Shown here piece after piece: positions 1 to 64,000 of a DNA stretch of 64,000 nt; position 1 is the first letter of the stretch; each line of letters opens with the position of its first letter. The notes below the pieces were generated by a model. It made no database searches, was not told where the DNA came from, and saw only the letters and a list, made by a program, of their open reading frames with translations. Made by a program: the position numbers and the translations under genes. Where the stretch lies: contig NZ_JARHUD010000007.1 in the NCBI RefSeq assembly GCF_029222965.1, positions 62,001 through 126,000 of the forward strand, read 5' to 3'. This stretch comes from Aquibaculum arenosum. Its GTDB lineage: Bacteria; Pseudomonadota; Alphaproteobacteria; Kiloniellales; DSM-21159.

Positions 1-2
1 TC

Positions 3-638
3 GCTACGCTGGTCGACTGTGGCTTCGTTACGAAGTCGGTGCGCGACAGCCGCTATCGGCTGTCCCTGCGCAGCTGGGAGATCGGGGTGCGCGCGATGGC
101 GCGGATTTCGCCGCGCGAAGTCGCGCTGGGGCGCATGGAAGCACTGGCCGCCGAACTGAACGAAAGCCCGCATCTTGCGGTGCTCGAGGGCTCCGGGGTC
201 GTGATCCTGGAAAAGGTCGAGTGCCGGCAGCCCATTCGCGTGGAGACCTATGTGGGCTTACGCGCACCCGCCTTCTGTTCGGCAATGGGCAAGGCGATTC
301 TGGCCTACCGCAAGGAAAGCGATCTTGAGGAGCATGTTGCCGAGCCTTTGATCCCCTACACGGAGAACACGCTGGTCCGGCGCGAGGATCTGCTGCGTGA
401 ACTGGCTCGCGTGCGCGAACAGGGCTATGCCACGAACCGCAGCGAATGGCATGCGGGGGTTTGTGCCCTGGCGGTGCCGCTGTTCGAGGCGGATCGCAGT
501 GTCAGGAGCGCGCTCAGCGTGACCATGCCCACCGAGCGCTTCAGCGAGGAACGGCTGCACGAACTCCTGCTGCCGGAGCTGCAGCGGGCAGCGGCCGATA
601 TCTCACGCGATCTTGGCGGCAGGCCGCCCCGGCGCTGA
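3..638 (+). CDS. IclR-family transcriptional regulator, 5' end missing
   Basis: This is the C-terminal part of an IclR-type repressor or activator; the frame is open to the left edge, so the start lies outside the window. The first residues (ATLVDCGFVTKS) match the end of the winged-helix DNA-binding domain. The remaining ~190 residues form the IclR effector-binding domain, with the typical segment GLRAPAFCSAMGKAILAY and a later GYATNRSEWHAGVCALAVP. IclR proteins bind small acids or sugars and usually control a neighbouring catabolic operon; here the target is probably to the left and cannot be seen. The convergent suhB ends about 50 bases downstream. Family assignment is firm, the ligand unknown. 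Confidence 0.9.
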   Translation, partial: ATLVDCGFVTKSVRDSRYRLSLRSWEIGVRAMARISPREVALGRMEALAAELNESPHLAVLEGSGVVILEKVECRQPIRVETYVGLRAPAFCSAMGKAILAYRKESDLEEHVAEPLIPYTENTLVRREDLLRELARVREQGYATNRSEWHAGVCALAVPLFEADRSVRSALSVTMPTERFSEERLHELLLPELQRAAADISRDLGGRPPRR

Positions 639-688
639 CCGGAAGAGCCGGCGACTCTGCACGCACAGAAACCGGCTGCTGCCCGCCC

Positions 689-1489
689 TCAATCGAGAGG
701 CTGGTTGAGGAGCTTGCCCAGGTCGCGGTGTAACTGGGCGTTGGCGGCGAGGATGGAGCCGCTGTCTAGGGTCATGGCCCGTCCGCCGATCTCGCTCACC
801 TGTCCGCCTGCCTCGCGCACCAGAAGGATGCCAGCGGCGATGTCCCAGGACTTGAGGCCGCGTTCCCAGAAGCCTTCGTAGCGGCCGGCCGCGACATAGG
901 CGAGATCAAGTGCGGCAGTGCCCCAGCGTCGCACGCCGGCCGTCGCCGCCATTACCTTTTCCAGTTCTTCGAGGAAGGCCTTGTGGCCGGCGCGGCCCTT
1001 GAAGGGAATGCCGGTGGCAAAGAGGCCCTCGTCGAAGCGGCGGCGGCCGGAGACCCGGATGCGCCGGTCGTTGAGGAAGGCGCCCTGGCCCTTCTCCGCG
1101 GCGAAGAGTTCGTCCTTGATGGGATCGAGGATCACCGAGGCGATCACCTCGCCCTTTTCCTCCAGCGCGATGGAAATGGCGAAGTGCGGCAGGCCGTGCA
1201 GGAAGTTCGTGGTGCCGTCGAGCGGGTCGACGAGCCAGCGGCGCGTTTCGCCATTCTGGGCACTGCTGGCTCCGGACTCTTCCATGAGGAAGCCATAGTC
1301 AGGCCGTGCGCGGCTCAACTCCTCGCGCAGGATTTTCTCCGCCTTGAGGTCGGCAGTGGAGACGAAGTCTGCCGGACCCTTGCGCGATACCTGGAGGTTT
1401 TCCACCTCCCCGAAGTCGCGCTTCAGGTGGCGCGCGGCCTTGAAGGCCGCACGGGTCATGACGGTTATCTGCGGAGACTTTAGGGACAT
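689..1489 (-). CDS. suhB: Inositol monophosphatase family protein (SuhB-like)
   Basis: A 266-residue Mg-dependent, lithium-sensitive phosphatase of the inositol monophosphatase family; SuhB-type enzymes hydrolyse inositol-1-phosphate and related phosphates in the cytoplasm. The metal-binding signature WLVDPLDGTTNF lies near residues 86-97, an upstream MEESG supplies the conserved Glu, and SWDIAAG near residue 215 is the second signature (W-D-x-A-A-G). Length is normal for the family. It is the last gene of a minus-strand run after a molybdenum hydroxylase and cysQ, 35 bases behind cysQ, so the three are probably one transcript. In E. coli SuhB also works as a ribosomal antitermination factor; whether this one does is unknown. 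Confidence 0.9.
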   Translation of the reverse strand: MSLKSPQITVMTRAAFKAARHLKRDFGEVENLQVSRKGPADFVSTADLKAEKILREELSRARPDYGFLMEESGASSAQNGETRRWLVDPLDGTTNFLHGLPHFAISIALEEKGEVIASVILDPIKDELFAAEKGQGAFLNDRRIRVSGRRRFDEGLFATGIPFKGRAGHKAFLEELEKVMAATAGVRRWGTAALDLAYVAAGRYEGFWERGLKSWDIAAGILLVREAGGQVSEIGGRAMTLDSGSILAANAQLHRDLGKLLNQPLD

Positions 1490-1524
1490 GACTTCTCAGT
1501 GCTAGCGTAAAGGATAGACCAGCC

Positions 1525-2349
1525 TCAAGGGCTGCCGTAGGCGATGAAGTGGGGGTTCTCGAAACCGGGCTTGCCGTAGGTCAGGGGCTGTTCGTCTACC
1601 GTTTCCACGCGACCGCCAGCCGCTTCCAGAACGGCTTGTCCAGCCGCCGTGTCCCATTCCATGGTGCGCCCGAAGCGGGGATAGATGTCCGCCTTGGCGC
1701 TGGCAATCAAGCAGAACTTAAGCGACGAGCCTGCAGAGACCCGGTCCTTCACCGTAAAGCGTGCGAGAAACTGGTCGAGATCACCGCCTGAGCCATGGCG
1801 ACGGCTGGCCACAATAGTGGCGCCATCGTTCGGGCAGGCGCGGACGCGAATCGCCACACCAGGGCCGTCGCCTTCCGAATAGGCGGCCTGGGACTGCCCG
1901 TTGATCCGCGCACCGATCCAGGTGGCGTCAAGCGCCGGTGCATGCACGACGCCAGCGATGGGGCGGCCGGCGTCCACCAGAGCGATGTTCACGGTGAACT
2001 CGCCGTTGCGCGAGAGGAACTCCTTGGTGCCGTCCAGCGGATCCACCAACCAGAAGCGCCCCCCCTTGACCACATCGGGCAGTTCGCCGGCCGATGCAGC
2101 TTCTTCCGAGATGATCGGAATGCTGGGCGTGATCTGCTTCAGCGCCTGCAGGATGAAGCGTTCGCAGGCTTCATCTGCGGCCGTCACCGGCGAGGCGTCA
2201 TCCTTGTCCCGTACCTCAACGGCGTCGCCTTGGGCATAGTATTCCAGCACCACCTTGCCGGCCTGCTCGGCAAGTGAGCGCAGCACGGCCAGCAGGTCCT
2301 CCGCCGAGGCCTCGTCTGGCAGAGGGCTGAAAGTGGGGTCAGTGACCAT
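1525..2349 (-). CDS. cysQ: 3'(2'),5'-bisphosphate nucleotidase CysQ
   Basis: A 274-residue member of the same phosphatase superfamily as the neighbouring suhB, but of the CysQ branch. CysQ removes the 3'-phosphate from PAP (and PAPS), recycling the by-product of sulfate assimilation or sulfotransfer. The metal site reads FWLVDPLDGTKEFL, where the Lys-Glu after the DGT is typical of CysQ rather than SuhB, and the PIISEE stretch provides the acidic ligands. WDTAAGQAVLEAAGG near the C-terminus is the second signature. The start codon sits 9 bases after the stop of the upstream molybdenum hydroxylase, implying co-transcription. No other sulfate-assimilation gene is nearby. Confidence 0.9.
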   Translation of the reverse strand: MVTDPTFSPLPDEASAEDLLAVLRSLAEQAGKVVLEYYAQGDAVEVRDKDDASPVTAADEACERFILQALKQITPSIPIISEEAASAGELPDVVKGGRFWLVDPLDGTKEFLSRNGEFTVNIALVDAGRPIAGVVHAPALDATWIGARINGQSQAAYSEGDGPGVAIRVRACPNDGATIVASRRHGSGGDLDQFLARFTVKDRVSAGSSLKFCLIASAKADIYPRFGRTMEWDTAAGQAVLEAAGGRVETVDEQPLTYGKPGFENPHFIAYGSP

Positions 2350-2358
2350 GGGGTATCC

Positions 2359-4701
2359 TTATTCTGCTGCGGCCCGCCCGGCGGTACGGGCCTCCTGGAT
2401 CGCGCGCCAGACCTTCTCCGGTGTGGCGGGCATATCGATCTGTGCCGGGCCGATGGGCGAGAGCGCGTCGATGAGCGCGTTGATGATTGCCGGAGGCGCA
2501 CCGATTGCGCCGGCCTCGCCCGCACCCTTCACTCCCATGGGATTGGTCTTGCAGGGCAGATCCTCGACAAGGTTGACCTCGATCGGCGGCATGTCGTCTG
2601 CCCGCGGCAGGCAGTAGTCCATCAGGGAGGCGGTCAGAAGCTGGCCTTCCTCGTCGTAGACCGTGTGCTCGAGCAACGCCTGCCCCAGCCCTTGGGCGGC
2701 ACCGCCGTGGACCTGACCGGCGGCCATCATCGGATTCACCACGGTGCCGAAGTCGTCGACCACGAGATAGCGTAGGACTTTGGTGACGCCGGTATCCTCA
2801 TCCACTTCGAGCTCGCAGACGTGGGTGCCGTTCGGATAGGTGAGTGCCTCGGCCGTGTAGTCGCCGGTCGCCTTCAGTGAGTCGTCGGCGCCGGGGATAG
2901 AGCCTTCGCCCAGAGCTTTTGCCAGGCCCTCAAGGGAGACGCGGCGATCGGTGCCGACGATGGAAAAGGTGCCGTCGACGAACTCGATGTCCGCGGTTGC
3001 GGCTTCGAGCAGTTGGCCGGCGAGTTTGCGACCCTCTTCGATCAAGAGGTCAGCGCCGCGGTTAATGGCAACACCGCCCATCAAAAGCGAGCGGGACCCA
3101 CCGGTGCCGCCGCCCTTCTTTACGATGTCGCTGTCGCCCTGGATCATCCGAACCTTCTCCGGATCCACGCCCAGCTTGTCGTTCAGGAGCTGGGCATAGG
3201 CGGTGTGATGACCCTGACCGTTGGTCATGGTCCCGATCACCAGGGTGATGCCGCCGTCCTCGTCCAGGGTGAGGCGTGCTTCCTCCTGCCCCATGCCGGA
3301 GCAGGCTTCGACATAGGAGGCAAGCCCGATGCCGAGCAACTTCCCCTGTTTGCGTGCTTCGGCCCGACGCTGCGCGAAGCCCTCCCAGTCGGCCAGCTTG
3401 GTGGCCTGCTTCAGGAGGCGCGGATAGTCGCCACTGTCGTAGACTGGGCCCATGCCGGAGTTGTAGGGCAGGTCTTCCGGCTGCACGAAATTGCGCAGGC
3501 GAATCTCCCGCGCATCCAGGCCCGCGACCCGTCCAGCTTCATCCACCAACCGCTCCATCAGATAGGCGGCCTCCGGGCGGCCAGCGCCGCGGTAGGCATC
3601 CACCGGAACGGTGTTGCTGAAAGCGCAGCGCACCTCGGCGTCAATGGCCGGGATCTTGTAGAGTCCCGTGAACATCTGGGTGGAGGCGCCAGTGGGGATG
3701 TAGGTGCTGAAGTTGGAGAGATAGGCGCCCAGATTGGCCTGGGTGCGCACGCGCAGGCCCAGGAAGTGCCCCTCTGCGTCCATGGCCATTTCGGCCCTGG
3801 TCACATGGTCGCGGCCTTGAATGTCGGACTGGAAGGCTTCGCCACGCGAGCTGGTCCATTTCACCGGTCGTTGCAGCCGCCGCGCGGCGAAGAGCACACA
3901 GACCTGCTCCGGGTAGCAGAAGATTTTCATGCCGAAGCCGCCGCCCACATCGGGCGTTATGATGTGCAGCTTCTCCTCAGGAACTTTGAAGATGTTCTCG
4001 CTGAGCTGCCCCTTGAGCCGGAAGATGCCTTGGCTGCCCGAGACCAGCGTCAGTCGTTCGCTCTGCGGATCGTAGTCGCCGATGGCGCCGCGCGGCTCCA
4101 GGGAGTTCACCACGATACGGTTGTTGATCAGGTCGACCGTGGCGACCTTGGCAGCCTTGGCAAAGGCGTCCTCAATGTTGGCGCCGTTGTCCTGTCGCCA
4201 GTGCAGCGCCAGGTTGCCGGGGGCCGCGTCGTGGAGTTGAATCGCCCGCTCGGCCAGGGCGTCAGGCGCTGAAATGACCGCCTGCAGCGGCTCGTAGTCG
4301 ACCATCACCAACTCGGCGGCCTCTTCTGCCGCTTCTTGGGTCTCAGCGACCACCAGGGCCACCGCCTCGCCCACGTGGCGTACGCGACCCTTGGCGAGGG
4401 CCGGGCGCGGGGGCTGGCGGGCCGGCTCGCCGTCGATGCCCTTCATCGGCGCTAGGCAGGGGATTGTCCCGATACCATCGGCGTCGAGATCGGCGATGGT
4501 GAAGATGGCCAGCACGCCTTCGACGGCGGCCGCATCCTCTGTGTCGATCGAGGTTATCTCGGCGTGGGCGTGCGGCGAGCGGACGAAGACGGCGTGTGCC
4601 TGACCGTCCAGATTGACATCGTCCAGATAACGCCCTTCACCGCGCAGAAGACGAACGTCTTCCAGTCGCTTGATGCCCTGACCAACACCGAACTGGCCCA
4701 T
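2359..4701 (-). CDS. Xanthine dehydrogenase/CoxL-type molybdopterin-binding subunit
   Basis: A 780-residue large (Mo-cofactor) subunit of the molybdenum hydroxylase family, which includes xanthine dehydrogenase, aldehyde oxidoreductases and aerobic CO dehydrogenase. The N-terminal a/b hammerhead domain (residues ~1-130) contains the usual RRxEDxRLLxGxGxYxDD-like opening, here KRLEDVRLLRGEGRYLDD. The active-site loop reads AYRGAGRPEA, the form II type, not the AYxCSFR of true CO dehydrogenase. The catalytic Glu is in GVKGAGEAGAIG near residue 730. Medium (FAD) and small (2Fe-2S) subunits normally lie beside it, but neither is present here, so electrons must go to subunits encoded elsewhere. 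It leads an operon with cysQ and suhB. Substrate unknown. Confidence 0.88.
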   Translation of the reverse strand: MGQFGVGQGIKRLEDVRLLRGEGRYLDDVNLDGQAHAVFVRSPHAHAEITSIDTEDAAAVEGVLAIFTIADLDADGIGTIPCLAPMKGIDGEPARQPPRPALAKGRVRHVGEAVALVVAETQEAAEEAAELVMVDYEPLQAVISAPDALAERAIQLHDAAPGNLALHWRQDNGANIEDAFAKAAKVATVDLINNRIVVNSLEPRGAIGDYDPQSERLTLVSGSQGIFRLKGQLSENIFKVPEEKLHIITPDVGGGFGMKIFCYPEQVCVLFAARRLQRPVKWTSSRGEAFQSDIQGRDHVTRAEMAMDAEGHFLGLRVRTQANLGAYLSNFSTYIPTGASTQMFTGLYKIPAIDAEVRCAFSNTVPVDAYRGAGRPEAAYLMERLVDEAGRVAGLDAREIRLRNFVQPEDLPYNSGMGPVYDSGDYPRLLKQATKLADWEGFAQRRAEARKQGKLLGIGLASYVEACSGMGQEEARLTLDEDGGITLVIGTMTNGQGHHTAYAQLLNDKLGVDPEKVRMIQGDSDIVKKGGGTGGSRSLLMGGVAINRGADLLIEEGRKLAGQLLEAATADIEFVDGTFSIVGTDRRVSLEGLAKALGEGSIPGADDSLKATGDYTAEALTYPNGTHVCELEVDEDTGVTKVLRYLVVDDFGTVVNPMMAAGQVHGGAAQGLGQALLEHTVYDEEGQLLTASLMDYCLPRADDMPPIEVNLVEDLPCKTNPMGVKGAGEAGAIGAPPAIINALIDALSPIGPAQIDMPATPEKVWRAIQEARTAGRAAAE

Positions 4702-4837
4702 TCTTCACTCCCGTTCGCCAATGTTGCCATGCGCCATGGCGGGATCCGCCGGAACGGCGCGCACTATAGGCAAGGCCGACGGGGACGCGAAAGGGCCAAT
4801 AGGGACGGAGCCTCCGACGCTGGCGCGAGCGCGCCGG

Positions 4838-5674
4838 TCAGTGCGACATGAGCACCGGCACGGTTTGATGTTCGAGGATGTACTGGGACACACCGCCGAA
4901 GAGCAGGGAACCCAGCTTGCCGCGGCCGAAAGCCCCCATCACCAGCACGTCGGGATCGCTTTCCTGGCAGTAGGAAAGAATCGTTTTGCCCAGGCTGCCC
5001 TTGATTTCCAGCGGCACATGGCGGGCGTCGATGCTGTGGCGCTTCAGGTGAGCGATGATGTCGTGCTCGCCGGCCCAGCCGAGAATCGCTTCCTCGCTGC
5101 TGCTGTTGACGGTCACCACGTCCAGGCGCTTCTTGGTTTCCAGGATCTGCATGGCGTCAGTCAGCGCCCGCGTGGCGGAACGGCTGCCGTCCCAGGCCAC
5201 CGCCGCTTCCTCCTTGAAGGGTCGGATGGAATAGCCCTTGGGAACCATCACCAGCGGCTTGCCGGAGCGTACGATCACTTCCTCCGGCTGTACCGCGCGC
5301 CCGCCCATGCGCACCGCACCCTCGAACTGGCCGGTGATGAGCATGTCGAAGGAGCGCGACATGCGCGCCAGAGTGAGGCCGGGAGGCCCATTGGCCGACA
5401 CCCATTCATGAGGAACCTCGGGCGCGGTTTCCTGCACCGCTGCAAGAAATGAGGCTTCAATGCCGGCGACAGCCTCCAACTGGACCTGGCGCATCTGCTT
5501 GAGGAAGTCGGCGCCAATCCAGTGGCGGATCTGGCTCTCGTATTGCTCCGGCGCGAAAACATAGGCACCGGTGACACTTGCCCCGTACTTCTTCGCCATC
5601 TGCAGGGCGAATCGAAGCGCGTGTTTCGAATCCTCATCACCCTGATAGGCGACCAGCAGGTCCTTGATGGCCAT
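4838..5674 (-). CDS. Universal stress protein with two UspA domains
   Basis: A 278-residue cytoplasmic protein made of two tandem UspA-like domains. The N-terminal half starts with [21 protein letters not shown]; the second begins near residue 145 with [18 protein letters not shown] and ends in the nucleotide-binding signature [20 protein letters not shown], the G-x2-G-x9-G-S/T type found in ATP-binding Usp proteins. Such proteins help survive starvation, oxidative or membrane stress. A good ribosome-binding site (AGGAAGG) stands upstream of the ATG. It is divergent from the cytochrome gene across ~100 bases, and a 136-base gap separates it from the start of the molybdenum hydroxylase gene. 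Confidence 0.88.
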
Positions 5675-5777
5675 CGCGATGCTTCCTTCCTTTCCTGTCG
5701 CCTTGCGGCGCCCTTGTTGTGCACAAGCATGGTATAGGCAACTGCTTCATGCTCCAAATCGTGATTGTTAGAGTGGG

Positions 5778-6614
5778 ATGGGATCGATGGGTGAAGGCTT
5801 TTGGTGGCGAAGCCTGCTGTTCACGTTTGTGCTCTTGGCTCCATCGGCGGCCCAGGCCACGCCGGAGCTTGCGGTGGAGATCGCCGGCGAGCGGATCATT
5901 CTGAGCGCCGAGGAACTGCTGGGGCGCCCGGACACGCAGGATCTCTCCTTGAAGCAGGACGTGGCCTACAGGAAGGCGATGCAGTATCGCGCCTTGCCGA
6001 TGGCGGACCTCCTATCGGCCCATTCCGTCTCGCCGGATGAGGAGATTGAATTCATCGCCAGCGACGGCTTCGCCTCTCTGATCCCTGCGGCGCTGCTGTT
6101 GGGCGATGGCGAGGAGAGCGCGGTGGCCTGGCTGGCGATCGAGCCGCCAGATGCCCCCTGGCCGGCTCTGCCCGGCAAACAGATCAGCGCCGGTCCCTTC
6201 TATCTCGTCTGGACCGATGCCGAGAAGAGCGGCATCCGAAGCGAACAGTGGCCTTACGCGGTGGTGCAGGTCCGCAACGTGGCGCCAGCTGCGACGCGCT
6301 GGCCGGAAATCGCGGTGGCCGATGACCTGCCGGCGGAGGATCCCGCCCGGGCCGGCCAGGAGGTTTTCGTGACCCAATGCATGGCCTGTCACACCCTCAA
6401 CGGCGCCGGCAGCGCCACCAAGGGACCGGATCTCAATCAGCCGGCCAATCCCACGCGCTACTTCACCGAGGAGGGACTGCGGCGTTTGTTGCGCGATCCG
6501 GCCGCGCTGCGCAGTTGGCCCGGCATGCAGATGCCCGCCTTCAGTCAAGAAATGTTGAGCGAGGCAGAGTTGGACGCAGTGATCGCCTACCTGCGCCACA
6601 TGGCAGACCACTGA
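5778..6614 (+). CDS. Periplasmic c-type cytochrome with N-terminal oxidoreductase-like domain
   Basis: A 278-residue exported protein. Residues ~9-26 form a signal peptide ending in AQA. Residues ~28-175 resemble the fold of molybdopterin-dependent (sulfite-oxidase-like) domains, for example the segment around PFYLVWTDAEKSG, but no clear cofactor-binding Cys is visible, so it may be a non-catalytic or binding domain. The C-terminal ~90 residues are a class I cytochrome c: the haem motif CMACH has Cys201, Cys204 and His205, and MQMPAF near residue 255 offers the axial Met. It ends 3 bases before the convergent D-aminoacylase. Electron-transfer role is likely; the partner is unknown. The ATG three codons downstream is an alternative start. 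Confidence 0.75.
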   Translation: MGSMGEGFWWRSLLFTFVLLAPSAAQATPELAVEIAGERIILSAEELLGRPDTQDLSLKQDVAYRKAMQYRALPMADLLSAHSVSPDEEIEFIASDGFASLIPAALLLGDGEESAVAWLAIEPPDAPWPALPGKQISAGPFYLVWTDAEKSGIRSEQWPYAVVQVRNVAPAATRWPEIAVADDLPAEDPARAGQEVFVTQCMACHTLNGAGSATKGPDLNQPANPTRYFTEEGLRRLLRDPAALRSWPGMQMPAFSQEMLSEAELDAVIAYLRHMADH

Positions 6615-6617
6615 CTT

Positions 6618-8072
6618 TCATTCCGTGCCACGTCGGAGGGCGCGGCCCGGTCGGGCGCCGCTGTGCCGGCCGTCCTTCCAGACGCTCACGCCGTTGACCC
6701 AGACCTGCTCGATCCCCGCGGCAGGCATTTTGGGTGCATCGAAAGTTGCCCGATCGGCCACGCTGTCTGGGTCGAACAGCACCAGATCGGCGTAGGCTCC
6801 GACCGCAAGGTGGCCCCGGTTGGCCAGCCCGAAGCGCTCTGCGGACAGCGCCGTCATCTTGTGCACGGCCTCTTCCAGGGAGAAGAGCTTTTCGTCCCGG
6901 GCGTAGTGGCCGAGCACGCGCGGAAAGGTGCCCCAGAGACGGGGATGCGGGTGCACATCGTGTGGCAGGCCATCGGAGCCGATCATGGTCCCGGGATAGG
7001 CGAGAATCCGGCGGACGTCCGCCTCGTCCATCATGAAAAAGATGCCGCCGGCCGGCAGCAGGCGCTGTACCGCCTCGGACTGATCGACACCCCATTCGGC
7101 GGCCAGTTCCGCCAGGTCGCGGCCGCTGGCCTCCGGGTGGGGCTCGGACCAGCTCACCACCACCTTGCTCGACTCGTGCAGCAGATCGTTGGCGAGCGTC
7201 GTCGAGCCCGCCACGTAGGGATAGGCGTCGAGGCTCAGTTCCTGCACTTTGCGGGCGCGGTCGATTAGGGCGAGCGTCTCGACCGAACGGCCGTGATTGT
7301 GCTTCCCGGCGCATTTGTGATGGGAGATGACCACGGGCACGCCGGCTTCCCGGCCGATGCGGAAGGTTTCCTCCAGGGACTGCTGCACCAGGGCAGACTC
7401 GTCGCGCATATGGGTGGTATGCACTGCACCGAAGCCGGCAAGTGCCTTGGCGAGTTCGATCACCTCTTCGGTGGGTGCGGCCTTGGCCGGCGCATAGAAG
7501 AGCCCGGTACTCATGCCGATGGCGCCGGCCTCCAAGCCCTCCTCGAGCAGCGCGCGCATCTGCTTGATCTCTCCGGCATCGGCTGGACGGTCGAGGCTGT
7601 CCATGACGCCAGCACGCAGTGATGAATGCCCTACCTGGGCCACGGCATTGACCGCGGCCGGTGCGTCGTCCAGGGCGGCGAAGTATTCCCGCATGGTGCC
7701 GAAGAACCCCTGGGCCGACTCGCTGACCAGATCGAGCGGCGGGGGCGGACGCTTGCTGATGGTCAGGGGCGCGAGACTGACGCCGCAGTTTCCGGCGACC
7801 ACCGTGGTGACACCCTGACTGACCTTGCAGGTCATCTCCGGATCAGCGAGCAGTGCGCGGTCGTCGTGGGTGTGCACGTCGATAAAGCCCGGCGAGACCG
7901 CCTTGCCGACGGCATCGATCTCTGTACCTGCCTCGACGTTCCGGAGGTCACCCAGGGCGACAATGCGCTCATCGCGTATGGCAATGCCACCGCGGCGCGC
8001 CGGGGCACCGCTGCCGTCGATCAGCCGTGCGTTGGTGATTGCCAGATCCGCTTGAATGCTCTGATTGCTCAT
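6618..8072 (-). CDS. N-acyl-D-amino-acid deacylase (D-aminoacylase family)
   Basis: A 484-residue zinc amidohydrolase that removes the acyl group from N-acyl-D-amino acids. The metal site begins with FIDVHTHDDRALLADPEM near residue 62, followed by VVAGNCGVS, the Cys-containing loop typical of D-aminoacylases, and by GMSTGLFYAPA and VVISHHKCAG. Length matches the family (~480). The N-terminal stretch TNARLIDGSGAPA is the usual amidohydrolase start. It diverges from the acetamidase gene across a ~130-base shared promoter region, suggesting joint control of amide or acyl-amino-acid use. Exact substrate (acyl-D-Glu, D-Asp or hydrophobic D-amino acid) cannot be read from the sequence. Confidence 0.88.
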   Translation of the reverse strand: MSNQSIQADLAITNARLIDGSGAPARRGGIAIRDERIVALGDLRNVEAGTEIDAVGKAVSPGFIDVHTHDDRALLADPEMTCKVSQGVTTVVAGNCGVSLAPLTISKRPPPPLDLVSESAQGFFGTMREYFAALDDAPAAVNAVAQVGHSSLRAGVMDSLDRPADAGEIKQMRALLEEGLEAGAIGMSTGLFYAPAKAAPTEEVIELAKALAGFGAVHTTHMRDESALVQQSLEETFRIGREAGVPVVISHHKCAGKHNHGRSVETLALIDRARKVQELSLDAYPYVAGSTTLANDLLHESSKVVVSWSEPHPEASGRDLAELAAEWGVDQSEAVQRLLPAGGIFFMMDEADVRRILAYPGTMIGSDGLPHDVHPHPRLWGTFPRVLGHYARDEKLFSLEEAVHKMTALSAERFGLANRGHLAVGAYADLVLFDPDSVADRATFDAPKMPAAGIEQVWVNGVSVWKDGRHSGARPGRALRRGTE

Positions 8073-8203
8073 GCGTTGCGCCCTTTCGGCTTTCTGTCGT
8101 CCCGTGGCATGCTAGACGCAAATGCGGACTATCTGAACCACGCGGTTTCCATTTGGCGCCTGTGAATAATCGGGCGGAAAGGAAGGCAGGAGGTGAGGGC
8201 ATC

Positions 8204-9148
8204 ATGAGCGGCTGCGGCAGGCACACCATTCATCGCAATCACTCCCACTGTGGCTGGAGCAACGCCAATCCTCCGGTGCTGGCCATAGCGCCTGGGGAAA
8301 GCGTGGAGTTCGAGGTCTTTGATGCGTCGGGCGGACAGCTTAATCCGCAGTCCGAGGCGGGCGATATCCTCCGCTTCGATTTCGACCGTATCAATCCGGT
8401 GACCGGCCCGGTTCGTATCGAAGGCGCAGAGTCGGGCGATGCGCTGAAGGTGACACTTCTGTCCTTCAAGCCCTCGGGATGGGGCTGGACGGCCTGCATC
8501 CCGGGTTTCGGCCTCCTGGCGGACGACTTCCCTGATCCGGCACTGCACCTTTGGCAATATGATGCTCAGAGCCTGGCGCCGGCACTCTACGGTCCGGGCG
8601 GGCGTGTGCCGCTCAAGCCTTTCACCGGGACCATCGGCGTTGCGCCGGCCGAGGCTGGGACCCATTCCATCGTTCCGCCGCGCCGGGTGGGCGGCAACAT
8701 GGACGTGCGCGACCTGGCGGAGGGCAGCACGCTCTATCTGCCGGTGGAGGTGGACGGCGCGCTCTTCTCCGTGGGAGACACCCATGCGGCCCAAGGAGAC
8801 GGGGAGGTCTGCGGCACGGCCATCGAGAGCCCCATGAGCGTCGCCTTGAAGTTCGAGCTGATGAAGGGTGCTGCACCCGCAACACCGCGCTTCACCACAC
8901 CGGGGCCGGTCACCCGCCATCTGGACGAGGCCGGCTACGAGGTGACCACGGGTATCGGTCCTGATCTGATGGAGGCCGCCAAGGATTCGGTGCGCCGGAT
9001 GATCGACTTGCTGGCGGCACAGCACGGCATGACCCCCGTGGATGCCTACATGCTCTGTAGTGTCTGTGGCGACCTGCGGATCAGCGAAATCGTGGATGCG
9101 CCCAACTGGCTCGTGTCCTTCTACTTTCCGCGGATGGTTTTCACTTGA
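8204..9148 (+). CDS. Acetamidase/formamidase family protein
   Basis: A 314-residue cytosolic amidase of the FmdA/AmdA family, which splits formamide or acetamide to ammonia and the acid. The start was set at the ATG preceded by AGGAGGTGAG; the frame is open further upstream but without a ribosome-binding site. Recognisable parts are SHCGWSNANPPVLAIAPGE at the N-terminus, the MDVRDLAEGSTLYLPV segment, FSVGDTHAAQGDGEVCGTAIE, and the C-terminal MLCSVCGDLRISEIVDAPNW. It overlaps the following GNAT gene by four bases, so both are translated from one message. The divergent D-aminoacylase suggests a shared nitrogen-salvage theme. Confidence 0.88.
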   Translation: MSGCGRHTIHRNHSHCGWSNANPPVLAIAPGESVEFEVFDASGGQLNPQSEAGDILRFDFDRINPVTGPVRIEGAESGDALKVTLLSFKPSGWGWTACIPGFGLLADDFPDPALHLWQYDAQSLAPALYGPGGRVPLKPFTGTIGVAPAEAGTHSIVPPRRVGGNMDVRDLAEGSTLYLPVEVDGALFSVGDTHAAQGDGEVCGTAIESPMSVALKFELMKGAAPATPRFTTPGPVTRHLDEAGYEVTTGIGPDLMEAAKDSVRRMIDLLAAQHGMTPVDAYMLCSVCGDLRISEIVDAPNWLVSFYFPRMVFT

Positions 9149-9630
9149 GCAGCAGTCTGCTTGTTATAAGGCCCTACGTGCGTGATGACCTCGATGCGAC
9201 GATCGAGATCTTCCTTCGGGCGATTCAGGAAACGGCTTCGGCAGATTACACGCCCGCGCAAGTAAATGCCTGGGCGCAAGTGAACAAGGATTCCTGGATA
9301 AAGCGGCGGCAAGGCCGTGCCATCTGGATGGCGTTGGTCGACAATACTCCTGCGGGATTCGCTGAATTTGAGCCGGACGGCCACATCGACATGCTGTTCG
9401 TCCATCCCTCGTTTGGCGGGACAGGCGTGGCCGCAGCCCTGCTCAGAACCATCGAGCAGGCTGCGATTCAGCGAGGCGCGCCTCAACTGTTTACGGAAGC
9501 CAGCATCACGGCGCGCGGCTTCTTCGAACGGCAGGGGTTTCGGACGATTGCCGCGCAAAGTGTCCCCTGTAGAGGGGAAAGCTTGACGAACTACCGGATG
9601 GAAAAAATTATTCAGGCGCCAAGCTGTTAG
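9145..9630 (+). CDS. GNAT-family N-acetyltransferase
   Basis: A 161-residue acetyltransferase that moves an acetyl group from acetyl-CoA to an amine. The GNAT core is visible as IDMLFVHPSFGGTGVAAALL near residues 75-95, where the Gly-rich R/Q-x-x-G-x-G/A position is FGGTGVA, followed by TEASITARGFFERQGF (motif B). Translation most likely starts at the TTG that overlaps the stop of the acetamidase gene (TTGA), a coupled start. The substrate is not evident; the link to an amidase and a deacylase suggests a small amine or amino acid. A short AT-richer gap separates it from kdgK. Confidence 0.85.
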   Translation: MSSSLLVIRPYVRDDLDATIEIFLRAIQETASADYTPAQVNAWAQVNKDSWIKRRQGRAIWMALVDNTPAGFAEFEPDGHIDMLFVHPSFGGTGVAAALLRTIEQAAIQRGAPQLFTEASITARGFFERQGFRTIAAQSVPCRGESLTNYRMEKIIQAPSC

Positions 9631-9656
9631 CGCCAGTTGCTACAAGGGGAGGGGAA

Positions 9657-10595
9657 GTGGAGCCATTCGATATTGTGGGCCTAGGCGAGCCGATGGTCGA
9701 GTTCAGCCAAGTGCCGGGCTCGGCCGAGCGCCGCAACTATCTCCAGGGGTTCGGTGGCGACACGTCGAACGCGGTGATTACCGCCGCCCGTCAATCCGCG
9801 CGCTGTGGCTTCGTGACCGCGCTGGGTCACGACCCATTCGGCGATGCACTGGAGGAGCTCTGGACTGAGGAAGGTGTGGATTGCAGTGGTGTTGTGCGGT
9901 TTGCGCAGGCACCCACGGGCATATACTTCATCACCCACGGCCCCGACGGCCACGCCTTCACCTACTGCCGCGCGGGTTCAGCCGCCAGTCGTCTCGGGCC
10001 CGAGGATCTGCCATTGCCGGTCTTGCGCAACTCCGGTTTCCTTCATGTCTCTGGCATCAGCCAGGCCATTTCCGACCGGGCCTGCGACGGCGTGTTTCGC
10101 GCGATCGATGAGGTGCGCGCGGCCGGCGGACGCATCTCCTATGATACCAACCTGCGCCGGCAGCTCTGGCCGTTGCCCCGTGCGCGGGCCGTCATTCACG
10201 AAGCCATACGTGGAGTGGACGTCGCACTGCCAGGGCTGGATGACGCGCTCGCCCTGACTGGGCTGAGCGATCCGGAGGCCATCGTCGACTTCTACCTGGG
10301 TCTGGATTGTCGTCTGGTCGCGCTCAAGCTGGGGGCCAAGGGAGTGCTGCTTGCCACGGGGGAGCGGCGCGCGCTGGTCCCGGGCTTCCCGGTGGAGGCC
10401 GTGGACGCCAGCGGCGCGGGCGATTGCTTCGATGGCGCCTTCCTGGCCGAACTTACGCGCGGAACGGATCCTTTCGACGCGGCGCGCTATGCCAATGCCG
10501 CCGCCGCCCTGTCCACCACCGGCTACGGTGCCGTGGCGCCCATACCCAGACGCGCCGAGGTGGAAGCCTTTCTTGCCCAAAGGAGCGAGGCATGA
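9657..10595 (+). CDS. kdgK: 2-keto-3-deoxygluconate kinase (PfkB-family sugar kinase)
   Basis: A 312-residue PfkB/ribokinase-type sugar kinase, probably phosphorylating 2-keto-3-deoxygluconate to KDPG, the substrate of the aldolase encoded next. It opens with FDIVGLGEPMVEFSQ, has the GGDTSNA substrate motif near residue 32, a mid-region ISYDTNLRRQLW typical of KDG kinases, and the catalytic signature VDASGAGDCFDGAFLAEL near residue 250, where the Asp of GAGD is the base. It starts at GTG after a GGGGAGGGGAAG-like purine run. Stop and start overlap as ATGA with eda, indicating translational coupling. The pairing with KDPG aldolase makes the KDG assignment much more likely than fructokinase. 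Confidence 0.85.
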   Translation: MEPFDIVGLGEPMVEFSQVPGSAERRNYLQGFGGDTSNAVITAARQSARCGFVTALGHDPFGDALEELWTEEGVDCSGVVRFAQAPTGIYFITHGPDGHAFTYCRAGSAASRLGPEDLPLPVLRNSGFLHVSGISQAISDRACDGVFRAIDEVRAAGGRISYDTNLRRQLWPLPRARAVIHEAIRGVDVALPGLDDALALTGLSDPEAIVDFYLGLDCRLVALKLGAKGVLLATGERRALVPGFPVEAVDASGAGDCFDGAFLAELTRGTDPFDAARYANAAAALSTTGYGAVAPIPRRAEVEAFLAQRSEA

Positions 10596-11224
10596 CCTTC
10601 GCCATGGCCGGTCTGCTGGATCGGGCTCCGGTGATACCCGTGCTGACGCTGGAGCGGGTGGAGGATGCGGTGCCACTTGGAAAGGCTCTGTTGGCCGGGG
10701 GCTTGCCGGTGATCGAGATCACCCTGCGCTCGGCGGCAGCCCTGGATGCCGCGCGGGCCATGATTCAGGCACTTCCCGACGCGCTGGTCGGTTTGGGCAC
10801 CGTGCTAGATCGCGCTCAGCTGCACGCCGCTGCCGAAATCGGCGCGGCCTTCGCGGTCAGCCCCGGCGCCTCAGCCGGATTGTTGCAGGCGGCGCAAGCG
10901 GAAGACATGCCACCTCTTCTGCCGGGCGCTGCGACTGCAGGAGAGGTGATGACTCTGCGGGAAGCAGGCTATAGGGATATGAAGTTCTTCCCGGCCGAAG
11001 TCGCGGGTGGCATTGCCTGGCTTAAGGCAGTGCAGCCGGTCTTTCCCGATTGCCGCTTCTGTCCCACCGGTGGAGTCAGCGCCGAGCGCGCGCCGGACTA
11101 CCTGTCGCTGGACAATGTTGCCTGCGTTGGCGGCTCCTGGATCGCGCCGTCTGCGGCCATCCGCCGGGGGGCCTGGGAGGAGATTGAACAGCGAGCCCGT
11201 GCGGCGGCAGGAGTGAAGAAATGA
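10592..11224 (+). CDS. eda: KDPG aldolase (2-dehydro-3-deoxy-phosphogluconate aldolase)
   Basis: A 210-residue class I aldolase of the Entner-Doudoroff pathway, splitting KDPG into pyruvate and glyceraldehyde-3-phosphate. VIPVLTLERVEDAV and GLPVIEITLRS at the N-terminus (with the conserved Glu and Arg), GLGTVLDRAQ, and the Schiff-base Lys in YRDMKFFPAEVAGG near residue 130 are all diagnostic, as is FCPTGGVS near the phosphate site. The start is the ATG overlapping the kdgK stop; a longer frame upstream only reads through kdgK. The gene overlaps the following SDR by four bases. Together with kdgK it forms the lower arm of a hexuronate or aldonate pathway. Confidence 0.92.
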   Translation: MTFAMAGLLDRAPVIPVLTLERVEDAVPLGKALLAGGLPVIEITLRSAAALDAARAMIQALPDALVGLGTVLDRAQLHAAAEIGAAFAVSPGASAGLLQAAQAEDMPPLLPGAATAGEVMTLREAGYRDMKFFPAEVAGGIAWLKAVQPVFPDCRFCPTGGVSAERAPDYLSLDNVACVGGSWIAPSAAIRRGAWEEIEQRARAAAGVKK

Positions 11225-11928
11225 GCGACGGCAAGAAGCTGGCACTGGTCACCGGCGGAACCCGGGGCATTGGCCTGGGGATAGCAGAAGGACTGCTCGA
11301 AGCCGGATGGGAGGTGCTGGCGGCTGGTCTTCATCCGCTCGATGCTCCGGCGCGCCCGGGCATGACGACAACCCATCTGGACGTTACCGATCAGGCGGCG
11401 GTGGACGCGCTGGTTTCCGGTCTCGACCGCCTGGATGCGCTGGTGAACTGCGCCGGCATCATTGGCCGCGGCGGGGCGGAGTATGATGTCGAGACCTTTC
11501 AGAAGGTGGTGGAGGTGAACCTCACCGGCACCATGCGCCTGTGCGTGGCCTGCCGGCCGCTGTTGACGAAAAGCGGCGGCGCGATCGTTAACACCGCCTC
11601 GATGCTGAGCTTCTTCGGTGGCCCGATGGTGCCGGCCTACACAGCGAGCAAGGGCGGCGTGGCCCAGTTGACCAAGGCGTTGGCTGCCGCCTGGGCCGCC
11701 GAAGGCATCCGGGTCAATGCCGTGGCCCCTGGCTGGATCTCGACCGACCTGACCCGCCCCCTGCAGGAGGATGAAGCGCGCAATGCCGCCATCCTGGCCC
11801 GAACACCGCAGGGGCGCTGGGGGACGCCGCAGGATATCGGCGGCGCGGTCGCCTTCCTCTGCTCCGACGCCGCCGCTTTCGTCAACGGGGTGGTCTTGCC
11901 CGTGGACGGGGGCTATCTGACAGTCTGA
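11221..11928 (+). CDS. SDR-family oxidoreductase, sugar-acid dehydrogenase-like
   Basis: A 235-residue short-chain dehydrogenase. The Rossmann motif is VTGGTRGIGLGIAEGL, the NNAG-like motif reads VNCAGIIG, and the catalytic triad is Ser in NTASMLS plus Tyr and Lys in PAYTASKGG. The C-terminus VVLPVDGGYLTV is typical of classical SDRs. It lies in a tight operon behind kdgK and eda (four-base overlaps), so it probably oxidises a sugar, lactone precursor or deoxy-keto-sugar acid, much as KduD or L-fucose dehydrogenase do. The substrate is inferred from context only; an NAD preference would fit an acidic residue after beta-2, which is not obvious here. Confidence 0.85.
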   Translation: MSDGKKLALVTGGTRGIGLGIAEGLLEAGWEVLAAGLHPLDAPARPGMTTTHLDVTDQAAVDALVSGLDRLDALVNCAGIIGRGGAEYDVETFQKVVEVNLTGTMRLCVACRPLLTKSGGAIVNTASMLSFFGGPMVPAYTASKGGVAQLTKALAAAWAAEGIRVNAVAPGWISTDLTRPLQEDEARNAAILARTPQGRWGTPQDIGGAVAFLCSDAAAFVNGVVLPVDGGYLTV

Positions 11929-11995
11929 GTTTCCCTGCGTAGGAGGGCGCCTTCCCGGACGCCCGGTCCACGCGCCACTGCTTTGAGAGGTCCCG

Positions 11996-12481
11996 ATGAG
12001 CCCATCGACCCATCCGCTTTCGCCGAAGGAAATCGTGCAGACCGCCATCCCGGAAGATGAGCGTGTCTGGGTGCCGCAGGCACCGAACGTCTGGTTCCGG
12101 CCCCTGATGCTCAACACCGTGGCCGGACAGTGGTGCAACCTGTTGCGGGTGCGCAAGGCGGGCGTGCTGAGCCGCCACCTGCATCCGGCACCGGTCCACG
12201 GTTTCGTGCTGAAAGGCTCCTGGTACTATCGCGAGCACGACTGGGTGGCGCGCGCCGGTGACTACGTCTTCGAGCCGCCGGGCGAAACCCACACGCTGGT
12301 CGTGCCCGACGACGTGGAGGAGATGATCACCTTCTTCAACATCTCCGGCTGCATGTACTACGTGGACGAAGACGGTAATCACACCGGCTTCGAGGACGTC
12401 TTCGCCAAGATCGACATGTGCCGCCGCCACTACGAAGAGGTGGGGCTCGGTGCAGACTATCTGGATCAGTTCATTCGGTGA
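11996..12481 (+). CDS. Cupin of the 2,4'-dihydroxyacetophenone dioxygenase family
   Basis: A 161-residue single-domain cupin. The metal-binding motif is visible as SRHLHPAPVHGFVLKGSW, giving the H-x-H-x(3-4)-H ligands near residues 60-66, and the second cupin motif is FEPPGETHTL. The closing region with MYYVDEDGNHTGFEDVF matches proteins annotated as 2,4'-dihydroxyacetophenone dioxygenases, which cleave a carbon-carbon bond next to a ketone with O2. Many genomic members are not aromatic dioxygenases, so the activity is unproven. It follows the SDR by 67 bases in the same direction and may act on a keto-sugar intermediate. It is convergent with gltB. Confidence 0.75.
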   Translation: MSPSTHPLSPKEIVQTAIPEDERVWVPQAPNVWFRPLMLNTVAGQWCNLLRVRKAGVLSRHLHPAPVHGFVLKGSWYYREHDWVARAGDYVFEPPGETHTLVVPDDVEEMITFFNISGCMYYVDEDGNHTGFEDVFAKIDMCRRHYEEVGLGADYLDQFIR

Positions 12482-12501
12482 TCAGCTACGCCTAAGTAGA
12501 G

Positions 12502-12524
12502 GAGCGGGCCTTTATGCCCGCTTC
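12502..12524. terminator. Short hairpin between convergent cupin and gltB
   Basis: AGCGGGC (12503-12509) pairs with GCCCGCT (12516-12522) around a CTTTAT loop. The stem overlaps the last codons of gltB and follows the cupin gene by ~20 bases. It has no long T-run, so termination efficiency is uncertain; the position between two convergent genes makes a shared terminator plausible. Confidence 0.4.
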
Positions 12525-15500
12525 TCCCGCGCCTCCAGGGAGACCGGGTGCTCCAGGCGGTGCAGCATTTCCTGGGGCACGACCTGCCAGAAGTGAGGCT
12601 GTTCCCGCTCCCAATCGATCAGCAGACGCTCGGCGAAGCTGCTCTGGGTTTCGCGCACATGCTCGGCGATCAGCTCACGCAACAGCGAATCATAGTGTGG
12701 TGTCTCGATACGCTGGTAGATCACGCTGTCGGCGTTGATGCGCAGGGGCAGCTTCTCCTCCGGATCGTAGACGAAGGCCATGCCGCCGGTCATCCCAGCC
12801 GCGAAGTTGAAGCCAACGCCGCCCAGAATGGCGACCGTGCCGCCGGTCATGTACTCGCAGCCATTGGAGCCGCAGCCCTCGACCACCGCCACGGCGCCCG
12901 AGTTGCGCACGCAGAAGCGCTCGCCCGCCTGGCCGGCGGCAAAGAGCTTTCCGGCCGTGGCGCCATAGAGCACGGTGTTGCCAATGATGGTGTTGTCCTG
13001 GGTGCTGAGCGGACTTTTGGTCATGGGCCGCACGACGATGCTGCCGCCGGACAGGCCCTTGCCCACGTAGTCATTGGCATCGCCGAAGACTTCGAGCTTG
13101 AGACCCTGGACCGCCCAGGCGCCTAGTGACTGACCGGCCGAGCCACGCAGACGCACGGTGATGTGGCCAGGCTGGAGGCCCTGCATACCGAAGCGCCGGG
13201 TGATCATGGCCGACAGCCGGGTGCCGATAGCCCGGTGCGTGTTTCGGATCGTGTACTGGAGCTGCATCTTTTCCCGATCGCGGAACAGCGGTTCGGCATC
13301 CTGGATCATCTGGGCGTCCAGGGTATCGGGGACCTCGTTGCGCCCCTCCAAGGTGCAATGGGTCGGCAGGCCGCCACCGTCCGGCTTGGCCAGAAGCGGG
13401 TTGAGGTCGAGGTCGTCGAGATGCGGTGCACCCCGACTGACCTGGCTCAGCAGATCGGTCCGACCCACAACCTCATCCAGAGAGCGCAAGCCAAGCTCGG
13501 CGAGAATCTCGCGCACCTCCTCGGCGATGAAGGAGAAGAGATTAACCACTTTCTCCGGCGTGCCGACGAACTTCTGCCGCAGGGCGGAGTCCTGGGTGCA
13601 CACGCCCACGGGGCAGGTGTTGGAATGACACTGGCGCACCATGATGCAGCCCATGGCGACCAGGGAGGCCGTGCCGACGCCATACTCTTCGGCGCCCAGC
13701 ATTGCCGCGATCACCACGTCCCGGCCGGTCTTGATGCCGCCGTCGGTACGCAGGCGCACCTTGTGGCGCAGGCGGTTGAGGGTGAGCACCTGGTGCACCT
13801 CGGTCAGACCCATCTCCCAGGGCACGCCAGCATACTTGATCGAGGTTTGCGGGCTGGCACCGGTGCCGCCGTTGTGACCTGAGATCAAAATGACGTCCGC
13901 CTTGGCCTTGGCCACGCCGGCCGCGATTGTGCCGATGCCCGAGCGAGCCACGAGCTTCACGCAGACCTTGGCGTCCGGGTTGATCTGCTTCAGGTCGTAG
14001 ATGAGCTGAGCCAGATCCTCGATGGAATAGATGTCGTGGTGCGGCGGCGGGGAGATCAGCATGACGCCCGGCGTCGAGTGCCGCAGCTTTGCGATCATCT
14101 CGGTCACCTTGAAGCCGGGAAGCTGGCCGCCTTCGCCGGGCTTCGCGCCCTGGGCCACCTTGATCTCGATCTCACGGCACTGGTTGAGGTACTCGGCCGT
14201 CACCCCGAAGCGGCCGGAGGCCACCTGCTTAATGGCGGAGTTCTCATTGTCCCCGTTCGGGTGGGGTGTGAAGCGGGAGGGATCCTCGCCGCCTTCGCCG
14301 CTGTCGGATTTTGCGCCGATGCGGTTCATGGCGATGTTGAGGGCGCCGTGCGCCTCAGGGGAGAGTGCGCCCAGGCTCATGCCGGGCGTAACGAAGCGCT
14401 TGCGGATCGCAGTGATCGATTCGACCTCTTCCACCGAGATCGGCGTCAGCTTCTCCTTCTTGAAGTCCATCAGATCGCGCAGCGAGGAGGGCGGCAGCTT
14501 GCTGTTTCCTTCACTGAACTTCTTGTAGGTCGAGTAGCTGTCGTTGGCGACCGCAGCCTGCAGGGTGTGGATCAGGCCCGCTTCCCAGGCATGGTGCTCG
14601 CCGCCCCGGCGATAGCGGTAGAAGCCGCCCACCGGCAACACGATCACTGATTGTGACCAGGCGCGGCGATGCGCCTCGATGGTCATGCCCTGGATGCCGG
14701 TCAGGCCGATGCCGGAAATGCGGCTGGGCATGCCGGGGAAGAACTCATCCACCAGGGTGCGGGAGAGGCCGACGGCCTCAAAGTTGTAGCCGCCGCGGTA
14801 GGAGGAGATCACCGAGATGCCCATCTTGGACATGATCTTGAGCAGCCCCTCATCGACCGCCTGGATGTAGCGCTCGACCGCCCGCGTCAGGTCCATGTCA
14901 CCGAAGAGACCGCGCGCGTGGCGGTCGGCTATGGCGTCCTGGGCCAGGTAGGCGTTCACCGTCGTCGCGCCGACACCGATCAGGACGGCAAAGTAGTGCA
15001 CGTCGATGCACTCGCCGCAGCGAATGTTCACGCTGGTGAAGGTGCGCAGACGCTCGCGCATCAGATGGGTGTGCACCGCCGCGGTGGCGAGGATCATCGG
15101 GATGGCCGCCTTGTCGGCCGCCGTGTGCTCGTCGGTGAGGATGACGTGGGTCTTGCCGCCGCGCACGGCGTCCTCAGCCTCGCGCTGGATCCGGCTCAAG
15201 CCCTGCCGCAGAGCTGTATCACCACCCTCGGGATCGAAGGTGCAGTCGATCTCCGCTGCAGTCTCGCCCATGTAGTCGCGCATCGCCAGGAACTCGGCGT
15301 TGGAGAGCACAGGCGAATCGAGCTGCAGCAGGCGGCACTGGGTCTCGTCCTCGGCCAGGATGTTGCCGAGGTTGCCCAGGCGGGTCTTCAGCGCCATGAC
15401 CCGACGTTCGCGCAGGGAATCGATCGGCGGATTAGTGACCTGGCTGAAGTTCTGGCGGAAGAAGTGGTGCAGGCCGCGGTAGCGATCGGAAAGCACCGCC

Positions 15501-17056
15501 AGCGGGGTGTCGTCGCCCATGGAGCCGACCGCTTCCTTGGCGGTCTCCACCATGGGGTGGAGGATGAGCTCCAGGTCCTCCATGGAGATGCCGTAGGTGA
15601 GTTGCCGGCGGCGCAGGGTGTCGCGGTCGAGCGCAACGGATTCACCCGCATCCGGCCGGATCAAGTCGTCGATGACAGTGATGGAGCCAACCCAGTCGCG
15701 GTAGGGGTGCTGACCGGCGAGGCGGTTCTTGATCTCGCCATCGTGGTAGAGGCGCCCCTCCTGCAGATCGACGGCGAGCATCTGACCGGGGCCGAGGCGG
15801 CCCTTCTCGACGATCTGGGCCTCGTCGATCCGCACCATACCCGTCTCGGAGCCGGCAAAAAGCAGCCCGTCGGCAGTGACGGAGAAACGCAAGGGGCGCA
15901 GGCCGTTGCGATCCATGCCGGCCACGAGCCAGCGGCCGCCATAGCCGCAGATCGCCGCCGGTCCGTCCCAAGGCTCCATGACAGCATTGCAGTAAGAGTA
16001 GAGAGCCTTCCAATCGTCCGGCATGGCCTGGTCTGACGACCAGGCTTCCGGGATCATCATGGTCTTGACCATGGGCAGATCGCGCCCGGCCCGGACCATG
16101 AGCTCGAAGACGGCATCCAGGGCGGCGGAATCGGAACTGCCCGGCTGTACCACCGGCTTCACATCGGAAATCCCCTCGCCGAGCAGACGGTTCTCCAGGC
16201 GGCACTCATGCGCCGTCATCCAGTTCACGTTGCCCTTCAGGGTGTTGATCTCGCCATTGTGCGCGAGAACGCGGAAGGGCTGGGCCAGTCGCCAGGTGGG
16301 GAAGGTGTTGGTGGAGTAGCGCTGGTGAAAAATGGCGAAGTTGGAAACGAAGCGTTCGTCGAGCAGGTCCGGGTAGAAGGTGGAGAGCTGCTCTGCCAGG
16401 AACATCCCCTTGTAGATGATGGAGCGCCCGGACAGGGAGCAGATGTAGAACTCTTTGATCGACTCCTGCTCCACCGCCTTCTCGATCCGGCGGCGGATGA
16501 TGTAGAGGTCGATCTCGAACTGAGCCGCATCCACGCCCTTGGAATTGGCGATGATGATCTGCTCGATCTCCGGGCGAGTCGCGCTCGCCTTTTCCCCGAT
16601 GACCGTGGTGTCGGTGGGAACCTGACGCCAGCCGTAGATGGTGTAGCCGGAGTTGAGGATCTCCCGCTCGACGATGACGCGGCAGCGCTCCTGGGCGTTC
16701 ATGTCGGTGCGCGGCAGGAAGACCATGCCGACGCCGATCTGCCGGTCGCGTGCGCGGTGGCCGGTGCGCTCGATGTGCTCGCGGAAGAAATTGTGTGGGA
16801 TCTGGACGTGAATGCCGGCGCCGTCGCCAGTCATGCCGTCGGCATCCACGGCGCCGCGGTGCCAGACCGCCTTCAGGGCCTCGATGCCTGCCAACACGAC
16901 GTCGCGACGCGGTTTACCGTCAAGCGCGGCGACCATGCCGACGCCGCAGGCGTCGTGTTCGTCGGCGGGATCGTATAGGCCGATGCGGGTAAGGCGCTCA
17001 GCCTCGGCTTCCTGGGCGCGGATCTGGGCGAGGGGCGTGTCGAGGTCGTGCGGCAT
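12512..17056 (-). CDS. gltB: Glutamate synthase (NADPH) large subunit
   Basis: A 1514-residue large subunit of GOGAT, which transfers the amide nitrogen of glutamine to 2-oxoglutarate to yield glutamate. After a ~36-residue propeptide the class II glutaminase domain starts at Cys in DACGVGMV. The central and FMN-binding synthase domains follow (GISMEDLELILHPMVE; SGHNGGTGASPQTSIKYAG), with the 3Fe-4S ligands in CIMVRQCHSNTCPVGVC near residue 1140 and the C-terminal GXGXG beta-helix domain (GGSIVVRP, GGTVAILGGVG). Length is exactly typical. It lies 27 bases behind gltD on the minus strand, forming a gltD-gltB operon for ammonia assimilation. Confidence 0.98.
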   Translation of the reverse strand: MPHDLDTPLAQIRAQEAEAERLTRIGLYDPADEHDACGVGMVAALDGKPRRDVVLAGIEALKAVWHRGAVDADGMTGDGAGIHVQIPHNFFREHIERTGHRARDRQIGVGMVFLPRTDMNAQERCRVIVEREILNSGYTIYGWRQVPTDTTVIGEKASATRPEIEQIIIANSKGVDAAQFEIDLYIIRRRIEKAVEQESIKEFYICSLSGRSIIYKGMFLAEQLSTFYPDLLDERFVSNFAIFHQRYSTNTFPTWRLAQPFRVLAHNGEINTLKGNVNWMTAHECRLENRLLGEGISDVKPVVQPGSSDSAALDAVFELMVRAGRDLPMVKTMMIPEAWSSDQAMPDDWKALYSYCNAVMEPWDGPAAICGYGGRWLVAGMDRNGLRPLRFSVTADGLLFAGSETGMVRIDEAQIVEKGRLGPGQMLAVDLQEGRLYHDGEIKNRLAGQHPYRDWVGSITVIDDLIRPDAGESVALDRDTLRRRQLTYGISMEDLELILHPMVETAKEAVGSMGDDTPLAVLSDRYRGLHHFFRQNFSQVTNPPIDSLRERRVMALKTRLGNLGNILAEDETQCRLLQLDSPVLSNAEFLAMRDYMGETAAEIDCTFDPEGGDTALRQGLSRIQREAEDAVRGGKTHVILTDEHTAADKAAIPMILATAAVHTHLMRERLRTFTSVNIRCGECIDVHYFAVLIGVGATTVNAYLAQDAIADRHARGLFGDMDLTRAVERYIQAVDEGLLKIMSKMGISVISSYRGGYNFEAVGLSRTLVDEFFPGMPSRISGIGLTGIQGMTIEAHRRAWSQSVIVLPVGGFYRYRRGGEHHAWEAGLIHTLQAAVANDSYSTYKKFSEGNSKLPPSSLRDLMDFKKEKLTPISVEEVESITAIRKRFVTPGMSLGALSPEAHGALNIAMNRIGAKSDSGEGGEDPSRFTPHPNGDNENSAIKQVASGRFGVTAEYLNQCREIEIKVAQGAKPGEGGQLPGFKVTEMIAKLRHSTPGVMLISPPPHHDIYSIEDLAQLIYDLKQINPDAKVCVKLVARSGIGTIAAGVAKAKADVILISGHNGGTGASPQTSIKYAGVPWEMGLTEVHQVLTLNRLRHKVRLRTDGGIKTGRDVVIAAMLGAEEYGVGTASLVAMGCIMVRQCHSNTCPVGVCTQDSALRQKFVGTPEKVVNLFSFIAEEVREILAELGLRSLDEVVGRTDLLSQVSRGAPHLDDLDLNPLLAKPDGGGLPTHCTLEGRNEVPDTLDAQMIQDAEPLFRDREKMQLQYTIRNTHRAIGTRLSAMITRRFGMQGLQPGHITVRLRGSAGQSLGAWAVQGLKLEVFGDANDYVGKGLSGGSIVVRPMTKSPLSTQDNTIIGNTVLYGATAGKLFAAGQAGERFCVRNSGAVAVVEGCGSNGCEYMTGGTVAILGGVGFNFAAGMTGGMAFVYDPEEKLPLRINADSVIYQRIETPHYDSLLRELIAEHVRETQSSFAERLLIDWEREQPHFWQVVPQEMLHRLEHPVSLEAREKRA

Positions 17057-17083
17057 GCTGTTCAGCCTTCCGGTCGAAGGGGA

Positions 17084-18535
17084 TTACGCGGCGGCGCTGG
17101 CGGCGTGCGTGCCGCTCTGGGCGCCGGCCTGGATATAGCGGTCGATGGACTCGGCGGCGTCGCGGCCATCACGAATGGCCCACACGACCAAGGAGGCCCC
17201 TCGCACGATGTCGCCGGCGGCGAAGACTCCGTCGAGATTGCTCATGAGACTGGGGTAGGCGACCTTCACCGTGCCCCAGCGGGTGGTTTCCAGTTCGGGG
17301 CAGTTGAACAGGGTCGGCAGATCCTCAGGATCGAAGCCCAAGGCCTTGACCACCATCTGTGCCGGCAAAGTGAATCCAGAGTCCGCAACGACCTCCGGCG
17401 CCTGACGGCCGGTGGCATCGGCCACCCCCAGGCGCATCTTCAGGGCGCGCACTTCAGCCACGCCGTCACGGCCGTCGAAGGCCTCGGGCGCCGCCAGCCA
17501 GACGAAATCGACACCTTCCTCCTCGGCATTGGCGACTTCGCGCTGGGAACCCGGCATGTTGGCCCGGTTCCGGCGGTAGAGGCATTTGACCGAGCGCGCT
17601 CCCTGGCGCACCGCCGTGCGGACGCAGTCCATGGCGGTGTCGCCGCCGCCGATCACGACCACATCCTTGCCGGCGGCGTCCAGTCGGCCGTCGTCGAATG
17701 CAGGGACCTCATCGCCGAGGCCCTTGCGGTTGGACGCGGTCAGGTAGTCCATGGCCGGCAGCACGTTGTCGAGGCCGGCGCCGGGTAGCATGACGTCGCG
17801 CGCCTTGTAGACGCCGGTGGCAATCAGCACGGCGTCATGCCGCAGGCGCAGCTCCGGAAGGCTGGCATCGCGCCCCACCTCAAAGTTCAGCTTGAAGGTC
17901 ACGCCGGCATCGGCAACCAGGCGTGTGCGGCGCTCCACCACTTCCTTCTCCAGCTTGAAGCTGGGAATGCCGTAGATCAGCAGCCCGCCGGCGCGGTCAT
18001 AGCGGTCATAGATCGTTACCTTATAGCCCTTGGCGCGTAGTTGCTCGGCTGCGGCGAGGCCGGCCGGGCCGGCGCCAATGATGCCCACCGACTGCTCGCG
18101 CTCCTGCGGCGGGCTGACAGGCTTGACCCAGCCCCGCTCCCAGGCGGTGTCGTTGATGTATTTCTCCACCGAGCCGATGGTGACCGTGCCGTGGCCGGCC
18201 TGCTCGATGACGCAGTTGCCCTCGCACAGCCGGTCCTGCGGGCATATGCGCCCGCAGATTTCGGGAAAATTGTTGGTGGCTTGGCTGACCTCATAAGCCT
18301 CCTGCAGGCGGCCCTCCGCCGTGAGCATCAGCCAGTCGGGGATGTTGTTATGAACCGGGCAGTGCACCTGGCAGAAGGGCACGCCGCACTGCGAGCAGCG
18401 CGAAGCCTGCTCGGCCGCCGACTGCGGCTCGAACTCGTCATAGATCTCGCCGAAGTCGCTGCGACGCAGTGTCACCTCCCGCTTGGGCGGCATGTGTCGC
18501 TGCACCTGCGTGAACTGGAGCATCCGGTTCGCCAT
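17084..18535 (-). CDS. gltD: Glutamate synthase (NADPH) small subunit
   Basis: A 483-residue flavoprotein that takes electrons from NADPH and passes them through Fe-S clusters to GltB. The N-terminus carries the cysteine clusters CSQCGVPFCQVHC and CGRICPQDRLCEGNC for two 4Fe-4S centres. The FAD Rossmann motif is GIIGAGPAGLAAAEQL near residue 148 and the NADPH motif is VVIGGGDTAMDCVRTAV near residue 285. I placed the start at the ATG preceded by AGAGG; an in-frame ATG five codons upstream lacks a ribosome-binding site. gltD precedes gltB, the reverse of the E. coli gene order. Confidence 0.95.
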   Translation of the reverse strand: MANRMLQFTQVQRHMPPKREVTLRRSDFGEIYDEFEPQSAAEQASRCSQCGVPFCQVHCPVHNNIPDWLMLTAEGRLQEAYEVSQATNNFPEICGRICPQDRLCEGNCVIEQAGHGTVTIGSVEKYINDTAWERGWVKPVSPPQEREQSVGIIGAGPAGLAAAEQLRAKGYKVTIYDRYDRAGGLLIYGIPSFKLEKEVVERRTRLVADAGVTFKLNFEVGRDASLPELRLRHDAVLIATGVYKARDVMLPGAGLDNVLPAMDYLTASNRKGLGDEVPAFDDGRLDAAGKDVVVIGGGDTAMDCVRTAVRQGARSVKCLYRRNRANMPGSQREVANAEEEGVDFVWLAAPEAFDGRDGVAEVRALKMRLGVADATGRQAPEVVADSGFTLPAQMVVKALGFDPEDLPTLFNCPELETTRWGTVKVAYPSLMSNLDGVFAAGDIVRGASLVVWAIRDGRDAAESIDRYIQAGAQSGTHAASAAA

Positions 18536-18939
18536 GACTTGCCTCTTCATTCTGCTGTTCGGCCGGGCTGCATTTCACTGTGCCGTCGGCCGGGGCTCGC
18601 TTCTGTGCGCAGCTCCGTGGGGCGGAGCGGAAGCGCGGTATATCGCAAGACGGTGTTGCAGGCGAGCATTTTCTGGGCAGATAGGGCCGAAATGTTGACT
18701 ATATTCGTGATGCCCCTGCGCGTGCGTCGCAGAACCGCATGCGCCTGTCGGCATTCCGGGGGTATTTCGTCCCAAAAAGAGACCATCTGTTTTTTGTAAG
18801 TCTGTTCGGGCGCTTTCTGGGGCCTGCCGCTTTGGAGTGATTGTGGCGCAGTGAATGAAAGGCTATATATGCAGGAACGCGGTGGCGGCCCATCTGGGAC
18901 GCACCGTTCGTCCTGCGTGAAATCAGCAAGATCAGAGGC
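18536..18939. other. Intergenic region between divergent gltD and infA
   Basis: About 400 bases without a convincing gene. It holds the start region of gltD on the left, a GCTCCG/CGGAGC hairpin near 18620, an A/T-rich stretch near 18770-18800, and the infA promoter at 18841-18869. Short open frames here lack ribosome-binding sites. Confidence 0.6.
18841..18869 (+). promoter_or_regulatory. Predicted sigma-70 promoter of infA
   Basis: A -35 box TTGTGG (18841-18846) and a -10 box TATATA (18864-18869) are separated by exactly 17 bases. This gives a leader of about 65 bases before the infA ATG. It is the only good match between gltD and infA and would drive the infA-maf-rng-yacG run. Confidence 0.6.
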
Positions 18940-19158
18940 ATGTCCAAAGAAGATTTAATGGAATTCCAGGGTACAGTTGCCGAACTGCTGCCCAACGCCA
19001 CCTTTCGCGTGAAGCTCGACAACGGCCACGAGGTGCTGGCCCACACCGCTGGCAAGATGCGCAAGCACCGCATCCGTGTGCTGGCTGGTGACCGTGTAAA
19101 CGTGGAAATGACCCCCTACGACCTGACCAAGGGTCGCATCACCTTCCGCTTCAAGTAA
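18940..19158 (+). CDS. infA: Translation initiation factor IF-1
   Basis: A 72-residue S1/OB-fold protein that binds the ribosomal A site during initiation. The sequence [19 protein letters not shown], then [20 protein letters not shown] and the C-terminal [10 protein letters not shown], is nearly identical to IF-1 across alphaproteobacteria, and the length is exact. It is followed after 15 bases by maf and then rng and yacG, an order common in alphaproteobacteria. Identity is certain. Confidence 0.98.
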
Positions 19159-19173
19159 GGCGGGAGCGCGCTC

Positions 19174-19752
19174 ATGACAGTGCCGCCACTGGCGCTCGCC
19201 TCTGCGTCTCCACGGCGGCTGGAACTGCTCAGGCAAATCGATATCGAACCGGACCGGGTTGTGCCGGCTGCGTTGGATGAAACGCCTGGCGCCGACGAAC
19301 TGCCCGCCGACTATGCCGACCGTATGGCCCTCAGCAAGGCCGAGGCGGTGGCTGCCATGAACTCCGACAGCTTCATTCTCGCGGCCGATACTGTGGTGTC
19401 ACTCGGCCGGCGCATCCTGCCCAAGGCCGAAACGCAGGAGCAGGCTCTGGATTGTCTGCAGCTTCTGTCCGGCCGGCGCCATCGCGTGATCGGCGGGATT
19501 GCTCTGCTTGCACCCGATGGGCGCCAGGCTCGGCGGCGTGTGACCACAGTGGTTCAATTCAAGCGCCTGACGCCCCGAGAAATGGACCGCTACATCGATA
19601 GCGGGGAATGGCATGGCAAGGCAGGAGGCTATGCCATCCAGGGCCGGGCGGCTGCCTTCATTCCATGGATTCGTGGCTCCTATAGCAACGTCGTCGGTCT
19701 CGCCCTGGCGGAAACGGCGGCAATGCTGTGCGGGCTTGGCTGGAAGGCGTGA
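19174..19752 (+). CDS. maf: Maf-family nucleotide pyrophosphatase
   Basis: A 192-residue Maf/YhdE-type pyrophosphatase that hydrolyses non-canonical or modified nucleoside triphosphates (dTTP, UTP or m7GTP types) and can affect septation. The family signature SASPRRLELLRQ is at the N-terminus, ADRMALSKAEAV and AADTVVSLG carry the catalytic residues, and GGYAIQGRAAAFI is the conserved C-terminal motif. It overlaps the RNase G gene (GTGA), indicating coupled translation within the infA operon. Confidence 0.92.
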   Translation: MTVPPLALASASPRRLELLRQIDIEPDRVVPAALDETPGADELPADYADRMALSKAEAVAAMNSDSFILAADTVVSLGRRILPKAETQEQALDCLQLLSGRRHRVIGGIALLAPDGRQARRRVTTVVQFKRLTPREMDRYIDSGEWHGKAGGYAIQGRAAAFIPWIRGSYSNVVGLALAETAAMLCGLGWKA

Positions 19753-20924
19753 GCGGACGACTCCTGATCAGCAGCTTGCCCGGGGAGACCCGGGTCTTCC
19801 GCTTCGACGCACGGGAGCGCCTGCTTTGGCTGCGTGTGCAGCGCGCTGACCGACCTGGGGCCGCAGGCGATCTGCTGCTCGGCCGGGTGCAGGCGCTGGA
19901 CGCCGGTCTCAACGCGGCCTTCGTCGACATTGGCCTGGAGCGTCCCGGCTTGCTGCCCCTGGGCCGCAGCAAGCGTCGCCCGACCGAGGGCGAAGCGCTG
20001 CGGGTGCGCATCACCCGTGCCCCCAGCGACGACAAGGGCGCGCGTCTCGCCTTCGCGGTTGCAGCCGGCGCCGAGGGGGCAGAGCAGGATGCAGCGCGTA
20101 AGCCGCCCTGTCTGCTGCGTGCTGGAGACGACCCGCTGGAGCTGTTGCGCAGCGACGAGCAGCCGCCCGACGAGGTGATCTTCGATGATCTTGAATCCTT
20201 CACCGCCGCTCAGGGCGCCCTGCGTGACCGACCCGAGCTGCGCGATCGACTGATTTTGGATCGGCAGGGCAGCAGCTTTGGCAATGCGCTGGAGGCTGAA
20301 GTGGAGGCCCTGGTGCAGCCCCTGGTGCCGTTGCCGGGCGGTGGAAATCTGCTGATCGAGCCGGTGCGCACCCTGACGGCCATCGACGTCAATGCGGGCG
20401 CGCACGGCGGGCAGGGGGCGCGGCGCAGCGTTGAGGTCAACCGGGAAGCGGCCCGGGAAATCGCCCATCAACTGCGTCTGCGTGATCTTTCCGGGCGGGT
20501 TCTGATCGATTTTCTCGAGATGCCCGGGCGGGAGGAGCGGCAACGGCTGGCGGAATTCCTGCGTAAGGCTCTGGAGGGGGATCCGGAGCCGGTGCAACTC
20601 TTCCCGCCGCGCGGTCAGCTTTTCGAACTCACCCGGCGGCGCAGCCGGCCGCCCCTGCACGAGCTGCTGGGCCGCCGATGCGGCCTGGGCGGCGGGGGCT
20701 GGGCGCGCGATCCCGTGGCTGTCGCCTATGAACTGCTGCGGCGGGTCCGCGCTCTGCCGCCGACGGCGCGCCCACGGCTGCATGTAGCACCGGCGGTGGA
20801 GGCAGCTTTGCGCGGTCCGGCGGCCCCGGCACGGGCTGCGATCGAGACCCGGCGCGGCCGCGCCCTCGCGTGCGATATCAAGCCGGGCAGGGCAGTCGAA
20901 CTGGCGGAAATTGTGATAGAGTGA
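19749..20924 (+). CDS. rng: Short ribonuclease G/E family protein
   Basis: A 391-residue endoribonuclease of the RNase E/G family, which cuts single-stranded AU-rich RNA and matures rRNA. The S1-like region is at residues ~30-100 (LLGRVQALDAGLNAAFVDIG), and both catalytic Asp segments are present: TAIDVNAGAHGGQG near residue 215 and LSGRVLIDFLEMPG near residue 255. It is much shorter than E. coli RNase G (489), and the Zn-link CPxC motif is degenerate: only one Cys remains in GRRCGLGG near residue 315. No C-terminal degradosome tail exists. Start is the GTG overlapping the maf stop. A second, full-length RNase E probably exists elsewhere. Confidence 0.85.
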   Translation: MSGRLLISSLPGETRVFRFDARERLLWLRVQRADRPGAAGDLLLGRVQALDAGLNAAFVDIGLERPGLLPLGRSKRRPTEGEALRVRITRAPSDDKGARLAFAVAAGAEGAEQDAARKPPCLLRAGDDPLELLRSDEQPPDEVIFDDLESFTAAQGALRDRPELRDRLILDRQGSSFGNALEAEVEALVQPLVPLPGGGNLLIEPVRTLTAIDVNAGAHGGQGARRSVEVNREAAREIAHQLRLRDLSGRVLIDFLEMPGREERQRLAEFLRKALEGDPEPVQLFPPRGQLFELTRRRSRPPLHELLGRRCGLGGGGWARDPVAVAYELLRRVRALPPTARPRLHVAPAVEAALRGPAAPARAAIETRRGRALACDIKPGRAVELAEIVIE

Positions 20925-20928
20925 TGCC

Positions 20929-21171
20929 ATGAGCGATCGCATCCTGCCCTTTCCGCGCCGACACGCCGCCAACCGCCTTCAAAACGAGAGTGCGGGCGAG
21001 CGCTGTCCCATCTGCAGCAAGCCATCCGTCCGGGAGCGGCGTCCTTTCTGTTCCGCACGCTGTGCGCAGATCGATCTCGGCCGCTGGCTCGGTGAGCGCT
21101 ATCGCATTCCAACGGAGGATCAGCCCGAAAGTGGCTTCTTCGAGGAAGATGGGAAGGAGGGCCAATCGTGA
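20929..21171 (+). CDS. yacG: DNA gyrase inhibitor YacG
   Basis: An 80-residue zinc-finger protein. The Cys4 zinc site is visible in CPICSKPSVRERRPFCSARC (two CxxC/CxxxC pairs), followed by AQIDLGRWLGERYRIP, the typical YacG continuation. YacG binds GyrB and blocks its DNA binding in E. coli. The N-terminus has about 20 extra basic residues before the finger. It sits 4 bases after rng and overlaps the protease gene by four bases. Confidence 0.92.
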   Translation: MSDRILPFPRRHAANRLQNESAGERCPICSKPSVRERRPFCSARCAQIDLGRWLGERYRIPTEDQPESGFFEEDGKEGQS

Positions 21172-22145
21172 GCGGACTTACGTTGCGCCGCGGCGCCCTG
21201 GCTCTCGCCCTGCTGCTGGTGCCGGTCGGGGGCCATGGCGATGCCAGTGCCTTTGATAGCGAAATCATGGACTCCGTGGTCTCGGTGCTGCCGGTCTGGC
21301 CCGGGCACCCCCAGGGCGGTACGCCAGAGTTGCCTCCGGGCGTTGCGCCGGAGGCCAGCGCCGTTGCCATTGCGCCCGAAGGCTATCTCGCCACGGCCTA
21401 CCATGCCGTCGCCAATGCCGAATCCATCGATGTGCGCCTGGCCGATGGCAGGCTGCGTCCTGCGGAACTGGTTGGTGTCGACTCCGACAGCGATATCGCC
21501 CTGCTGAAGATAGATACCGACCTCCCGGTCCCTATGCTGGCCGATGTGCTGGAGATGGATATGGACCTGGGCGATCCGGTTTGTGCCGTGGGCAATGCTT
21601 TTGGGCTCGGCTTATCCGTGACCTGCGGCGTGGTCTCGGCCCTGCGTCGCACGAGTACCGGGTTCAATGCGATAGAAGACTTCATCCAGACCGACGCGGC
21701 GATCAATCCCGGCATGTCGGGCGGGGCTTTGGTGGATGACGAGGGGCGTCTCGCGGGCCTGGTTTCCGCCATTTTTGCAAGTGACGCGGATACCAATGCG
21801 GGTGTGAATTTCGCAGTCTCCGCCAAACTGCTGCGCCGCGTTAGCATGGACCTGCAACAGCATGGCGAGGTGCTGCGCGGCAACAGTGGCCTGCGGGTGC
21901 GTGATCCCTCGCGAGAGGAACAGGTACTGGCTGCCGGCGCTGTGGTGAGCCGTGTCACTGAGGAGAGCCCTGCGGCGCGTGCCGGACTGCGCGAAGGCGA
22001 CCTGATCGTGGAGATCGCCGGGCGGCCCATCGCTTCAGCCGCGGACGTGAACACCGCCGTCCATCTCCACCGTCCGCAGGAGAGCTTTTACATAACCTTT
22101 CGTCGTGGTGAGGTGCGCGAAACCGTCACTCTGACACTGCAGTAG
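21168..22145 (+). CDS. Secreted trypsin-like serine protease with PDZ domain (HtrA-like)
   Basis: A 325-residue exported protease. Residues ~1-25 are a signal peptide. The chymotrypsin-like domain has His in LATAYHAV, Asp in SDSDIALLKID and Ser in NPGMSGGALVDDEG, so the triad is complete. A PDZ domain occupies the C-terminal ~85 residues (SPAARAGLREGDLIVEIAGR), which would bind unfolded C-termini. It is smaller than DegP and has one PDZ, like DegS or short S1C proteases, but lacks an obvious membrane anchor after the signal peptide. GTG start overlaps the yacG stop. Role in envelope protein quality control is inferred. Confidence 0.85.
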   Translation: MSGLTLRRGALALALLLVPVGGHGDASAFDSEIMDSVVSVLPVWPGHPQGGTPELPPGVAPEASAVAIAPEGYLATAYHAVANAESIDVRLADGRLRPAELVGVDSDSDIALLKIDTDLPVPMLADVLEMDMDLGDPVCAVGNAFGLGLSVTCGVVSALRRTSTGFNAIEDFIQTDAAINPGMSGGALVDDEGRLAGLVSAIFASDADTNAGVNFAVSAKLLRRVSMDLQQHGEVLRGNSGLRVRDPSREEQVLAAGAVVSRVTEESPAARAGLREGDLIVEIAGRPIASAADVNTAVHLHRPQESFYITFRRGEVRETVTLTLQ

Positions 22146-22185
22146 CCGTCGCCGGAGTTCGGCGCGAGAAATGCGTCGAAGAGGC

Positions 22186-22214
22186 TGGACAGCTACCCGG
22201 TCATCTCCTATACA
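22186..22214 (+). promoter_or_regulatory. Predicted promoter of tRNA-Phe
   Basis: TGGACA (22186-22191) and TATACA (22209-22214) are separated by 17 bases. The predicted start of transcription, near 22221, lies about 20 bases before the tRNA, a usual arrangement for a monocistronic tRNA gene. Confidence 0.6.
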
Positions 22215-22242
22215 CCCAGCCGTCGCCACCGCGGTGGCCGGC

Positions 22243-22318
22243 GCCCAGGTAGCTCAGTTGGTAGAGCATGCGACTGAAAATCGCAGTGTCGGTGGTTCGA
22301 TTCCGCCCCTGGGCACCA
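22243..22318 (+). tRNA. tRNA-Phe (anticodon GAA)
   Basis: A complete 76-base cloverleaf with encoded CCA. Acceptor stem GCCCAGG (22243-22249) pairs with CCTGGGC (22308-22314); D stem GCTC/GAGC; anticodon stem TGCGA/TCGCA enclosing CTGAAAA, so the anticodon is GAA; T stem GGTGG/CCGCC with the TTCGATT loop. No mismatches in the stems. It lies between the protease gene and the metQ leader. Confidence 0.97.
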
Positions 22319-22753
22319 TTCTTTTCCGGTCCATTCCGTCGTCCTTTGCTGCGCTCTTGATGATGCGGGGGCGTGTCGTCGGGGTGCTCGTTGCCTCGTC
22401 ACCACCTGTATCGCCCGTGTTGGGGAGGAGGGGGACGGCGCCGCTATTCCCCTGACGCTACTTCCCTGATCTCGCCGCAGATGCTCCAGGGCAGCGCAGG
22501 CTGGCAGCCTGCGGCCTCGGGCGCCGCTGCCTGTTGGCACTGCCGGTGCAGCCGGCCGGGGCCTCCACGAATGCAGGCATCCTTGCCTGCATAGGACCAG
22601 CTACCGCAGGTGCGGGCGGCTGCCTGCGCAACGGCGCCCGCCACCTCCGCGCGCTCAGCCTTCCTCGCGGACCTTCAGCTTTCCGACTCTTGACAGCGAT
22701 CTAAACTCTGGCAAAGCTGCGCCTGCCTTCACGGCTGGGTGGCTCCATGATCG
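22319..22753. other. Gene-free region between tRNA-Phe and the metQ leader
   Basis: No credible coding region. A perfect 9-bp hairpin (22571-22579 with 22584-22592, TCCT loop) has no T-run. A consensus -35 box TTGACA stands at 22690-22695, but the sequence 17 bases further is a poor -10. It could still be the promoter of the metQ leader RNA, which begins about 60 bases later. Confidence 0.5.
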
Positions 22754-22806
22754 GCTCGCGGGATTTGAGGGCAGCTTGCACCGCGTGATCAAATGCTAAA
22801 GCGCCA
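22754..22806 (+). promoter_or_regulatory. SAM-II-type riboswitch aptamer (S-adenosylmethionine)
   Basis: The segment matches the compact SAM-II (metA) aptamer known from alphaproteobacteria. P1 is CGCGG (22757-22761) with CCGCG (22781-22785). The enclosed 19-base loop contains GATTTGAG and GCTTGCA, and the 3' strand reads TGATCAAATGCTAAAGCGCC (22786-22805), carrying the conserved GTGAT...AATG...GCTAAA core. A GGC in the loop (22770-22772) could pair with GCC (22803-22805) to form the pseudoknot. SAM-II RNAs normally shut off methionine synthesis genes by hiding the ribosome-binding site; here the first sizeable gene downstream is metQ, 240 bases away. Confidence 0.8.
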
Positions 22807-22850
22807 CGACGTGGTTCGTGGTCTCGCCCGGTGACTGGCTGAGGGGAGAC
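22804..22850 (+). promoter_or_regulatory. Expression-platform hairpins after the SAM-II aptamer
   Basis: CCACGA (22804-22809) pairs perfectly with TCGTGG (22816-22821) and shares bases with the 3' edge of the aptamer, so the two compete. Immediately after, GTCTC-G-CCC (22821-22829) pairs with GGGGAGAC (22843-22850) with one bulge. The 3' arm of this second hairpin contains the Shine-Dalgarno of the short upstream ORF. The layout suggests that SAM binding changes access to that ribosome-binding site. Structure inferred by eye. Confidence 0.5.
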
Positions 22851-22856
22851 GCCGCC

Positions 22857-22877
22857 ATGCGATACCATCACTTCTAG
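22857..22877 (+). CDS. Candidate leader ORF MRYHHF in the metQ leader
   Basis: A six-codon frame (MRYHHF then TAG), seven bases after a strong GAGGGGAGA ribosome-binding site. It lies between the SAM-II aptamer and metQ. The spacing is ideal and the purine-rich site is partly buried in the preceding hairpin. No function is known to me for this peptide; it could act as a leader peptide whose translation changes folding downstream, or be fortuitous. Confidence 0.45.
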   Translation: MRYHHF

Positions 22878-22930
22878 AATAGCTGCATCGCGCTGCGCTG
22901 CCACCTGCCTGGCGGCGACGCTCATGCCTT

Positions 22931-22952
22931 GGCCGTCCGGCCCCGGACGGCC
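22931..22952 (+). promoter_or_regulatory. Strong GC hairpin in the metQ leader
   Basis: GGCCGTCCGG (22931-22940) and CCGGACGGCC (22943-22952) are perfect complements, allowing a very stable stem-loop. No T-run follows, so it is not a simple terminator; it could be a Rho barrier, a stability element or part of the switch. A second possible stem, GAAGGC (23006-23011) with GCCTTC (23025-23030), ends directly at the metQ ribosome-binding site and competes with GGGG/CCCC (23003-23006 with 23013-23016). Confidence 0.45.
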
Positions 22953-23047
22953 GCTACAGCGACCTCAACAGACTGCTTCTCAAGAACGATAGGTACGCGT
23001 CTGGGGAAGGCTCCCCTGGCGCCTGCCTTCAAGAGGATTACTGCACG

Positions 23048-23869
23048 ATGGCTTTCTTTTCTGTTTCCGTATCGCTGACGCGTCTGCTTTCCGGCGCTTC
23101 CTTCGTGGCGGCCGGCTTCGCCACGGCGCTCGTCTTTTCTTCCCCCGCCGCGGCCGAAAGCCTGCGGGTGGGCGTCTCTGCCGGGCCCTATGGGCAGGTG
23201 CTCGATGAGGCGGCCCGCCTGGCTGCCGAGCAAGGCCTCGACGTGGAGATCATCGAGTTCACAGAGTGGACCATGATCAACGAGGCACTGCACAACGGCG
23301 ACATCGATGCCAACAACTTCCAGCACAAGCCCTACCTCGACAATCAGATCGCAGCCCGCGGCTACGAAATCGTGCCGCTCGACTCCTCGATCGTGGTGCC
23401 GATGGCGCTCTACTCGGAAAGTGCGGACACCATCGAGGAGCTGCCGGAAGGCGCGTCCATCGGCATCCCCAATGACCCGACCAACGCGGCACGGGCGCTC
23501 TTCCTCCTCGGCGAGGCCGGTCTGCTCACCCTGGCCGAGGGGGCAGGGGCGACGGCAACGATCCTCGATGTAGCGGAGAATCCCAGGGACCTGCGCTTCG
23601 TGGAACTGGATGCGGCGCAGCTGCCGCGCTCGCTTTCGGACCTCGATGCCTCGGTGATCACCTTGAACTACGCTGTGGTCTCGGGGCTCGATCCGCACGA
23701 TTCGCTGATCATCGAAAGTGAGGAGTCCGACTGGACCCTCGTCTGGGCTGTGCGGGAGGATCGGGCGGAGGACCCCACCATCCGCCGCTTCATCGACATC
23801 TACAGTTCCGAGGAAGTTCGGGAGTTCATCGACGTTACCTTCGAGGGGACGATCCTGCCGACCTGGTAA
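23048..23869 (+). CDS. metQ: MetQ/NlpA-family ABC transporter substrate-binding protein
   Basis: A 273-residue periplasmic binding protein of the NlpA family, whose best-known members bind methionine for the MetNI importer. The start of the mature part, ESLRVGVSAGPYGQVLDEAA, the segment WTMINEALHNGDIDANNFQHKPYLDNQ and PNDPTNAARALFLLGEAGL are all strongly typical of MetQ. The signal peptide ends SSPAAAES and contains no lipobox Cys, so this version is predicted soluble rather than a lipoprotein. No metN or metI is adjacent, so it must use a permease encoded elsewhere. The SAM-II element upstream supports a methionine-related substrate. AAGAGGA is the ribosome-binding site. Confidence 0.85.
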   Translation: MAFFSVSVSLTRLLSGASFVAAGFATALVFSSPAAAESLRVGVSAGPYGQVLDEAARLAAEQGLDVEIIEFTEWTMINEALHNGDIDANNFQHKPYLDNQIAARGYEIVPLDSSIVVPMALYSESADTIEELPEGASIGIPNDPTNAARALFLLGEAGLLTLAEGAGATATILDVAENPRDLRFVELDAAQLPRSLSDLDASVITLNYAVVSGLDPHDSLIIESEESDWTLVWAVREDRAEDPTIRRFIDIYSSEEVREFIDVTFEGTILPTW

Positions 23870-23884
23870 AAGGCTGGGTTGGCG

Positions 23885-23926
23885 GCCTGGGGTGCAGGCG
23901 TCAACCTAGGTGCCTGCACCCCAGGC
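23885..23926 (+). terminator. Long hairpin after metQ
   Basis: GCCTGGGGTGCAGGC (23885-23899) and GCCTGCACCCCAGGC (23912-23926) are perfect 15-bp complements around a 12-base loop. It begins 16 bases after the metQ stop. No T-tract follows, so it may act as an RNA-stabilising end or weak terminator. Confidence 0.55.
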
Positions 23927-23975
23927 GCCGGCGGTGGTTCATCTTCTACCAATGAACCGGGATCTTCATAAGATA

Positions 23976-24017
23976 AGCAGATTGCGTTCAGGTAGACTCA
24001 CCTGAACGCAATCTGCT
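23976..24017. repeat. Perfect 18-bp palindromic hairpin between metQ and DUF2442
   Basis: AGCAGATTGCGTTCAGGT (23976-23993) is exactly complementary to 24000-24017, with a 6-base AGACTC loop. It is far more perfect than a normal terminator and is AT-richer than its surroundings. It lies between two convergent genes and resembles the short intergenic palindromes dispersed in some alphaproteobacterial genomes. Whether other copies exist cannot be seen here. Confidence 0.5.
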
Positions 24018-24039
24018 CTGTACTTTAGTCTTACGCCGA

Positions 24040-24459
24040 CTAGACCTTTGCCGCCTTTCGCGGTCGGCCGCCCTTCGATCCGTTCGCACGCGCCGCCGCT
24101 GCCTTAGCCGGCGACTTGGCCTGTCCTGCTCTCCGGGCCAGTTCCTTCGTCATCCAGTCGCGTGTCCCGAAGATACCGGCGATCAGGGCGGGAGCGTAGA
24201 GGTCCACGTCCAGCGCTGGCCAGTGCAGATCGAAACCAAGCCCCTCGACCTCGACGTTGGCGAGATCATCGTTACTGGCCCCTTGCAGGTCCTGCACGAG
24301 CTGTGTGGGAAAGGCGTAGGTGCAGCCGTTCACCAGATCGATGACAACACGCCCGCTCTTGCGGTCATAGCGCGCGGACCTTGCCCGAGGTTCGGTTTCG
24401 AGAATCGTGCGACCGCGCGCTTCGGCCGCCTCAAACTGCGCGTCGGTCAGGTTGGCCAT
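24040..24459 (-). CDS. DUF2442-family protein
   Basis: A 139-residue protein with a DUF2442-type core at residues ~25-100: ARYDRKSGRVVIDLVNGCTYAFP then EVEGLGFDLHWPALDVDLYAPALIAGIFG, which is the typical motif order (G-hydrophobic-G-F-x-L-H-W-P-x-L-D-x-D). A basic, Ala/Lys-rich tail (KSPAKAAAARANGSKGGRPRKAAKV) follows and looks like a flexible nucleic-acid-binding tail. DUF2442 proteins often pair with DUF4160 proteins in gene pairs that resemble toxin-antitoxin modules; such a partner overlaps its start by 29 bases. A GGGAGCG ribosome-binding site precedes the ATG. Function unproven. Confidence 0.8.
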   Translation of the reverse strand: MANLTDAQFEAAEARGRTILETEPRARSARYDRKSGRVVIDLVNGCTYAFPTQLVQDLQGASNDDLANVEVEGLGFDLHWPALDVDLYAPALIAGIFGTRDWMTKELARRAGQAKSPAKAAAARANGSKGGRPRKAAKV

Positions 24460-24634
24460 GAATTCGCTCCCATTCCTGAAGAAAGTGGTTGCGGCGCTCT
24501 CTCACCTCGGCAAGGAGCCGCCGAAGGTCGGTACGCTTGATGCCGACGCTAGACACGATCTCGGGACCGCCGTCAGGCCCCAGCAGGTTGATTCTCGCCT
24601 GCCCTGCTCCGGTGATGTGACTGACGGTATCCAT
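24431..24634 (-). CDS. Small DUF4160-like protein
   Basis: A 67-residue protein starting MDTVSHITGAGQARINLLGP with an AGG purine site just upstream. Its second half (GIKRTDLRRLLAEVRERR, FLQEWERIHG) matches the C-terminal helical part of DUF4160 proteins, where helices end in an E-x-W motif. The N-terminal HVH-type segment of classical DUF4160 is not present, so this may be a divergent subfamily or a shortened gene. It overlaps the downstream DUF2442 gene by 29 bases, making co-translation likely. The pair is a possible toxin-antitoxin-like module; which one would be toxic is unknown. Confidence 0.6.
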   Translation of the reverse strand: MDTVSHITGAGQARINLLGPDGGPEIVSSVGIKRTDLRRLLAEVRERRNHFLQEWERIHGQPDRRAV

Positions 24635-24703
24635 CCTGGACCTTCGCCGATCAAGCGGCCCGGTTTCACCATTGTCGCAACCCAAGGGCAGACGGAAATG
24701 ATC

Positions 24704-25345
24704 TCAACCCCTCTCGGTCGCAAGGCGAAATGCAAACCAGGTCAGACAGGCACCGATCCCGGCTTCGATCCACCGCCGCGCCCGGTCATAGGCTAGCCGG
24801 AAGGGACGCGACGACAGGAGCACCGCATAGACACCGTGGCCAGCCAGCGACAAAGCGAAGGCACCGGCCACGAACAGGGCGACCACGCCCGCTGGCGCGT
24901 TCTGGGTGGCCCCGACGGTGGCAATGGCCAACCAAAAGACGATGGCCTTGGGGTTGGTCAACTGCATGATGAGCCCAGTCGCGAAGGATCGCGCCATCCC
25001 GCCCGCACCGAGGGGTGGTGCGATCCCTATTGTTGGTGGAGTCAACGCTCGTTGCCAGGCGTTGATTGCCAGCCACATCAGGTAGCAGGCCCCGGCGACG
25101 CGGATCATGGTTGATAGCCAGCCCACCCGCTCCATCACCAAACCCAGCCCTTGGGTGGTGGCCAGCGCGAGGCTGGCCGCCCCGACTGCGATGCCCAACG
25201 ATGCAGCGAGCGCCGACGCCCGTCCCCGTGACAGCGCCAGCCCCATTAGTAGGGCGACCCCGGGGCCAGGCGAGGCAACCGCGACCGCCTGGATCGCATA
25301 GGCGGCAGCGAAACCGGGTAACCAAGGCAATAATCCGTCCAACAT
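24704..25345 (-). CDS. LysE-family amino acid exporter
   Basis: A 213-residue inner-membrane exporter with about six membrane helices. The LysE/RhtB signature is visible as SPGPGVALLMGLALSRGRASALAASLGIAVG near residues 28-58, followed by YLMWLAINAWQ and LTNPKAIVFWLA, both hallmarks of the family. Length is typical. GTG and ATG are adjacent; the ATG five bases after AAGGAG was taken as the start. It lies directly downstream of a broken LysE homologue on the same strand. Substrate (amino acid or derivative) unknown. Confidence 0.88.
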   Translation of the reverse strand: MLDGLLPWLPGFAAAYAIQAVAVASPGPGVALLMGLALSRGRASALAASLGIAVGAASLALATTQGLGLVMERVGWLSTMIRVAGACYLMWLAINAWQRALTPPTIGIAPPLGAGGMARSFATGLIMQLTNPKAIVFWLAIATVGATQNAPAGVVALFVAGAFALSLAGHGVYAVLLSSRPFRLAYDRARRWIEAGIGACLTWFAFRLATERG

Positions 25346-25402
25346 CACAGCTCCTTATCTATTTTGGGCTAAAAGTGACTGTCGCGAAATTCCTGACTAA
25401 AT

Positions 25403-26037
25403 CTAGCGGCGCGCTTCCGTAGCCATGCGCACGGCAAGGCCCGCCAGAACCGTGCCCATCAGCCACCTTTGCACGACAAGCCACGTTGGGCGGCTGGCGA
25501 GAAAGACCGCGATTGTTCCGGCCGCGACGGCGATCATTGTGTTGACGCTCACGCTTATGACGATCTGCATAAAGCCGAGAATCAAGGATTGAGCCAGCAC
25601 GCTACCATGCTCGGGGCTTATGAACTGCGGCAGCAGCGATAGATACATGACGGCGATCTTAGGATTGAGCAGATTGGTCAGAGAACCCATCACGACAGCT
25701 TGCGGGGGCTGTCTTTCGGCAAGTTCTTCACTTGGAACGGCGACCTTCCGACTGGCTTCACCGTCTGCTATGCCAAATAGAGCAGATAGAGTGCGCCGGC
25801 GAAACGCAACGCATCATAGGCAAAGGGAACGGCCATGACGACCGCGGTGATCCCCAATGCAGCGCACATCATGTAGAAGACAAAGCCGAGGGCGACGCCT
25901 CCCAGCGAGATCAAGCCTGCCATGCGGCCTTGGCAGATGGACCTTGAAATCAGATAGACCATGTTAGGGCCGGGCGTGAGCACCATCCCGAGCGCGATGA
26001 GCGCGAAAGCAATCAAGCTAGTAGTTTCTGGCATCAT
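25403..26037 (-). pseudogene. LysE-family exporter, broken by a stop codon and a frameshift
   Basis: Two adjacent reading frames together make one LysE/RhtB transporter. The N-terminal part (from 26037) reads MMPETTSLIAFALIALGMVL and runs through LTPGPNMVYLISRS to GALYLLYLA, then a TAG at the place where homologues have Trp (AWQTVKP). The frame continues as QTVKPVGRSPF and then shifts by one base near 25693, after which MGSLTNLLNPKIAVMYLSLL continues to the normal C-terminus. Two independent lesions mean the gene is dead. It seems to be an older relative of, or a second exporter beside, the intact gene at 24704-25345. Confidence 0.85.
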
Positions 26038-26061
26038 CGCCCCCTCGTTTCTTTCTATCGC

Positions 26062-26163
26062 GCTAGGGTCTCGGTCCCTGTTCGCGCGACCTACAACATC
26101 GAGCATGAACGGGAAGCCGGGGAGGAAGAGATCGAGTTCCAGATTAAGTGGTCAGCCAAATAG
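26062..26163 (+). pseudogene. C-terminal gene remnant, amphi-Trp-like
   Basis: A plus-strand fragment without a start codon reads RVSVPVRATYNIEHEREAGE and then EEIEFQIKWSAK before a TAG. The alternating charged/hydrophobic strand ending in a Trp resembles the C-terminus of small amphi-Trp domain proteins. Upstream the frame runs into the antisense 5' end of the LysE pseudogene, so the N-terminal part has been lost. Recognition is by pattern only. Confidence 0.35.
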
Positions 26164-26336
26164 CTCTGAATTCAGAATGCGCAGGAGTCCCATCTGCCCC
26201 CGCCTGTGCCCCTGGCGAGTTCTCCAGCTTCACCAGGGCACAGTACACGAAAGATGGGCGTCGAGGCCGCCGCCCGCGCGGCACTGTCTGGAAAAGTGGG
26301 AAAGGTTTGCTGGTGCTCTGGTCGCGGCCGGCGCGG
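26164..26336. other. Non-coding stretch between remnant and XRE gene
   Basis: No supported gene. A CTGTGCCC/GGGCACAG imperfect hairpin lies at about 26208-26248. The segment is bounded by a gene remnant and the 3' end of the XRE antitoxin gene and looks like decayed accessory DNA. Confidence 0.4.
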
Positions 26337-26615
26337 CTACGCGACTGCTTTTGCCACCATGTCCGGATGCTGAGCGATCACCTTGATATAGGCGATGGCA
26401 AAATCCGGTGCCATCACCCGCGCCTGCTCCCAGTCGCGCAGGGTGCCCACCGGCACCTGAAACCGTTGTGCAAACTCCGTCTGCGTTAGCCCCAGTTCCG
26501 TTCGGGTCATGCGGATCAGCCGCGCCCGCTGCCCGCGCTTCAAGCCCTCTGTCGTGACGTCCCGATCCTCCGGGTCGGTGGGATCAGCCGGGATCGCGAT
26601 AGGCTTTCTCTTCAC
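26337..26615 (-). CDS. XRE-type helix-turn-helix antitoxin of a BrnT module
   Basis: A 92-residue DNA-binding protein. It begins at a GTG (VKRKPIAIPADPTDPEDRDV) preceded by AGAAGGAG, and carries an XRE helix-turn-helix at residues ~45-80: MTRTELGLTQTEFAQRFQVP then VGTLRDWEQARVMAPDFAIAYI. It overlaps the 3' end of the brnT toxin gene by 32 bases. In classical modules the partner is BrnA; here an XRE-type regulator takes that place, a combination seen in many chromosomal modules. It presumably neutralises BrnT and represses the shared promoter. Confidence 0.85.
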   Translation of the reverse strand: MKRKPIAIPADPTDPEDRDVTTEGLKRGQRARLIRMTRTELGLTQTEFAQRFQVPVGTLRDWEQARVMAPDFAIAYIKVIAQHPDMVAKAVA

Positions 26616-26856
26616 GCTTGTTGCTCCTTCTAACTGAGATGAAGCGAGGCTCGGCGTCCCGCCAAACGAAAACCGCTGTGAACATGCTTTGCTCCACCAC
26701 GCCAACCACCTTGAAGCGCTCTTCGCCATCCTCCGGTCGGAAGGTAGGCAGGACGAGATGACTGTCGTCCTCAAAGATCCGGGACCCGAGAGACAAAGGC
26801 AGATTGTGTTTTTTCCTGTTAAGGGCGTCCTTGGCCGGGTCGAAGCGGTTAGCCAT
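26584..26856 (-). CDS. brnT: BrnT-family ribonuclease toxin
   Basis: A 90-residue toxin of the BrnT family (RelE-like fold), expected to cleave RNA and stop translation. The family pattern is clear: FDPAKDALNRKKHNLPLSLG at the N-terminus (W/F-D-x-x-K-x2-x-N-x-x-K-H), EERFKVVGVVEQSMFTAVFV in the middle, and FISVRRSNKREEKAY at the C-terminus, where Arg and Lys residues are catalytic in studied members. The toxin gene comes first, as in brnTA. The ATG has no ribosome-binding site, and a TATAAT box ends 5 bases upstream, so the mRNA is probably leaderless. Confidence 0.9.
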   Translation of the reverse strand: MANRFDPAKDALNRKKHNLPLSLGSRIFEDDSHLVLPTFRPEDGEERFKVVGVVEQSMFTAVFVWRDAEPRFISVRRSNKREEKAYRDPG

Positions 26857-27106
26857 GCGTCATTATACGGCATTTCCGTAGTTCGCACAAAGCCCAATCT
26901 TCGCCAGTATGGCAACGAAGGTTGTTCAGCACTCGTGGGCGTCACTCTCTGCATGAAAACGCACGTCGTTTGCGAACGATAGCATGTCGCCTGTTGTCAA
27001 ACCCGCCTGAAGTCATTAATCCCCACCCGGCGCAACGAGGCGGGTGGCGCGGGCGTCAGAATCCCGCTAGGTATCCGCTGCGGGAGTGACTGGGAGGGAT
27101 GTCTTA
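26857..27106. other. Intergenic region between brnT and livG
   Basis: About 250 bases holding the brnT promoter on the left and the livG leader on the right. The leader contains a CCACCCG/CGGGTGG stem (27023-27029 with 27041-27047). No known riboswitch pattern was recognised and no small gene is supported. Confidence 0.5.
26862..26867 (-). promoter_or_regulatory. -10 box of the brnT promoter, leaderless arrangement
   Basis: On the minus strand TATAAT is followed by five bases and then the brnT ATG. Transcription would start at or within a base of the A of ATG. A TTTGTG about 18 bases further upstream could be the -35. No Shine-Dalgarno exists. Confidence 0.6.
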
Positions 27107-27862
27107 ATGGCAGCAGACGCCATTCTTACGGCTGTAGGGCTAACCAAGGAATTTAAGGGCTTCGTCGCTGTCGACGACGTCAACCTCTCGGTCGAGCGGG
27201 GCTCGATCCATGCCCTGATCGGGCCGAATGGGGCGGGCAAGACCACCTGCTTCAATCTCCTGACCAAGTTCCTGCAGCCCACGCGCGGCAAGATCACCTA
27301 CAAGGGCGATGACATCACCAGCATGGCCTCGGCGGATATTGCGCGGCTTGGCTTGGTGCGCTCCTTCCAGATCTCCGCCGTTTTTCCACACTTTACGGCA
27401 CTTGAGAACGTCCGCATTGCGCTGCAGCGTAAGCGCGGCGACAGCTACGATTTCTGGCGTTCGCAAACGGTGCTCAATCAGTACAATGACCGCGCCGCGG
27501 AACTTCTGGCGGATGTCGGACTGACCGAGTTTGCCGAAGTGCAAGCTGCAGAGTTGCCTTACGGCCGCAAGCGCGCGCTGGAGATTGCGACAACGCTTGC
27601 GCTTGACCCGGAAATGCTGCTGCTCGACGAGCCCATGGCTGGCATGGCCGAGGCGGACGTGGAGCGCATCACGGCGCTGATCAAGCGGATCGCTGCCAAC
27701 CGCACCATCCTGATGGTCGAGCACAATCTCTCGGTGGTGGCCAACCTGTCGAATCGGATCACAGTGCTCGCTCGGGGTAAGGTCCTGGCGGAAGGCCCCT
27801 ACGAGGAAGTTTCCAAGGACCCGAGGGTCATCGAAGCCTATATCGGAGCCGGACATGGCTGA
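27107..27862 (+). CDS. livG: Branched-chain amino acid type ABC transporter ATP-binding protein LivG
   Basis: A 251-residue ATPase of the LivG type. Walker A is GPNGAGKTTCFN near residue 36, the signature motif is degenerate as LPYGRKRALEIATTLA (LivG proteins typically lack a strict LSGGQ), Walker B is EMLLLDEPMAGM, and the H-loop is MVEHNLSVV. The start is the ATG eight bases after GGGAGGG. It is the first of five genes for a hydrophobic amino acid or amide importer and overlaps livF by eight bases. Confidence 0.92.
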   Translation: MAADAILTAVGLTKEFKGFVAVDDVNLSVERGSIHALIGPNGAGKTTCFNLLTKFLQPTRGKITYKGDDITSMASADIARLGLVRSFQISAVFPHFTALENVRIALQRKRGDSYDFWRSQTVLNQYNDRAAELLADVGLTEFAEVQAAELPYGRKRALEIATTLALDPEMLLLDEPMAGMAEADVERITALIKRIAANRTILMVEHNLSVVANLSNRITVLARGKVLAEGPYEEVSKDPRVIEAYIGAGHG

Positions 27863-28598
27863 CGCTATGCTGCAAGAGCGCAGGGACGCGAACACGCAAG
27901 GCGCCCTGCTGAAGGTCTCGAACCTGGAGGGCTGGTACGGTGAGAGCCACGTGCTGCACGGCATCAATTTCGATGTGCGTCAGGGCGAGGTGGTCACCCT
28001 GCTGGGCCGCAACGGCGCCGGCAAGACCACGACGCTCAAGGCCATCATGGGTATTCTGGGCAAGCGGAAGGGGTCGGTGGTCTTTGACGGGACTGAGCTG
28101 ATCAAGCTCCCGGCGCGCGCCATCGCCCGCCTCGGCGTCGGCTATGTCCCGGAAGAGCGGGGCATCTTTGCCAGCCTGTCCGTGGACGAGAACATGATGC
28201 TCCCGCCGCAGGTGAAGCCGGGTGGCATGTCGGTGGAGCAGATCTTCGAGCTCTTTCCGAACCTCAAAGAACGGCGCAACAGCCAGGGCACCAAACTGTC
28301 CGGCGGTGAGCAGCAGATGCTGGCCATCGGACGGATCCTGCGCACCGGTGCAAAGATGATCCTGATGGACGAGCCCACCGAAGGCTTGGCGCCAGTGATC
28401 GTGCAGCAGATCGGACGGACCCTGGAGTGGTTGAAGCGGGATGGCTACACCATCGTGCTGGTGGAGCAGAATTTCCGTTTCGCAGCTTCGGTCGCCGACC
28501 GCCACTATGTCGTTGATCAAGGCAAGGTGGTCGACATGATTCCCAACGAGGATCTCGAAGCGAACATGGAGAAGTTGCACGCCTATCTGGGTGTGTGA
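27855..28598 (+). CDS. livF: Branched-chain amino acid type ABC transporter ATP-binding protein LivF
   Basis: A 247-residue second ATPase of the importer. Walker A is GRNGAGKTTTLKAIMG, the signature is KLSGGEQQMLAIGRIL, Walker B is KMILMDEPTEGLAP and the H-loop is LVEQNF. LivF-specific VGYVPEERGIFASLSVDEN is present. It forms a heterodimer with LivG at the inner membrane. Its start overlaps livG, and the binding-protein gene follows after 66 bases with its own ribosome-binding site. Confidence 0.93.
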   Translation: MADAMLQERRDANTQGALLKVSNLEGWYGESHVLHGINFDVRQGEVVTLLGRNGAGKTTTLKAIMGILGKRKGSVVFDGTELIKLPARAIARLGVGYVPEERGIFASLSVDENMMLPPQVKPGGMSVEQIFELFPNLKERRNSQGTKLSGGEQQMLAIGRILRTGAKMILMDEPTEGLAPVIVQQIGRTLEWLKRDGYTIVLVEQNFRFAASVADRHYVVDQGKVVDMIPNEDLEANMEKLHAYLGV

Positions 28599-28664
28599 TG
28601 GAGCAGGGTGCCGTCTGCACCCGACAACAGGGGGCCGACCGGCCCCGCAAGGGAGGTTTAAGGT

Positions 28665-29864
28665 ATGAAGAAAACTGGTCTGATTGTGGGTGGCCTGGCC
28701 GCATCGCTGATGGCGACCTCGGCCCTGGCGCAGGACATCGACGTCAAGATCGGCGTCCTGAACGACCGTTCCGGTCTCTATGCCGATCTGTCCGGCGAAG
28801 GCTCGGTGATCGCGGCACGCATGGCCGTCGAGGACTTCGACGCTGCGTCCAAGGGCATCAACGTGGAAATCGTCTCCGCCGACCACCAGAACAAGCCCGA
28901 CGTGGCCTCGAATATCGCGCGGCAGTGGATCGATGACGAAGACGTGAACGTCATTCTCGACGTCCCCACCTCGTCCGCTGCTCTGGCGGTGCATGAAGTG
29001 CTGCGCGACTCCAACGCGCTTATGCTCAATTCGGGCGCGGCGACATCTGACCTGACGGGTGAGGCCTGCTCGCCGAACACCGTGCACTGGACCTATGATA
29101 CCTGGGCCCTGGCCAATGGCACTGGCAGTGCCATGGTCCAGCAGGGTGGAGAGAGCTGGTTCTTCCTGACCGCGGACTATGCCTTCGGCCATTCTCTGGA
29201 GCGTGACACCGCTGCTGTGGTGGAGGCCAATGGCGGCGAAGTTGTCGGCACCGTGCGCCATCCTTTCCCGGGTCAGGACTTCTCGTCCTTCCTGCTGCAG
29301 GCGCAGTCCTCCGGCGCGCAGGTGATCGGTCTCGCCAATGCCGGCGGCGACACGGTCAACACCATTAAGCAGGCGGCCGAGTTCGGCATCACGCAGGCCG
29401 GGCAGTCGCTTGCTGGTCTGCTGATCTTCCTGACCGACGTGCATGCGCTCGGCCTCGAGGCAGCGCAGGGCCTGGTGCTGACCGAGTCCTTCTACTGGGA
29501 TCTCGATGACGAGACGCGCGCCTGGTCCGAGCGCTTCATGGAAGCCAAGGGCGACATGCCGACCATGGTTCAGGCCGGCGTCTACTCGGCAGTCCTGCAT
29601 TACCTGAAGGCGGTCGAAGAGACCGGCTCCACCGATGCCGAGCCGGTGATGGCGGCGATGAAGTCGACGCCGACCAGCGACCCGCTCTTCGGTGAGGGCG
29701 AGATCCGCGCCGATGGCCGCAAGATCCACGACCTCTACCTCTTCGAGGTGAAGAGCCCCGACGAGTCCGAGGGTGCGTGGGACTACTATGACGTTCTGGC
29801 GACCATCCCGGCCGATTCGGCCTTCCGGCCGATGGAAGAGGGCAACTGCCCGCTGGTTGAGTAA
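28665..29864 (+). CDS. ABC transporter substrate-binding protein, branched-chain amino acid type
   Basis: A 399-residue periplasmic binding protein of the Leu/Ile/Val-binding type I fold. The signal peptide (residues 1-22) ends ALAQD. The mature protein begins IDVKIGVLNDRSGLYADLSG, and VLDVPTSSAALAVHEVLRDS and NSGAATSDLTGEACSPNTVHW follow the usual order of the LivK-like domain. The group with FLTADYAFGHSLERDTAAVV suggests a non-leucine ligand, since many such proteins bind urea, amides or aromatic compounds. It lies between the ATPase genes and the permease genes of the same operon and is followed by a terminator-like hairpin, which would give excess binding protein. Confidence 0.9.
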   Translation: MKKTGLIVGGLAASLMATSALAQDIDVKIGVLNDRSGLYADLSGEGSVIAARMAVEDFDAASKGINVEIVSADHQNKPDVASNIARQWIDDEDVNVILDVPTSSAALAVHEVLRDSNALMLNSGAATSDLTGEACSPNTVHWTYDTWALANGTGSAMVQQGGESWFFLTADYAFGHSLERDTAAVVEANGGEVVGTVRHPFPGQDFSSFLLQAQSSGAQVIGLANAGGDTVNTIKQAAEFGITQAGQSLAGLLIFLTDVHALGLEAAQGLVLTESFYWDLDDETRAWSERFMEAKGDMPTMVQAGVYSAVLHYLKAVEETGSTDAEPVMAAMKSTPTSDPLFGEGEIRADGRKIHDLYLFEVKSPDESEGAWDYYDVLATIPADSAFRPMEEGNCPLVE

Positions 29865-29883
29865 TCGGTAGCGACCGGTATCC

Positions 29884-29918
29884 GGGGGCGCGTCGTATCT
29901 GGCGCGTCCCCGTCTTTT
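29884..29918 (+). terminator. Hairpin with T-run after the binding-protein gene
   Basis: GGGGGCGCG (29884-29892) pairs with CGCGTCCCC (29903-29911, one G-T pair), followed by GTCTTTT. This intrinsic terminator lies inside the operon, upstream of livH, and probably lowers permease expression relative to the binding protein. Confidence 0.65.
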
Positions 29919-29944
29919 CCTGATCATACTCGCGAGACGCGCGC

Positions 29945-30832
29945 ATGTTCGAGCTCCTGGGAATTCCACCACAGGCCCTGTTCGGCCAGCTTCTGCTGGG
30001 GCTAATCAACGGGTCTTTCTACGCGATGTTGAGTCTTGGGCTGGCGATCATCTTCGGCCTTTTGAACATCATCAACTTCACCCACGGGGCGCAGTATATG
30101 CTGGGCGCCTTCGTCGCCTATCTGCTCTTGCAGTACCTGGGTGTGGGCTACTGGGGTGCGCTGCTGCTTGCCCCCATCATCGTCGGCGCGTTCGGCATCG
30201 TGCTTGAACGCCTGATGATCTCCAAGCTCTACCACCTGGACCACCTTTATGGCTTGTTGCTGACCTTCGGTCTGGCGCTGATCCTGCAGGGTCTTCTGCG
30301 CAATGAGTTCGGCATTTCCGGCCTGCCGTACAACATTCCCTCCCAGCTTTCGGGTGGGCAGAACCTCGGCTTCATGTTCCTGCCGAACTATCGCGGCTGG
30401 GTCGTGGTGGCATCGGTGATCGTCTGCTTCGGCACGTGGTTCATGATCGAGAAAACTCGGCTGGGCGCCTACCTGCGGGCCGGTACGGAGAACCCGACGT
30501 TGGTTGGCGCCTTCGGCATCAACGTGCCGCGGATGATTACCCTGACCTACGGTTTCGGTGTGGCGCTCGCCGCCTTCGCCGGTGTGTTGGCGGCGCCGAT
30601 CTATTCGGTGAACCCCAACATGGGCGCCGAGCTGATCATCGTGGTCTTCGCCGTGGTGGTGATCGGCGGTATGGGCTCGATCCTGGGCGCGATCCTCACA
30701 GGCTTCGGGCTTGGCATCGTTGAGGGCCTGACCCGTGTCTTCTACCCCGAAGGCTCCTCCGTTGTGATTTTCGTCATCATGGCAATCGTTCTGCTCGTGA
30801 AGCCGGCAGGCCTGTTCGGGAGGACCGCGTGA
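29945..30832 (+). CDS. livH: Branched-chain amino acid type ABC permease LivH
   Basis: A 295-residue inner-membrane permease with about eight helices. LLGLINGSFYAMLSLGLAII and LLNIINFTHGAQYMLGAFVA at the N-terminus and VVVIGGMGSILGAILTGFGL near residue 240 are diagnostic for LivH. It pairs with LivM to form the channel. Its stop overlaps the first codons of livM (GTGATG), consistent with coupled translation. Confidence 0.92.
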   Translation: MFELLGIPPQALFGQLLLGLINGSFYAMLSLGLAIIFGLLNIINFTHGAQYMLGAFVAYLLLQYLGVGYWGALLLAPIIVGAFGIVLERLMISKLYHLDHLYGLLLTFGLALILQGLLRNEFGISGLPYNIPSQLSGGQNLGFMFLPNYRGWVVVASVIVCFGTWFMIEKTRLGAYLRAGTENPTLVGAFGINVPRMITLTYGFGVALAAFAGVLAAPIYSVNPNMGAELIIVVFAVVVIGGMGSILGAILTGFGLGIVEGLTRVFYPEGSSVVIFVIMAIVLLVKPAGLFGRTA

Positions 30833-31818
30833 TGGCTGGTGAGACTAGAGTGGCAAAGGCAATCACTCCCAAATCCCTGTCCTACGCGCAGGGCATGCCG
30901 CGGCATCATCTGGCGCTCTTCGCCGCCTTTCTGACCATCGCGGTATTGGCACCCTTTTTCCTCTATCCCGTCTTCGTGATGAAGGTGCTGTGCTTTGCGC
31001 TCTTTGCCTGTGCCTTCAATCTGCTCCTGGGCTTTGGCGGGTTGCTGTCCTTTGGGCACGCGGCCTATTTCGGCTCGGCCAGTTACATTGCCGCCCATTC
31101 TGCTAAGGTTTGGGGCCTGACTCCCGAGCTTTCGATCCTTGCAGGAACGGTCGTCGCGGCCTTTCTGGGGCTGATCTTCGGCTATCTGTCCATCCGGCGG
31201 CAGGGCATTTACTTTGCGATGGTGACCCTGGCCTTTGCGCAGATGGTCTATTTCTTTGCCCTGCAGGCAGAGTTCACTGGCGGTGAGGATGGCATCCAGG
31301 CAGTGCCACGCGGAGAGCTTTTTGGCTTCATCAGCCTGGAAGCCGATCGCGCGATCTACTGGCTGGTGCTGGCGATCGTGTTCTTCGGCATCCTCTTCCT
31401 CTACCGCATCGTCCACTCGCCCTTCGGGCAGGTGCTCAAGGCGATCCGCGAGAACGAGCCGCGAGCGGTTTCCCTGGGCTATCAGGTCAACCGCTACAAG
31501 CTGGCCACCTTCGTGATTTCCGCCACCTTTGCCGGGTTGGCCGGGGGCACCAAGGCGCTGGTGTTCCAGTTGGCATCGCTCACCGATGTCCATTGGGCGA
31601 TGTCCGGCGAGGTCGTGCTGATGACCCTGCTGGGTGGTATGGGCACGATCTTTGGGCCCATCGTCGGAGCGACCGTGATCATCACCATGCAGAACTACCT
31701 GGCGACTTTCGGAGCCTGGGTGACCATCATTCAGGGCGTGATCTTCGTCATCGGTGTGCTGGCCTTCCGCGAAGGCATCATCGGCGTGCTCAGCCGCAAG
31801 ATCAAAAAGCCCCTGTAA
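30832..31818 (+). CDS. livM: Branched-chain amino acid type ABC permease LivM
   Basis: A 328-residue permease with about ten membrane segments. The LivM pattern NLLLGFGGLLSFGHAAYFG, then YLSIRRQGIYFAMVTLAFAQ, and the EAA-like ENEPRAVSLGYQVNRYKLAT loop are all present, as is VVLMTLLGGMGTIFGPIVGA. The ATG is used in preference to the GTG one codon earlier. A clear terminator follows 46 bases after the stop, closing the operon. Confidence 0.92.
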   Translation: MAGETRVAKAITPKSLSYAQGMPRHHLALFAAFLTIAVLAPFFLYPVFVMKVLCFALFACAFNLLLGFGGLLSFGHAAYFGSASYIAAHSAKVWGLTPELSILAGTVVAAFLGLIFGYLSIRRQGIYFAMVTLAFAQMVYFFALQAEFTGGEDGIQAVPRGELFGFISLEADRAIYWLVLAIVFFGILFLYRIVHSPFGQVLKAIRENEPRAVSLGYQVNRYKLATFVISATFAGLAGGTKALVFQLASLTDVHWAMSGEVVLMTLLGGMGTIFGPIVGATVIITMQNYLATFGAWVTIIQGVIFVIGVLAFREGIIGVLSRKIKKPL

Positions 31819-31864
31819 GGGGTTAAGAGGGCGGAGGGATCTGCTCCGCTTCGACTTTCAAGAA

Positions 31865-31890
31865 GGCGTCGCCACTGGCGGCGCCTTTTT
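31865..31890 (+). terminator. Intrinsic terminator of the liv operon
   Basis: GGCGTCGCC (31865-31873) pairs with GGCGGCGCC (31877-31885), one G-T pair, followed at once by TTTTT. It lies 46 bases after livM and 40 bases before ftsB. Confidence 0.8.
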
Positions 31891-31928
31891 CCTTTGACGG
31901 CCGAGTCGCGGCGTGATTCTCTGGCTGG

Positions 31929-32261
31929 ATGAGACTGCTCACCGACATCCGTCAGACCCTGGGCCATGTTGCCCCTCAGGCACTTGCCATCGCGGCCGTT
32001 GCCTATTTCGCTTTCCATGCTGTGCAGGGAGAGCGCGGGTTGCTGGCCTACAAGCGGCTCAATGAGGAGTTGACTCAGACCAGGTCTCTGGCTGCGGAGG
32101 TTGCCGATCAGCGTGAAACCTGGGAGCGGCGGGTTTCACTTTTGCGCCCAGAAAGCCTTGATCCAGACTTGCTTGAAGAGCGCGCGCGCCTTCTCTTGAA
32201 TTACCTGAGAGAGGACGAAGCTGTAATTTATTTGCCCGAGCAGAACCTAGATAACCAATAG
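31929..32261 (+). CDS. ftsB: Septum formation initiator FtsB/DivIC family
   Basis: A 110-residue bitopic membrane protein. A single membrane helix (residues ~15-33, ALAIAAVAYFAFHAVQGERG) is followed by a coiled coil (LLAYKRLNEELTQTRSLAAE) and the DivIC-type end LRPESLDPDLLEERARLLLN, with E-x-A-R-x-x-L. FtsB joins FtsL and FtsQ in the divisome. In alphaproteobacteria it commonly stands upstream of the pyruvate dehydrogenase genes, as here. A 142-base AT-rich gap separates it from pdhA. Confidence 0.9.
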   Translation: MRLLTDIRQTLGHVAPQALAIAAVAYFAFHAVQGERGLLAYKRLNEELTQTRSLAAEVADQRETWERRVSLLRPESLDPDLLEERARLLLNYLREDEAVIYLPEQNLDNQ

Positions 32262-32403
32262 AAAGTTAAAACACCTTTTATTGCACCATTTCAGATGGTT
32301 ACGCCTTTGCTTGCGGATTACATCTTTTCCTCCTAACGTGCTGCCCGTAGCATGATCGGAAAGCGGCGCGCCAAGCCCGCCGCAGCACCCTTGGGAGGCG
32401 CCC

Positions 32404-33582
32404 ATGGCGACAGGTACCGGACAGAGCAGCCGTAGCTCGCGCAAGAGCAGCAGTTCAACCAGCCGCCAAAACGCGAGCAGTGGGTCCCAATCCAGCCGCG
32501 CCGCCGCGAACAAAAGCGGCCCCGCCAAGAGTGGGACTTCCAAGAGTGGAGCTGCCAAAGGCGGCAAGAGTGCCACGGCTCGGCAGGCGGATCTGGCCAA
32601 GAACATGGACCAGGACACCCTTCTCAAGCTTTACGAGGACATGCTGCTGATCCGCCGTTTCGAGGAGAAGGCGGGGCAGATGTACGGCATGGGTCTGATC
32701 GGGGGCTTCTGTCATCTCTACATTGGGCAGGAAGCGGTCGTGGTGGGACTGCAGTCCTGTATCGATGAGAATGACGCCGTGGTGACCAGCTACCGCGACC
32801 ATGGCCACATGCTGGCGACCGGCATGGAGTCAAAGGGCGTCATGGCCGAGCTCACGGGCCGCCGCGGCGGCTACTCCAAGGGCAAAGGCGGCTCGATGCA
32901 CATGTTCAGTCGCGCCACGAAGTTCTTCGGCGGCCACGGCATCGTTGGTGCCCAGGTGCCGATCGGCAGCGGTATTGCCTTCGCCATGAAGTATAATGAG
33001 GAGCCGGGCATCTGCCTCACCTACCTGGGCGACGGCGCTGTCAACCAGGGGCAGGTCTATGAGTCCTTCAACATGGCCTCGCTGTGGAAGCTCCCGGTGG
33101 TCTACGTCATCGAGAACAACAAGTATGGCATGGGCACCTCTATCGAGCGCTCCTCCGCGAAGTCCACGGAGCTCTACAATCGCGGACAGGCTTATGGCAT
33201 CCCCGGTGTCCAGGTGGACGGCATGGACGTGCTGGCCGTGCGCGAGGCCGGCCGCGAGGTGATCGAGCACGTCAAGGCCGGCAAGGGGCCTTACGTGATG
33301 GAGATGCTCACCTACCGCTATCGCGGTCATTCCATGTCCGATCCGGCCAAGTACCGCTCGCGCGAGGAAGTGCAGAAGATGCGCAGCGAGCACGACCCCA
33401 TCGACCGCCTGCGTGAGACGCTGCTCAAGCACAAGAAGGCCGATGAGGACGAGCTGAAGCAGATCGACAAGCGGGTGAAGGAGATCGTGGGCGAGGCGGC
33501 CGAGTTCGCTCAGAACAGCCCGGAGCCGGATCCCTCCGAACTCTACACCGACGTCTATATCGAGACCCAGGCCGCGGAATGA
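32404..33582 (+). CDS. pdhA: Pyruvate dehydrogenase E1 component alpha subunit
   Basis: A 392-residue thiamine-diphosphate-dependent subunit that, with PdhB, decarboxylates pyruvate. The TPP motif is YLGDGAVNQGQVYESFNMAS ending in a VIENN near residue 235, and the phospho-loop-like YRGHSMSDPAKYRSREEV is present. The domain proper begins near residue 65 (DQDTLLKLYEDMLLIRRFEE). The first ~60 residues are an unusual Ser/Lys/Ala/Gly-rich stretch of low complexity with many SS, KSG and AAK units, longer than the tail of most homologues. GGGAGG precedes the ATG by 6 bases. First gene of pdhABC-lpd-lipA. Confidence 0.95.
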   Translation: MATGTGQSSRSSRKSSSSTSRQNASSGSQSSRAAANKSGPAKSGTSKSGAAKGGKSATARQADLAKNMDQDTLLKLYEDMLLIRRFEEKAGQMYGMGLIGGFCHLYIGQEAVVVGLQSCIDENDAVVTSYRDHGHMLATGMESKGVMAELTGRRGGYSKGKGGSMHMFSRATKFFGGHGIVGAQVPIGSGIAFAMKYNEEPGICLTYLGDGAVNQGQVYESFNMASLWKLPVVYVIENNKYGMGTSIERSSAKSTELYNRGQAYGIPGVQVDGMDVLAVREAGREVIEHVKAGKGPYVMEMLTYRYRGHSMSDPAKYRSREEVQKMRSEHDPIDRLRETLLKHKKADEDELKQIDKRVKEIVGEAAEFAQNSPEPDPSELYTDVYIETQAAE

Positions 33583-33652
33583 CCGCCGGCCTGTTGCACG
33601 CCCTTGACCGGAGCGCGATCTTCAGCGCGCTCGCCACTCGCGGAGCGATGGA

Positions 33653-35047
33653 ATGCCGATCGAAGTCCTGATGCCGGCGCTTTCCCCCACTATGACCGAG
33701 GGAAAGCTGGCCAAGTGGATGAAACAGGAAGGTGACGAGATCAGTGCCGGCGATGTCATCGCCGAGATCGAGACCGACAAGGCGACCATGGAGGTCGAGG
33801 CGGTCGAGGAGGGCACGCTGGGCAAGATCGTGGTTCCGGAAGGCACGGACGCTGTGGCGGTGAACAGCGTGATCGCGCTCCTGCTCGAAGAGGGCGAGGA
33901 CAGCGCCGCTCTGGAAGGTGCAGGCGAGGGCGGCGGCAAGGCGGCGGAACAGAAGAGTGAGGCGCCGGCCGCAGAGGCCAAGTCCGAGGCCAAATCTGAG
34001 GCGCCGGCCGAAAAGCCCGAGCCAGCTGCGGCTGCGCCGGAACCGGAGCCCGAGTGGGACGGCCCCACAAAGAAGCAGACGGTGCGCGAAGCGCTGCGTG
34101 ACGCCATGGCCGAGGAGCTGCGGCGCGACGAACGTGTCTTCGTCATGGGCGAGGAGGTCGCCGAGTACGAGGGCGCCTACAAGGTCACCCAGGGCCTGCT
34201 GAAGGAGTTCGGGGCGAAGCGGATCATCGACACCCCGATCACCGAGCATGGCTTCACCGGCCTGGCGGCCGGCGCCGCCATGTATGGCCTACGCCCCGTG
34301 GTCGAGTTCATGACCTTCAACTTTGCGATGCAGGCCATGGATCAGATCATCAACTCCTCGGGCAAGACGCTCTACATGTCCGGCGGGCAGATCGAGAACC
34401 CCATCGTTTTCCGCGGCCCCAACGGCGCTGCATCCCGTGTGGCGGCCCAGCACTCCCAGTGCTACGCCAGCTGGTATGCCCATGTGCCGGGATTGAAGGT
34501 GGTTTCGCCCTGGTCGGCGGCCGACGCCAAGGGGCTGCTGAAGTCCGCCATCCGCGACCCCAACCCGGTGGTCTTCCTGGAGAACGAGATCCTCTACGGT
34601 CAGTCCTTCGAGGTGCCGGAGAGCGAGGACTGGCTGGTGCCCATCGGCAAGGCCAAGGTCGTGCGTCCGGGCAAGGACGTCACCATCGTCGCCTTCTCCA
34701 TCATGGTCGGGAAGGCCCTGGAGGCCGCCGAGGCCCTGGCCGAGGAGGGCATCGAGGCCGAGGTGATCGACCTGCGCAGCCTGCGACCCCTGGATACGGC
34801 CACTGTCGTTGAATCGGTCAAAAAGACAAACCGCATCGTGTCCGTGGAAGAGGGCTGGCCGGTGGCCGGTATCGGCTCGGAGATTGCGGCCGTGATGATG
34901 GAAGCCGCCTTCGACTGGCTGGATGCGCCGCTGCGCCGAGTGACCGGCGTTGACGTGCCGCTGCCTTACGCCGCCAATCTCGAGAAACTCGCCTTGCCGC
35001 AGTCCGACGCCGTTGTCGAGGCTGCGCGCGCGGTCTGCTACCGCTGA
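33653..35047 (+). CDS. pdhB: Pyruvate dehydrogenase E1 beta subunit with N-terminal lipoyl domain
   Basis: A 464-residue protein of two parts. Residues 1-80 form a biotinyl/lipoyl domain with the lipoyl Lys in [16 protein letters not shown]. An Ala/Glu/Pro/Lys-rich linker runs to about residue 135. The remaining ~325 residues are the E1 beta transketolase domain ([56 protein letters not shown]). The lipoyl fusion is a hallmark of alphaproteobacterial pyruvate dehydrogenases. It follows pdhA by 70 bases and precedes pdhC by 18 bases. Confidence 0.95.
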
Positions 35048-35065
35048 ATTCGGGGAACCAAGACC

Positions 35066-36445
35066 ATGACGATTGAGGTGCTGATGCCCGCGCTCTCGCC
35101 CACCATGACGGAGGGCAAGTTGGCGAAATGGCACAAGCAGGAAGGTGACGAGGTCGCGGCCGGCGACATCATCGCCGAGATCGAAACCGACAAGGCGACC
35201 ATGGAGGTCGAAGCGGTGGACGAGGGCCGCCTGGGCAAGATCCTGGTGGAGGAGGGCACGGAGGGCGTGCCCGTAAACCAGGCCATTGCCGTCCTGCTGG
35301 AGGAGGGCGAGGACGAGAGCGCCCTCAAGTCATCCGGCGGTGGGAAGCAGGCTGAGGCCAAGTCCGAGGCATCAGAGGAGAAGCCGGAACCGAAGGACTC
35401 TGGAGAGGCGCAGGAGAGCGCTTCTTCCGACGAGAAGGCGGCCGCGGCCGAAAAGAGTGGCGCAGCGCAGCCGGCTTCCCAGCCCGCAGCCCCGCCGGCG
35501 CCCAAGGGCGCGGACGGCGAGCGCATCTTCGCCAGCCCCCTGGCCCGGCGCATGGCTGAACAGGCCGGTCTCGACCTGGCGAGCCTCCAGGGCAGTGGTC
35601 CCAAAGGGCGGATCGTCAAGGCGGACATCGAGGCGGCCCTTGCCGGCGATGCCAAGCAGCCACAAGCAGCCGCCGGAGAGCAGACAGCCGCGGCGGCACC
35701 GGCAGCCGCCCCAGCCGCTGCAGGGCCAAGTGCCAAGCAGCTGGCCGACATGCTGGGCATGGCCTACACGCAGGAGCCGCTCAGCGGCATGCGTCGCACC
35801 ATTGCCAAGCGGCTCAGCGAGTCCAAGCAGCAGGTGCCGCACTTCTACCTGACGGTCGACTGCGAGCTCGACACCTTGTTGGCCACCCGCAAGCAGCTCA
35901 ACGAGCGCACCAATGGCGAGACCAAGATCTCGGTCAACGATTTCGTCATCCGCGCGGCGGCGCTGGCCCTGAAGCAGGTGCCGGCGGCCAATGCCTCCTA
36001 CGACGAAAGCGGCATGCTGTTCTACGAGCATGCGGACATCTCCGTGGCCGTGGCGACACCCAACGGCCTGATCACCCCCATCGTCAAGCAGGCGGAGGGC
36101 AAGGGGCTGGCCACCATCGCCCGCGAGATGAAAGACCTGGCAGGTCGGGCGCGGGAGAACAAGCTGAAGCCCGAGGAGTACCAGGGGGGTACCTTCTCGG
36201 TCTCCAACCTGGGCATGTTCGGGGTGAAGCAGTTCGAGGCGATCATCAACCCGCCCCAGGGCTGTATCCTGGCCGTGGGCGCCGGCGAGCAGCGCGCCGT
36301 GGTCAAGGAAGGCGCGCTGGCGATCGCCACGGTGATGAGCTGCACGCTCTCGGTCGACCATCGCGTGGTCGACGGTGCGGTGGGTGCCGAATTCCTCGCC
36401 GCCTTCAAAAAGCTGATCGAAGACCCGCTCAGCATGCTGCTCTAA
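35066..36445 (+). CDS. pdhC: Dihydrolipoamide acetyltransferase (pyruvate dehydrogenase E2)
   Basis: A 459-residue core subunit. Order of domains: lipoyl domain at residues 1-80 ([16 protein letters not shown]), Glu/Ala/Pro-rich linker, peripheral-subunit-binding domain at ~150-190 ([20 protein letters not shown]), a second Ala/Pro linker, and the catalytic domain from ~235 with the acetyltransferase motif [19 protein letters not shown]. It transfers the acetyl group to CoA and scaffolds E1 and E3. Its lipoyl domain is almost identical to that of PdhB, suggesting duplication between the two genes. Confidence 0.96.
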
Positions 36446-36463
36446 GCGCGAGGGGAGCCAAGG

Positions 36464-37864
36464 ATGGCAGACACAAGTTTCGACCTGGTGGTGATCGGCA
36501 GCGGGCCGGGAGGCTACGTGGCCGCCATCCGTGCGGCACAGCTTGGTATGAAGGCCGCAGTGGTGGAGCGCGAGCACCTGGGGGGCATCTGCCTCAACTG
36601 GGGCTGCATCCCCACCAAGGCGCTGCTGCGTAGTGCCGAGGTCTACACCCACATGCAGCACGCGGGCGATTTCGGGCTCTCGGCCGAGAAGGTTGGCTTC
36701 GACATTGCCAAGGTGGTCAAGCGCTCGCGTAATGTCTCCAAGCAGCTGAACTCAGGCGTCGGGCACCTGCTCAAGAAGAACAAGGTCACGGTGATCGAAG
36801 GCGAGGGCCGTCTCGACGGTGCGGGCAAGATCAAAGTGAAGGGCAAGGACGGCAAGGAGGCCGGCTATCAGGCCAAGCACATCGTGTTGGCCACCGGCGC
36901 GCGCCCGCGTGAACTGCCCGGTTTGGAGCCGGACAAGAAGCAGGTTTGGACCTACTTCGAGGCTATGGTGCCCGAGAGCATGCCGAAGTCGCTGCTGGTC
37001 GTGGGCTCCGGCGCCATAGGGATCGAGTTCGCCAGCTTCTACCGCAGCCTGGGCGCCGAGGTGACGGTGGTCGAGGTGTTGCCGCAGATCCTGCCGGTCG
37101 AGGACGAAGAGATCGCGGCCCATGCCCGCAAGCGCCTGGAGAAGCAGGGCATCAAGATCCTGACCTCTGCCAAGGTGACCAAGCTCGACAAGGGCAAGAA
37201 CAAGGTCACCTGCACGGTCGAGGCCGAGAAGGGCAAGAGCCAGACCATCGAGGTGGAGAAGGTGATCTCCGCCGTTGGCGTGGTCGGCAATGTGGAGAAC
37301 CTGAACCTGGACAGCACCAAGGTGAAGGTGGAGCGCGACATCATCGTGGCCGACGGTCTGGGACGCACTGCCGAGCCGGGCGTCTATGCCATCGGTGACG
37401 TGGCCGGCGCGCCCATGCTGGCGCATAAGGCGAGCCATGAGGGCGTGCTCTGTGTTGAAGCCATTGCCGGCAAGGAGGTGCATCCGCTCGACAAGAACCT
37501 GATTCCCGGCTGCACCTACTGCCATCCTCAGGTCGCCTCCGTGGGCATGACCGAGAAACAGGCCAAAGAGGCCGGGCGTGAGGTGAAGGTCGGGCGCTTC
37601 CCCTTCATCGGCAATGGCAAGGCCATTGCCTTGGGCGATGCGGACGGGCTGGTCAAGACCGTCTTCGACGCCAAGACCGGCCAGTTGCTGGGCGCCCACA
37701 TGGTCGGCGCCGAGGTGACAGAGCTGATCCAGGGCTATGTTGTCGCGATGAACCTGGAGACCACCGAGGCCGAATTGATGCACAGTGTCTTCCCGCACCC
37801 CACGCTCTCGGAAATGATGCATGAGAGCGTGCTTGACGCCTACGGGCGGGCCATCCACTTCTAG
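36464..37864 (+). CDS. lpd: Dihydrolipoyl dehydrogenase (E3)
   Basis: A 466-residue FAD disulfide oxidoreductase that reoxidises lipoamide with NAD+. The FAD motif is [19 protein letters not shown], the redox disulfide is in [16 protein letters not shown] (Cys-x4-Cys), the NAD Rossmann motif is [19 protein letters not shown], and the catalytic His-Glu pair is in [12 protein letters not shown] at the C-terminus. GGGGAGCC precedes the ATG. It is the third enzyme of the complex in this operon. Confidence 0.96.
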
Positions 37865-37868
37865 AGCC

Positions 37869-38825
37869 ATGGCAGACATCGAAGCAAAGCCCCGGCTGCG
37901 TCACCCCGAGAAGGCGCACAAGCCGGACAATCCCGTGCAGCGCCGCAAGCCGGAGTGGCTGCGCGTCAAGGCGCCGGTATCGCGCGCCTACAACGAGACC
38001 CGAGAGATCGTGCGCGAGCACAAGCTGGCCACGGTGTGCGAGGAAGCCGCCTGCCCGAACATCGGGGAGTGTTGGGCCAAGAAGCACGCAACTATGATGA
38101 TCATGGGCGAGATCTGCACCCGGGCCTGTAGCTTCTGCAACATCTCCACCGGCCGGCCCAATGCGCTGGACCCCTTCGAGCCGACCAACGTCGGTCAGGC
38201 GGTGCGCAAGCTGGCTCTGGAGCATGTGGTGGTCACCTCGGTGGATCGTGATGACCTGCCCGACGGGGGCGCCGAGCATTTCGCTCAGACGATTCGCGCG
38301 ATCCGCGAAGCCTCGCCTGCCACGACCATCGAGATCCTGACGCCTGACTTCCTGCGCAAGGACGGCGCGCTTGAGGTGGTGGTCGAGGCGCGGCCCGACG
38401 TGTTCAACCACAATCTGGAAACCGTGCCGCGGCTCTATCCGTCGGTTCGTCCCGGCGCGCGCTATTTTGCTTCGCTGCGCCTGCTGGACCGCGTCAAGGA
38501 GATGGATCCCTCGATCTTCACCAAGTCAGGCATCATGGTCGGCCTGGGCGAAAGCCGCGAGGAGGTGCTGCAGCTCATGGACGATCTGCGCTCGGCCGAT
38601 GTGGATTTCATGACCATCGGCCAGTACCTGCAGCCCACGGCAAAGCACCACGCGATCGACCGCTTCATCACGCCGGACGAGTTCAAGGAGTATAAGCGCC
38701 GGGCCTATGGCAAGGGCTTCCTCATGGTGTCCGCCTCGCCGCTCACGCGCAGTTCCTATCACGCCGGCGAAGATTTCGAGCGCCTGCGCGCCGCGCGTGA
38801 GGCAAAGCTCGCTGCTGCAGGCTAA
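37869..38825 (+). CDS. lipA: Lipoyl synthase
   Basis: A 318-residue radical-SAM enzyme that inserts two sulfurs into protein-bound octanoyl groups, making the lipoyl cofactor used by PdhB and PdhC. The auxiliary cluster ligands are in [13 protein letters not shown] (Cys-x4-Cys-x5-Cys), the radical-SAM cluster in [10 protein letters not shown] (CxxxCxxC), and the C-terminal [10 protein letters not shown] is the conserved RSSY end. The start is the ATG five bases after the lpd stop; an upstream in-frame start would read through lpd. Its place in the pdh operon links cofactor and enzyme supply. Confidence 0.96.
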
Positions 38826-38837
38826 AGTCCCACTTCT

Positions 38838-39284
38838 ATGCCAACTCATGCCGAAAAACGGCGCATGCCGTACCAGCCGCGTGAACTCTTCGATCTCGTG
38901 GCCGACATTGAGCGTTATCCCGAGTTCCTGCCTTGGTGCCTGGCGGCGCGCATTCGCCGGCGCGAGGGCAAGACGGTCACCGCCGATCTGGCCGTCGGCT
39001 TCAAGATGGTGCGGGAGCGTTTCACTAGCCGCGTGGTGCTGCATGACGAGGCCGACCAGCATCTGCGCATAGACGTCAGCTACATCGACGGTCCCTTCAA
39101 GTACCTGAACAACCACTGGCTCTTCCTGCCCGACGAGCAGGGCTGCCTGCTGGACTTTTACGTGGATTTCGAGTTCCGCTCCCGCCTGCTGCAGAAGGTG
39201 ATGCAGCCGCTGTTCAACGAGGCCGTGCGCCGCATGGTGGGGGCCTTTGAGGGGCGCGCGAAGGAACTCTACGGCAAGGGCTAG
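38838..39284 (+). CDS. COQ10/RatA-type START-domain protein
   Basis: A 148-residue START-like protein of the polyketide cyclase/COQ10 family. The pattern EKRRMPYQPRELFDLVADIE, RYPEFLPWCLAARI and SYIDGPFKYLNNHWLF is typical; the C-terminal FEFRSRLLQKVMQPLFNEA closes the domain. In mitochondria COQ10 binds ubiquinone and supports respiration, while the E. coli homologue RatA was described as a ribosome-association toxin. A coenzyme Q role is more likely here given the neighbouring lipA, a common alphaproteobacterial pairing. It begins 13 bases after lipA. Confidence 0.88.
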   Translation: MPTHAEKRRMPYQPRELFDLVADIERYPEFLPWCLAARIRRREGKTVTADLAVGFKMVRERFTSRVVLHDEADQHLRIDVSYIDGPFKYLNNHWLFLPDEQGCLLDFYVDFEFRSRLLQKVMQPLFNEAVRRMVGAFEGRAKELYGKG

Positions 39285-39312
39285 ACGCTACTTTTTTCAT
39301 CTCGGACCGGCC

Positions 39313-40194
39313 ATGAGTGACAGCAGGGCGCATTCGGCCTTCATCTTCGGCCTCGGCTATACGGGGAGCTGCCTCGCCGCGCGCCTGCAGGGGCAGGGCA
39401 GGCGGGTGGCCGGGACCGTGAGCAGTGAGGAGGGCGTGCGCCGGCTGCGCGACCGCGGCATCCAGGCCCATCGCTTCGCGGACGGCACACTCGCCGAGGC
39501 GGCGCTGCCGGAGCTGCAGGGGGCGGCCTTCATCCTCTCCTCCATCCCGCCGCAGGAGGGCCGCGACATCGTCCTGCCGCTGCTGCATCGGTCGTTGGAC
39601 CATGACGGGGTCACGCGCTGGCTGGGGTATCTCTCCACCACCGGCGTCTATGGCGACCGACAGGGGGCCTGGGTTGACGAGACCACGCCGCCGGCTCCGG
39701 GCAGTGCCCGTGCGCAGCACCGTGTCGAGGCGGAGGCCGGGTGGGCCGCCTTGGCCCAGGAACTGGGTGCCACCTCAGCCGTCTTCCGCATCGCCGGTAT
39801 TTATGGCCCCGGACGCAATGCGCTGGAGGCGTTGCAGGCCGGCACCGCGCGGCGCATCGTCAAGCCGGGCCAGGTCTTCAGCCGTATCCATGTGGACGAT
39901 CTGGTGACCGTCCTGGCCGCCGCCATGGCGCAGCCGGACAAGAGCGGGAACTTCAATTTGGCCGACGACCTTCCGGCAAGCACCGCCGAGGTGGTGGCCT
40001 ATGCAGCGGAGCTGTTGCAGCGGCCGCCGCCGCCGGTCGAAGATTTCGAGAGCGCCGACCTCAGCCCCATGGCGCGCAGCTTCTACGCCGAGTGCCGCCG
40101 CGTTTCCAACCGTCGCATCAAAGAAGTGCTGGGGGTGACGCTGGCCTTTCCCACCTACCGTGAAGGGCTGCAGGCGCTGCTGCGCACGCTCTAG
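39313..40194 (+). CDS. NAD(P)-dependent epimerase/SDR-like protein (YeeZ type)
   Basis: A 293-residue extended Rossmann protein. The nucleotide motif FIFGLGYTGSCLAARLQGQG (G-x-G-x-x-G) opens the sequence; YLSTTGVYGDRQGAWVDETT provides a Ser-Thr-Thr/Tyr active-site-like segment and FRIAGIYGPGRNALEALQAG is typical of the epimerase family. Homologues such as E. coli YeeZ have no firm function. Last gene of the pdh run. Its TAG stop overlaps the TAG stop of the convergent arsR gene in a shared CTAG. Confidence 0.82.
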   Translation: MSDSRAHSAFIFGLGYTGSCLAARLQGQGRRVAGTVSSEEGVRRLRDRGIQAHRFADGTLAEAALPELQGAAFILSSIPPQEGRDIVLPLLHRSLDHDGVTRWLGYLSTTGVYGDRQGAWVDETTPPAPGSARAQHRVEAEAGWAALAQELGATSAVFRIAGIYGPGRNALEALQAGTARRIVKPGQVFSRIHVDDLVTVLAAAMAQPDKSGNFNLADDLPASTAEVVAYAAELLQRPPPPVEDFESADLSPMARSFYAECRRVSNRRIKEVLGVTLAFPTYREGLQALLRTL

Positions 40195-40505
40195 CTTGCG
40201 GCGGTAAGTTCACTTTCCAGCCAGGCCAGGTAGTCGCGGATCGCCGCTTCGTCGCGTTGGCAGTAAGACCACTTGCCCTGCCGGCGCACGGTGATGAAAC
40301 CGGCCTGCTTCAGGATATCCAAGTGCCGGCTGGCCGTGGGCTGGGCGATGCCCAGCGCCTCGGCGATCAGGCTCATGCAGACGCCGAAATCCACCGGGTC
40401 TGCCGACCACTGCTGACCGAAGTGCCGTTCTGGCTCCGCCAGCAGGCGCAGGACTGCCATGCGCACCTCGCTGGCCATGGCCTTGATCTGTATTGCCCTG
40501 TCCAT
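40191..40505 (-). CDS. ArsR-family transcriptional regulator
   Basis: A 104-residue winged-helix repressor. MDRAIQIKAMASEVRMAVLR begins the fold, and the recognition helix region is IAEALGIAQPTASRHLDILK followed by the wing GFITVRRQGKWSYCQRD. Cys residues occur in GVCMSL and SYCQ, but no CxCxxC metal site is present, so it may sense redox or an organic molecule rather than a metal. The ATG at 40505 was chosen because the next upstream ATG lies inside the operator palindrome; the promoter then gives a nearly leaderless transcript. Likely autoregulated. Confidence 0.85.
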   Translation of the reverse strand: MDRAIQIKAMASEVRMAVLRLLAEPERHFGQQWSADPVDFGVCMSLIAEALGIAQPTASRHLDILKQAGFITVRRQGKWSYCQRDEAAIRDYLAWLESELTAAS

Positions 40506-40512
40506 GGTTCTT

Positions 40513-40544
40513 ATCATATAGTCACTTAGCTAAATGACAATATG
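40513..40544 (-). promoter_or_regulatory. arsR promoter embedded in a 30-bp palindromic operator
   Basis: The palindrome spans 40515-40544, with arms CATATAGTCACTTAG and CTAAATGACAATATG and only two symmetric mismatches. On the minus strand a -35 TTGTCA (40540-40535) and -10 TATGAT (40518-40513), 16 bases apart, lie almost entirely within it. Binding of an ArsR dimer here would block polymerase, so autorepression is very likely; the gene remnant on the other side would share the operator. Confidence 0.75.
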
Positions 40545-40640
40545 ACCTGCGTGCCTGTGCCCGGCGCGGGGCACCTGGTGCAGGAGGATCGGCCGGAAGC
40601 GATCGTGGCAGCGGTGTTGGAGCAGATCAGTGGCAACTAA
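40542..40640 (+). pseudogene. Remnant of an alpha/beta hydrolase, C-terminal end only
   Basis: A 32-codon frame starting with an ATG at the edge of the palindrome reads MTCVPVPGAGHLVQEDRPEA and ends EQISGN. GAGHLVQEDRPEAI is the C-terminal catalytic-His segment of haloalkane-dehalogenase-like alpha/beta hydrolases. The ~250 residues that should precede it are missing, so an internal deletion has probably fused the start of the gene to its end. It is divergent from arsR and was likely its regulated partner. Confidence 0.65.
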
Positions 40641-40667
40641 GCGGTAGTACAGGAGAGGTCGCCCCGA

Positions 40668-41441
40668 TTAATCCAGGCTGGCCACCAGCCCCTCCAACAC
40701 CCCCTTCAGTACCCGCAAATCCTCCTCTCGCGACAGCCTGTGGTCGCCGTCCTTGATGAGGACGGTCTTCACGTCCTCGCCAGCGTAGGCCTCTTCCAGG
40801 CGCAGGGCGTGGGGCCAGGGGACGTCGGGGTCGCGGCGGCCCTGGAGGATGCGTAAGGGGCAGGTGAGGGGGATGCCGCCGCGCAGCAGCAGGTGGTCGC
40901 GGCCCTCCTCGACCAGGCGGCGGGTCACCACCGTCGGCTCTTCGGCGTAGGGCGAGGGCAGGGGCAGGCGGCCGTCGCGCAGGAGCTGTTCGCGCTGTTC
41001 TTCCGAGAACTCGGCCCACATCAGGTCTTCGGTGAAGTCGGGGGCGGGGGCGATGCCGACCAGGGCGGCCACGCGCTCCGGCCGGGCCAGTGCCGCCAGC
41101 AGCATGATCCAGCCGCCCATGGAGGAGCCGATGAGGATCTGCGGCCCTTCGGTCAGGGCGTCGAGCGCGGCGATGGCGTCGTCGGCCCAGCGGCCGATGG
41201 TCCCCTCCTCGAACCCACCGGAGGATTCGCCGTGGCCCAGGTAGTCGAAGCGCAGGAAGGCGCGGCCGCGGGCCTTGGCCCAGTCCTCCAGCGCAAGGGC
41301 TTTGGAGCCGGTCATGTCCGACTTGAAGCCACCAAGGAAGACGATACCCGGGCCGGTCCCGGCGGTGCGGCGGTAGGCGAGGCGGTGGCCGTCGCCCCGG
41401 TCGAGGAACGCGGGCTCGGGTAAGTCGGGGGTATCGCTCAT
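40668..41441 (-). CDS. Alpha/beta hydrolase (ABHD10-like serine hydrolase)
   Basis: A 257-residue cytosolic serine hydrolase. The nucleophile elbow is IGSSMGGWIMLLAALARP near residue 103, the oxyanion region is VFLGGFKSDMTGSKA, the acid is probably Asp in LQGRRDPDVP and the base His in KDGDHRLSREED. FLRFDYLGHGESSGGFEEGT matches mitochondrial ABHD10-type proteins, which act on acyl thioesters or acyl glucuronides. It lies upstream of the adenine deaminase gene's end with only 26 bases between them, but is on the same minus strand, so both could be co-transcribed. Confidence 0.85.
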   Translation of the reverse strand: MSDTPDLPEPAFLDRGDGHRLAYRRTAGTGPGIVFLGGFKSDMTGSKALALEDWAKARGRAFLRFDYLGHGESSGGFEEGTIGRWADDAIAALDALTEGPQILIGSSMGGWIMLLAALARPERVAALVGIAPAPDFTEDLMWAEFSEEQREQLLRDGRLPLPSPYAEEPTVVTRRLVEEGRDHLLLRGGIPLTCPLRILQGRRDPDVPWPHALRLEEAYAGEDVKTVLIKDGDHRLSREEDLRVLKGVLEGLVASLD

Positions 41442-41467
41442 GGTCTACTCGTCTGGAAAGAGGGGGA

Positions 41468-43174
41468 TCAGGCGGCGATCAGTTCGAAGCGGTCGACGTC
41501 GACCAGGCCGCGGTCGGTGATCTTGAGATGCGGGATGACCGGCAAGGCCAGGAAGGCCATCTGGATGAAGGGGTCGGGCAGGGGGCAGCCCATGGCCTGC
41601 GTCGCCGCCTGCAGCGGCTTCAGTGCTGCGGCCACCTCGGCGAAGGGGCGGTCCGACATGAGGCCGGCCACCGGAAGCGGCAGCTCGGCCAGCACCTTTC
41701 CGTCGCGCACGGCCACGAAGCCGCCGCCCAGTTCGATCAGACGGTTGACCGCCACGGCCATGTCGCGCGTAGAGGCGCCGATCACGGTGACGTTGTGGCT
41801 GTCGTGGCCGACGCTGGCGGCGAGCGCGCCCTCGCGGAAGCCGAAGCCCTTTACGAAGCCGCGGCCGATGTTGCCGCTGTGGCGGTGACGCTCCACCACC
41901 GCAACCCGCAGCACGTCCTGCTCGGGATCGGGCAGGCGCAGGCCGCCGCGCTCCGGCAGCGCCAGGTCGAGGCGCTCAGTCACCAGGGAGAGCGGGATGA
42001 TGCCGATAACCGGCTGCGGCAGGCCGACGGGCACGTCGAAGGCCTCGGCGGTCACGGGCGCGAGCTTCATGGAGCCGTAGCCCACGGGCGCGATGCCCGG
42101 GTCCTCGGCCAGCAGCGCCTCGTCCACCGGCCGGCCGGCGGCGATTACCCGGCTGACCGCGCAGGTCTCCAGGTCGTCCAGCAGCACCAGGTCGGCGCGC
42201 TGTCCTGGTGCCACCATGCCCCGGTCGGCAAGGCCGAAGTGGCGCGCGGCGGCCCAGGAGACACAGCGGTAGACGTCGAGCGCCGGCGCGCCCAGAGCGA
42301 TGGCGCGGCGGATGAGGTAGTCCAGGTGCCCTTCGCGCTCGATATCCAGCGGGTTGCGGTCGTCGGTGCAAAAGGCCAGGAAGGGCCAGGTGCGTTCGGT
42401 CAGGAGCGGGATCAGGGTGTCGAGGTTCTTGGCAACGCTGCCCTCGCGCAGCAGCACCTGCAGGCCGCGCGACAGCTTCTCTTCGGCCTCGGCCAGGCTG
42501 CTGCTTTCATGGCAGTTGCGGATGCCGCAGGCGGCATAGGCGCAGAGGTCGCGCCCGCTCACCATGGGAGCGTGGCCGTCGATATGCCGACCCTCGAAGG
42601 CCGCCAGCTTGTCCAGCACGCCCGGGTCCTTCGCCAGCAGGCCGGGGAAGTTCATCATCTCCGCCAGGCCCAGGCTGCGTGGGTGATCGCGCCAGCGCGA
42701 AAGCTCCTGCGCCGTCAGGGCTGCGCCGCTGGTCTCCAGGTGCGTCGCCGGCACGCAGCTCGAAAGCTGCACGAAGAGGTCCAGCGGGATCTTGCCCGCG
42801 ACCTGCAGGAAGTACTCCAGCCCCTCCGCGCCCAGCACGTTGCTGATCTCGTGCGGGTCGCAGATCGCCGTGGTGGTGCCGCGCGGCAGCACGCAGCGGC
42901 CGAACTCCACCGGTGTCACCATCGAACTTTCGACGTGGACGTGGGTGTCGATGAAGCCGGGCACCACGATCCGGCCGCGCGCATCGCTCTCGCAGGTGCC
43001 GCGGTAGTCCGGCCCGACGCCGACGATGGTGTCGCCGCAAATGGCGAGGTCGCCGGTCTCCAGCACGCCGCGCGCCACATCCAGATAGCGCCCGCCCTTG
43101 ACCACGAGATCGGCCGCAGCCGCGCCGCGCGCCTGGTCAATGCGCCGGGCCAAAATTTCCTGATAACCGGTCAT
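41468..43174 (-). CDS. ade: Adenine deaminase
   Basis: A 568-residue binuclear-metal amidohydrolase that converts adenine to hypoxanthine and ammonia. The metal motif VPGFIDTHVHVESSMVTP is near residue 72, ICDPHEISNVLG follows, ISGRDLCAYAACG-like segments carry further ligands, and the C-terminal domain contains ASVGHDSHNVTVIG. Length and domain order match E. coli-type Ade. It precedes the alpha/beta hydrolase on the minus strand. A purine-salvage role is firm. Confidence 0.95.
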   Translation of the reverse strand: MTGYQEILARRIDQARGAAAADLVVKGGRYLDVARGVLETGDLAICGDTIVGVGPDYRGTCESDARGRIVVPGFIDTHVHVESSMVTPVEFGRCVLPRGTTTAICDPHEISNVLGAEGLEYFLQVAGKIPLDLFVQLSSCVPATHLETSGAALTAQELSRWRDHPRSLGLAEMMNFPGLLAKDPGVLDKLAAFEGRHIDGHAPMVSGRDLCAYAACGIRNCHESSSLAEAEEKLSRGLQVLLREGSVAKNLDTLIPLLTERTWPFLAFCTDDRNPLDIEREGHLDYLIRRAIALGAPALDVYRCVSWAAARHFGLADRGMVAPGQRADLVLLDDLETCAVSRVIAAGRPVDEALLAEDPGIAPVGYGSMKLAPVTAEAFDVPVGLPQPVIGIIPLSLVTERLDLALPERGGLRLPDPEQDVLRVAVVERHRHSGNIGRGFVKGFGFREGALAASVGHDSHNVTVIGASTRDMAVAVNRLIELGGGFVAVRDGKVLAELPLPVAGLMSDRPFAEVAAALKPLQAATQAMGCPLPDPFIQMAFLALPVIPHLKITDRGLVDVDRFELIAA

Positions 43175-43287
43175 GCCGGACTTCCTCGTCTGTGTTGCCC
43201 CAGTCTAATCCGCGCACGGCGGGAGTGAAACCGGCCGTGCGTTTCCTGCGCGGTTACGACGCCATCCCTCACTGTCTCTCCACCCAG

Positions 43288-43377
43288 CACTGCGAGCGAC
43301 CGCAGGGAGCGCGGCAGTCCAGGGCGGCTGACCTGTGGCCCTGGATCGCCGCGTCGGCTCGCCTCCTCGCAATGACC
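43288..43377. repeat. MITE-like palindromic repeat, degenerate
   Basis: The segment starts CACTGCGAGCGACCGCAGGG and ends CTCCTCGCAATGACC; the inner parts GGCAGTCCAGGG and CCCTGGATCGCC are complementary. The edge pair (C)A(C/T)TGCGAG...CTCGCAATG is the pattern of a widespread palindromic repeat in alphaproteobacteria that reads CATTGCGAGCGAAGCGAAG at one end. It looks like a mutated copy about 90 bases long and may have arrived as a mobilised non-coding element. Confidence 0.6.
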
Positions 43378-43466
43378 GGGTTGTGTGAAGGGTTTTCTCC
43401 CAAATCTACTTCCGTGCAACGCGGTAAGCAGCTCGCGACACCGGGGCCTTGAGATGGCAACGCCAA

Positions 43467-43495
43467 TTGAAATGGATTTCGCCAATGCATATAAA
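43467..43495 (+). promoter_or_regulatory. Predicted hicA promoter, leaderless arrangement
   Basis: TTGAAA (43467-43472), a 17-base spacer, and TATAAA (43490-43495). Only five bases separate the -10 from the hicA ATG, so transcription should begin at the start codon. No Shine-Dalgarno is present. Confidence 0.7.
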
Positions 43496-43500
43496 TACAC

Positions 43501-43689
43501 ATGCGAAGCGGTGAGGTCATAAAGCGCCTTGAGGCGGATGGCTGGTATGAGGTGCGACAACGCGGCAGCCACAAGCAGTTCAAGCACCCGGTAAAGCAGG
43601 GACTTGTCACAGTTCCCCATCCACAGCGGGATATGCCGTTCGGCACGCTGCGCTCCATAGAAAGACAGGCGGGGCTGAAGCTCCGGTAA
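43501..43689 (+). CDS. hicA: HicA-family mRNA interferase toxin
   Basis: A 62-residue toxin with a double-stranded-RNA-binding-like fold. MRSGEVIKRLEADGWYEVRQ begins the fold and the catalytic His is in RGSHKQFKHP; PFGTLRSIERQAGLK closes it. HicA cleaves mRNA and is neutralised by HicB, encoded four bases downstream. Length and order (toxin first) are normal. Translation seems to depend on a leaderless transcript. Confidence 0.92.
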   Translation: MRSGEVIKRLEADGWYEVRQRGSHKQFKHPVKQGLVTVPHPQRDMPFGTLRSIERQAGLKLR

Positions 43690-43693
43690 CGAC

Positions 43694-44101
43694 ATGCGCT
43701 ATTACATCGCCCTGATCCACAAGGAAGCCGACAGCGACTTCGGCGTTTCCTTCCCGGACCTCCCCGGCTGCGTTACCGCGGGCCGGGACCTGGCCGAGGC
43801 GCGGGCCATGGCTGAGGAAGCCCTGGCGCTGCATGTGGAAGGGCTCGCGGCTGACGGTGAGCCCGTGCCGGAGCCCTCGGAGCTGGACCGGGTGATGACG
43901 GACCCCGAGAACCGCGAGGGCGTTGCAGTGCTGGTGCCGGCGCCGGAGGTGCGTATGCGCGCCGTGAGGGTCAACGTCACCTTCCCGGAGGACCTTCTGG
44001 CCTCCATTGATGCCTATGCGAGCCGCCACGGCTTCAATCGTTCGGGCTTTCTTGCCAAGGCGGCACGGGAGATGATGAGCGACCGGCGGGATGGCCGCTG
44101 A
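43694..44101 (+). CDS. hicB: HicB-family antitoxin
   Basis: A 135-residue antitoxin. The N-terminal RNase-H-like domain reads YYIALIHKEADSDFGVSFPD then LPGCVTAGRDLAEARAMAEE, typical of HicB; the C-terminal ~45 residues (VRVNVTFPEDLLASIDAYAS then RHGFNRSGFLAKAARE) form a ribbon-helix-helix/CopG-type DNA-binding domain used for autoregulation. It follows hicA by 4 bases. It binds and blocks HicA and represses the promoter. Confidence 0.92.
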   Translation: MRYYIALIHKEADSDFGVSFPDLPGCVTAGRDLAEARAMAEEALALHVEGLAADGEPVPEPSELDRVMTDPENREGVAVLVPAPEVRMRAVRVNVTFPEDLLASIDAYASRHGFNRSGFLAKAAREMMSDRRDGR

Positions 44102-44131
44102 GCTGCGCCGAATATCCCCGCGTTCCCTTGC

Positions 44132-44160
44132 TTGACAGTGCCGGTCAAGACTCCTTTGAT
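44132..44160 (+). promoter_or_regulatory. Predicted sigma-70 promoter of thrS
   Basis: A consensus -35 TTGACA (44132-44137), 17-base spacer and -10 TTTGAT (44155-44160). Transcription would start near 44167, leaving a leader of about 38 bases before the thrS ATG. Confidence 0.7.
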
Positions 44161-44204
44161 CCGGCTTCTTAATGGTGTCCCCAAAAGGCAGGAAAGACTA
44201 AGGC

Positions 44205-46130
44205 ATGGTTGCGATTACGTTACCGGACGGATCGGTGAAGAGCTTCGACGGGCCGGTGACGGGGCAGGAGGTCGCCGAGGCCATCGGGCCCGGGTTGGCC
44301 AAGGCCGCGCTGGCGATGAAGGTCGAGGGCGAGCTGCGCGATTTGACGCGCCCGATCGAGCAGGACGCGCGCCTGGAGATTGTGACCCGCAACCATGATG
44401 ATGCCCTGGAGCTGCTGCGCCACGACGCAGCGCACGTGCTCGCCGAGGCGGTGCAGGAACTCTATCCCGGCACGCAGGTGACCTTCGGTCCGGCGACGGC
44501 CGACGGCTTCTACTACGACTTTGCGCGCGACGAACCCTTCACGCCGGAAGACCTGGAGAAGATCGAGCGGCGCATGCACGAGATCGTCGACCGGGACGAG
44601 GCGATCAGCCGTGAGGTCTGGGAGCGCGACGATGCCATCCGCTTCTTCAACGAGATCGGCGAGAAGTACAAGGCAGAGCACATCGCCACGCTGCCGCGCG
44701 AAGAGGTGATCTCCATCTATCGCCAGGGCGAGTGGCTGGACCTTTGCCGCGGGCCGCACCTGCCCTCGACCAAGAAGCTGGGGCATGCCTTCAAGCTGCT
44801 GCGGGTGTCCGGCGCCTACTGGCGCGGCGACGCCAAGAACCAGCAGCTCCAGCGCGTCTACGGCACGGCCTGGGAGGACGAGAAGCGCCTCAAGGCTCAC
44901 CTGACCATGCTGGAGGAGGCCGCCAAGCGCGACCATCGCCGCCTGGGGCGGGAAATGGATCTCTTTCATCTGCAGGAAGAGGCAGTCGGCAGCGTCTTTT
45001 GGCACCCGCGCGGTTGGACGCTCTATCGCACGGTAGAGGCCTACATGCGCCGTCGTCTGGAGGCTGGCCACTATGTCGAGGTCAAGACGCCGCAGCTCAT
45101 TGACCGCTCACTCTGGGAGGCTTCGGGCCACTGGGAGAAGTTCCGCGAGCATATGTTCATTGCTGAGAGCGAAGACCGCATCCTGGCGGTGAAGCCGATG
45201 AACTGCCCGGGGCACGTGCAGATCTTCAAGCGTGGCATCACCTCCTACCGCGACCTGCCGCTGCGCATGGCGGAGTTCGGCTCCTGCCATCGCAACGAAC
45301 CCTCCGGCGCCCTGCACGGGCTGATGCGCGTGCGCTCCTTCGTGCAGGACGACGCGCACATCTTCTGCACCGAGGACCAGATCGTCTCCGAGACCGAGCG
45401 CTTCTGCGACCTGCTGAAATCCATCTATGCCGACTTCGGCTTCACCGACGTGAAGGTGAAGTTCTCCGACCGTCCGGAAAAGCGCGCCGGCGCCGACGCC
45501 ATTTGGGACAAGGCGGAGAAGGCGCTGATCGAGGCGACCGAGGCGGCAGGGCTGGAGTACAGCCTGAACCCGGGGGAGGGGGCTTTCTATGGTCCCAAGC
45601 TGGAGTTCGTGCTGCAGGATGCCATCGGGCGCGATTGGCAGTGCGGTACGCTACAGGTGGATTTCGTGCTGCCGGAACGCCTCGATGCGAAATACATCGG
45701 TGAAGACGGGGAAAAGCACCGCCCGGTGATGCTGCACCGCGCGATCCTGGGCTCCTTCGAACGCTTCCTGGCCATCTTGGTGGAGAACTTCTCCGGTCGG
45801 TTCCCGCTCTGGCTGGCGCCGTTGCAGGTGGTGGTCTCGCCCATCACCAACGAAGCCGACGCCTATGCCGAGGAGGTGGCTGCGGCGATGGCCAAGCGGG
45901 GGCTGCGGGTTAAGACCGATCTGCGCAACGAGAAGATCAACTTCAAGGTCCGCGAGCACTCCCTTGCCAAGGTTCCGGTGATCGCTGTCGTTGGCGCGCG
46001 CGAGGCGGAACAGCGCAGCGTGACCCTGCGCCGCCTTGGTAGTAAGGCGCAGGAGACTCTTGCGCTCGACGATGCGCTCATTACACTAGAGACGGAAGCT
46101 GCGGCGCCCGACCTGCGGCCCATGGCGTAA
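44205..46130 (+). CDS. thrS: Threonyl-tRNA synthetase
   Basis: A 641-residue class II aminoacyl-tRNA synthetase. Order of parts: TGS domain (residues 1-60, [20 protein letters not shown]), the HxxxH editing/SAD domain ([19 protein letters not shown]), the catalytic core with Zn/active-site Cys in [14 protein letters not shown] and motif 2 [16 protein letters not shown], motif 3 [15 protein letters not shown], and the anticodon-binding domain ([20 protein letters not shown]). Length is standard. It has its own promoter and is followed by infC, a frequent pairing. Confidence 0.98.
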
Positions 46131-46217
46131 CCCTTTTCTTGCCGAACAATGGCTGGGTTGCGCTCTTGGCTGTTGGGGGTTTCGCAGCCGGTCAATGCAA
46201 TTTGAGGAGATGCTTCC

Positions 46218-46754
46218 ATAGCCAGACCACCAATGGACGCCGCGCCTTCCCGCGAAGGACCGCGCGTCAACGATCAGATTCGCATCCCGAAGGTGCGGCT
46301 GATCGACGAGACCGGAGAGAATGTGGGTGTTGTCGCAACGCGCGATGCGCTGTTGCGAGCGGAAGACGCTGGATTGGACTTGGTCGAGATTTCGCCCATG
46401 GCCGACCCGCCCGTGTGCAAGATCCTCGACTACGGCAAGTTCAAGTACGAGGCACAGAAGCGGGCCAATGAAGCCCGAAAGAAACAGAAGGTCATCGAGG
46501 TCAAGGAGATCAAGATGCGCCCGAACATCGACCAGCACGATTACCAGGTGAAGATGCGGTCGGTGGCGAAGTTTCTAGAGGAGGGCGACAAGGTCAAGGT
46601 CACCATGCGCTTCCGCGGCCGTGAAATGGCGCATCAGGAACTGGGCCTGGCTCTGCTCAATCGTGTGCGCGACGAGGTCGGCGAGGCTGCAAAGGTCGAG
46701 CAGACCCCCAAGATGGAAGGTCGCCAGATGACCATGGTCATGGCACCGCGTTGA
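46218..46754 (+). CDS. infC: Translation initiation factor IF-3, probable AUA start
   Basis: A 178-residue factor that controls start-codon selection and keeps the ribosomal subunits apart. The N-domain is [20 protein letters not shown] with [20 protein letters not shown]; the C-domain includes [20 protein letters not shown] and [20 protein letters not shown]. The first in-frame ATG (46233) has no ribosome-binding site, whereas GAGGAG (46204-46209) lies eight bases before an in-frame ATA (46218) that would give [16 protein letters not shown], matching IF-3 N-termini in related bacteria. Use of a rare start codon is known for infC (AUU in E. coli), where IF-3 itself discriminates against it and so autoregulates. 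Confidence 0.93.
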
Positions 46755-46804
46755 GCTTCCGGGCGCGGTCGCGTGCGGTGCCGTGCCCCCCACACTAATA
46801 GTCT

Positions 46805-46843
46805 CCGGTCTGCTGAACCTTGAAGAAGGGATCAGCAGACCGG
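46805..46843 (+). terminator. 12-bp hairpin after infC
   Basis: CCGGTCTGCTGA (46805-46816) and TCAGCAGACCGG (46832-46843) are perfect complements, with a 15-base loop. It begins 50 bases after infC in the gap before the convergent ATP12 gene. A T-tract is absent (TTGGATT follows). Confidence 0.55.
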
Positions 46844-46954
46844 TTGGATTGCCCGCATCACCTTGACCGCGAGCACGGCTCACGGACCCTGGCAGATGCC
46901 ACCACCATCATCTGATACCCCAAAAGTCCAGACAAGCATCAGCGCTGGTTGATG

Positions 46955-47665
46955 CTACTGTCGCAGAAGCGCGAGGAACCGCTCGCAGTCTGCCAGCTCT
47001 TGCTGCAGCGCATCCCGAAGCGCTTTGGCTTCTGCGTCTTCTCCCCAGTGTTCCAGTTCGTAAGTTTGATCGAGTTCTGCCGCATCGAAGGCGGCCGCAG
47101 CATCGATGTGCGCGTGGCTGACGGCCAGACCGATGACCAGAGACCCGCTCAGGCGCACCACGGCTGCCAAGGCAGCGAGCGCAAAATCATCGTGTCGCTC
47201 GATCGTCCGCCGCAGCGCACGCAACGAGGCGCCGTCTTGTTCGATGGCATAGATCCCGCTGGTAACCGCCAGGGGCGCGTCGAAGGTCAAGGCTGCCCAG
47301 TCCAGCAAGGGCTGCCAGCTGTCGCGTTGACGGCAGACCAGTGATTCCGGGTGCTCGGCGCGATAGCAGAGCAGGTCCGTCTGGGCGAACTCGGCCAGCT
47401 CCTCCGTGATCTGAGATCGCTGACCGGCGACGAGATCGATGGCGGTGAAGGAAAGGGAGGTCAGCGGCATCCGGCCGGCGTCAATACGTTCGCCCTGCGC
47501 CTGCCACTCCTCTGCCACCGCCTGGGCGAGGGCGGCGGTGGGCAGAAGGAAAGGTGCCTTGGCCGGGGTCTTCACCGGCCGACCATCAAGCTCTACCAGC
47601 CACCCGTCCCGGGTCTTGCTTGCCGTTGCGTGCTTGTAGAAGCGTTTGGTCTTTGTTTGCTGCAT
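46955..47665 (-). CDS. ATP12-family F1-ATPase assembly chaperone
   Basis: A 236-residue chaperone that binds the F1 alpha subunit before assembly with beta, as in mitochondria. KRFYKHATASKTRDGWLVEL and DGRPVKTPAKAPFLLPTAAL open the conserved domain, followed by AVAEEWQAQGERIDAGRMPL, TDLLCYRAEHPESLVCRQRD and the C-terminal AAAFDAAELDQTYELEHWGED. This family is nearly restricted to alphaproteobacteria and mitochondria. It follows the AsmA-like gene by five bases on the minus strand. Confidence 0.92.
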   Translation of the reverse strand: MQQTKTKRFYKHATASKTRDGWLVELDGRPVKTPAKAPFLLPTAALAQAVAEEWQAQGERIDAGRMPLTSLSFTAIDLVAGQRSQITEELAEFAQTDLLCYRAEHPESLVCRQRDSWQPLLDWAALTFDAPLAVTSGIYAIEQDGASLRALRRTIERHDDFALAALAAVVRLSGSLVIGLAVSHAHIDAAAAFDAAELDQTYELEHWGEDAEAKALRDALQQELADCERFLALLRQ

Positions 47666-47670
47666 TCTGT

Positions 47671-49974
47671 TCAGTCCCCGAAGAGTCCGCGCAGCTGGCG
47701 GCCGATTTCATCGCCTGCCCCCTCTAGATCCTCAGGCAAGTTCTCCTGCAACTGGCGGCCCAAATCCTCGATCTGCTGTTGCGGCGCAGAGGTTTCAGCG
47801 GGTTCCGCCCCCTCGGCTTCCAGCGCGACCGCACAGGGGTTCTCGCTCTCGGCTTCGGTTTCGCTCATGCCCAGCATGGCAGAGAGCGCTGCCGGCGGCG
47901 CGACCGCGATTCCCGCCATTTCGGCCGCCCGCTGTGCGGTGCCCAGCGGATCGGGCGCAAAGCGCGGCTCTTTGAGGGTCCCGCGTACATTGAAAGGTAT
48001 GGCGAGACTCACGAGTGCCGGCACCCGCGAAGAGGTGTCGAAGTGCATGTCCAGCGATTCATCGCGGAGATCCACCCGTCCACTGCCGGCCAGCGAGAAG
48101 GTGCTGGTGTCGATCAGCGCGGCGCGGTTGGTGGCCACCCCATCCTCGAAGGTGATCTGGCTGATCACGCAATGGAGCGAGGTGGTGTCCTGTTCGCCGA
48201 ACAGCGGGTTCATGATCTCATTCAGGCCGGAGCCCACGATCGCCAGCAGCCGGTTGGAGATCACACCTTCACCCACTTCCAACTCGCTCTCGCCGTTGAG
48301 CGAAGAGGCAAGCGCGCGCGGGCTGTTGCCGCGCCCGGCGAGGTCGATGCGCGCATCAAGCCGGCCCTGCATGGCGTCGCTGATTTCCCGTTCGCTCATC
48401 AAGCGCCCTAGGTTCAGGCCGCTCAGCGTGAGGTCGCTCACCAGTGCCGGCGGCTGCTGGCTGGCGTCTAGGCGCAGCAGTCCCGAGAGCTGCCCCTCGT
48501 AGAAGGAGAGATTGCGCGGCTCAAGGGTGAGGTCACCGGCTGAGAGGCGCGCCAGAACGTCGATCGACTCGAGCTCCAGTTCATCCGGCAGGCGCAGACG
48601 GTCCACCTGCAGTTCCACCTCGCCATCGAGCGTACGCAGCGCGTCCAGTGGCAAGGGCGTATCGGGAATGACGAAAGGGGAATCCTCGCCGCCGCCGCTG
48701 CTGCCCTCGCTCCCGCCTTCTTCGCTGCCCTCGGGCATCAGGGCCGTGAGATCGAGAAAGTCTGAAGCGATGCGGGCGTTCAGGCGCGGCCGCTCCCCGC
48801 CCAGACTAAGTTCAACCTGACCGGTTAGGGCGTTCTCGCCGACTTGGGCCGATAGATCGGAAAGCGTGACACCGTCGGGAGCGGCGATCAACGCCGTGTC
48901 CAGCATCCAGGCGCCAAGCGGCGGTGCTTCGGCGCCTCCCAGAGCGGCCAATGCTTCCAGCGCCGGCCCTTCGCCACGGAGACGAGCTTCGACCCGCGGT
49001 ACCCCCTCGTTCAGGCCGGCCACCTGGCCGTCAGCCTGAAAACTGGACTCGGCCAGGCTGCCCTCCACGGCTTCGAAGGTCAGGACGTTCCCGCTGTAGC
49101 TGAAGCGGCCCGCGAGGCTGTAGTCCCCAATATCCGGTAGGTCCTGGCCGGCGAGACGGGACAAGGCGGGAAGGTCGCTGCCGTCCAGCGTTATCTGCAG
49201 GTCGGCGCCCGGGTTTTCGTTCGGAGCGGTGAGCAGCCCCTCCACGGCAAAAGTGGTTTCGGCCAGATGGCCTTCCAGGTCGACAGGGACGTCGGCGCCC
49301 GACAGAATCATCGCAGGCGCGCCGACCTGCCCCTCGAGTTCGAAGGGCAGTTCCTGGTACGCGCCCGAGATCTGCAGGTTGAGCTGATTTTCGGTCTCGC
49401 TGAGCTGCGCTTCCTGGATGGACAATGCGAGGCTTTCGCCGCTGCGGCCGTCGCGCCAGGTCACGCGCGCATTCTCGATGGTCACCGCTTCCAGGCGCGG
49501 AAGCTGCGGTTCGCCTTGCGTCCCGTCATCGGAGGCAGGTTCAGCAGGCTGTTCCTCGCCCTCGGTCGTGTCCTGGCCGAAGTCCCAGTTGGCGCGCCCT
49601 TCGGCATCGGTTTCCAGTAGGATGTCGGCATCCACCAGAACAAAGCGCTGCACTTCGATTTCGCTTTGCAGCAGGGGTAGGAGAGCGACCTGCACCTCCA
49701 GCCGCTCGGCGCGCGCCATATCCTCGGCGCTGCCGTCCGGCGCATTGGCGAAACGGATGCCCTCGAGGCGGATGGCAGGCGTGAGTGAAAGTGCGATGTC
49801 GATCGGACCTTCGATCCGCAGCTCGCGGCCCGTCGCCTTCTGGACTTCGTTCTCGGCAAGGCGCCGGATCTCCTCGAAGTCCTGACTTGTCAGGATGATG
49901 TATCCCACCACCAGAACCGCCACGGGAATGGCGATGACCAGGAGCAGCGCCCATTTGATCCAGCCGAGTTTCAT
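47671..49974 (-). CDS. AsmA-family protein
   Basis: A 767-residue envelope protein with one N-terminal membrane helix (residues ~6-30, WALLLVIAIPVAVLVVGYII) and a long periplasmic part rich in beta repeats, like AsmA/YhjG and related bridge proteins thought to transport lipids or tune outer-membrane assembly. The AsmA start region ATGRELRIEGPIDIALSLTP and the C-terminal AsmA_2-type domain (GSGRVDLRDESLDMHFDTSS near residue 635) are visible. A Glu/Gln-rich acidic tail follows. Its start overlaps the stop of the HAD gene by four bases. Confidence 0.88.
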   Translation of the reverse strand: MKLGWIKWALLLVIAIPVAVLVVGYIILTSQDFEEIRRLAENEVQKATGRELRIEGPIDIALSLTPAIRLEGIRFANAPDGSAEDMARAERLEVQVALLPLLQSEIEVQRFVLVDADILLETDAEGRANWDFGQDTTEGEEQPAEPASDDGTQGEPQLPRLEAVTIENARVTWRDGRSGESLALSIQEAQLSETENQLNLQISGAYQELPFELEGQVGAPAMILSGADVPVDLEGHLAETTFAVEGLLTAPNENPGADLQITLDGSDLPALSRLAGQDLPDIGDYSLAGRFSYSGNVLTFEAVEGSLAESSFQADGQVAGLNEGVPRVEARLRGEGPALEALAALGGAEAPPLGAWMLDTALIAAPDGVTLSDLSAQVGENALTGQVELSLGGERPRLNARIASDFLDLTALMPEGSEEGGSEGSSGGGEDSPFVIPDTPLPLDALRTLDGEVELQVDRLRLPDELELESIDVLARLSAGDLTLEPRNLSFYEGQLSGLLRLDASQQPPALVSDLTLSGLNLGRLMSEREISDAMQGRLDARIDLAGRGNSPRALASSLNGESELEVGEGVISNRLLAIVGSGLNEIMNPLFGEQDTTSLHCVISQITFEDGVATNRAALIDTSTFSLAGSGRVDLRDESLDMHFDTSSRVPALVSLAIPFNVRGTLKEPRFAPDPLGTAQRAAEMAGIAVAPPAALSAMLGMSETEAESENPCAVALEAEGAEPAETSAPQQQIEDLGRQLQENLPEDLEGAGDEIGRQLRGLFGD

Positions 49975-50696
49975 GTGCTCGTCTCCTGCAGCCCCGCCAG
50001 TGCGTCCGGCAGGCGGGTGAAATCCTCAACGATGCCGCGCGCACCGGCCGCGCGCAGCTCTTCCGGCGCATGATAGCCCCAGCCCACCCCGAGCGACGAG
50101 ATGCGGGCATTGCAAGCCATCTCGATGTCATAGGTGGTGTCACCGATGAGCACCGCATCCTGTGGCTGGAAACCGGTCTCTGCCAGGGCGCGCAGCACCA
50201 TTCCGGGATGTGGTTTGCTGGGCGAATGCTCCGGGGTCTGGAGCGTGATGAACCGGTCGGACAGGGCGTGTTTCTCTAGTGCCGCGTGCAGACCACGAAG
50301 GTTTTTTCCCGTCGCGATGCCGAGGCAGACGTCCGGCTGATCGAGTTGCAGCAGGGTCTCACGGGCGCCGGGAAACAGCTCCTCGCAATAGTCCGGATGC
50401 TGGCGCCAAGCGAAGAAGGCCTCACGATAGGCGGAGGTTACAGGGGCGGTGCGACTTTGCAGGGCTTCGCCCAGCAGCTTGCCCACCGCCAGTTCGAGCG
50501 ACAGTCCGACCACCCGGCGCACCTCTGCCAGCGTTGGCGGAGGCAGGCCTTCCGTTGCGAAGGCCTGGGCCATGCAGCGGTGGATGTTCGCCTGGCTGTC
50601 CACCAGCGTGCCGTCAAAATCGAACAGAATTAGCTTGAAGGACAGTCGGCCCTTGGAAGCAGCATTACTCAAGGCGAGTTTCCTTTGCCCAGGCAT
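49971..50696 (-). CDS. HAD-family hydrolase (phosphoglycolate phosphatase-like)
   Basis: A 241-residue HAD phosphatase of the Gph subfamily. Motif I is ILFDFDGTLVDSQ near residue 22, where the two Asp are nucleophile and acid/base; motif II Thr is in LGIATGKNLRG; motif III Lys is in TPEHSPSKPHPGMVL; motif IV is VLIGDTTYDIEMACNA. The cap domain lies between motifs I and II. A TTG at codon 9 with AGGAAA upstream is a plausible alternative start. It leads a HAD-asmA-atp12 operon. Precise substrate unknown. Confidence 0.87.
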   Translation of the reverse strand: MPGQRKLALSNAASKGRLSFKLILFDFDGTLVDSQANIHRCMAQAFATEGLPPPTLAEVRRVVGLSLELAVGKLLGEALQSRTAPVTSAYREAFFAWRQHPDYCEELFPGARETLLQLDQPDVCLGIATGKNLRGLHAALEKHALSDRFITLQTPEHSPSKPHPGMVLRALAETGFQPQDAVLIGDTTYDIEMACNARISSLGVGWGYHAPEELRAAGARGIVEDFTRLPDALAGLQETST

Positions 50697-50880
50697 GCCC
50701 GTTGGTGGCCCGGCGAGCCCAGATCGTCAAGGCCTGGGGTGTCTTGCGGGAGCCCTGTCAAATGTGTCGAAAACCGGCGTGGCACACATCCTGGCTGCCC
50801 CGGGGTTGCCCCAATCCGATGTTTGCATGATGCTTCTGCGGCCCGATCAGCGGGCCGATGGCGAGAAATCAGATCTGTTG

Positions 50881-51300
50881 ATGCGACGCACTTTGACCCT
50901 TGCCGCCGCGATTGCGATGATCCTTGTCGCGTCCCACGCGGTGCGTGCCCACGCAGTTTGTGACCGCGCCCTTGAACAGCCGCAACGACCGCCGGTCGTC
51001 ATCGGCTTCTCTGCGGATTCCGCTGAACTCACGCAACGCGAGCGCAGGCGGCTAGAGCGGGTTGTACCCGACTATCTCGCTACGCCTGATCTCAAGCTCT
51101 GCATCATTGCGCAGGCCGACGGTCAAGGAGACGGTCAGTACAATCGGCGCCTGGCAGAACGGCGCGCCGAGGCCGTGGCGGCGGTGCTCACCCAGGCCGG
51201 CCTGTCGAACAAGGTCATTCTCCTTGATGTGGGTTCTGCAGATGAGTCGGGCTACCACGCCCTGGAACGGCGCATTCTTCTGCTGGAAGCCGCGCGTTGA
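50881..51300 (+). CDS. OmpA-like periplasmic protein
   Basis: A 139-residue exported protein. The start was set at the ATG that begins a signal peptide (MRRTLTLAAAIAMILVASHA); the frame is open for another 140 codons upstream, but that part is antisense to the HAD gene and lacks protein character. The mature part has an OmpA-like C-terminal domain: IGFSADSAELTQRERRRLER and IIAQADGQGDGQYNRRLAER RAEAVAAVLTQAG, with the N-x-x-L-x-x-x-R-A peptidoglycan-binding pattern. No beta-barrel is present, so it is a small peptidoglycan-associated or periplasmic protein. Confidence 0.75.
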   Translation: MRRTLTLAAAIAMILVASHAVRAHAVCDRALEQPQRPPVVIGFSADSAELTQRERRRLERVVPDYLATPDLKLCIIAQADGQGDGQYNRRLAERRAEAVAAVLTQAGLSNKVILLDVGSADESGYHALERRILLLEAAR

Positions 51301-51448
51301 AGGCTTGCGTTCGGCAGTCTCCCGAGGCGAGAATGCAGCACGCAAGGGTCGAGACATGGCTTGCTTAGGGCCCGCAGATTGAGGCTCAAGGCTGAGGGTT
51401 CCGCGAGCGATCTCGCCACCGAGGGTAACAGGGAAGGCAAAACGGAAC

Positions 51449-52600
51449 ATGATGATCAAAAAGCGAATCACCATCGGCGGCCGAACAGCCCGCCGTTTTG
51501 CGTTAGGCGCGGGCGTGGGGACAGCAGCCTTGACACTTGGCCTTGCCGGGGGGCTGGCGGGTGCTCAGGCCCAAGACACGGTCAATGTTTATAACTGGTC
51601 TGACTATATCGCCGAAGACACCATCGCCAACTTCGAGGCGGAAACCGGCATTAAGGTCAATTACGACGTCTACGACAGCAACTCTGTGGTGGAAGCCAAG
51701 CTGCTGGCAGGTTCCTCGGGCTACGACGTGGTCGTGCCGACGGCCGTTCCCTATCTCGCACGTCAGATCGAAGCCGGCATCTATCAGAAGCTCGACCGCA
51801 GCAAGATCCCGAACTGGGACAATCTCGACTCAACGCTGCTGCGGCCTGTGGGCGAGCTGGCAGATCCGGGCAACGAGCACGCTGCCATTTACATGTGGGG
51901 CACCAACGGCTTCGGCTATAATGTGAAGATGATCGAAGAGCGGATGCCGGACGCCCCGGTGGACTCCTACGCCATGCTGTTCGAGCCGGAAGTGGTGGAA
52001 AAGTTCGCCGATTGCGGTATTGCCTTCCTGGATGACGCTTCCGAGGTTTTCCCGGTTCTGCTGCATTACCTCGGCCACGATCCCTATGACGAGGATCCGG
52101 ACAATCTGGCCGAAGCGGAAGAGCGGATGATGGAGCTTCGCCCGCACATTCGCTATTTCCACTCCTCCCAGTACATCAACGATCTGGCGAATGGTGAGAT
52201 CTGCGTTGCCTATGGCTGGTCCGGTGACGTTTTCCAGGCGCGTGATCGGGCTGCCGAAGCTGGGCAGGGCGTGGAGATCGAATACACCATCCCCTCCGAA
52301 GGCACGATCCTCTGGTACGACATGCTGGCCATCCCGGCCGATGCTCCCAATCCGGACGGCGCGCACGCTTTCATCAACTATCTCCTGGACCCAGAGGTGA
52401 TGGCGGACATCACCGACTACGTGGTCTATGCCAATGCCGTGCCGGCTTCCTTGGATCATGTCGATCCGGAGATTGCCGAGGATCCGGCAGTCTTTCCCAC
52501 CGATGAGGTGAAGGAGCGGCTGTTCTCCGCCGAGGTGATCACGCCACGCTTCGAGCGCCTGCGCACCCGGGCCTGGACGCGGGTCCGCACCGGGCAATAG
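51449..52600 (+). CDS. potF: Polyamine ABC transporter substrate-binding protein
   Basis: A 383-residue periplasmic binding protein of the PotD/PotF family for putrescine or spermidine. The signal peptide has a basic start (RTARRFALGAGVGTAALTLG) with a possible twin-arginine character and cleavage after AGAQAQ. The mature protein begins DTVNVYNWSDYIAEDTIANF, the canonical PotF opening, and includes YNVKMIEERMPDAPVDSYAM and the acidic ligand region FLDDASEVFPVLLHYLGHDP. It heads the potFGHI set and is followed by a terminator-like hairpin. Confidence 0.92.
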   Translation: MMIKKRITIGGRTARRFALGAGVGTAALTLGLAGGLAGAQAQDTVNVYNWSDYIAEDTIANFEAETGIKVNYDVYDSNSVVEAKLLAGSSGYDVVVPTAVPYLARQIEAGIYQKLDRSKIPNWDNLDSTLLRPVGELADPGNEHAAIYMWGTNGFGYNVKMIEERMPDAPVDSYAMLFEPEVVEKFADCGIAFLDDASEVFPVLLHYLGHDPYDEDPDNLAEAEERMMELRPHIRYFHSSQYINDLANGEICVAYGWSGDVFQARDRAAEAGQGVEIEYTIPSEGTILWYDMLAIPADAPNPDGAHAFINYLLDPEVMADITDYVVYANAVPASLDHVDPEIAEDPAVFPTDEVKERLFSAEVITPRFERLRTRAWTRVRTGQ

Positions 52601-52652
52601 CCGGGCAGAGCGACCGGCAGGTGGCTGGCACAATCAACAGCGCCATGTGAGC

Positions 52653-52687
52653 GGGGGCGAGGGTCCAAGCGGCCCTCGTCCCCTTTT
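52653..52687 (+). terminator. Intrinsic terminator between potF and potG
   Basis: GGGGGCGAGGG (52653-52663) pairs with CCCTCGTCCCC (52673-52683), one G-T pair, then TTTT. As in the liv operon it lies just after the binding-protein gene and should reduce read-through into the membrane components. Confidence 0.75.
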
Positions 52688-52712
52688 GCTTTGTGGATTG
52701 CGGGAGAGCAGA

Positions 52713-53849
52713 GTGTCCCAGGCGACAGGCGGTGGCAGCAGCACCAGTTGGCAGCAGCCCGATACACCGCCCTTTCTGCGCATCGAAGGGGTGGTCAAAC
52801 GTTTCGGTGATTTCGTCGCGGTGGATGGCGTCAGCCTCGACATCTATCGCAAGGAACTGTTCTGTCTTCTGGGTGGATCGGGCTGCGGCAAGACCACGCT
52901 TTTGCGCATGCTGGCCGGCTTCGAGCAGCCGAGCGAGGGGCACATCTACCTCGATGGGAGCGATATGACCGACGCGCCGCCCTATGAGCGCCCGGTCAAC
53001 ATGATGTTCCAGTCCTACGCGCTTTTTCCGCACATGACTGTGGCGGGGAATGTGGCCTTCGGACTCAAGCAAGACCGGGTGCCGGCGCCCGAGATCAAGC
53101 GCCGCGTGACCGAGGCCCTGGATCTGGTTCAGCTCGGGCCCTTTGCAAAGCGGAAGCCGCACCAGCTCTCGGGAGGACAGCGCCAGCGTGTCGCCTTGGC
53201 CCGCTGCCTCATCAAGCGTCCGAAGCTGCTTCTGCTCGACGAGCCGCTGGCGGCGTTGGACAAGAAGCTGCGCGAGCAAACCCAGTTTGAGTTGATGACC
53301 ATCCAGGAGGAGGTGGGGATCACCTTCATCGTGGTGACCCACGATCAGGAGGAGGCGATGTCGCTGTCCACGCGCATCGCTGTGATGGACCGCGGCCAGA
53401 TTGCGCAGGTCGGCACGCCCACCGAGATCTACGAGTACCCCAGAACGCGCTTCACCGCCGACTTCATCGGCTCAATCAACTTCTTCGACGGCAAGGTCAC
53501 CGGCCGGGAGGGCGAGGCGCTCACGGTGGACGTGCCGGTGCTTGGTATCAGCTTGCAGGTGCGCTCGGAGATCGAACTGCCGCCGGGCAGGGAGGTATGC
53601 GTTGCTGTGCGGCCGGAGAAGATCTCCATCTCTCGCGAGCCGCTCGACCTGCCCAATGTTCTGCGCGGCAAGGTGCGTGATCTCGGCTATCTCGGCAACC
53701 TCTCGGTCTATCGTGTCGAGCTCGATGGGGGCCGCCTGGTCAAGGTGAGCACCGCGAATACGCTGCACTCCACTGAGCGTGAGGTGGATTGGGATGACAT
53801 GGTCTACCTGGGGTGGCGGTCTTCGGCCGCCTTGGTCTTGAGCGAATGA
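52713..53849 (+). CDS. potG: Polyamine ABC transporter ATP-binding protein
   Basis: A 378-residue ATPase of the PotA/PotG type. Walker A is LLGGSGCGKTTLLRMLAGFE, the signature is HQLSGGQRQRVALARCLIKR, Walker B is KLLLLDEPLAALD and the H-loop is VVTHDQEEAMSLS. A C-terminal TOBE domain (residues ~290-375, VAVRPEKISISREPLDLPNV) is a regulatory ligand-binding part. The GTG was chosen as start because of the nearby GGAGAG; a longer frame upstream runs through the terminator. It overlaps potH by four bases. Confidence 0.93.
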   Translation: MSQATGGGSSTSWQQPDTPPFLRIEGVVKRFGDFVAVDGVSLDIYRKELFCLLGGSGCGKTTLLRMLAGFEQPSEGHIYLDGSDMTDAPPYERPVNMMFQSYALFPHMTVAGNVAFGLKQDRVPAPEIKRRVTEALDLVQLGPFAKRKPHQLSGGQRQRVALARCLIKRPKLLLLDEPLAALDKKLREQTQFELMTIQEEVGITFIVVTHDQEEAMSLSTRIAVMDRGQIAQVGTPTEIYEYPRTRFTADFIGSINFFDGKVTGREGEALTVDVPVLGISLQVRSEIELPPGREVCVAVRPEKISISREPLDLPNVLRGKVRDLGYLGNLSVYRVELDGGRLVKVSTANTLHSTEREVDWDDMVYLGWRSSAALVLSE

Positions 53850-54781
53850 CGACGGCGCAGCCCACACCCGATCCCCGTCGCCCATTCCCAAAGACCCGGC
53901 GCAAGCCGCGCTTTTGGACGCGTGGAAAGGGCGCGGTCACAGCCGTTCCGTACTTCTGGCTGCTGCTGTTCTTCCTGCTGCCCTTTGCCATCGTGCTGAA
54001 GATCAGCCTGGCCGAACCCCTGATCGCCCAGCCGCCCTTTACGCCGCTGTTCGGGCCGGACGGCGCTTTGCAGGCGACCTTGGATAACTACCGCTTCCTC
54101 TGGGAAGACCATCTATACATTGTCGCCTACCTCAATTCCTTGAAGCTGGCCGGGGTCTCCACGCTGCTGTGCCTGCTGATCGGCTATCCTATGGCCTATG
54201 GCATGGCCAAGGCGCCGCCGGCCTTGCGCAACATCCTCTTGCTGTTGGTGATCTTGCCGTTCTGGACCTCGTTCCTGCTGCGCGTCTACGCCTGGATGGG
54301 CATCCTGCGCAACAATGGTCTGATCAACAATTTACTGCTCGGGCTCGGGGTGATCGACCAGCCGATCCAGATGATGAACACCGATTTCGCCATCTATATC
54401 GGCATTACCTATTCCTATCTGCCCTTTATGATCCTGCCGCTCTACGCAGTGCTGGAGCGCCTGCCGGGTGACCTCGTGGAAGCGGCGCAGGATCTCGGCT
54501 GCCGACCCTGGAAAGCCTTTGCCACCATTACGCTGCCGCTGTCGGTGCCGGGCATCATTGCTGGCTCCCTGCTTGTCTTCATTCCGGCGGTGGGCGAGTT
54601 CGTCATCCCCTCGCTGCTGGGCGGGCCGGACAGTCTCATGATTGGCCGGGTGCTCTGGGATGAGTTTTTTGGCAACCGCGATTGGCCAGTGGCCTCGGCG
54701 GTGGCCATCGCCCTGCTGCTGGTGCTGGTGGTGCCGATCATGATGTTTCAGCGCATGCAGTTGCGCAGGGAGGGGGCATGA
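53846..54781 (+). CDS. potH: Polyamine ABC transporter permease PotH
   Basis: A 311-residue inner-membrane permease with six to seven helices. The first helix is FWLLLFFLLPFAIVLKISLA; the EAA motif is EAAQDLGCRPWKAFATITLP near residue 215, the site that contacts the ATPase. LLRVYAWMGILRNNGLINNL is a PotH/PotB hallmark. The ATG overlaps the potG stop; potI overlaps its own stop in the same way, so the four proteins are made together. Confidence 0.93.
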   Translation: MTTAQPTPDPRRPFPKTRRKPRFWTRGKGAVTAVPYFWLLLFFLLPFAIVLKISLAEPLIAQPPFTPLFGPDGALQATLDNYRFLWEDHLYIVAYLNSLKLAGVSTLLCLLIGYPMAYGMAKAPPALRNILLLLVILPFWTSFLLRVYAWMGILRNNGLINNLLLGLGVIDQPIQMMNTDFAIYIGITYSYLPFMILPLYAVLERLPGDLVEAAQDLGCRPWKAFATITLPLSVPGIIAGSLLVFIPAVGEFVIPSLLGGPDSLMIGRVLWDEFFGNRDWPVASAVAIALLLVLVVPIMMFQRMQLRREGA

Positions 54782-55617
54782 GGCGGCGCAACTGGTTTCT
54801 CTTTTCCGCGCTGTGCTTCGGCTTTGCCTTCCTCTACGGCCCGATCCTGTCGCTGATCATCTACTCCTTCAACGCCAGCCGCCTGGTCACCGTGTGGGGG
54901 GGCTTCTCGACCCGCTGGTATGGCGAACTCTTCCGCGACCCGCAGATCATCGATGCGGCGCTGCTGTCGCTGCGCATCGGCGCGGTCAACGCCACCTTCG
55001 CCGTTGCGCTGGGCACTTTGGCAGGGCTGGCGATCACGCGCTTCGGGCGCTTTCGCGGCAGGATGCTGTTCACCGGGATGATCGCTGCGCCCCTGGTTAT
55101 GCCGGAGGTGATCACCGGCCTCTCGCTGCTGCTGCTCTTCGTGACACTGGAGAGTGTGGTGGGCTGGCCCTCGGGGCGCGGAGTGACCACCATCACCATC
55201 GCCCACATCACCTTTTCGATGGCCTATGTGGCGGTGATCGTTCAGTCGCGGCTGTCCTCCCTGGACGGCTCGCTGGAGGAAGCAGCGCTCGATCTCGGGG
55301 CGCGGCCCTGGAAGGTGTTTCTGGTCATTACGCTGCCGATCATTGCACCGGCGCTTGTCGCCGGCTGGCTCCTGGCCTTCACCCTGTCGCTGGACGATCT
55401 TGTGATCGCTTCCTTCGTCTCCGGACCGGGGGCCAGCACCTTGCCGATGGTGGTCTTTTCCAAGGTCCGCCTGGGCGTATCGCCGGACGTGAATGCCCTG
55501 GCGACGATCATCGTGCTGATCGTCAGCCTGGCGGTGGTGGTCTCCGGCTGGTTGATGATCCGCAGCGAACGGCGGCGCGAACGCGACGTGCAGGAGGCCT
55601 TGGCCGGGCGGTCCTGA
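54778..55617 (+). CDS. potI: Polyamine ABC transporter permease PotI
   Basis: A 279-residue second permease. MRRRNWFLFSALCFGFAFLY and GPILSLIIYSFNASRLVTVW are the standard PotC/PotI opening; the EAA motif is EEAALDLGARPWKVFLVITL near residue 175 and LSLDDLVIASFVSGPGASTL follows. The ATG overlaps the potH stop. It ends 43 bases before the convergent cupin gene, closing the polyamine importer. Confidence 0.93.
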   Translation: MRRRNWFLFSALCFGFAFLYGPILSLIIYSFNASRLVTVWGGFSTRWYGELFRDPQIIDAALLSLRIGAVNATFAVALGTLAGLAITRFGRFRGRMLFTGMIAAPLVMPEVITGLSLLLLFVTLESVVGWPSGRGVTTITIAHITFSMAYVAVIVQSRLSSLDGSLEEAALDLGARPWKVFLVITLPIIAPALVAGWLLAFTLSLDDLVIASFVSGPGASTLPMVVFSKVRLGVSPDVNALATIIVLIVSLAVVVSGWLMIRSERRRERDVQEALAGRS

Positions 55618-55660
55618 ACCGGATCGCCCGGTGTGTGCCCACCGCGTTGGTTGTGCCGAC

Positions 55661-56086
55661 TTACTGGGCGGCCGCCACCTCTTCATCGTCGAGGGTGATC
55701 GTCTTGAAGTCGGCCGGCGCGACGATCTCCAGCACCTCGAAATCTTCCGAGCAGTCGATTTCGCGGTGCTTGATCTTCGGGGTCTGCAGCACCGTGTCGC
55801 CCTTGCGGATGGTGTGAACGCCTTGGCCTTCGTACTCGAAGGTCGCCCAGCCATTCAGGACGTAGACCAACTGGAAGGTGCAGTCATGCATGTGCCAGCG
55901 CTGCACTTTGTCTGCGCTCTTGCGGCCGTTGGCGCGGATCACGTGCGCGACATAGTCGCCCTTGGTGCCCTCCTTGATGCCGAGATCGCGGTAGTCGAAG
56001 ATTTCCCGCAGGCCCGGCGTCCATTCCGCCTCAGATGCCTGGTGATGGACAAAGGTCCAGGCGTCGGTCTTGGCTTTCTCGGTCAT
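55661..56086 (-). CDS. Cupin-domain protein
   Basis: A 141-residue single cupin. The start MTEKAKTDAWTFVHHQASEA follows AGGAGACACTGCC; a longer frame exists upstream but is antisense to the SDR gene. The cupin core is VQRWHMHDCTFQLVYVLNGW (two His near residues 75-77) and the second motif is GDTVLQTPKIKHREI. The protein may be a small isomerase, dioxygenase or sensor; function unknown. It lies 37 bases after the SDR on the same strand, so probably the same transcript. Confidence 0.75.
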   Translation of the reverse strand: MTEKAKTDAWTFVHHQASEAEWTPGLREIFDYRDLGIKEGTKGDYVAHVIRANGRKSADKVQRWHMHDCTFQLVYVLNGWATFEYEGQGVHTIRKGDTVLQTPKIKHREIDCSEDFEVLEIVAPADFKTITLDDEEVAAAQ

Positions 56087-56123
56087 GGCAGTGTCTCCTG
56101 ACGTGATGGCGTGGGTGATGGGT

Positions 56124-56915
56124 TCAGGCGACGGTGACGCCGCTGTCCACCGAGAGAATTTGCCCGGTGGTGATGGGCGACTCGTCCGAGGCGAGATAGA
56201 CCGCCATATCCGCCACATGGATCGGCTCGCCCAGGCCCAACAGATGGGCGCGTGCCAGATCAGCGATGCCCGCGCTGTCATCGATCAACTTCTTCACCCG
56301 GTCGGAGAGCGTGACCGAGGGCGCGATGGCGTTCACCCGTATCTTGTGGGGCGCATATTCAACGGCCATGGATCGCGTCATGGACGCGACGCCGCCCTTT
56401 GCTGCCGTGTAGCAGTCGCGCCCCGGCACGGCCATCAAGGCCACATTGGAGGACATGTTGATGACCGAGCCGCCGCCGGCCTTGATGATCTCGGGAATGG
56501 CCAGCTTTGAGCAGAGGAAGGTGCCATAGAGGTCGAGGCGAATGACACGCCAGAACTCCTCCTCGGGCGCCTCCGTAACTGGACCATCCTCTTTGGTGGA
56601 GCCACCGGCATTGTTGTGCAGGATGTCCAGCTTGCCATAGCGCTTCACCGTCTCGGCAACGGCCGCTTCCACGGAGGCATGGTCGGTCACATCGCAGTGG
56701 ATGAAATGCGCGTGCCCGCCGAAATCGGCGGCGGCACGCGCGGACTCGGCGGCGGCCTCTCCCAGTTGCGCGTTGATCTCGGCCAGCGCGACGCAGGCGC
56801 CTTCGGCGGCAAAGCGCTCGGCCGTGGCGCGGCCGATGCCGCCGCCGCCACCGGTGATGAAGGCTACCTTTCCCTCAAGACGTCCGCCCGAACGTACTCC
56901 ACCGGTTCTTGCCAT
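56124..56915 (-). CDS. SDR-family oxidoreductase
   Basis: A 263-residue short-chain dehydrogenase. The Rossmann motif is ITGGGGGIGRATAERF, NNAG occurs in ILHNNAGGSTKEDG, and the catalytic residues are Ser in NMSSNVALMA and Tyr/Lys in RDCYTAAKGG. The C-terminus ITTGQILSVDSGVTVA is typical. The start was moved to the ATG preceded by AGGAGAGGGAG. It leads the SDR-cupin pair. Substrate unknown; many close relatives act on secondary alcohols or keto-acids. Confidence 0.87.
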   Translation of the reverse strand: MARTGGVRSGGRLEGKVAFITGGGGGIGRATAERFAAEGACVALAEINAQLGEAAAESARAAADFGGHAHFIHCDVTDHASVEAAVAETVKRYGKLDILHNNAGGSTKEDGPVTEAPEEEFWRVIRLDLYGTFLCSKLAIPEIIKAGGGSVINMSSNVALMAVPGRDCYTAAKGGVASMTRSMAVEYAPHKIRVNAIAPSVTLSDRVKKLIDDSAGIADLARAHLLGLGEPIHVADMAVYLASDESPITTGQILSVDSGVTVA

Positions 56916-57073
56916 TGCGCGCTCCCTCTCCTGTGTGGAAGCAAGAGTGCCGCGAGCAGATGGTAAAGCGCAAGCGCCTGATCTGGGCTGCAGGTTGGTG
57001 AAGATGGTTTCCATTGGTTCCGGGAGCCGCCATGCTGAGCCCCTGTTCCTGCACCAGACTTGGGAAGAGCACC

Positions 57074-57640
57074 ATGCGCACCGTCCTGCCGAGAGACGCC
57101 GATACGATCCGGCGGCACGTCACCGGTTTTCTCCTCTACGGTGCCGTCCTCTGTTTGCTTGGCCTCTTTGCCATCCTTGCACCGAGTTTTGCCGCCGTGG
57201 CCATCAGCCTGCTCTTGGGGTGGCTGTTGCTGATCGCGGGGGCGCTCGGGATTTTTGCGGTGTTCCGCTCCGGCTCGAGCGAGCCCGGCTATTGGTCGAA
57301 CCTGCTTATGTCGGTGGTGTTCCTGCTGGCCGGCGCCACGCTCCTCTGGCGACCGCTCGCCGGTGTGTTGACGCTGACGATCATTCTCGCAGCCTATTTC
57401 CTGGCAACCGGGCTGTTCAAGCTGGGCGCCGCTGCGCGCTACCGCAGCACGATGGCGCGCGGCTGGACCTGGATGCTGGTAAGCGGCGTGATCGATCTGG
57501 TACTAGGGCTGCTGATTGTTTTCGGCCTGCCTGGCTCGGCCGATTGGGTCCTCGGCCTGTTGGTGGGGATCAACCTGCTGTTCACGGGGCTGGCCCTGGT
57601 CATGACAGCCATGGCCTTACGCACATTGCAGCGCTCCTGA
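57074..57640 (+). CDS. HdeD-family membrane protein
   Basis: A 188-residue inner-membrane protein with six predicted helices in three pairs, typical of HdeD. The segments [40 protein letters not shown], and [20 protein letters not shown] recur with the GxLLIxxG pattern of the family. HdeD is linked to acid resistance at high cell density in E. coli; the function elsewhere is not established. The start is the ATG after GGGAAGAGC; upstream in-frame starts lack a ribosome-binding site. Divergent from the SDR gene. Confidence 0.82.
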
Positions 57641-57704
57641 CGCTTCCCACATGTCTGACGGGTGCCGATCCCGTCCCCTGTCCTCAACGCTAAAAGGGCT
57701 GCGC

Positions 57705-58697
57705 ATGATTCCCCTTTCCATTCTCGATCTGGTCCGCATCACTCAGGAAACGAACGCCGGCGGCGCCTTGAACAACGCCCGCGACCTCGCGCGCCACGCC
57801 GAGGGCTGGGGATATCAGAGGATCTGGGCAGCCGAGCATCACAACATCGCCGGCATCGCCAGTGCCGCGACGTCCGTCGTCCTGGCGCACATCGCCGGCG
57901 GCACTGAGAAGATTCGTGTGGGTGCCGGCGGCATCATGTTGCCCAATCATTCGCCGCTGGTGATTGCCGAGCAGTTCGGGACCTTGGCGCATCTCTTTCC
58001 CGGTCGTGTCGATCTGGGCCTGGGGCGCGCGCCAGGCACTGACCAGCGGACCCTGCAGGCGCTGCGCCGCTCTCCGGCGGCGTCGGAGGCCTTCCCCCAG
58101 GACGTGTTGGAACTGCAGGCCTTACTGGCTCCGCCGCAGCCCGGACAGTTTCTCCATGCGGTGCCGGGGGAGGGGACGGAGGTGCCGCTCTGGATCTTGG
58201 GCTCGAGCACCTTCGGCGCTCGGCTAGCGGCGGAACTCGGGCTGCCCTACGCCTTCGCCTCCCACTTCGCGCCGCAGGCTTTGCTGCCCGCGCTGGAGAT
58301 CTATCGCAGCCGCTTCCGACCCTCGAAGCAGCTGCAGCAGCCTTATGCCATGGTGGGCGTCAACATCATTGCAGCCGATAGCGATGCGGAAGCGCGCCGC
58401 TTGGCGACGACGCAGCAGATGTCCTTCGTCGATCTGGTGCGCGGCACGCGGCTCTACAGCAAGCCGCCCATTGACGACATCGAGAGCTACTGGTCCCCGA
58501 TGGAAAAGGCCCAGGCCATGCAGATGTTGGCACGCTCGATCATCGGCTCGCCCTCCACGGTGAGGGCAGGCATTGCCGATCTGGTGGCCGAAACCGGTGC
58601 CGACGAGTTGATCATCGTCTCCGACCTCTACCACCACGAAGATCGGCTGCGTTCCTATGAGCTGATTGCCCAGGCGCAGGCTGAAACAATCACGTGA
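57705..58697 (+). CDS. LLM-class flavin-dependent oxidoreductase (luciferase-like)
   Basis: A 330-residue TIM-barrel flavoprotein of the bacterial luciferase-like family, using FMNH2 or F420H2. [40 protein letters not shown] and [20 protein letters not shown] are the diagnostic sequence, together with [20 protein letters not shown]. The subgroup annotated MsnO8/alkanal monooxygenase-like is the closest by eye. It stands 64 bases after the HdeD-like gene. Substrate unknown. Confidence 0.88.
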
Positions 58698-58704
58698 ATT
58701 CCGT

Positions 58705-61701
58705 CTAGGACGCCTTGCGTGCGTCCTCGATGGCCTCGCGTACCTTCAGTGCCAGTTCGGCGCGACGGAAGGGCTTCTGCAGCAGCCGTGCCCCGGGGTC
58801 GAGGCGGCCGTGGTGGGTGATCACCTGCTCCGTGTAGCCGGACATGAAAAGCACCGGTAGGTCGGGCTGAATCGCCTGAGCGGCCTCGGCCACCTGCCGG
58901 CCGTTCATGCTGCCGGCCAGGATCACGTCGGAGAGCAGCAGGTCGAAGCGTGCCCCCTCCTTCAATGCGGCTTCCGCTGCCAGTCCATCGGCCACGGCCG
59001 TCACGGCATAGCCCAGACGCTTGAGAGTCAGGGCGGTGAACTCACGCACCATGGCATCGTCCTCCACCACGAGAATGGTCTCGCGGCCGGCAGGAATCTC
59101 CTGTCGGGTGGGGCTCTGTGCGAGTGCCTTGTCCTGCGAGTCGACGGAGGGAATGTAGAGTTTGATGAGCGTACCCTCGCCTGGTTCGCTGTAGATAGTG
59201 ATGTGGCCGTTGGACTGGCGCACAAAGCCATAGACCATCGGCAGACCGAGCCCTGTGCCCTCGCCGATGGCCTTGGTGGTGAAGAAGGGCTCGAGCACCC
59301 GCGCGCGTACCTCAGGCACCATACCGCTACCGCTGTCGCCCACGGCAATGCGGACGTAGGTGCCTGGAGCGGGCAGCAGGTGAGTATCGGCATCCTCTTG
59401 GTCGATCGTCACCTCTGCGGTCTCGACGCTCAGGCTGCCGCCGTCGGGCATGGCGTCGCGGGCGTTTAGCGCCAGGTTCATCAGGGCATTCTGCAGTTGG
59501 TTCGGGTCGACCATCGCAGTTGGCGCATTCGGGTCCAGCAGGGGCTCGATGCTGTAACGCTCGCCCAGGGCGCGTCGCAGCAGCGGTTCCAGTTCGCGGA
59601 TAAGCTGGTTGACGTCTGTGGATTTTGGATCGAGCGCCTGTCGGCGGGAGAAGGCCAGGAGCCGCTGGGTCAGGTCCGCGGCCTGTCCAGCGGCGCGGTT
59701 GATGAGCAAAACCAGATGGCGGCTTTCGCTATCTTTCGGCAGCATTTCTGTGACCGCCTCGGCGTTGCCCAGAATAACGGTCAGGAGGTTGTTGAAGTCG
59801 TGCGCAATCCCGCCGGTGAGCTGGCCGACGGCCTCCATCTTCTGTGCCTGGCGCAGCTGCTCTTCCTGCGTGACCCAGGTGGTGATGTCTTGGAAGTAGA
59901 CCGTCAAGCCATGCTCGTGGGGAAAGCCCCGGACTTCAAACCAGCGGCCCAGTGCTTCATAGTAGAGGTTGAACTCGACATCCACGCCCTCCCGGACGGC
60001 CCGCCGATACTCGCTATAAAGCAGAGTGTTCTGGGCCTCGGGAAAGGCGTCCCAGATCGACTGGCCGATCAGGTCGATGGCCTTGCGATCCAGGTAGCGC
60101 TCGGCCTGTCGGTTCAGGAAGACGAAGCGCCAAGCCCGATCCACCGCGTAGACGCCGTCGCGGATTGATCTCAATATGGACTCGCTTTCCCGGCGCGCCC
60201 GTTCGGCATCGGCGCGCAGCCGGTCGGCCTGAGTGGCTGCCTCGTGGAGTTCCTGGGTCAAGCGCAGTTTCTGAATGGCCGCGGTGGCAATGTTGGCGAG
60301 CTGCTGGATAAGGATCTGGTCCTCGTCGGTGAATTCTCCGCTCTCGCGATCGGAAAGCTGCAGCGATCCAAGGTTGCGGCCATCCTGCGCGGCCAGGGGG
60401 ACTGCAAGCCAGCCACGCAGGGGCGGATGCTTGTCCCCTTCGCTGCCGAATCGCCGGAACTCTGGATGTGCCTCCAGTTGCTCCTGAGTGAGCCGCATGG
60501 GTTCATTGGTGGCATGCACCAGTCGATAGATGCCGCTGCCGTCGGGCAGCGCGCTGTAGTCCCGCCAGGCCGCATACTTGTCGGAGAGCGAGCTGCGCAG
60601 CAGCTTGCGCCCATCGTCGAGGACGATGCTCGCGATTGCCTGATGGCTGGGTGCCAGCTCGCGCGCCAGGTCCGCAACCCTCTGCAGGGCATCCTGGATG
60701 CTCCGCGAGTCCAGGAGGCCGGCTGAGGCCTGCGTGAGGGCGTTCAGGTTCGCAATGCGTTCGGCTGCACTGCGCTCTCGCTCGCCGATGCGCCGGATGA
60801 AGATCCAGGTAAGTCCAACGAGCAACAAGATGGCCAGCAGCCCAACGGCGACGTCGAGGAGAGCGCGACGCTGCCAATGGCTCAACCGTTCGTCCAGGGA
60901 GATTGCGGTGTAGACCACGAGCGGCAGGTTGGGCACCTGGGCGTAGGCGATGCTCCATTCTCCTGCCTCATTTTCGGCGAGCGGTCCGCGAAAGATCCCG
61001 GTTTCGCCGGCCGCGAGCGTGTCGATGGGCAAGGTGATGTCGGATTGGCGCAATCCAATGAGGCTCTCGTCGAAGGGATTGCGGCTCACCACCCTGCCAT
61101 CGCTTGTCAGCAGCCCCACCACGCCGAGCTCCCCGATGCGCAGCGCCTCATAGAAGTTGCTGATGTAGGCTAGGGATATGGCCGCAGCCGCCACGCCGGC
61201 AAAGCGGCCCTCGTCGTCCTCGAGGCGAATGCTGACGTTCATGATCCAGCGATTAGCCGCATGCCCCACTTCGCCCAGGCGCGGTGGCGCGACGTGGAGA
61301 CCCTGGTTCGGGTTGTCTCGGTGTGCCGTGAAGAAGGGATGTGACGAGAGATCGACCGATTCCGGATCCGGCGTGCGCGAGGTTGCAGCCAGCTGGCCGC
61401 GATTATCCACGAGGAAAAGCGCGAAGGCCGGGCTGAAGGCTTCTTGGCGCAGTCGCAGCATGTCGTGCGTATCCTCCGCCGCGGGCGCGCGGCTGTCGAT
61501 ATTCTCAGCGACCCCGCGCAGCGCAATGTCGACGGCAGAGAAGGTCTGCCGAGTGTGTTCGGTGAGGGCATCGCGCAGGTTGGCCGCATCGGTGCCGGCA
61601 TCGGCGATGACCTGTTGCCGGTCGGCAAGCACCTCGAAGGTCACCACTCCAGCCAGTGGCAGCGCGGCCAGCAGATTGCCGAGGAGAAGCAGGCGCTTCA
61701 T
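58705..61701 (-). CDS. Hybrid sensor histidine kinase with dCache, GAF, PAS and receiver domains
   Basis: A 998-residue inner-membrane kinase. An N-terminal helix (residues ~1-24) and a second one near 285-305 (VAVGLLAILLLVGLTWIFIR) enclose a periplasmic dCache-like sensor. Then come a GAF domain (~325-485), a PAS domain (~510-625, ILRSIRDGVYAVDRAWRFVF), HisKA with the phospho-His in GGIAHDFNNLLTVILG, HATPase_c (LMNLALNARDAMPDGG; GEGTGLGLPM), and a C-terminal receiver (~885-995) with Asp in LLLSDVILAG and VVEDDAMVREFT. The phosphoryl group would move to an unlinked response regulator or stay on the receiver. Divergent neighbours suggest control of the next region, but this is inference. Confidence 0.9.
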   Translation of the reverse strand: MKRLLLLGNLLAALPLAGVVTFEVLADRQQVIADAGTDAANLRDALTEHTRQTFSAVDIALRGVAENIDSRAPAAEDTHDMLRLRQEAFSPAFALFLVDNRGQLAATSRTPDPESVDLSSHPFFTAHRDNPNQGLHVAPPRLGEVGHAANRWIMNVSIRLEDDEGRFAGVAAAAISLAYISNFYEALRIGELGVVGLLTSDGRVVSRNPFDESLIGLRQSDITLPIDTLAAGETGIFRGPLAENEAGEWSIAYAQVPNLPLVVYTAISLDERLSHWQRRALLDVAVGLLAILLLVGLTWIFIRRIGERERSAAERIANLNALTQASAGLLDSRSIQDALQRVADLARELAPSHQAIASIVLDDGRKLLRSSLSDKYAAWRDYSALPDGSGIYRLVHATNEPMRLTQEQLEAHPEFRRFGSEGDKHPPLRGWLAVPLAAQDGRNLGSLQLSDRESGEFTDEDQILIQQLANIATAAIQKLRLTQELHEAATQADRLRADAERARRESESILRSIRDGVYAVDRAWRFVFLNRQAERYLDRKAIDLIGQSIWDAFPEAQNTLLYSEYRRAVREGVDVEFNLYYEALGRWFEVRGFPHEHGLTVYFQDITTWVTQEEQLRQAQKMEAVGQLTGGIAHDFNNLLTVILGNAEAVTEMLPKDSESRHLVLLINRAAGQAADLTQRLLAFSRRQALDPKSTDVNQLIRELEPLLRRALGERYSIEPLLDPNAPTAMVDPNQLQNALMNLALNARDAMPDGGSLSVETAEVTIDQEDADTHLLPAPGTYVRIAVGDSGSGMVPEVRARVLEPFFTTKAIGEGTGLGLPMVYGFVRQSNGHITIYSEPGEGTLIKLYIPSVDSQDKALAQSPTRQEIPAGRETILVVEDDAMVREFTALTLKRLGYAVTAVADGLAAEAALKEGARFDLLLSDVILAGSMNGRQVAEAAQAIQPDLPVLFMSGYTEQVITHHGRLDPGARLLQKPFRRAELALKVREAIEDARKAS

Positions 61702-62142
61702 CGCCGGCACGCTGGGCCCGCCTTTTCGATCGCCTGAAGGTTAACCTTACTCAATCCCGCATCCCCGAGGAGGCTGGCACTGCTCGCCCAGCGCAAACTA
61801 TCGCATTCGCCTCCAGGTCGCACCCGTGTTTGTGAGCCGCGCAGCGCAAGCCAGGCAGCGGAAACCGTCGAGTCAGTTTCTGCTTGCGACCTGTTCGAAC
61901 GAAGGGGGAAAGGCCTGGTAGAGGATGTTAGGCTTCCTTCGTGTTGGGCCGATCCCGGTGCAGCAAGCCGAAGCATGGGGGGAGTCCCCATCACAGCGAT
62001 GGCTTCGAGATTGTAAGCGCTGCATCGCCTCGAACCATCGGTCGCAATCAAAGTCGCTCCATCGAAGTGCTCACCATAGGCATGCGGCCGGGCACACAGC
62101 CCACGCCAGACCGCCAATGCCTATGCTGAACAGGAGCAGACA
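61702..62142. other. Intergenic region between divergent kinase and exported-protein genes
   Basis: About 440 bases without a convincing gene. A 139-codon minus-strand frame here has no protein-like composition and no ribosome-binding site. The right edge carries AACAGGAGC before the ATG of the 599-residue gene. Promoters for both divergent genes must lie here, but no strong sigma-70 match stands out. Confidence 0.5.
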
Positions 62143-63942
62143 ATGACGCGCTCATCTCGCTCATTTCGTCAGTCCCGTGCTTTGGCCGTGGCCATTATGG
62201 TCATCATCCTGAGCGACCTGGCAGCGCTTTCGGCCGACAGCTACTCTCCCCCCGATCCGCAAACTGCATTGCAACAGCCTGTTCCCGGCCATGACCCGGA
62301 AGCGCGCCTGCGGGGCAAATCCGCAATAGACCATGCGGAGGATCTCGGTGCGCCGCTCCTGATGCGGCGGCTCATGGCCTTGCAGGCACTGATCGAGATG
62401 GGGCCGAACGCTTTGCCTGCACGCGATACGGTGCGTTTCGTGGTCGAGCACGGCGACAGCGCCCAGTTTTCCGACGTGCAGATTGACGAGTTGCGGCTCA
62501 GTGCGCTGTCCGCATTGCATGCGATGCAGGCCCCTGAAGCAATTGACCTGCTGCGCAGCAAAATCCTCGATCCCGACTTCGCCACGCAAGACAAATCCTA
62601 TGCCGGTTTGCTCGAGGCAGCGGTCCAGGTGGACATCGGCAATGAAACGCTGGCCCGAGATTTGATGTCGCTGATCGATGCGGAGCCGGACCATGCCGAA
62701 CGATTGATGACCTTGGGAGCACTGCCGTCGCCGGTGCAGGCTGCGCTGGACCAGGCGGTCTTCGAAGGCGCTCACGGTGAAGCGGCGACCCGCCATTTTC
62801 TCCAGCACCTGGATGGCCTGTCGTTTCTCAATGACGCCGAAAGGCTCGAATACGTTCTCGGCAGTCGTGAGGCCGCCGGCCCGCAGCAGAGCCGGAATGC
62901 ACTCGCGCGGATCGGAAGCGAGGCGGCACTGGATGCTGCACTGGCCATCGAGCCCCTGGAAGGGCCAGCGCGCTTTCAGCTGATCAGCCGTTTTGCTGAG
63001 AGTTCGATGTCTCCTGAGCAAGCCACGGATCGTATGCTGGAAGAGATCAGGAGGCTTGAGGGCGAGCAGCCAATCCGGCAAGGCGTTTCTCTGCTCGAGA
63101 GCGCGTTGCGCGATGAAAGCTCGTCGATCTTCTCCCGTGCCATGACCGAACTGATCGAGGCCGGGCCAACGACGATGCACCGCGCCATTGGCGCAGCGCG
63201 ACAAGTCCTGTTTCTGCAACGCAACCCCGATGCCGATGCGCCCGCTGCCTTGCGCCCGGTTTTTGCCCTGCTCACAGATGCTGCTGCGGCTCCTGAGGCC
63301 CGGATAGCGGCAGCCAAGTCGCTTCGCCAGACGCCGGCTCGTCTGGCGGCTCTCGATCCGGGCTACTTTGTTGGCGAGGCGGTCGACTTGATCTGGCAAG
63401 CGGCCGATCCGAGCGAAGCGGAGTTGCCGGTGGCGCTGCTCGCACCCCTGATGTCGTCGTCCGAGTTTGCACCGCAGGTGGTAGATGCCATCGAGGTGTG
63501 CTTCTCGGAGCATATGGCGAAGTGGGCGATCAACCCGGCCACGGCCATTGCGATCGCAAGCGGCACCACCCCGGGGCTCGAGCGCTCGGCCACACGTGAG
63601 GCCGCCGCCATCATGATGGGAAAAGCAATTCAGAGCGCGGCAATCGATCTGGACTACTTGGGGCCGCACTTGGCCCGCAACGGGGAAGCGCTCGCCAGCC
63701 TTGAGGCCAACACGGTTGCCGGCGTCATCGGCACCTACGCCCCGACAATCTTCGCGGAAGACAAGCCCGCGAGCTATGACTTCGCACTGGAGCCCTACAT
63801 GCGGCCCATGCTGATGCGCCCCGGGTGGTTTGCTCAGGATCCAGAGGCCAAGGCGGAGTGGCTGGCCTTCCTCCAACGTGTTGTCGATCTGGATGACGGG
63901 AACTTTAGCCCGACTGCCCGCCGCGCGCTCGAGCGCTTTTGA
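62143..63942 (+). CDS. Unrecognised exported alpha-helical protein
   Basis: A 599-residue protein of unknown function. Residues ~12-32 form a signal peptide or anchor (ALAVAIMVIILSDLAALSAD). The rest is helical, with repeating units of about 35-40 residues, for example MRRLMALQALIEMGPNALPA, LRLSALSALHAMQAPEAIDL and ARIAAAKSLRQTPARLAAL, that look like a HEAT/ARM-type solenoid. No catalytic motif was seen. It is divergent from the large hybrid kinase and is followed by the start of another gene with a good ribosome-binding site. Could be a scaffold or binding protein in the periplasm. The ATG has AGGAG upstream. Confidence 0.7.
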   Translation: MTRSSRSFRQSRALAVAIMVIILSDLAALSADSYSPPDPQTALQQPVPGHDPEARLRGKSAIDHAEDLGAPLLMRRLMALQALIEMGPNALPARDTVRFVVEHGDSAQFSDVQIDELRLSALSALHAMQAPEAIDLLRSKILDPDFATQDKSYAGLLEAAVQVDIGNETLARDLMSLIDAEPDHAERLMTLGALPSPVQAALDQAVFEGAHGEAATRHFLQHLDGLSFLNDAERLEYVLGSREAAGPQQSRNALARIGSEAALDAALAIEPLEGPARFQLISRFAESSMSPEQATDRMLEEIRRLEGEQPIRQGVSLLESALRDESSSIFSRAMTELIEAGPTTMHRAIGAARQVLFLQRNPDADAPAALRPVFALLTDAAAAPEARIAAAKSLRQTPARLAALDPGYFVGEAVDLIWQAADPSEAELPVALLAPLMSSSEFAPQVVDAIEVCFSEHMAKWAINPATAIAIASGTTPGLERSATREAAAIMMGKAIQSAAIDLDYLGPHLARNGEALASLEANTVAGVIGTYAPTIFAEDKPASYDFALEPYMRPMLMRPGWFAQDPEAKAEWLAFLQRVVDLDDGNFSPTARRALERF

Positions 63943-63988
63943 TGCGCACCGTTCTCGCGCTTCACCAACCCCCCCAGAGGAAAAACTC

Positions 63989-64000
63989 ATGAAGTTCACC
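63989..64000 (+). CDS. Start of a gene cut by the window edge
   Basis: An ATG at 63989, nine bases after AGAGGAAA, begins a frame MKFT that runs off the window. The spacing and purine run make it a real start. It follows the 599-residue gene by ~45 bases and may be co-transcribed with it. Nothing can be said of its product. Confidence 0.5.

Follow-up and report, generated by a model that had tools for sequence, protein, structure and literature searches.

Organization of the metQ leader

The window, the whole 64,000-nucleotide stretch of Aquibaculum arenosum DNA that was analyzed, contains a metQ-like methionine-uptake gene for an NlpA lipoprotein, and the DNA upstream of it carries a riboswitch aptamer followed by a short open reading frame (ORF). 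The features of this locus are listed below by their positions in the window.

22748-22829, + strand: SAM-II-type aptamer, inserted-stem variant (Rfam matches, class model R1, sister aptamers)
22757-22761, + strand: P1 5' strand, partner 22781-22785 (CGCGG/CCGCG in alignment A2)
22769-22772, + strand: L1 strand GGGC, predicted to form pseudoknot P2b with 22826-22829 (covariation)
22795-22803, + strand: GCTAAAGCG, near-invariant 3' strand of the aptamer core (invariant columns, 44-48 loci)
22804-22821, + strand: hairpin P3, between GCTAAAGCG and the P2b 3' strand (-7.2 kcal/mol)
22826-22829, + strand: P2b 3' strand (GCCC), which doubles as the inner 5' arm of the hairpin over the SD
22821-22850, + strand: hairpin over the leader SD, mutually exclusive with P2b (GTCTC...GAGAC, -15.5 kcal/mol alone)
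22841-22849, + strand: leader Shine-Dalgarno sequence (SD) GAGGGGAGA; GAGGGAGA in the congener G001
22857-22877, + strand: putative leader ORF ATG CGA TAC CAT CAC TTC TAG (MRYHHF), TAG at 22875-22877
23003-23016, + strand: hairpin GGGGAAGGCTCCCC, 31 bases upstream of metQ and identical in G001
23032-23037, + strand: metQ's own weak SD, AGAGGA
23048-23869, + strand: metQ-like NlpA lipoprotein gene, presumed target (PF03180, E 1e-76)

The two hairpins, the SD and the ATG...TAG frame described by the initial annotation all lie where it placed them, and the hairpin at 22821-22850 does cover a strong leader SD. The leader ORF starts 49 nt past the GCCAC of the aptamer, a position like that of other first ORFs of the class. 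Its stop at 22877 is separated from the metQ start at 23048 by 170 nt, a distance too great for plain translational coupling, and metQ has an SD of its own. Matches to the hairpin GGGGAAGGCTCCCC are expected by chance 0.05 times in the window. Neither an intrinsic terminator nor a sigma-70 promoter match was found in the focal leader. The spacer between leader and metQ also holds a perfect 10-bp palindrome (GGCCGTCCGG/CCGGACGGCC, 22931-22952) that is not kept in G001, and a tRNA gene (Rfam, 71 bits) lies upstream of the leader at 22243-22315.

The region from 22740 to 22880 was no more stable than shuffles (z 0.66), and when the platform was dinucleotide-shuffled, an SD (4-base) with an ATG appeared at the leader position in 8.7% of cases. 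The focal locus alone is therefore weak evidence, and the weight of the case comes from sequence comparison.

Aptamer, inserted stem and expression platform

Two Rfam families matched the aptamer below their gathering scores: SAM_alpha (RF00521) with 20.9 bits at 22748-22819 (gathering score 36) and SAM-II with 19.7 bits (gathering score 44). Two relatives of the focal aptamer type passed the gathering threshold with 41.0 and 36.8 bits. SAM-V had no Rfam match at E<=5 within 22400-23060, and no Rfam family covered the leader or attenuator part. The class model R1 scored the focal aptamer at 75.2 bits, R1 being derived from alignment A2, which includes the focal copy. The SAM-II core UUUGA / GCUUGC / GCUAAAG is present with P1 (RF00521 alignment; invariant columns in alignments A1 and A2) and is nearly invariant across 48 order loci and 88 class loci. 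SAM is the presumed ligand. Two sister aptamers occur in the same genome, one before the metN operon and the other before a metZ-like gene (L003). The L003 locus (contig C26) contains tandem SAM-II-type aptamers at 1371-1449 and 1505-1558, of which the first leads into a hairpin with a T run that resembles a terminator and the second is of the inserted-stem type and precedes the metZ start; the same tandem spacing was seen in many class loci (L064, L069, L074, L076, L078, and L095).

After GCTAAAGCG, most loci have a hairpin of variable sequence (CCACGA-CGTGGT-TCGTGG at the focal locus) and then, at once, a strand complementary to L1. The paired strands include CGGAA/TTCCG, GGGAGC/GTTCCC, CGTC/GACG, TGGAGC/GCTCCG, GGATC/GATCC, and CAGG/CCTG. 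Complementarity between L1 and the strand after the hairpin gave a z of 6.6 over permuted pairs, with 0 of 500 permutations as high, and still gave a z of 5.1 when the common GGGC type was left out. Because L1 covaries with the strand 3' of the hairpin at 22804-22821, that hairpin is assigned as an aptamer stem, P3, predicted to be inserted inside the aptamer pseudoknot throughout the class; the Rfam SAM-II consensus, unlike the focal aptamer, lacks this stem. The initial annotation had instead read it as a switching hairpin at the aptamer edge. The related idea that it competes with the aptamer was dropped, as L1 does not covary with GCGCC. The focal P2b has 4 bp.

The expression platform overlaps the leader SD, in that the P2b strand and the SD hairpin share 22826-22829. 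The calculated stability of the SD hairpin changed from -15.5 to -4.3 kcal/mol if the aptamer holds GCCC and G22821, and the openness of the SD rose from 0.24 to 0.60 with GCCC alone held. Taken literally, the energy model indicates that SAM would expose the leader SD. Physiology predicts the opposite sense, with metQ lowered by SAM. Across the class, the best complementarity of the SD was with P3, in its loop and 3' strand (z -7.6); sequestration of the SD by the P2b strand was unsupported as a class rule (z 0.2). The focal SD departs from this trend, its best partner being the P2b strand, and the class therefore does not yield a single switching direction.

Conservation of the leader and cysteine codons across the class

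G001 was the only congener among the genomes compared, and the comparison of the focal leader thus rests on two orthologs. Identity to G001 was 96% over the aptamer core, 83% over P3, 90% from P2b to the SD and 76% over the ORF, and dropped to 41% over the 73 bases past the leader stop. Changes in the SD hairpin fall mainly in the loop, with an additional one-base deletion at the SD. The G001 leader ORF encodes MRHHFF, and its SD, start, stop and six-codon length are kept. The alignment of MRYHHF with MRHHFF can be explained by five substitutions or by two 3-base indels and, since both fit, is not by itself proof of coding. Retention of the SD, ATG, stop and length next to a diverged region past the stop suggests a remaining constraint. 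The metQ ortholog of G001 was 87% identical; no ortholog of comparable identity was found elsewhere among the order genomes searched, and the homolog in G025 was 45% identical. Among 145 relatives, the exact leader pattern was detected in the own genome only, and a contig scan gave as sole match a metagenome-assembled genome of the congener (JAJUFM01, Rhodospirillaceae bacterium bin11). The same layout precedes metN in both species, with the predicted leaders MHRCPPSP (own genome) and MYRPPCLSP (G001), and nucleotide conservation between the two metN leaders stops at the ATG. An in-frame Cys tail past the focal stop was considered and rejected, as its two Cys codons in G000 are absent in G001.

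A covariance model built from the aptamers of the order, with the focal copy among the seeds, matched 86 of 385 class genomes. An SD with an ATG was found 30-65 bases past the aptamer at 88 of the 135 testable sites among the 136 collected, vs. 9.2 expected from shuffles. At 42 of the 136 sites the first ORF, with over 60 codons, was counted as the gene; at 55 it was short, and two of these (L011b, at a contig end, and L113) are probably misassigned; the script left the remaining sites unclassified. Directly controlled first ORFs, recognized by family or start sequence, include cysG, cysH, metZ and a gene for an OsmC-like protein. In representatives, the products of the downstream genes include MetN, CysH and an enzyme of the Cys/Met PLP type, binding proteins for sulfate and of the sulfonate type, an OsmC-like protein, a peroxiredoxin, a porin, and a family-less small protein of about 75 residues. 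The small protein (about 70-100 residues, ..IEVAG..AGLALRERGGFSFFAADPRFRLLD..) is the first gene product after most Cys leaders (L107-L112, L119, L121, L123, L133, and L135); two representatives had no match in NCBIfam and one had none in Pfam. Carriers in the DNA search include Azospirillum brasilense, Tistrella mobilis and Niveispirillum cyanobacteriorum. The predicted A. brasilense leader (L214) is MTMMSLPFSANRTGTVTGQCCQMRNACCRR; nothing is annotated at the site in the record of strain Sp 7, whose gene table in PLSDB is nearly empty. By these comparisons, a predicted SAM-II switch ahead of a leader ORF is a real and widespread arrangement across Alphaproteobacteria. The layout is easily missed because annotation skips such short leader ORFs and because most of the aptamers score below the Rfam cut-off.

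Cysteine accounted for 108 of 1436 codons (7.5%) in the class leaders vs. 11 of 2478 (0.44%) at the starts of directly controlled genes, and mononucleotide shuffles of the leaders gave 3.0% with a maximum of 4.4%. At least one Cys codon was present in 44 of the 55 leaders, and 80 of the 108 Cys codons were within seven codons of the stop. The other forward frames contained 5.0% and 1.9% Cys; the excess over the first of these is modest because that frame, too, reads part of the TGT/TGC runs as Cys. A later check in two further orders gave 55 new unique leaders, which come from related genomes and hence are not independent events. Cys codons made up 153 of 1513 in this set (10.1%; shuffle maximum, 4.8%; other frames, 7.3% and 0.8%) and 25% of the last seven codons, with at least one in 53 of the 55 leaders and at least two in 51.

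The 28-codon Azospirillum-type leaders (L184, L195, L201-L207 and relatives) have a conserved hairpin, GGCCTGTGTTGCCGC..GCGGC..ACACAGCGCC, whose 5' arm holds the Cys codons and which is a candidate attenuator stem. It shows a compensatory change in L207 (GCCGC/GCGGC to GCTGC/GCAGC). Counts by codon position in two leader families gave no third-position excess, which fits leaders in which the Cys codons rather than the peptide matter and gives no independent support for coding. Overall, the short leader would usually act as an attenuator with Cys codons in front of sulfur genes. The focal leader, like that of G001, is atypical for the class in having no Cys codon, and its coupling to metQ is putative. 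An alternative hairpin over the leader codons, looked for by comparing the focal locus with G001, had no conserved counterpart there. The initial annotation had pointed to the His-His codons, and these do occur in both species but have no counterpart elsewhere; the class-wide signature is Cys codons. A His-specific attenuator was considered and not upheld, as nothing ties metQ to histidine and no other locus shows the His-His pair.

Interpretation and relation to known systems

We favor, with a probability of about 0.5, a reading in which a variant platform of the SAM-II family governs the six-codon leader and translation of the leader adjusts metQ, the locus being a cut-down member of the Alphaproteobacterial layout. 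The metQ transcript would begin with the SAM-II-family aptamer in its inserted-P3 form, and SAM binding would set the partner of GCCC at 22826-22829, either L1 or the leader SD. The platform would thereby control ribosome entry at the leader ORF and not at metQ, and translation of the leader would in turn tune metQ output. We infer both the translation of the leader ORF and its effect on metQ.

The SAM-II switch of Sinorhizobium meliloti metA, in which the SD is needed and translation starts 74 nt downstream (PMC9373788), resembles the focal locus in its SAM-II aptamer, in an SD that is part of the switch and in a gene start far downstream of that SD. It differs in having AUG1 and AUG2 in one frame, separated by a terminator. 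By analogy with metA, for which exactly this has been proposed, the leader SD could serve metQ as a site of ribosome loading or standby under riboswitch control, with the six-codon ORF incidental. The poor conservation of the metN leader peptides next to their retained SD and ATG, and the lack of Cys in the focal ORF, are in keeping with such a site. We nevertheless consider it unlikely, since metQ is 190 nt away with a stop in between, the focal pair keeps start, stop and length, and the Cys-enriched, structured leaders of the class argue that leader translation matters there.

A rather improbable alternative is that the focal leader is the vestige of a Cys attenuator, which inherited the layout, lost the codons and was left with SAM control, perhaps acting on mRNA stability. 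Such a loss would agree with the metN leaders, which retain one Cys each in the focal genus and have several in another family (MRALFLLPDFPSLPGATRRMRRCRCRT), and with the Cys codons past the focal stop in G000, which G001 lacks; the SD, ATG, stop and length kept in both species, vs. 41% identity past the stop, speak against a mere remnant. That the ORF is a chance reading frame within a conserved riboswitch platform is very improbable, as it is conserved in the congener, it sits where the first ORF of the class does and the layout is repeated at metN in both species, even though SD and ATG arise in 8.7% of platform shuffles and the stretch shows no excess of structure over shuffles.

The favored reading of the metQ leader can be extended to the class: we give even odds that the SAM-II switch gates ribosomes into a Cys-codon leader that senses Cys-tRNA, the focal metQ leader being a derived, sensor-less form.

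The initial annotation was right that a riboswitch directly precedes the leader ORF, and the aptamer is of the SAM-II kind; the order is kept in G001 and recurs in many genera. Its statement that no system with this order had been described is superseded by the B12 riboswitch of Mycobacterium tuberculosis, which controls a short translated upstream ORF, uPPE2, and then ppe2 (PMC11260477). Both systems run from riboswitch to short leader ORF to gene. The ligand at ppe2 is B12, and there the upstream ORF and the gene overlap at AUGA and are linked by termination-reinitiation, whereas the focal stop lies well before metQ and does not overlap its start. A ppe2-like overlap of leader and gene was found in some class members, e.g., L046.

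According to the available part of a report on tandem SAM-II/SAM-V riboswitches, these provide two-level SAM control in Alphaproteobacteria (PMC11508383). The tandem arrangement at metZ in the own genome is similar; the second unit here is a SAM-II variant, in many loci followed by a leader ORF. Leader peptides with Cys codons have been described for cys operons of Actinobacteria (PMC1262725) and for the cysS motif uORFC-8-2 of Rhodobacterales (PMC8632094). As far as the available portions of these two papers go, the leaders are like those of the class in that Cys codons occur in runs close to the stop of a small ORF preceding sulfur or cysteine genes, and no riboswitch is mentioned upstream; the focal leader differs in having no Cys. 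The combination of a SAM-II switch with a leader peptide and Cys codons was not found in the literature searched, in which subscription journals are sparsely covered.

Riboswitches and leader-peptide attenuators are usually seen as separate solutions. The recurrent layout of SAM-II switch and leader ORF suggests that two sulfur signals are read in series, and, if it is indeed recurrent, RNA leaders would combine cofactor and aminoacyl-tRNA signals in series. Since the layout occurs in culturable Azospirillum and Niveispirillum, it is directly testable. Such a serial two-signal gate would probably govern genes of sulfur uptake and assimilation across Alphaproteobacteria, with SAM read first and then cysteine.
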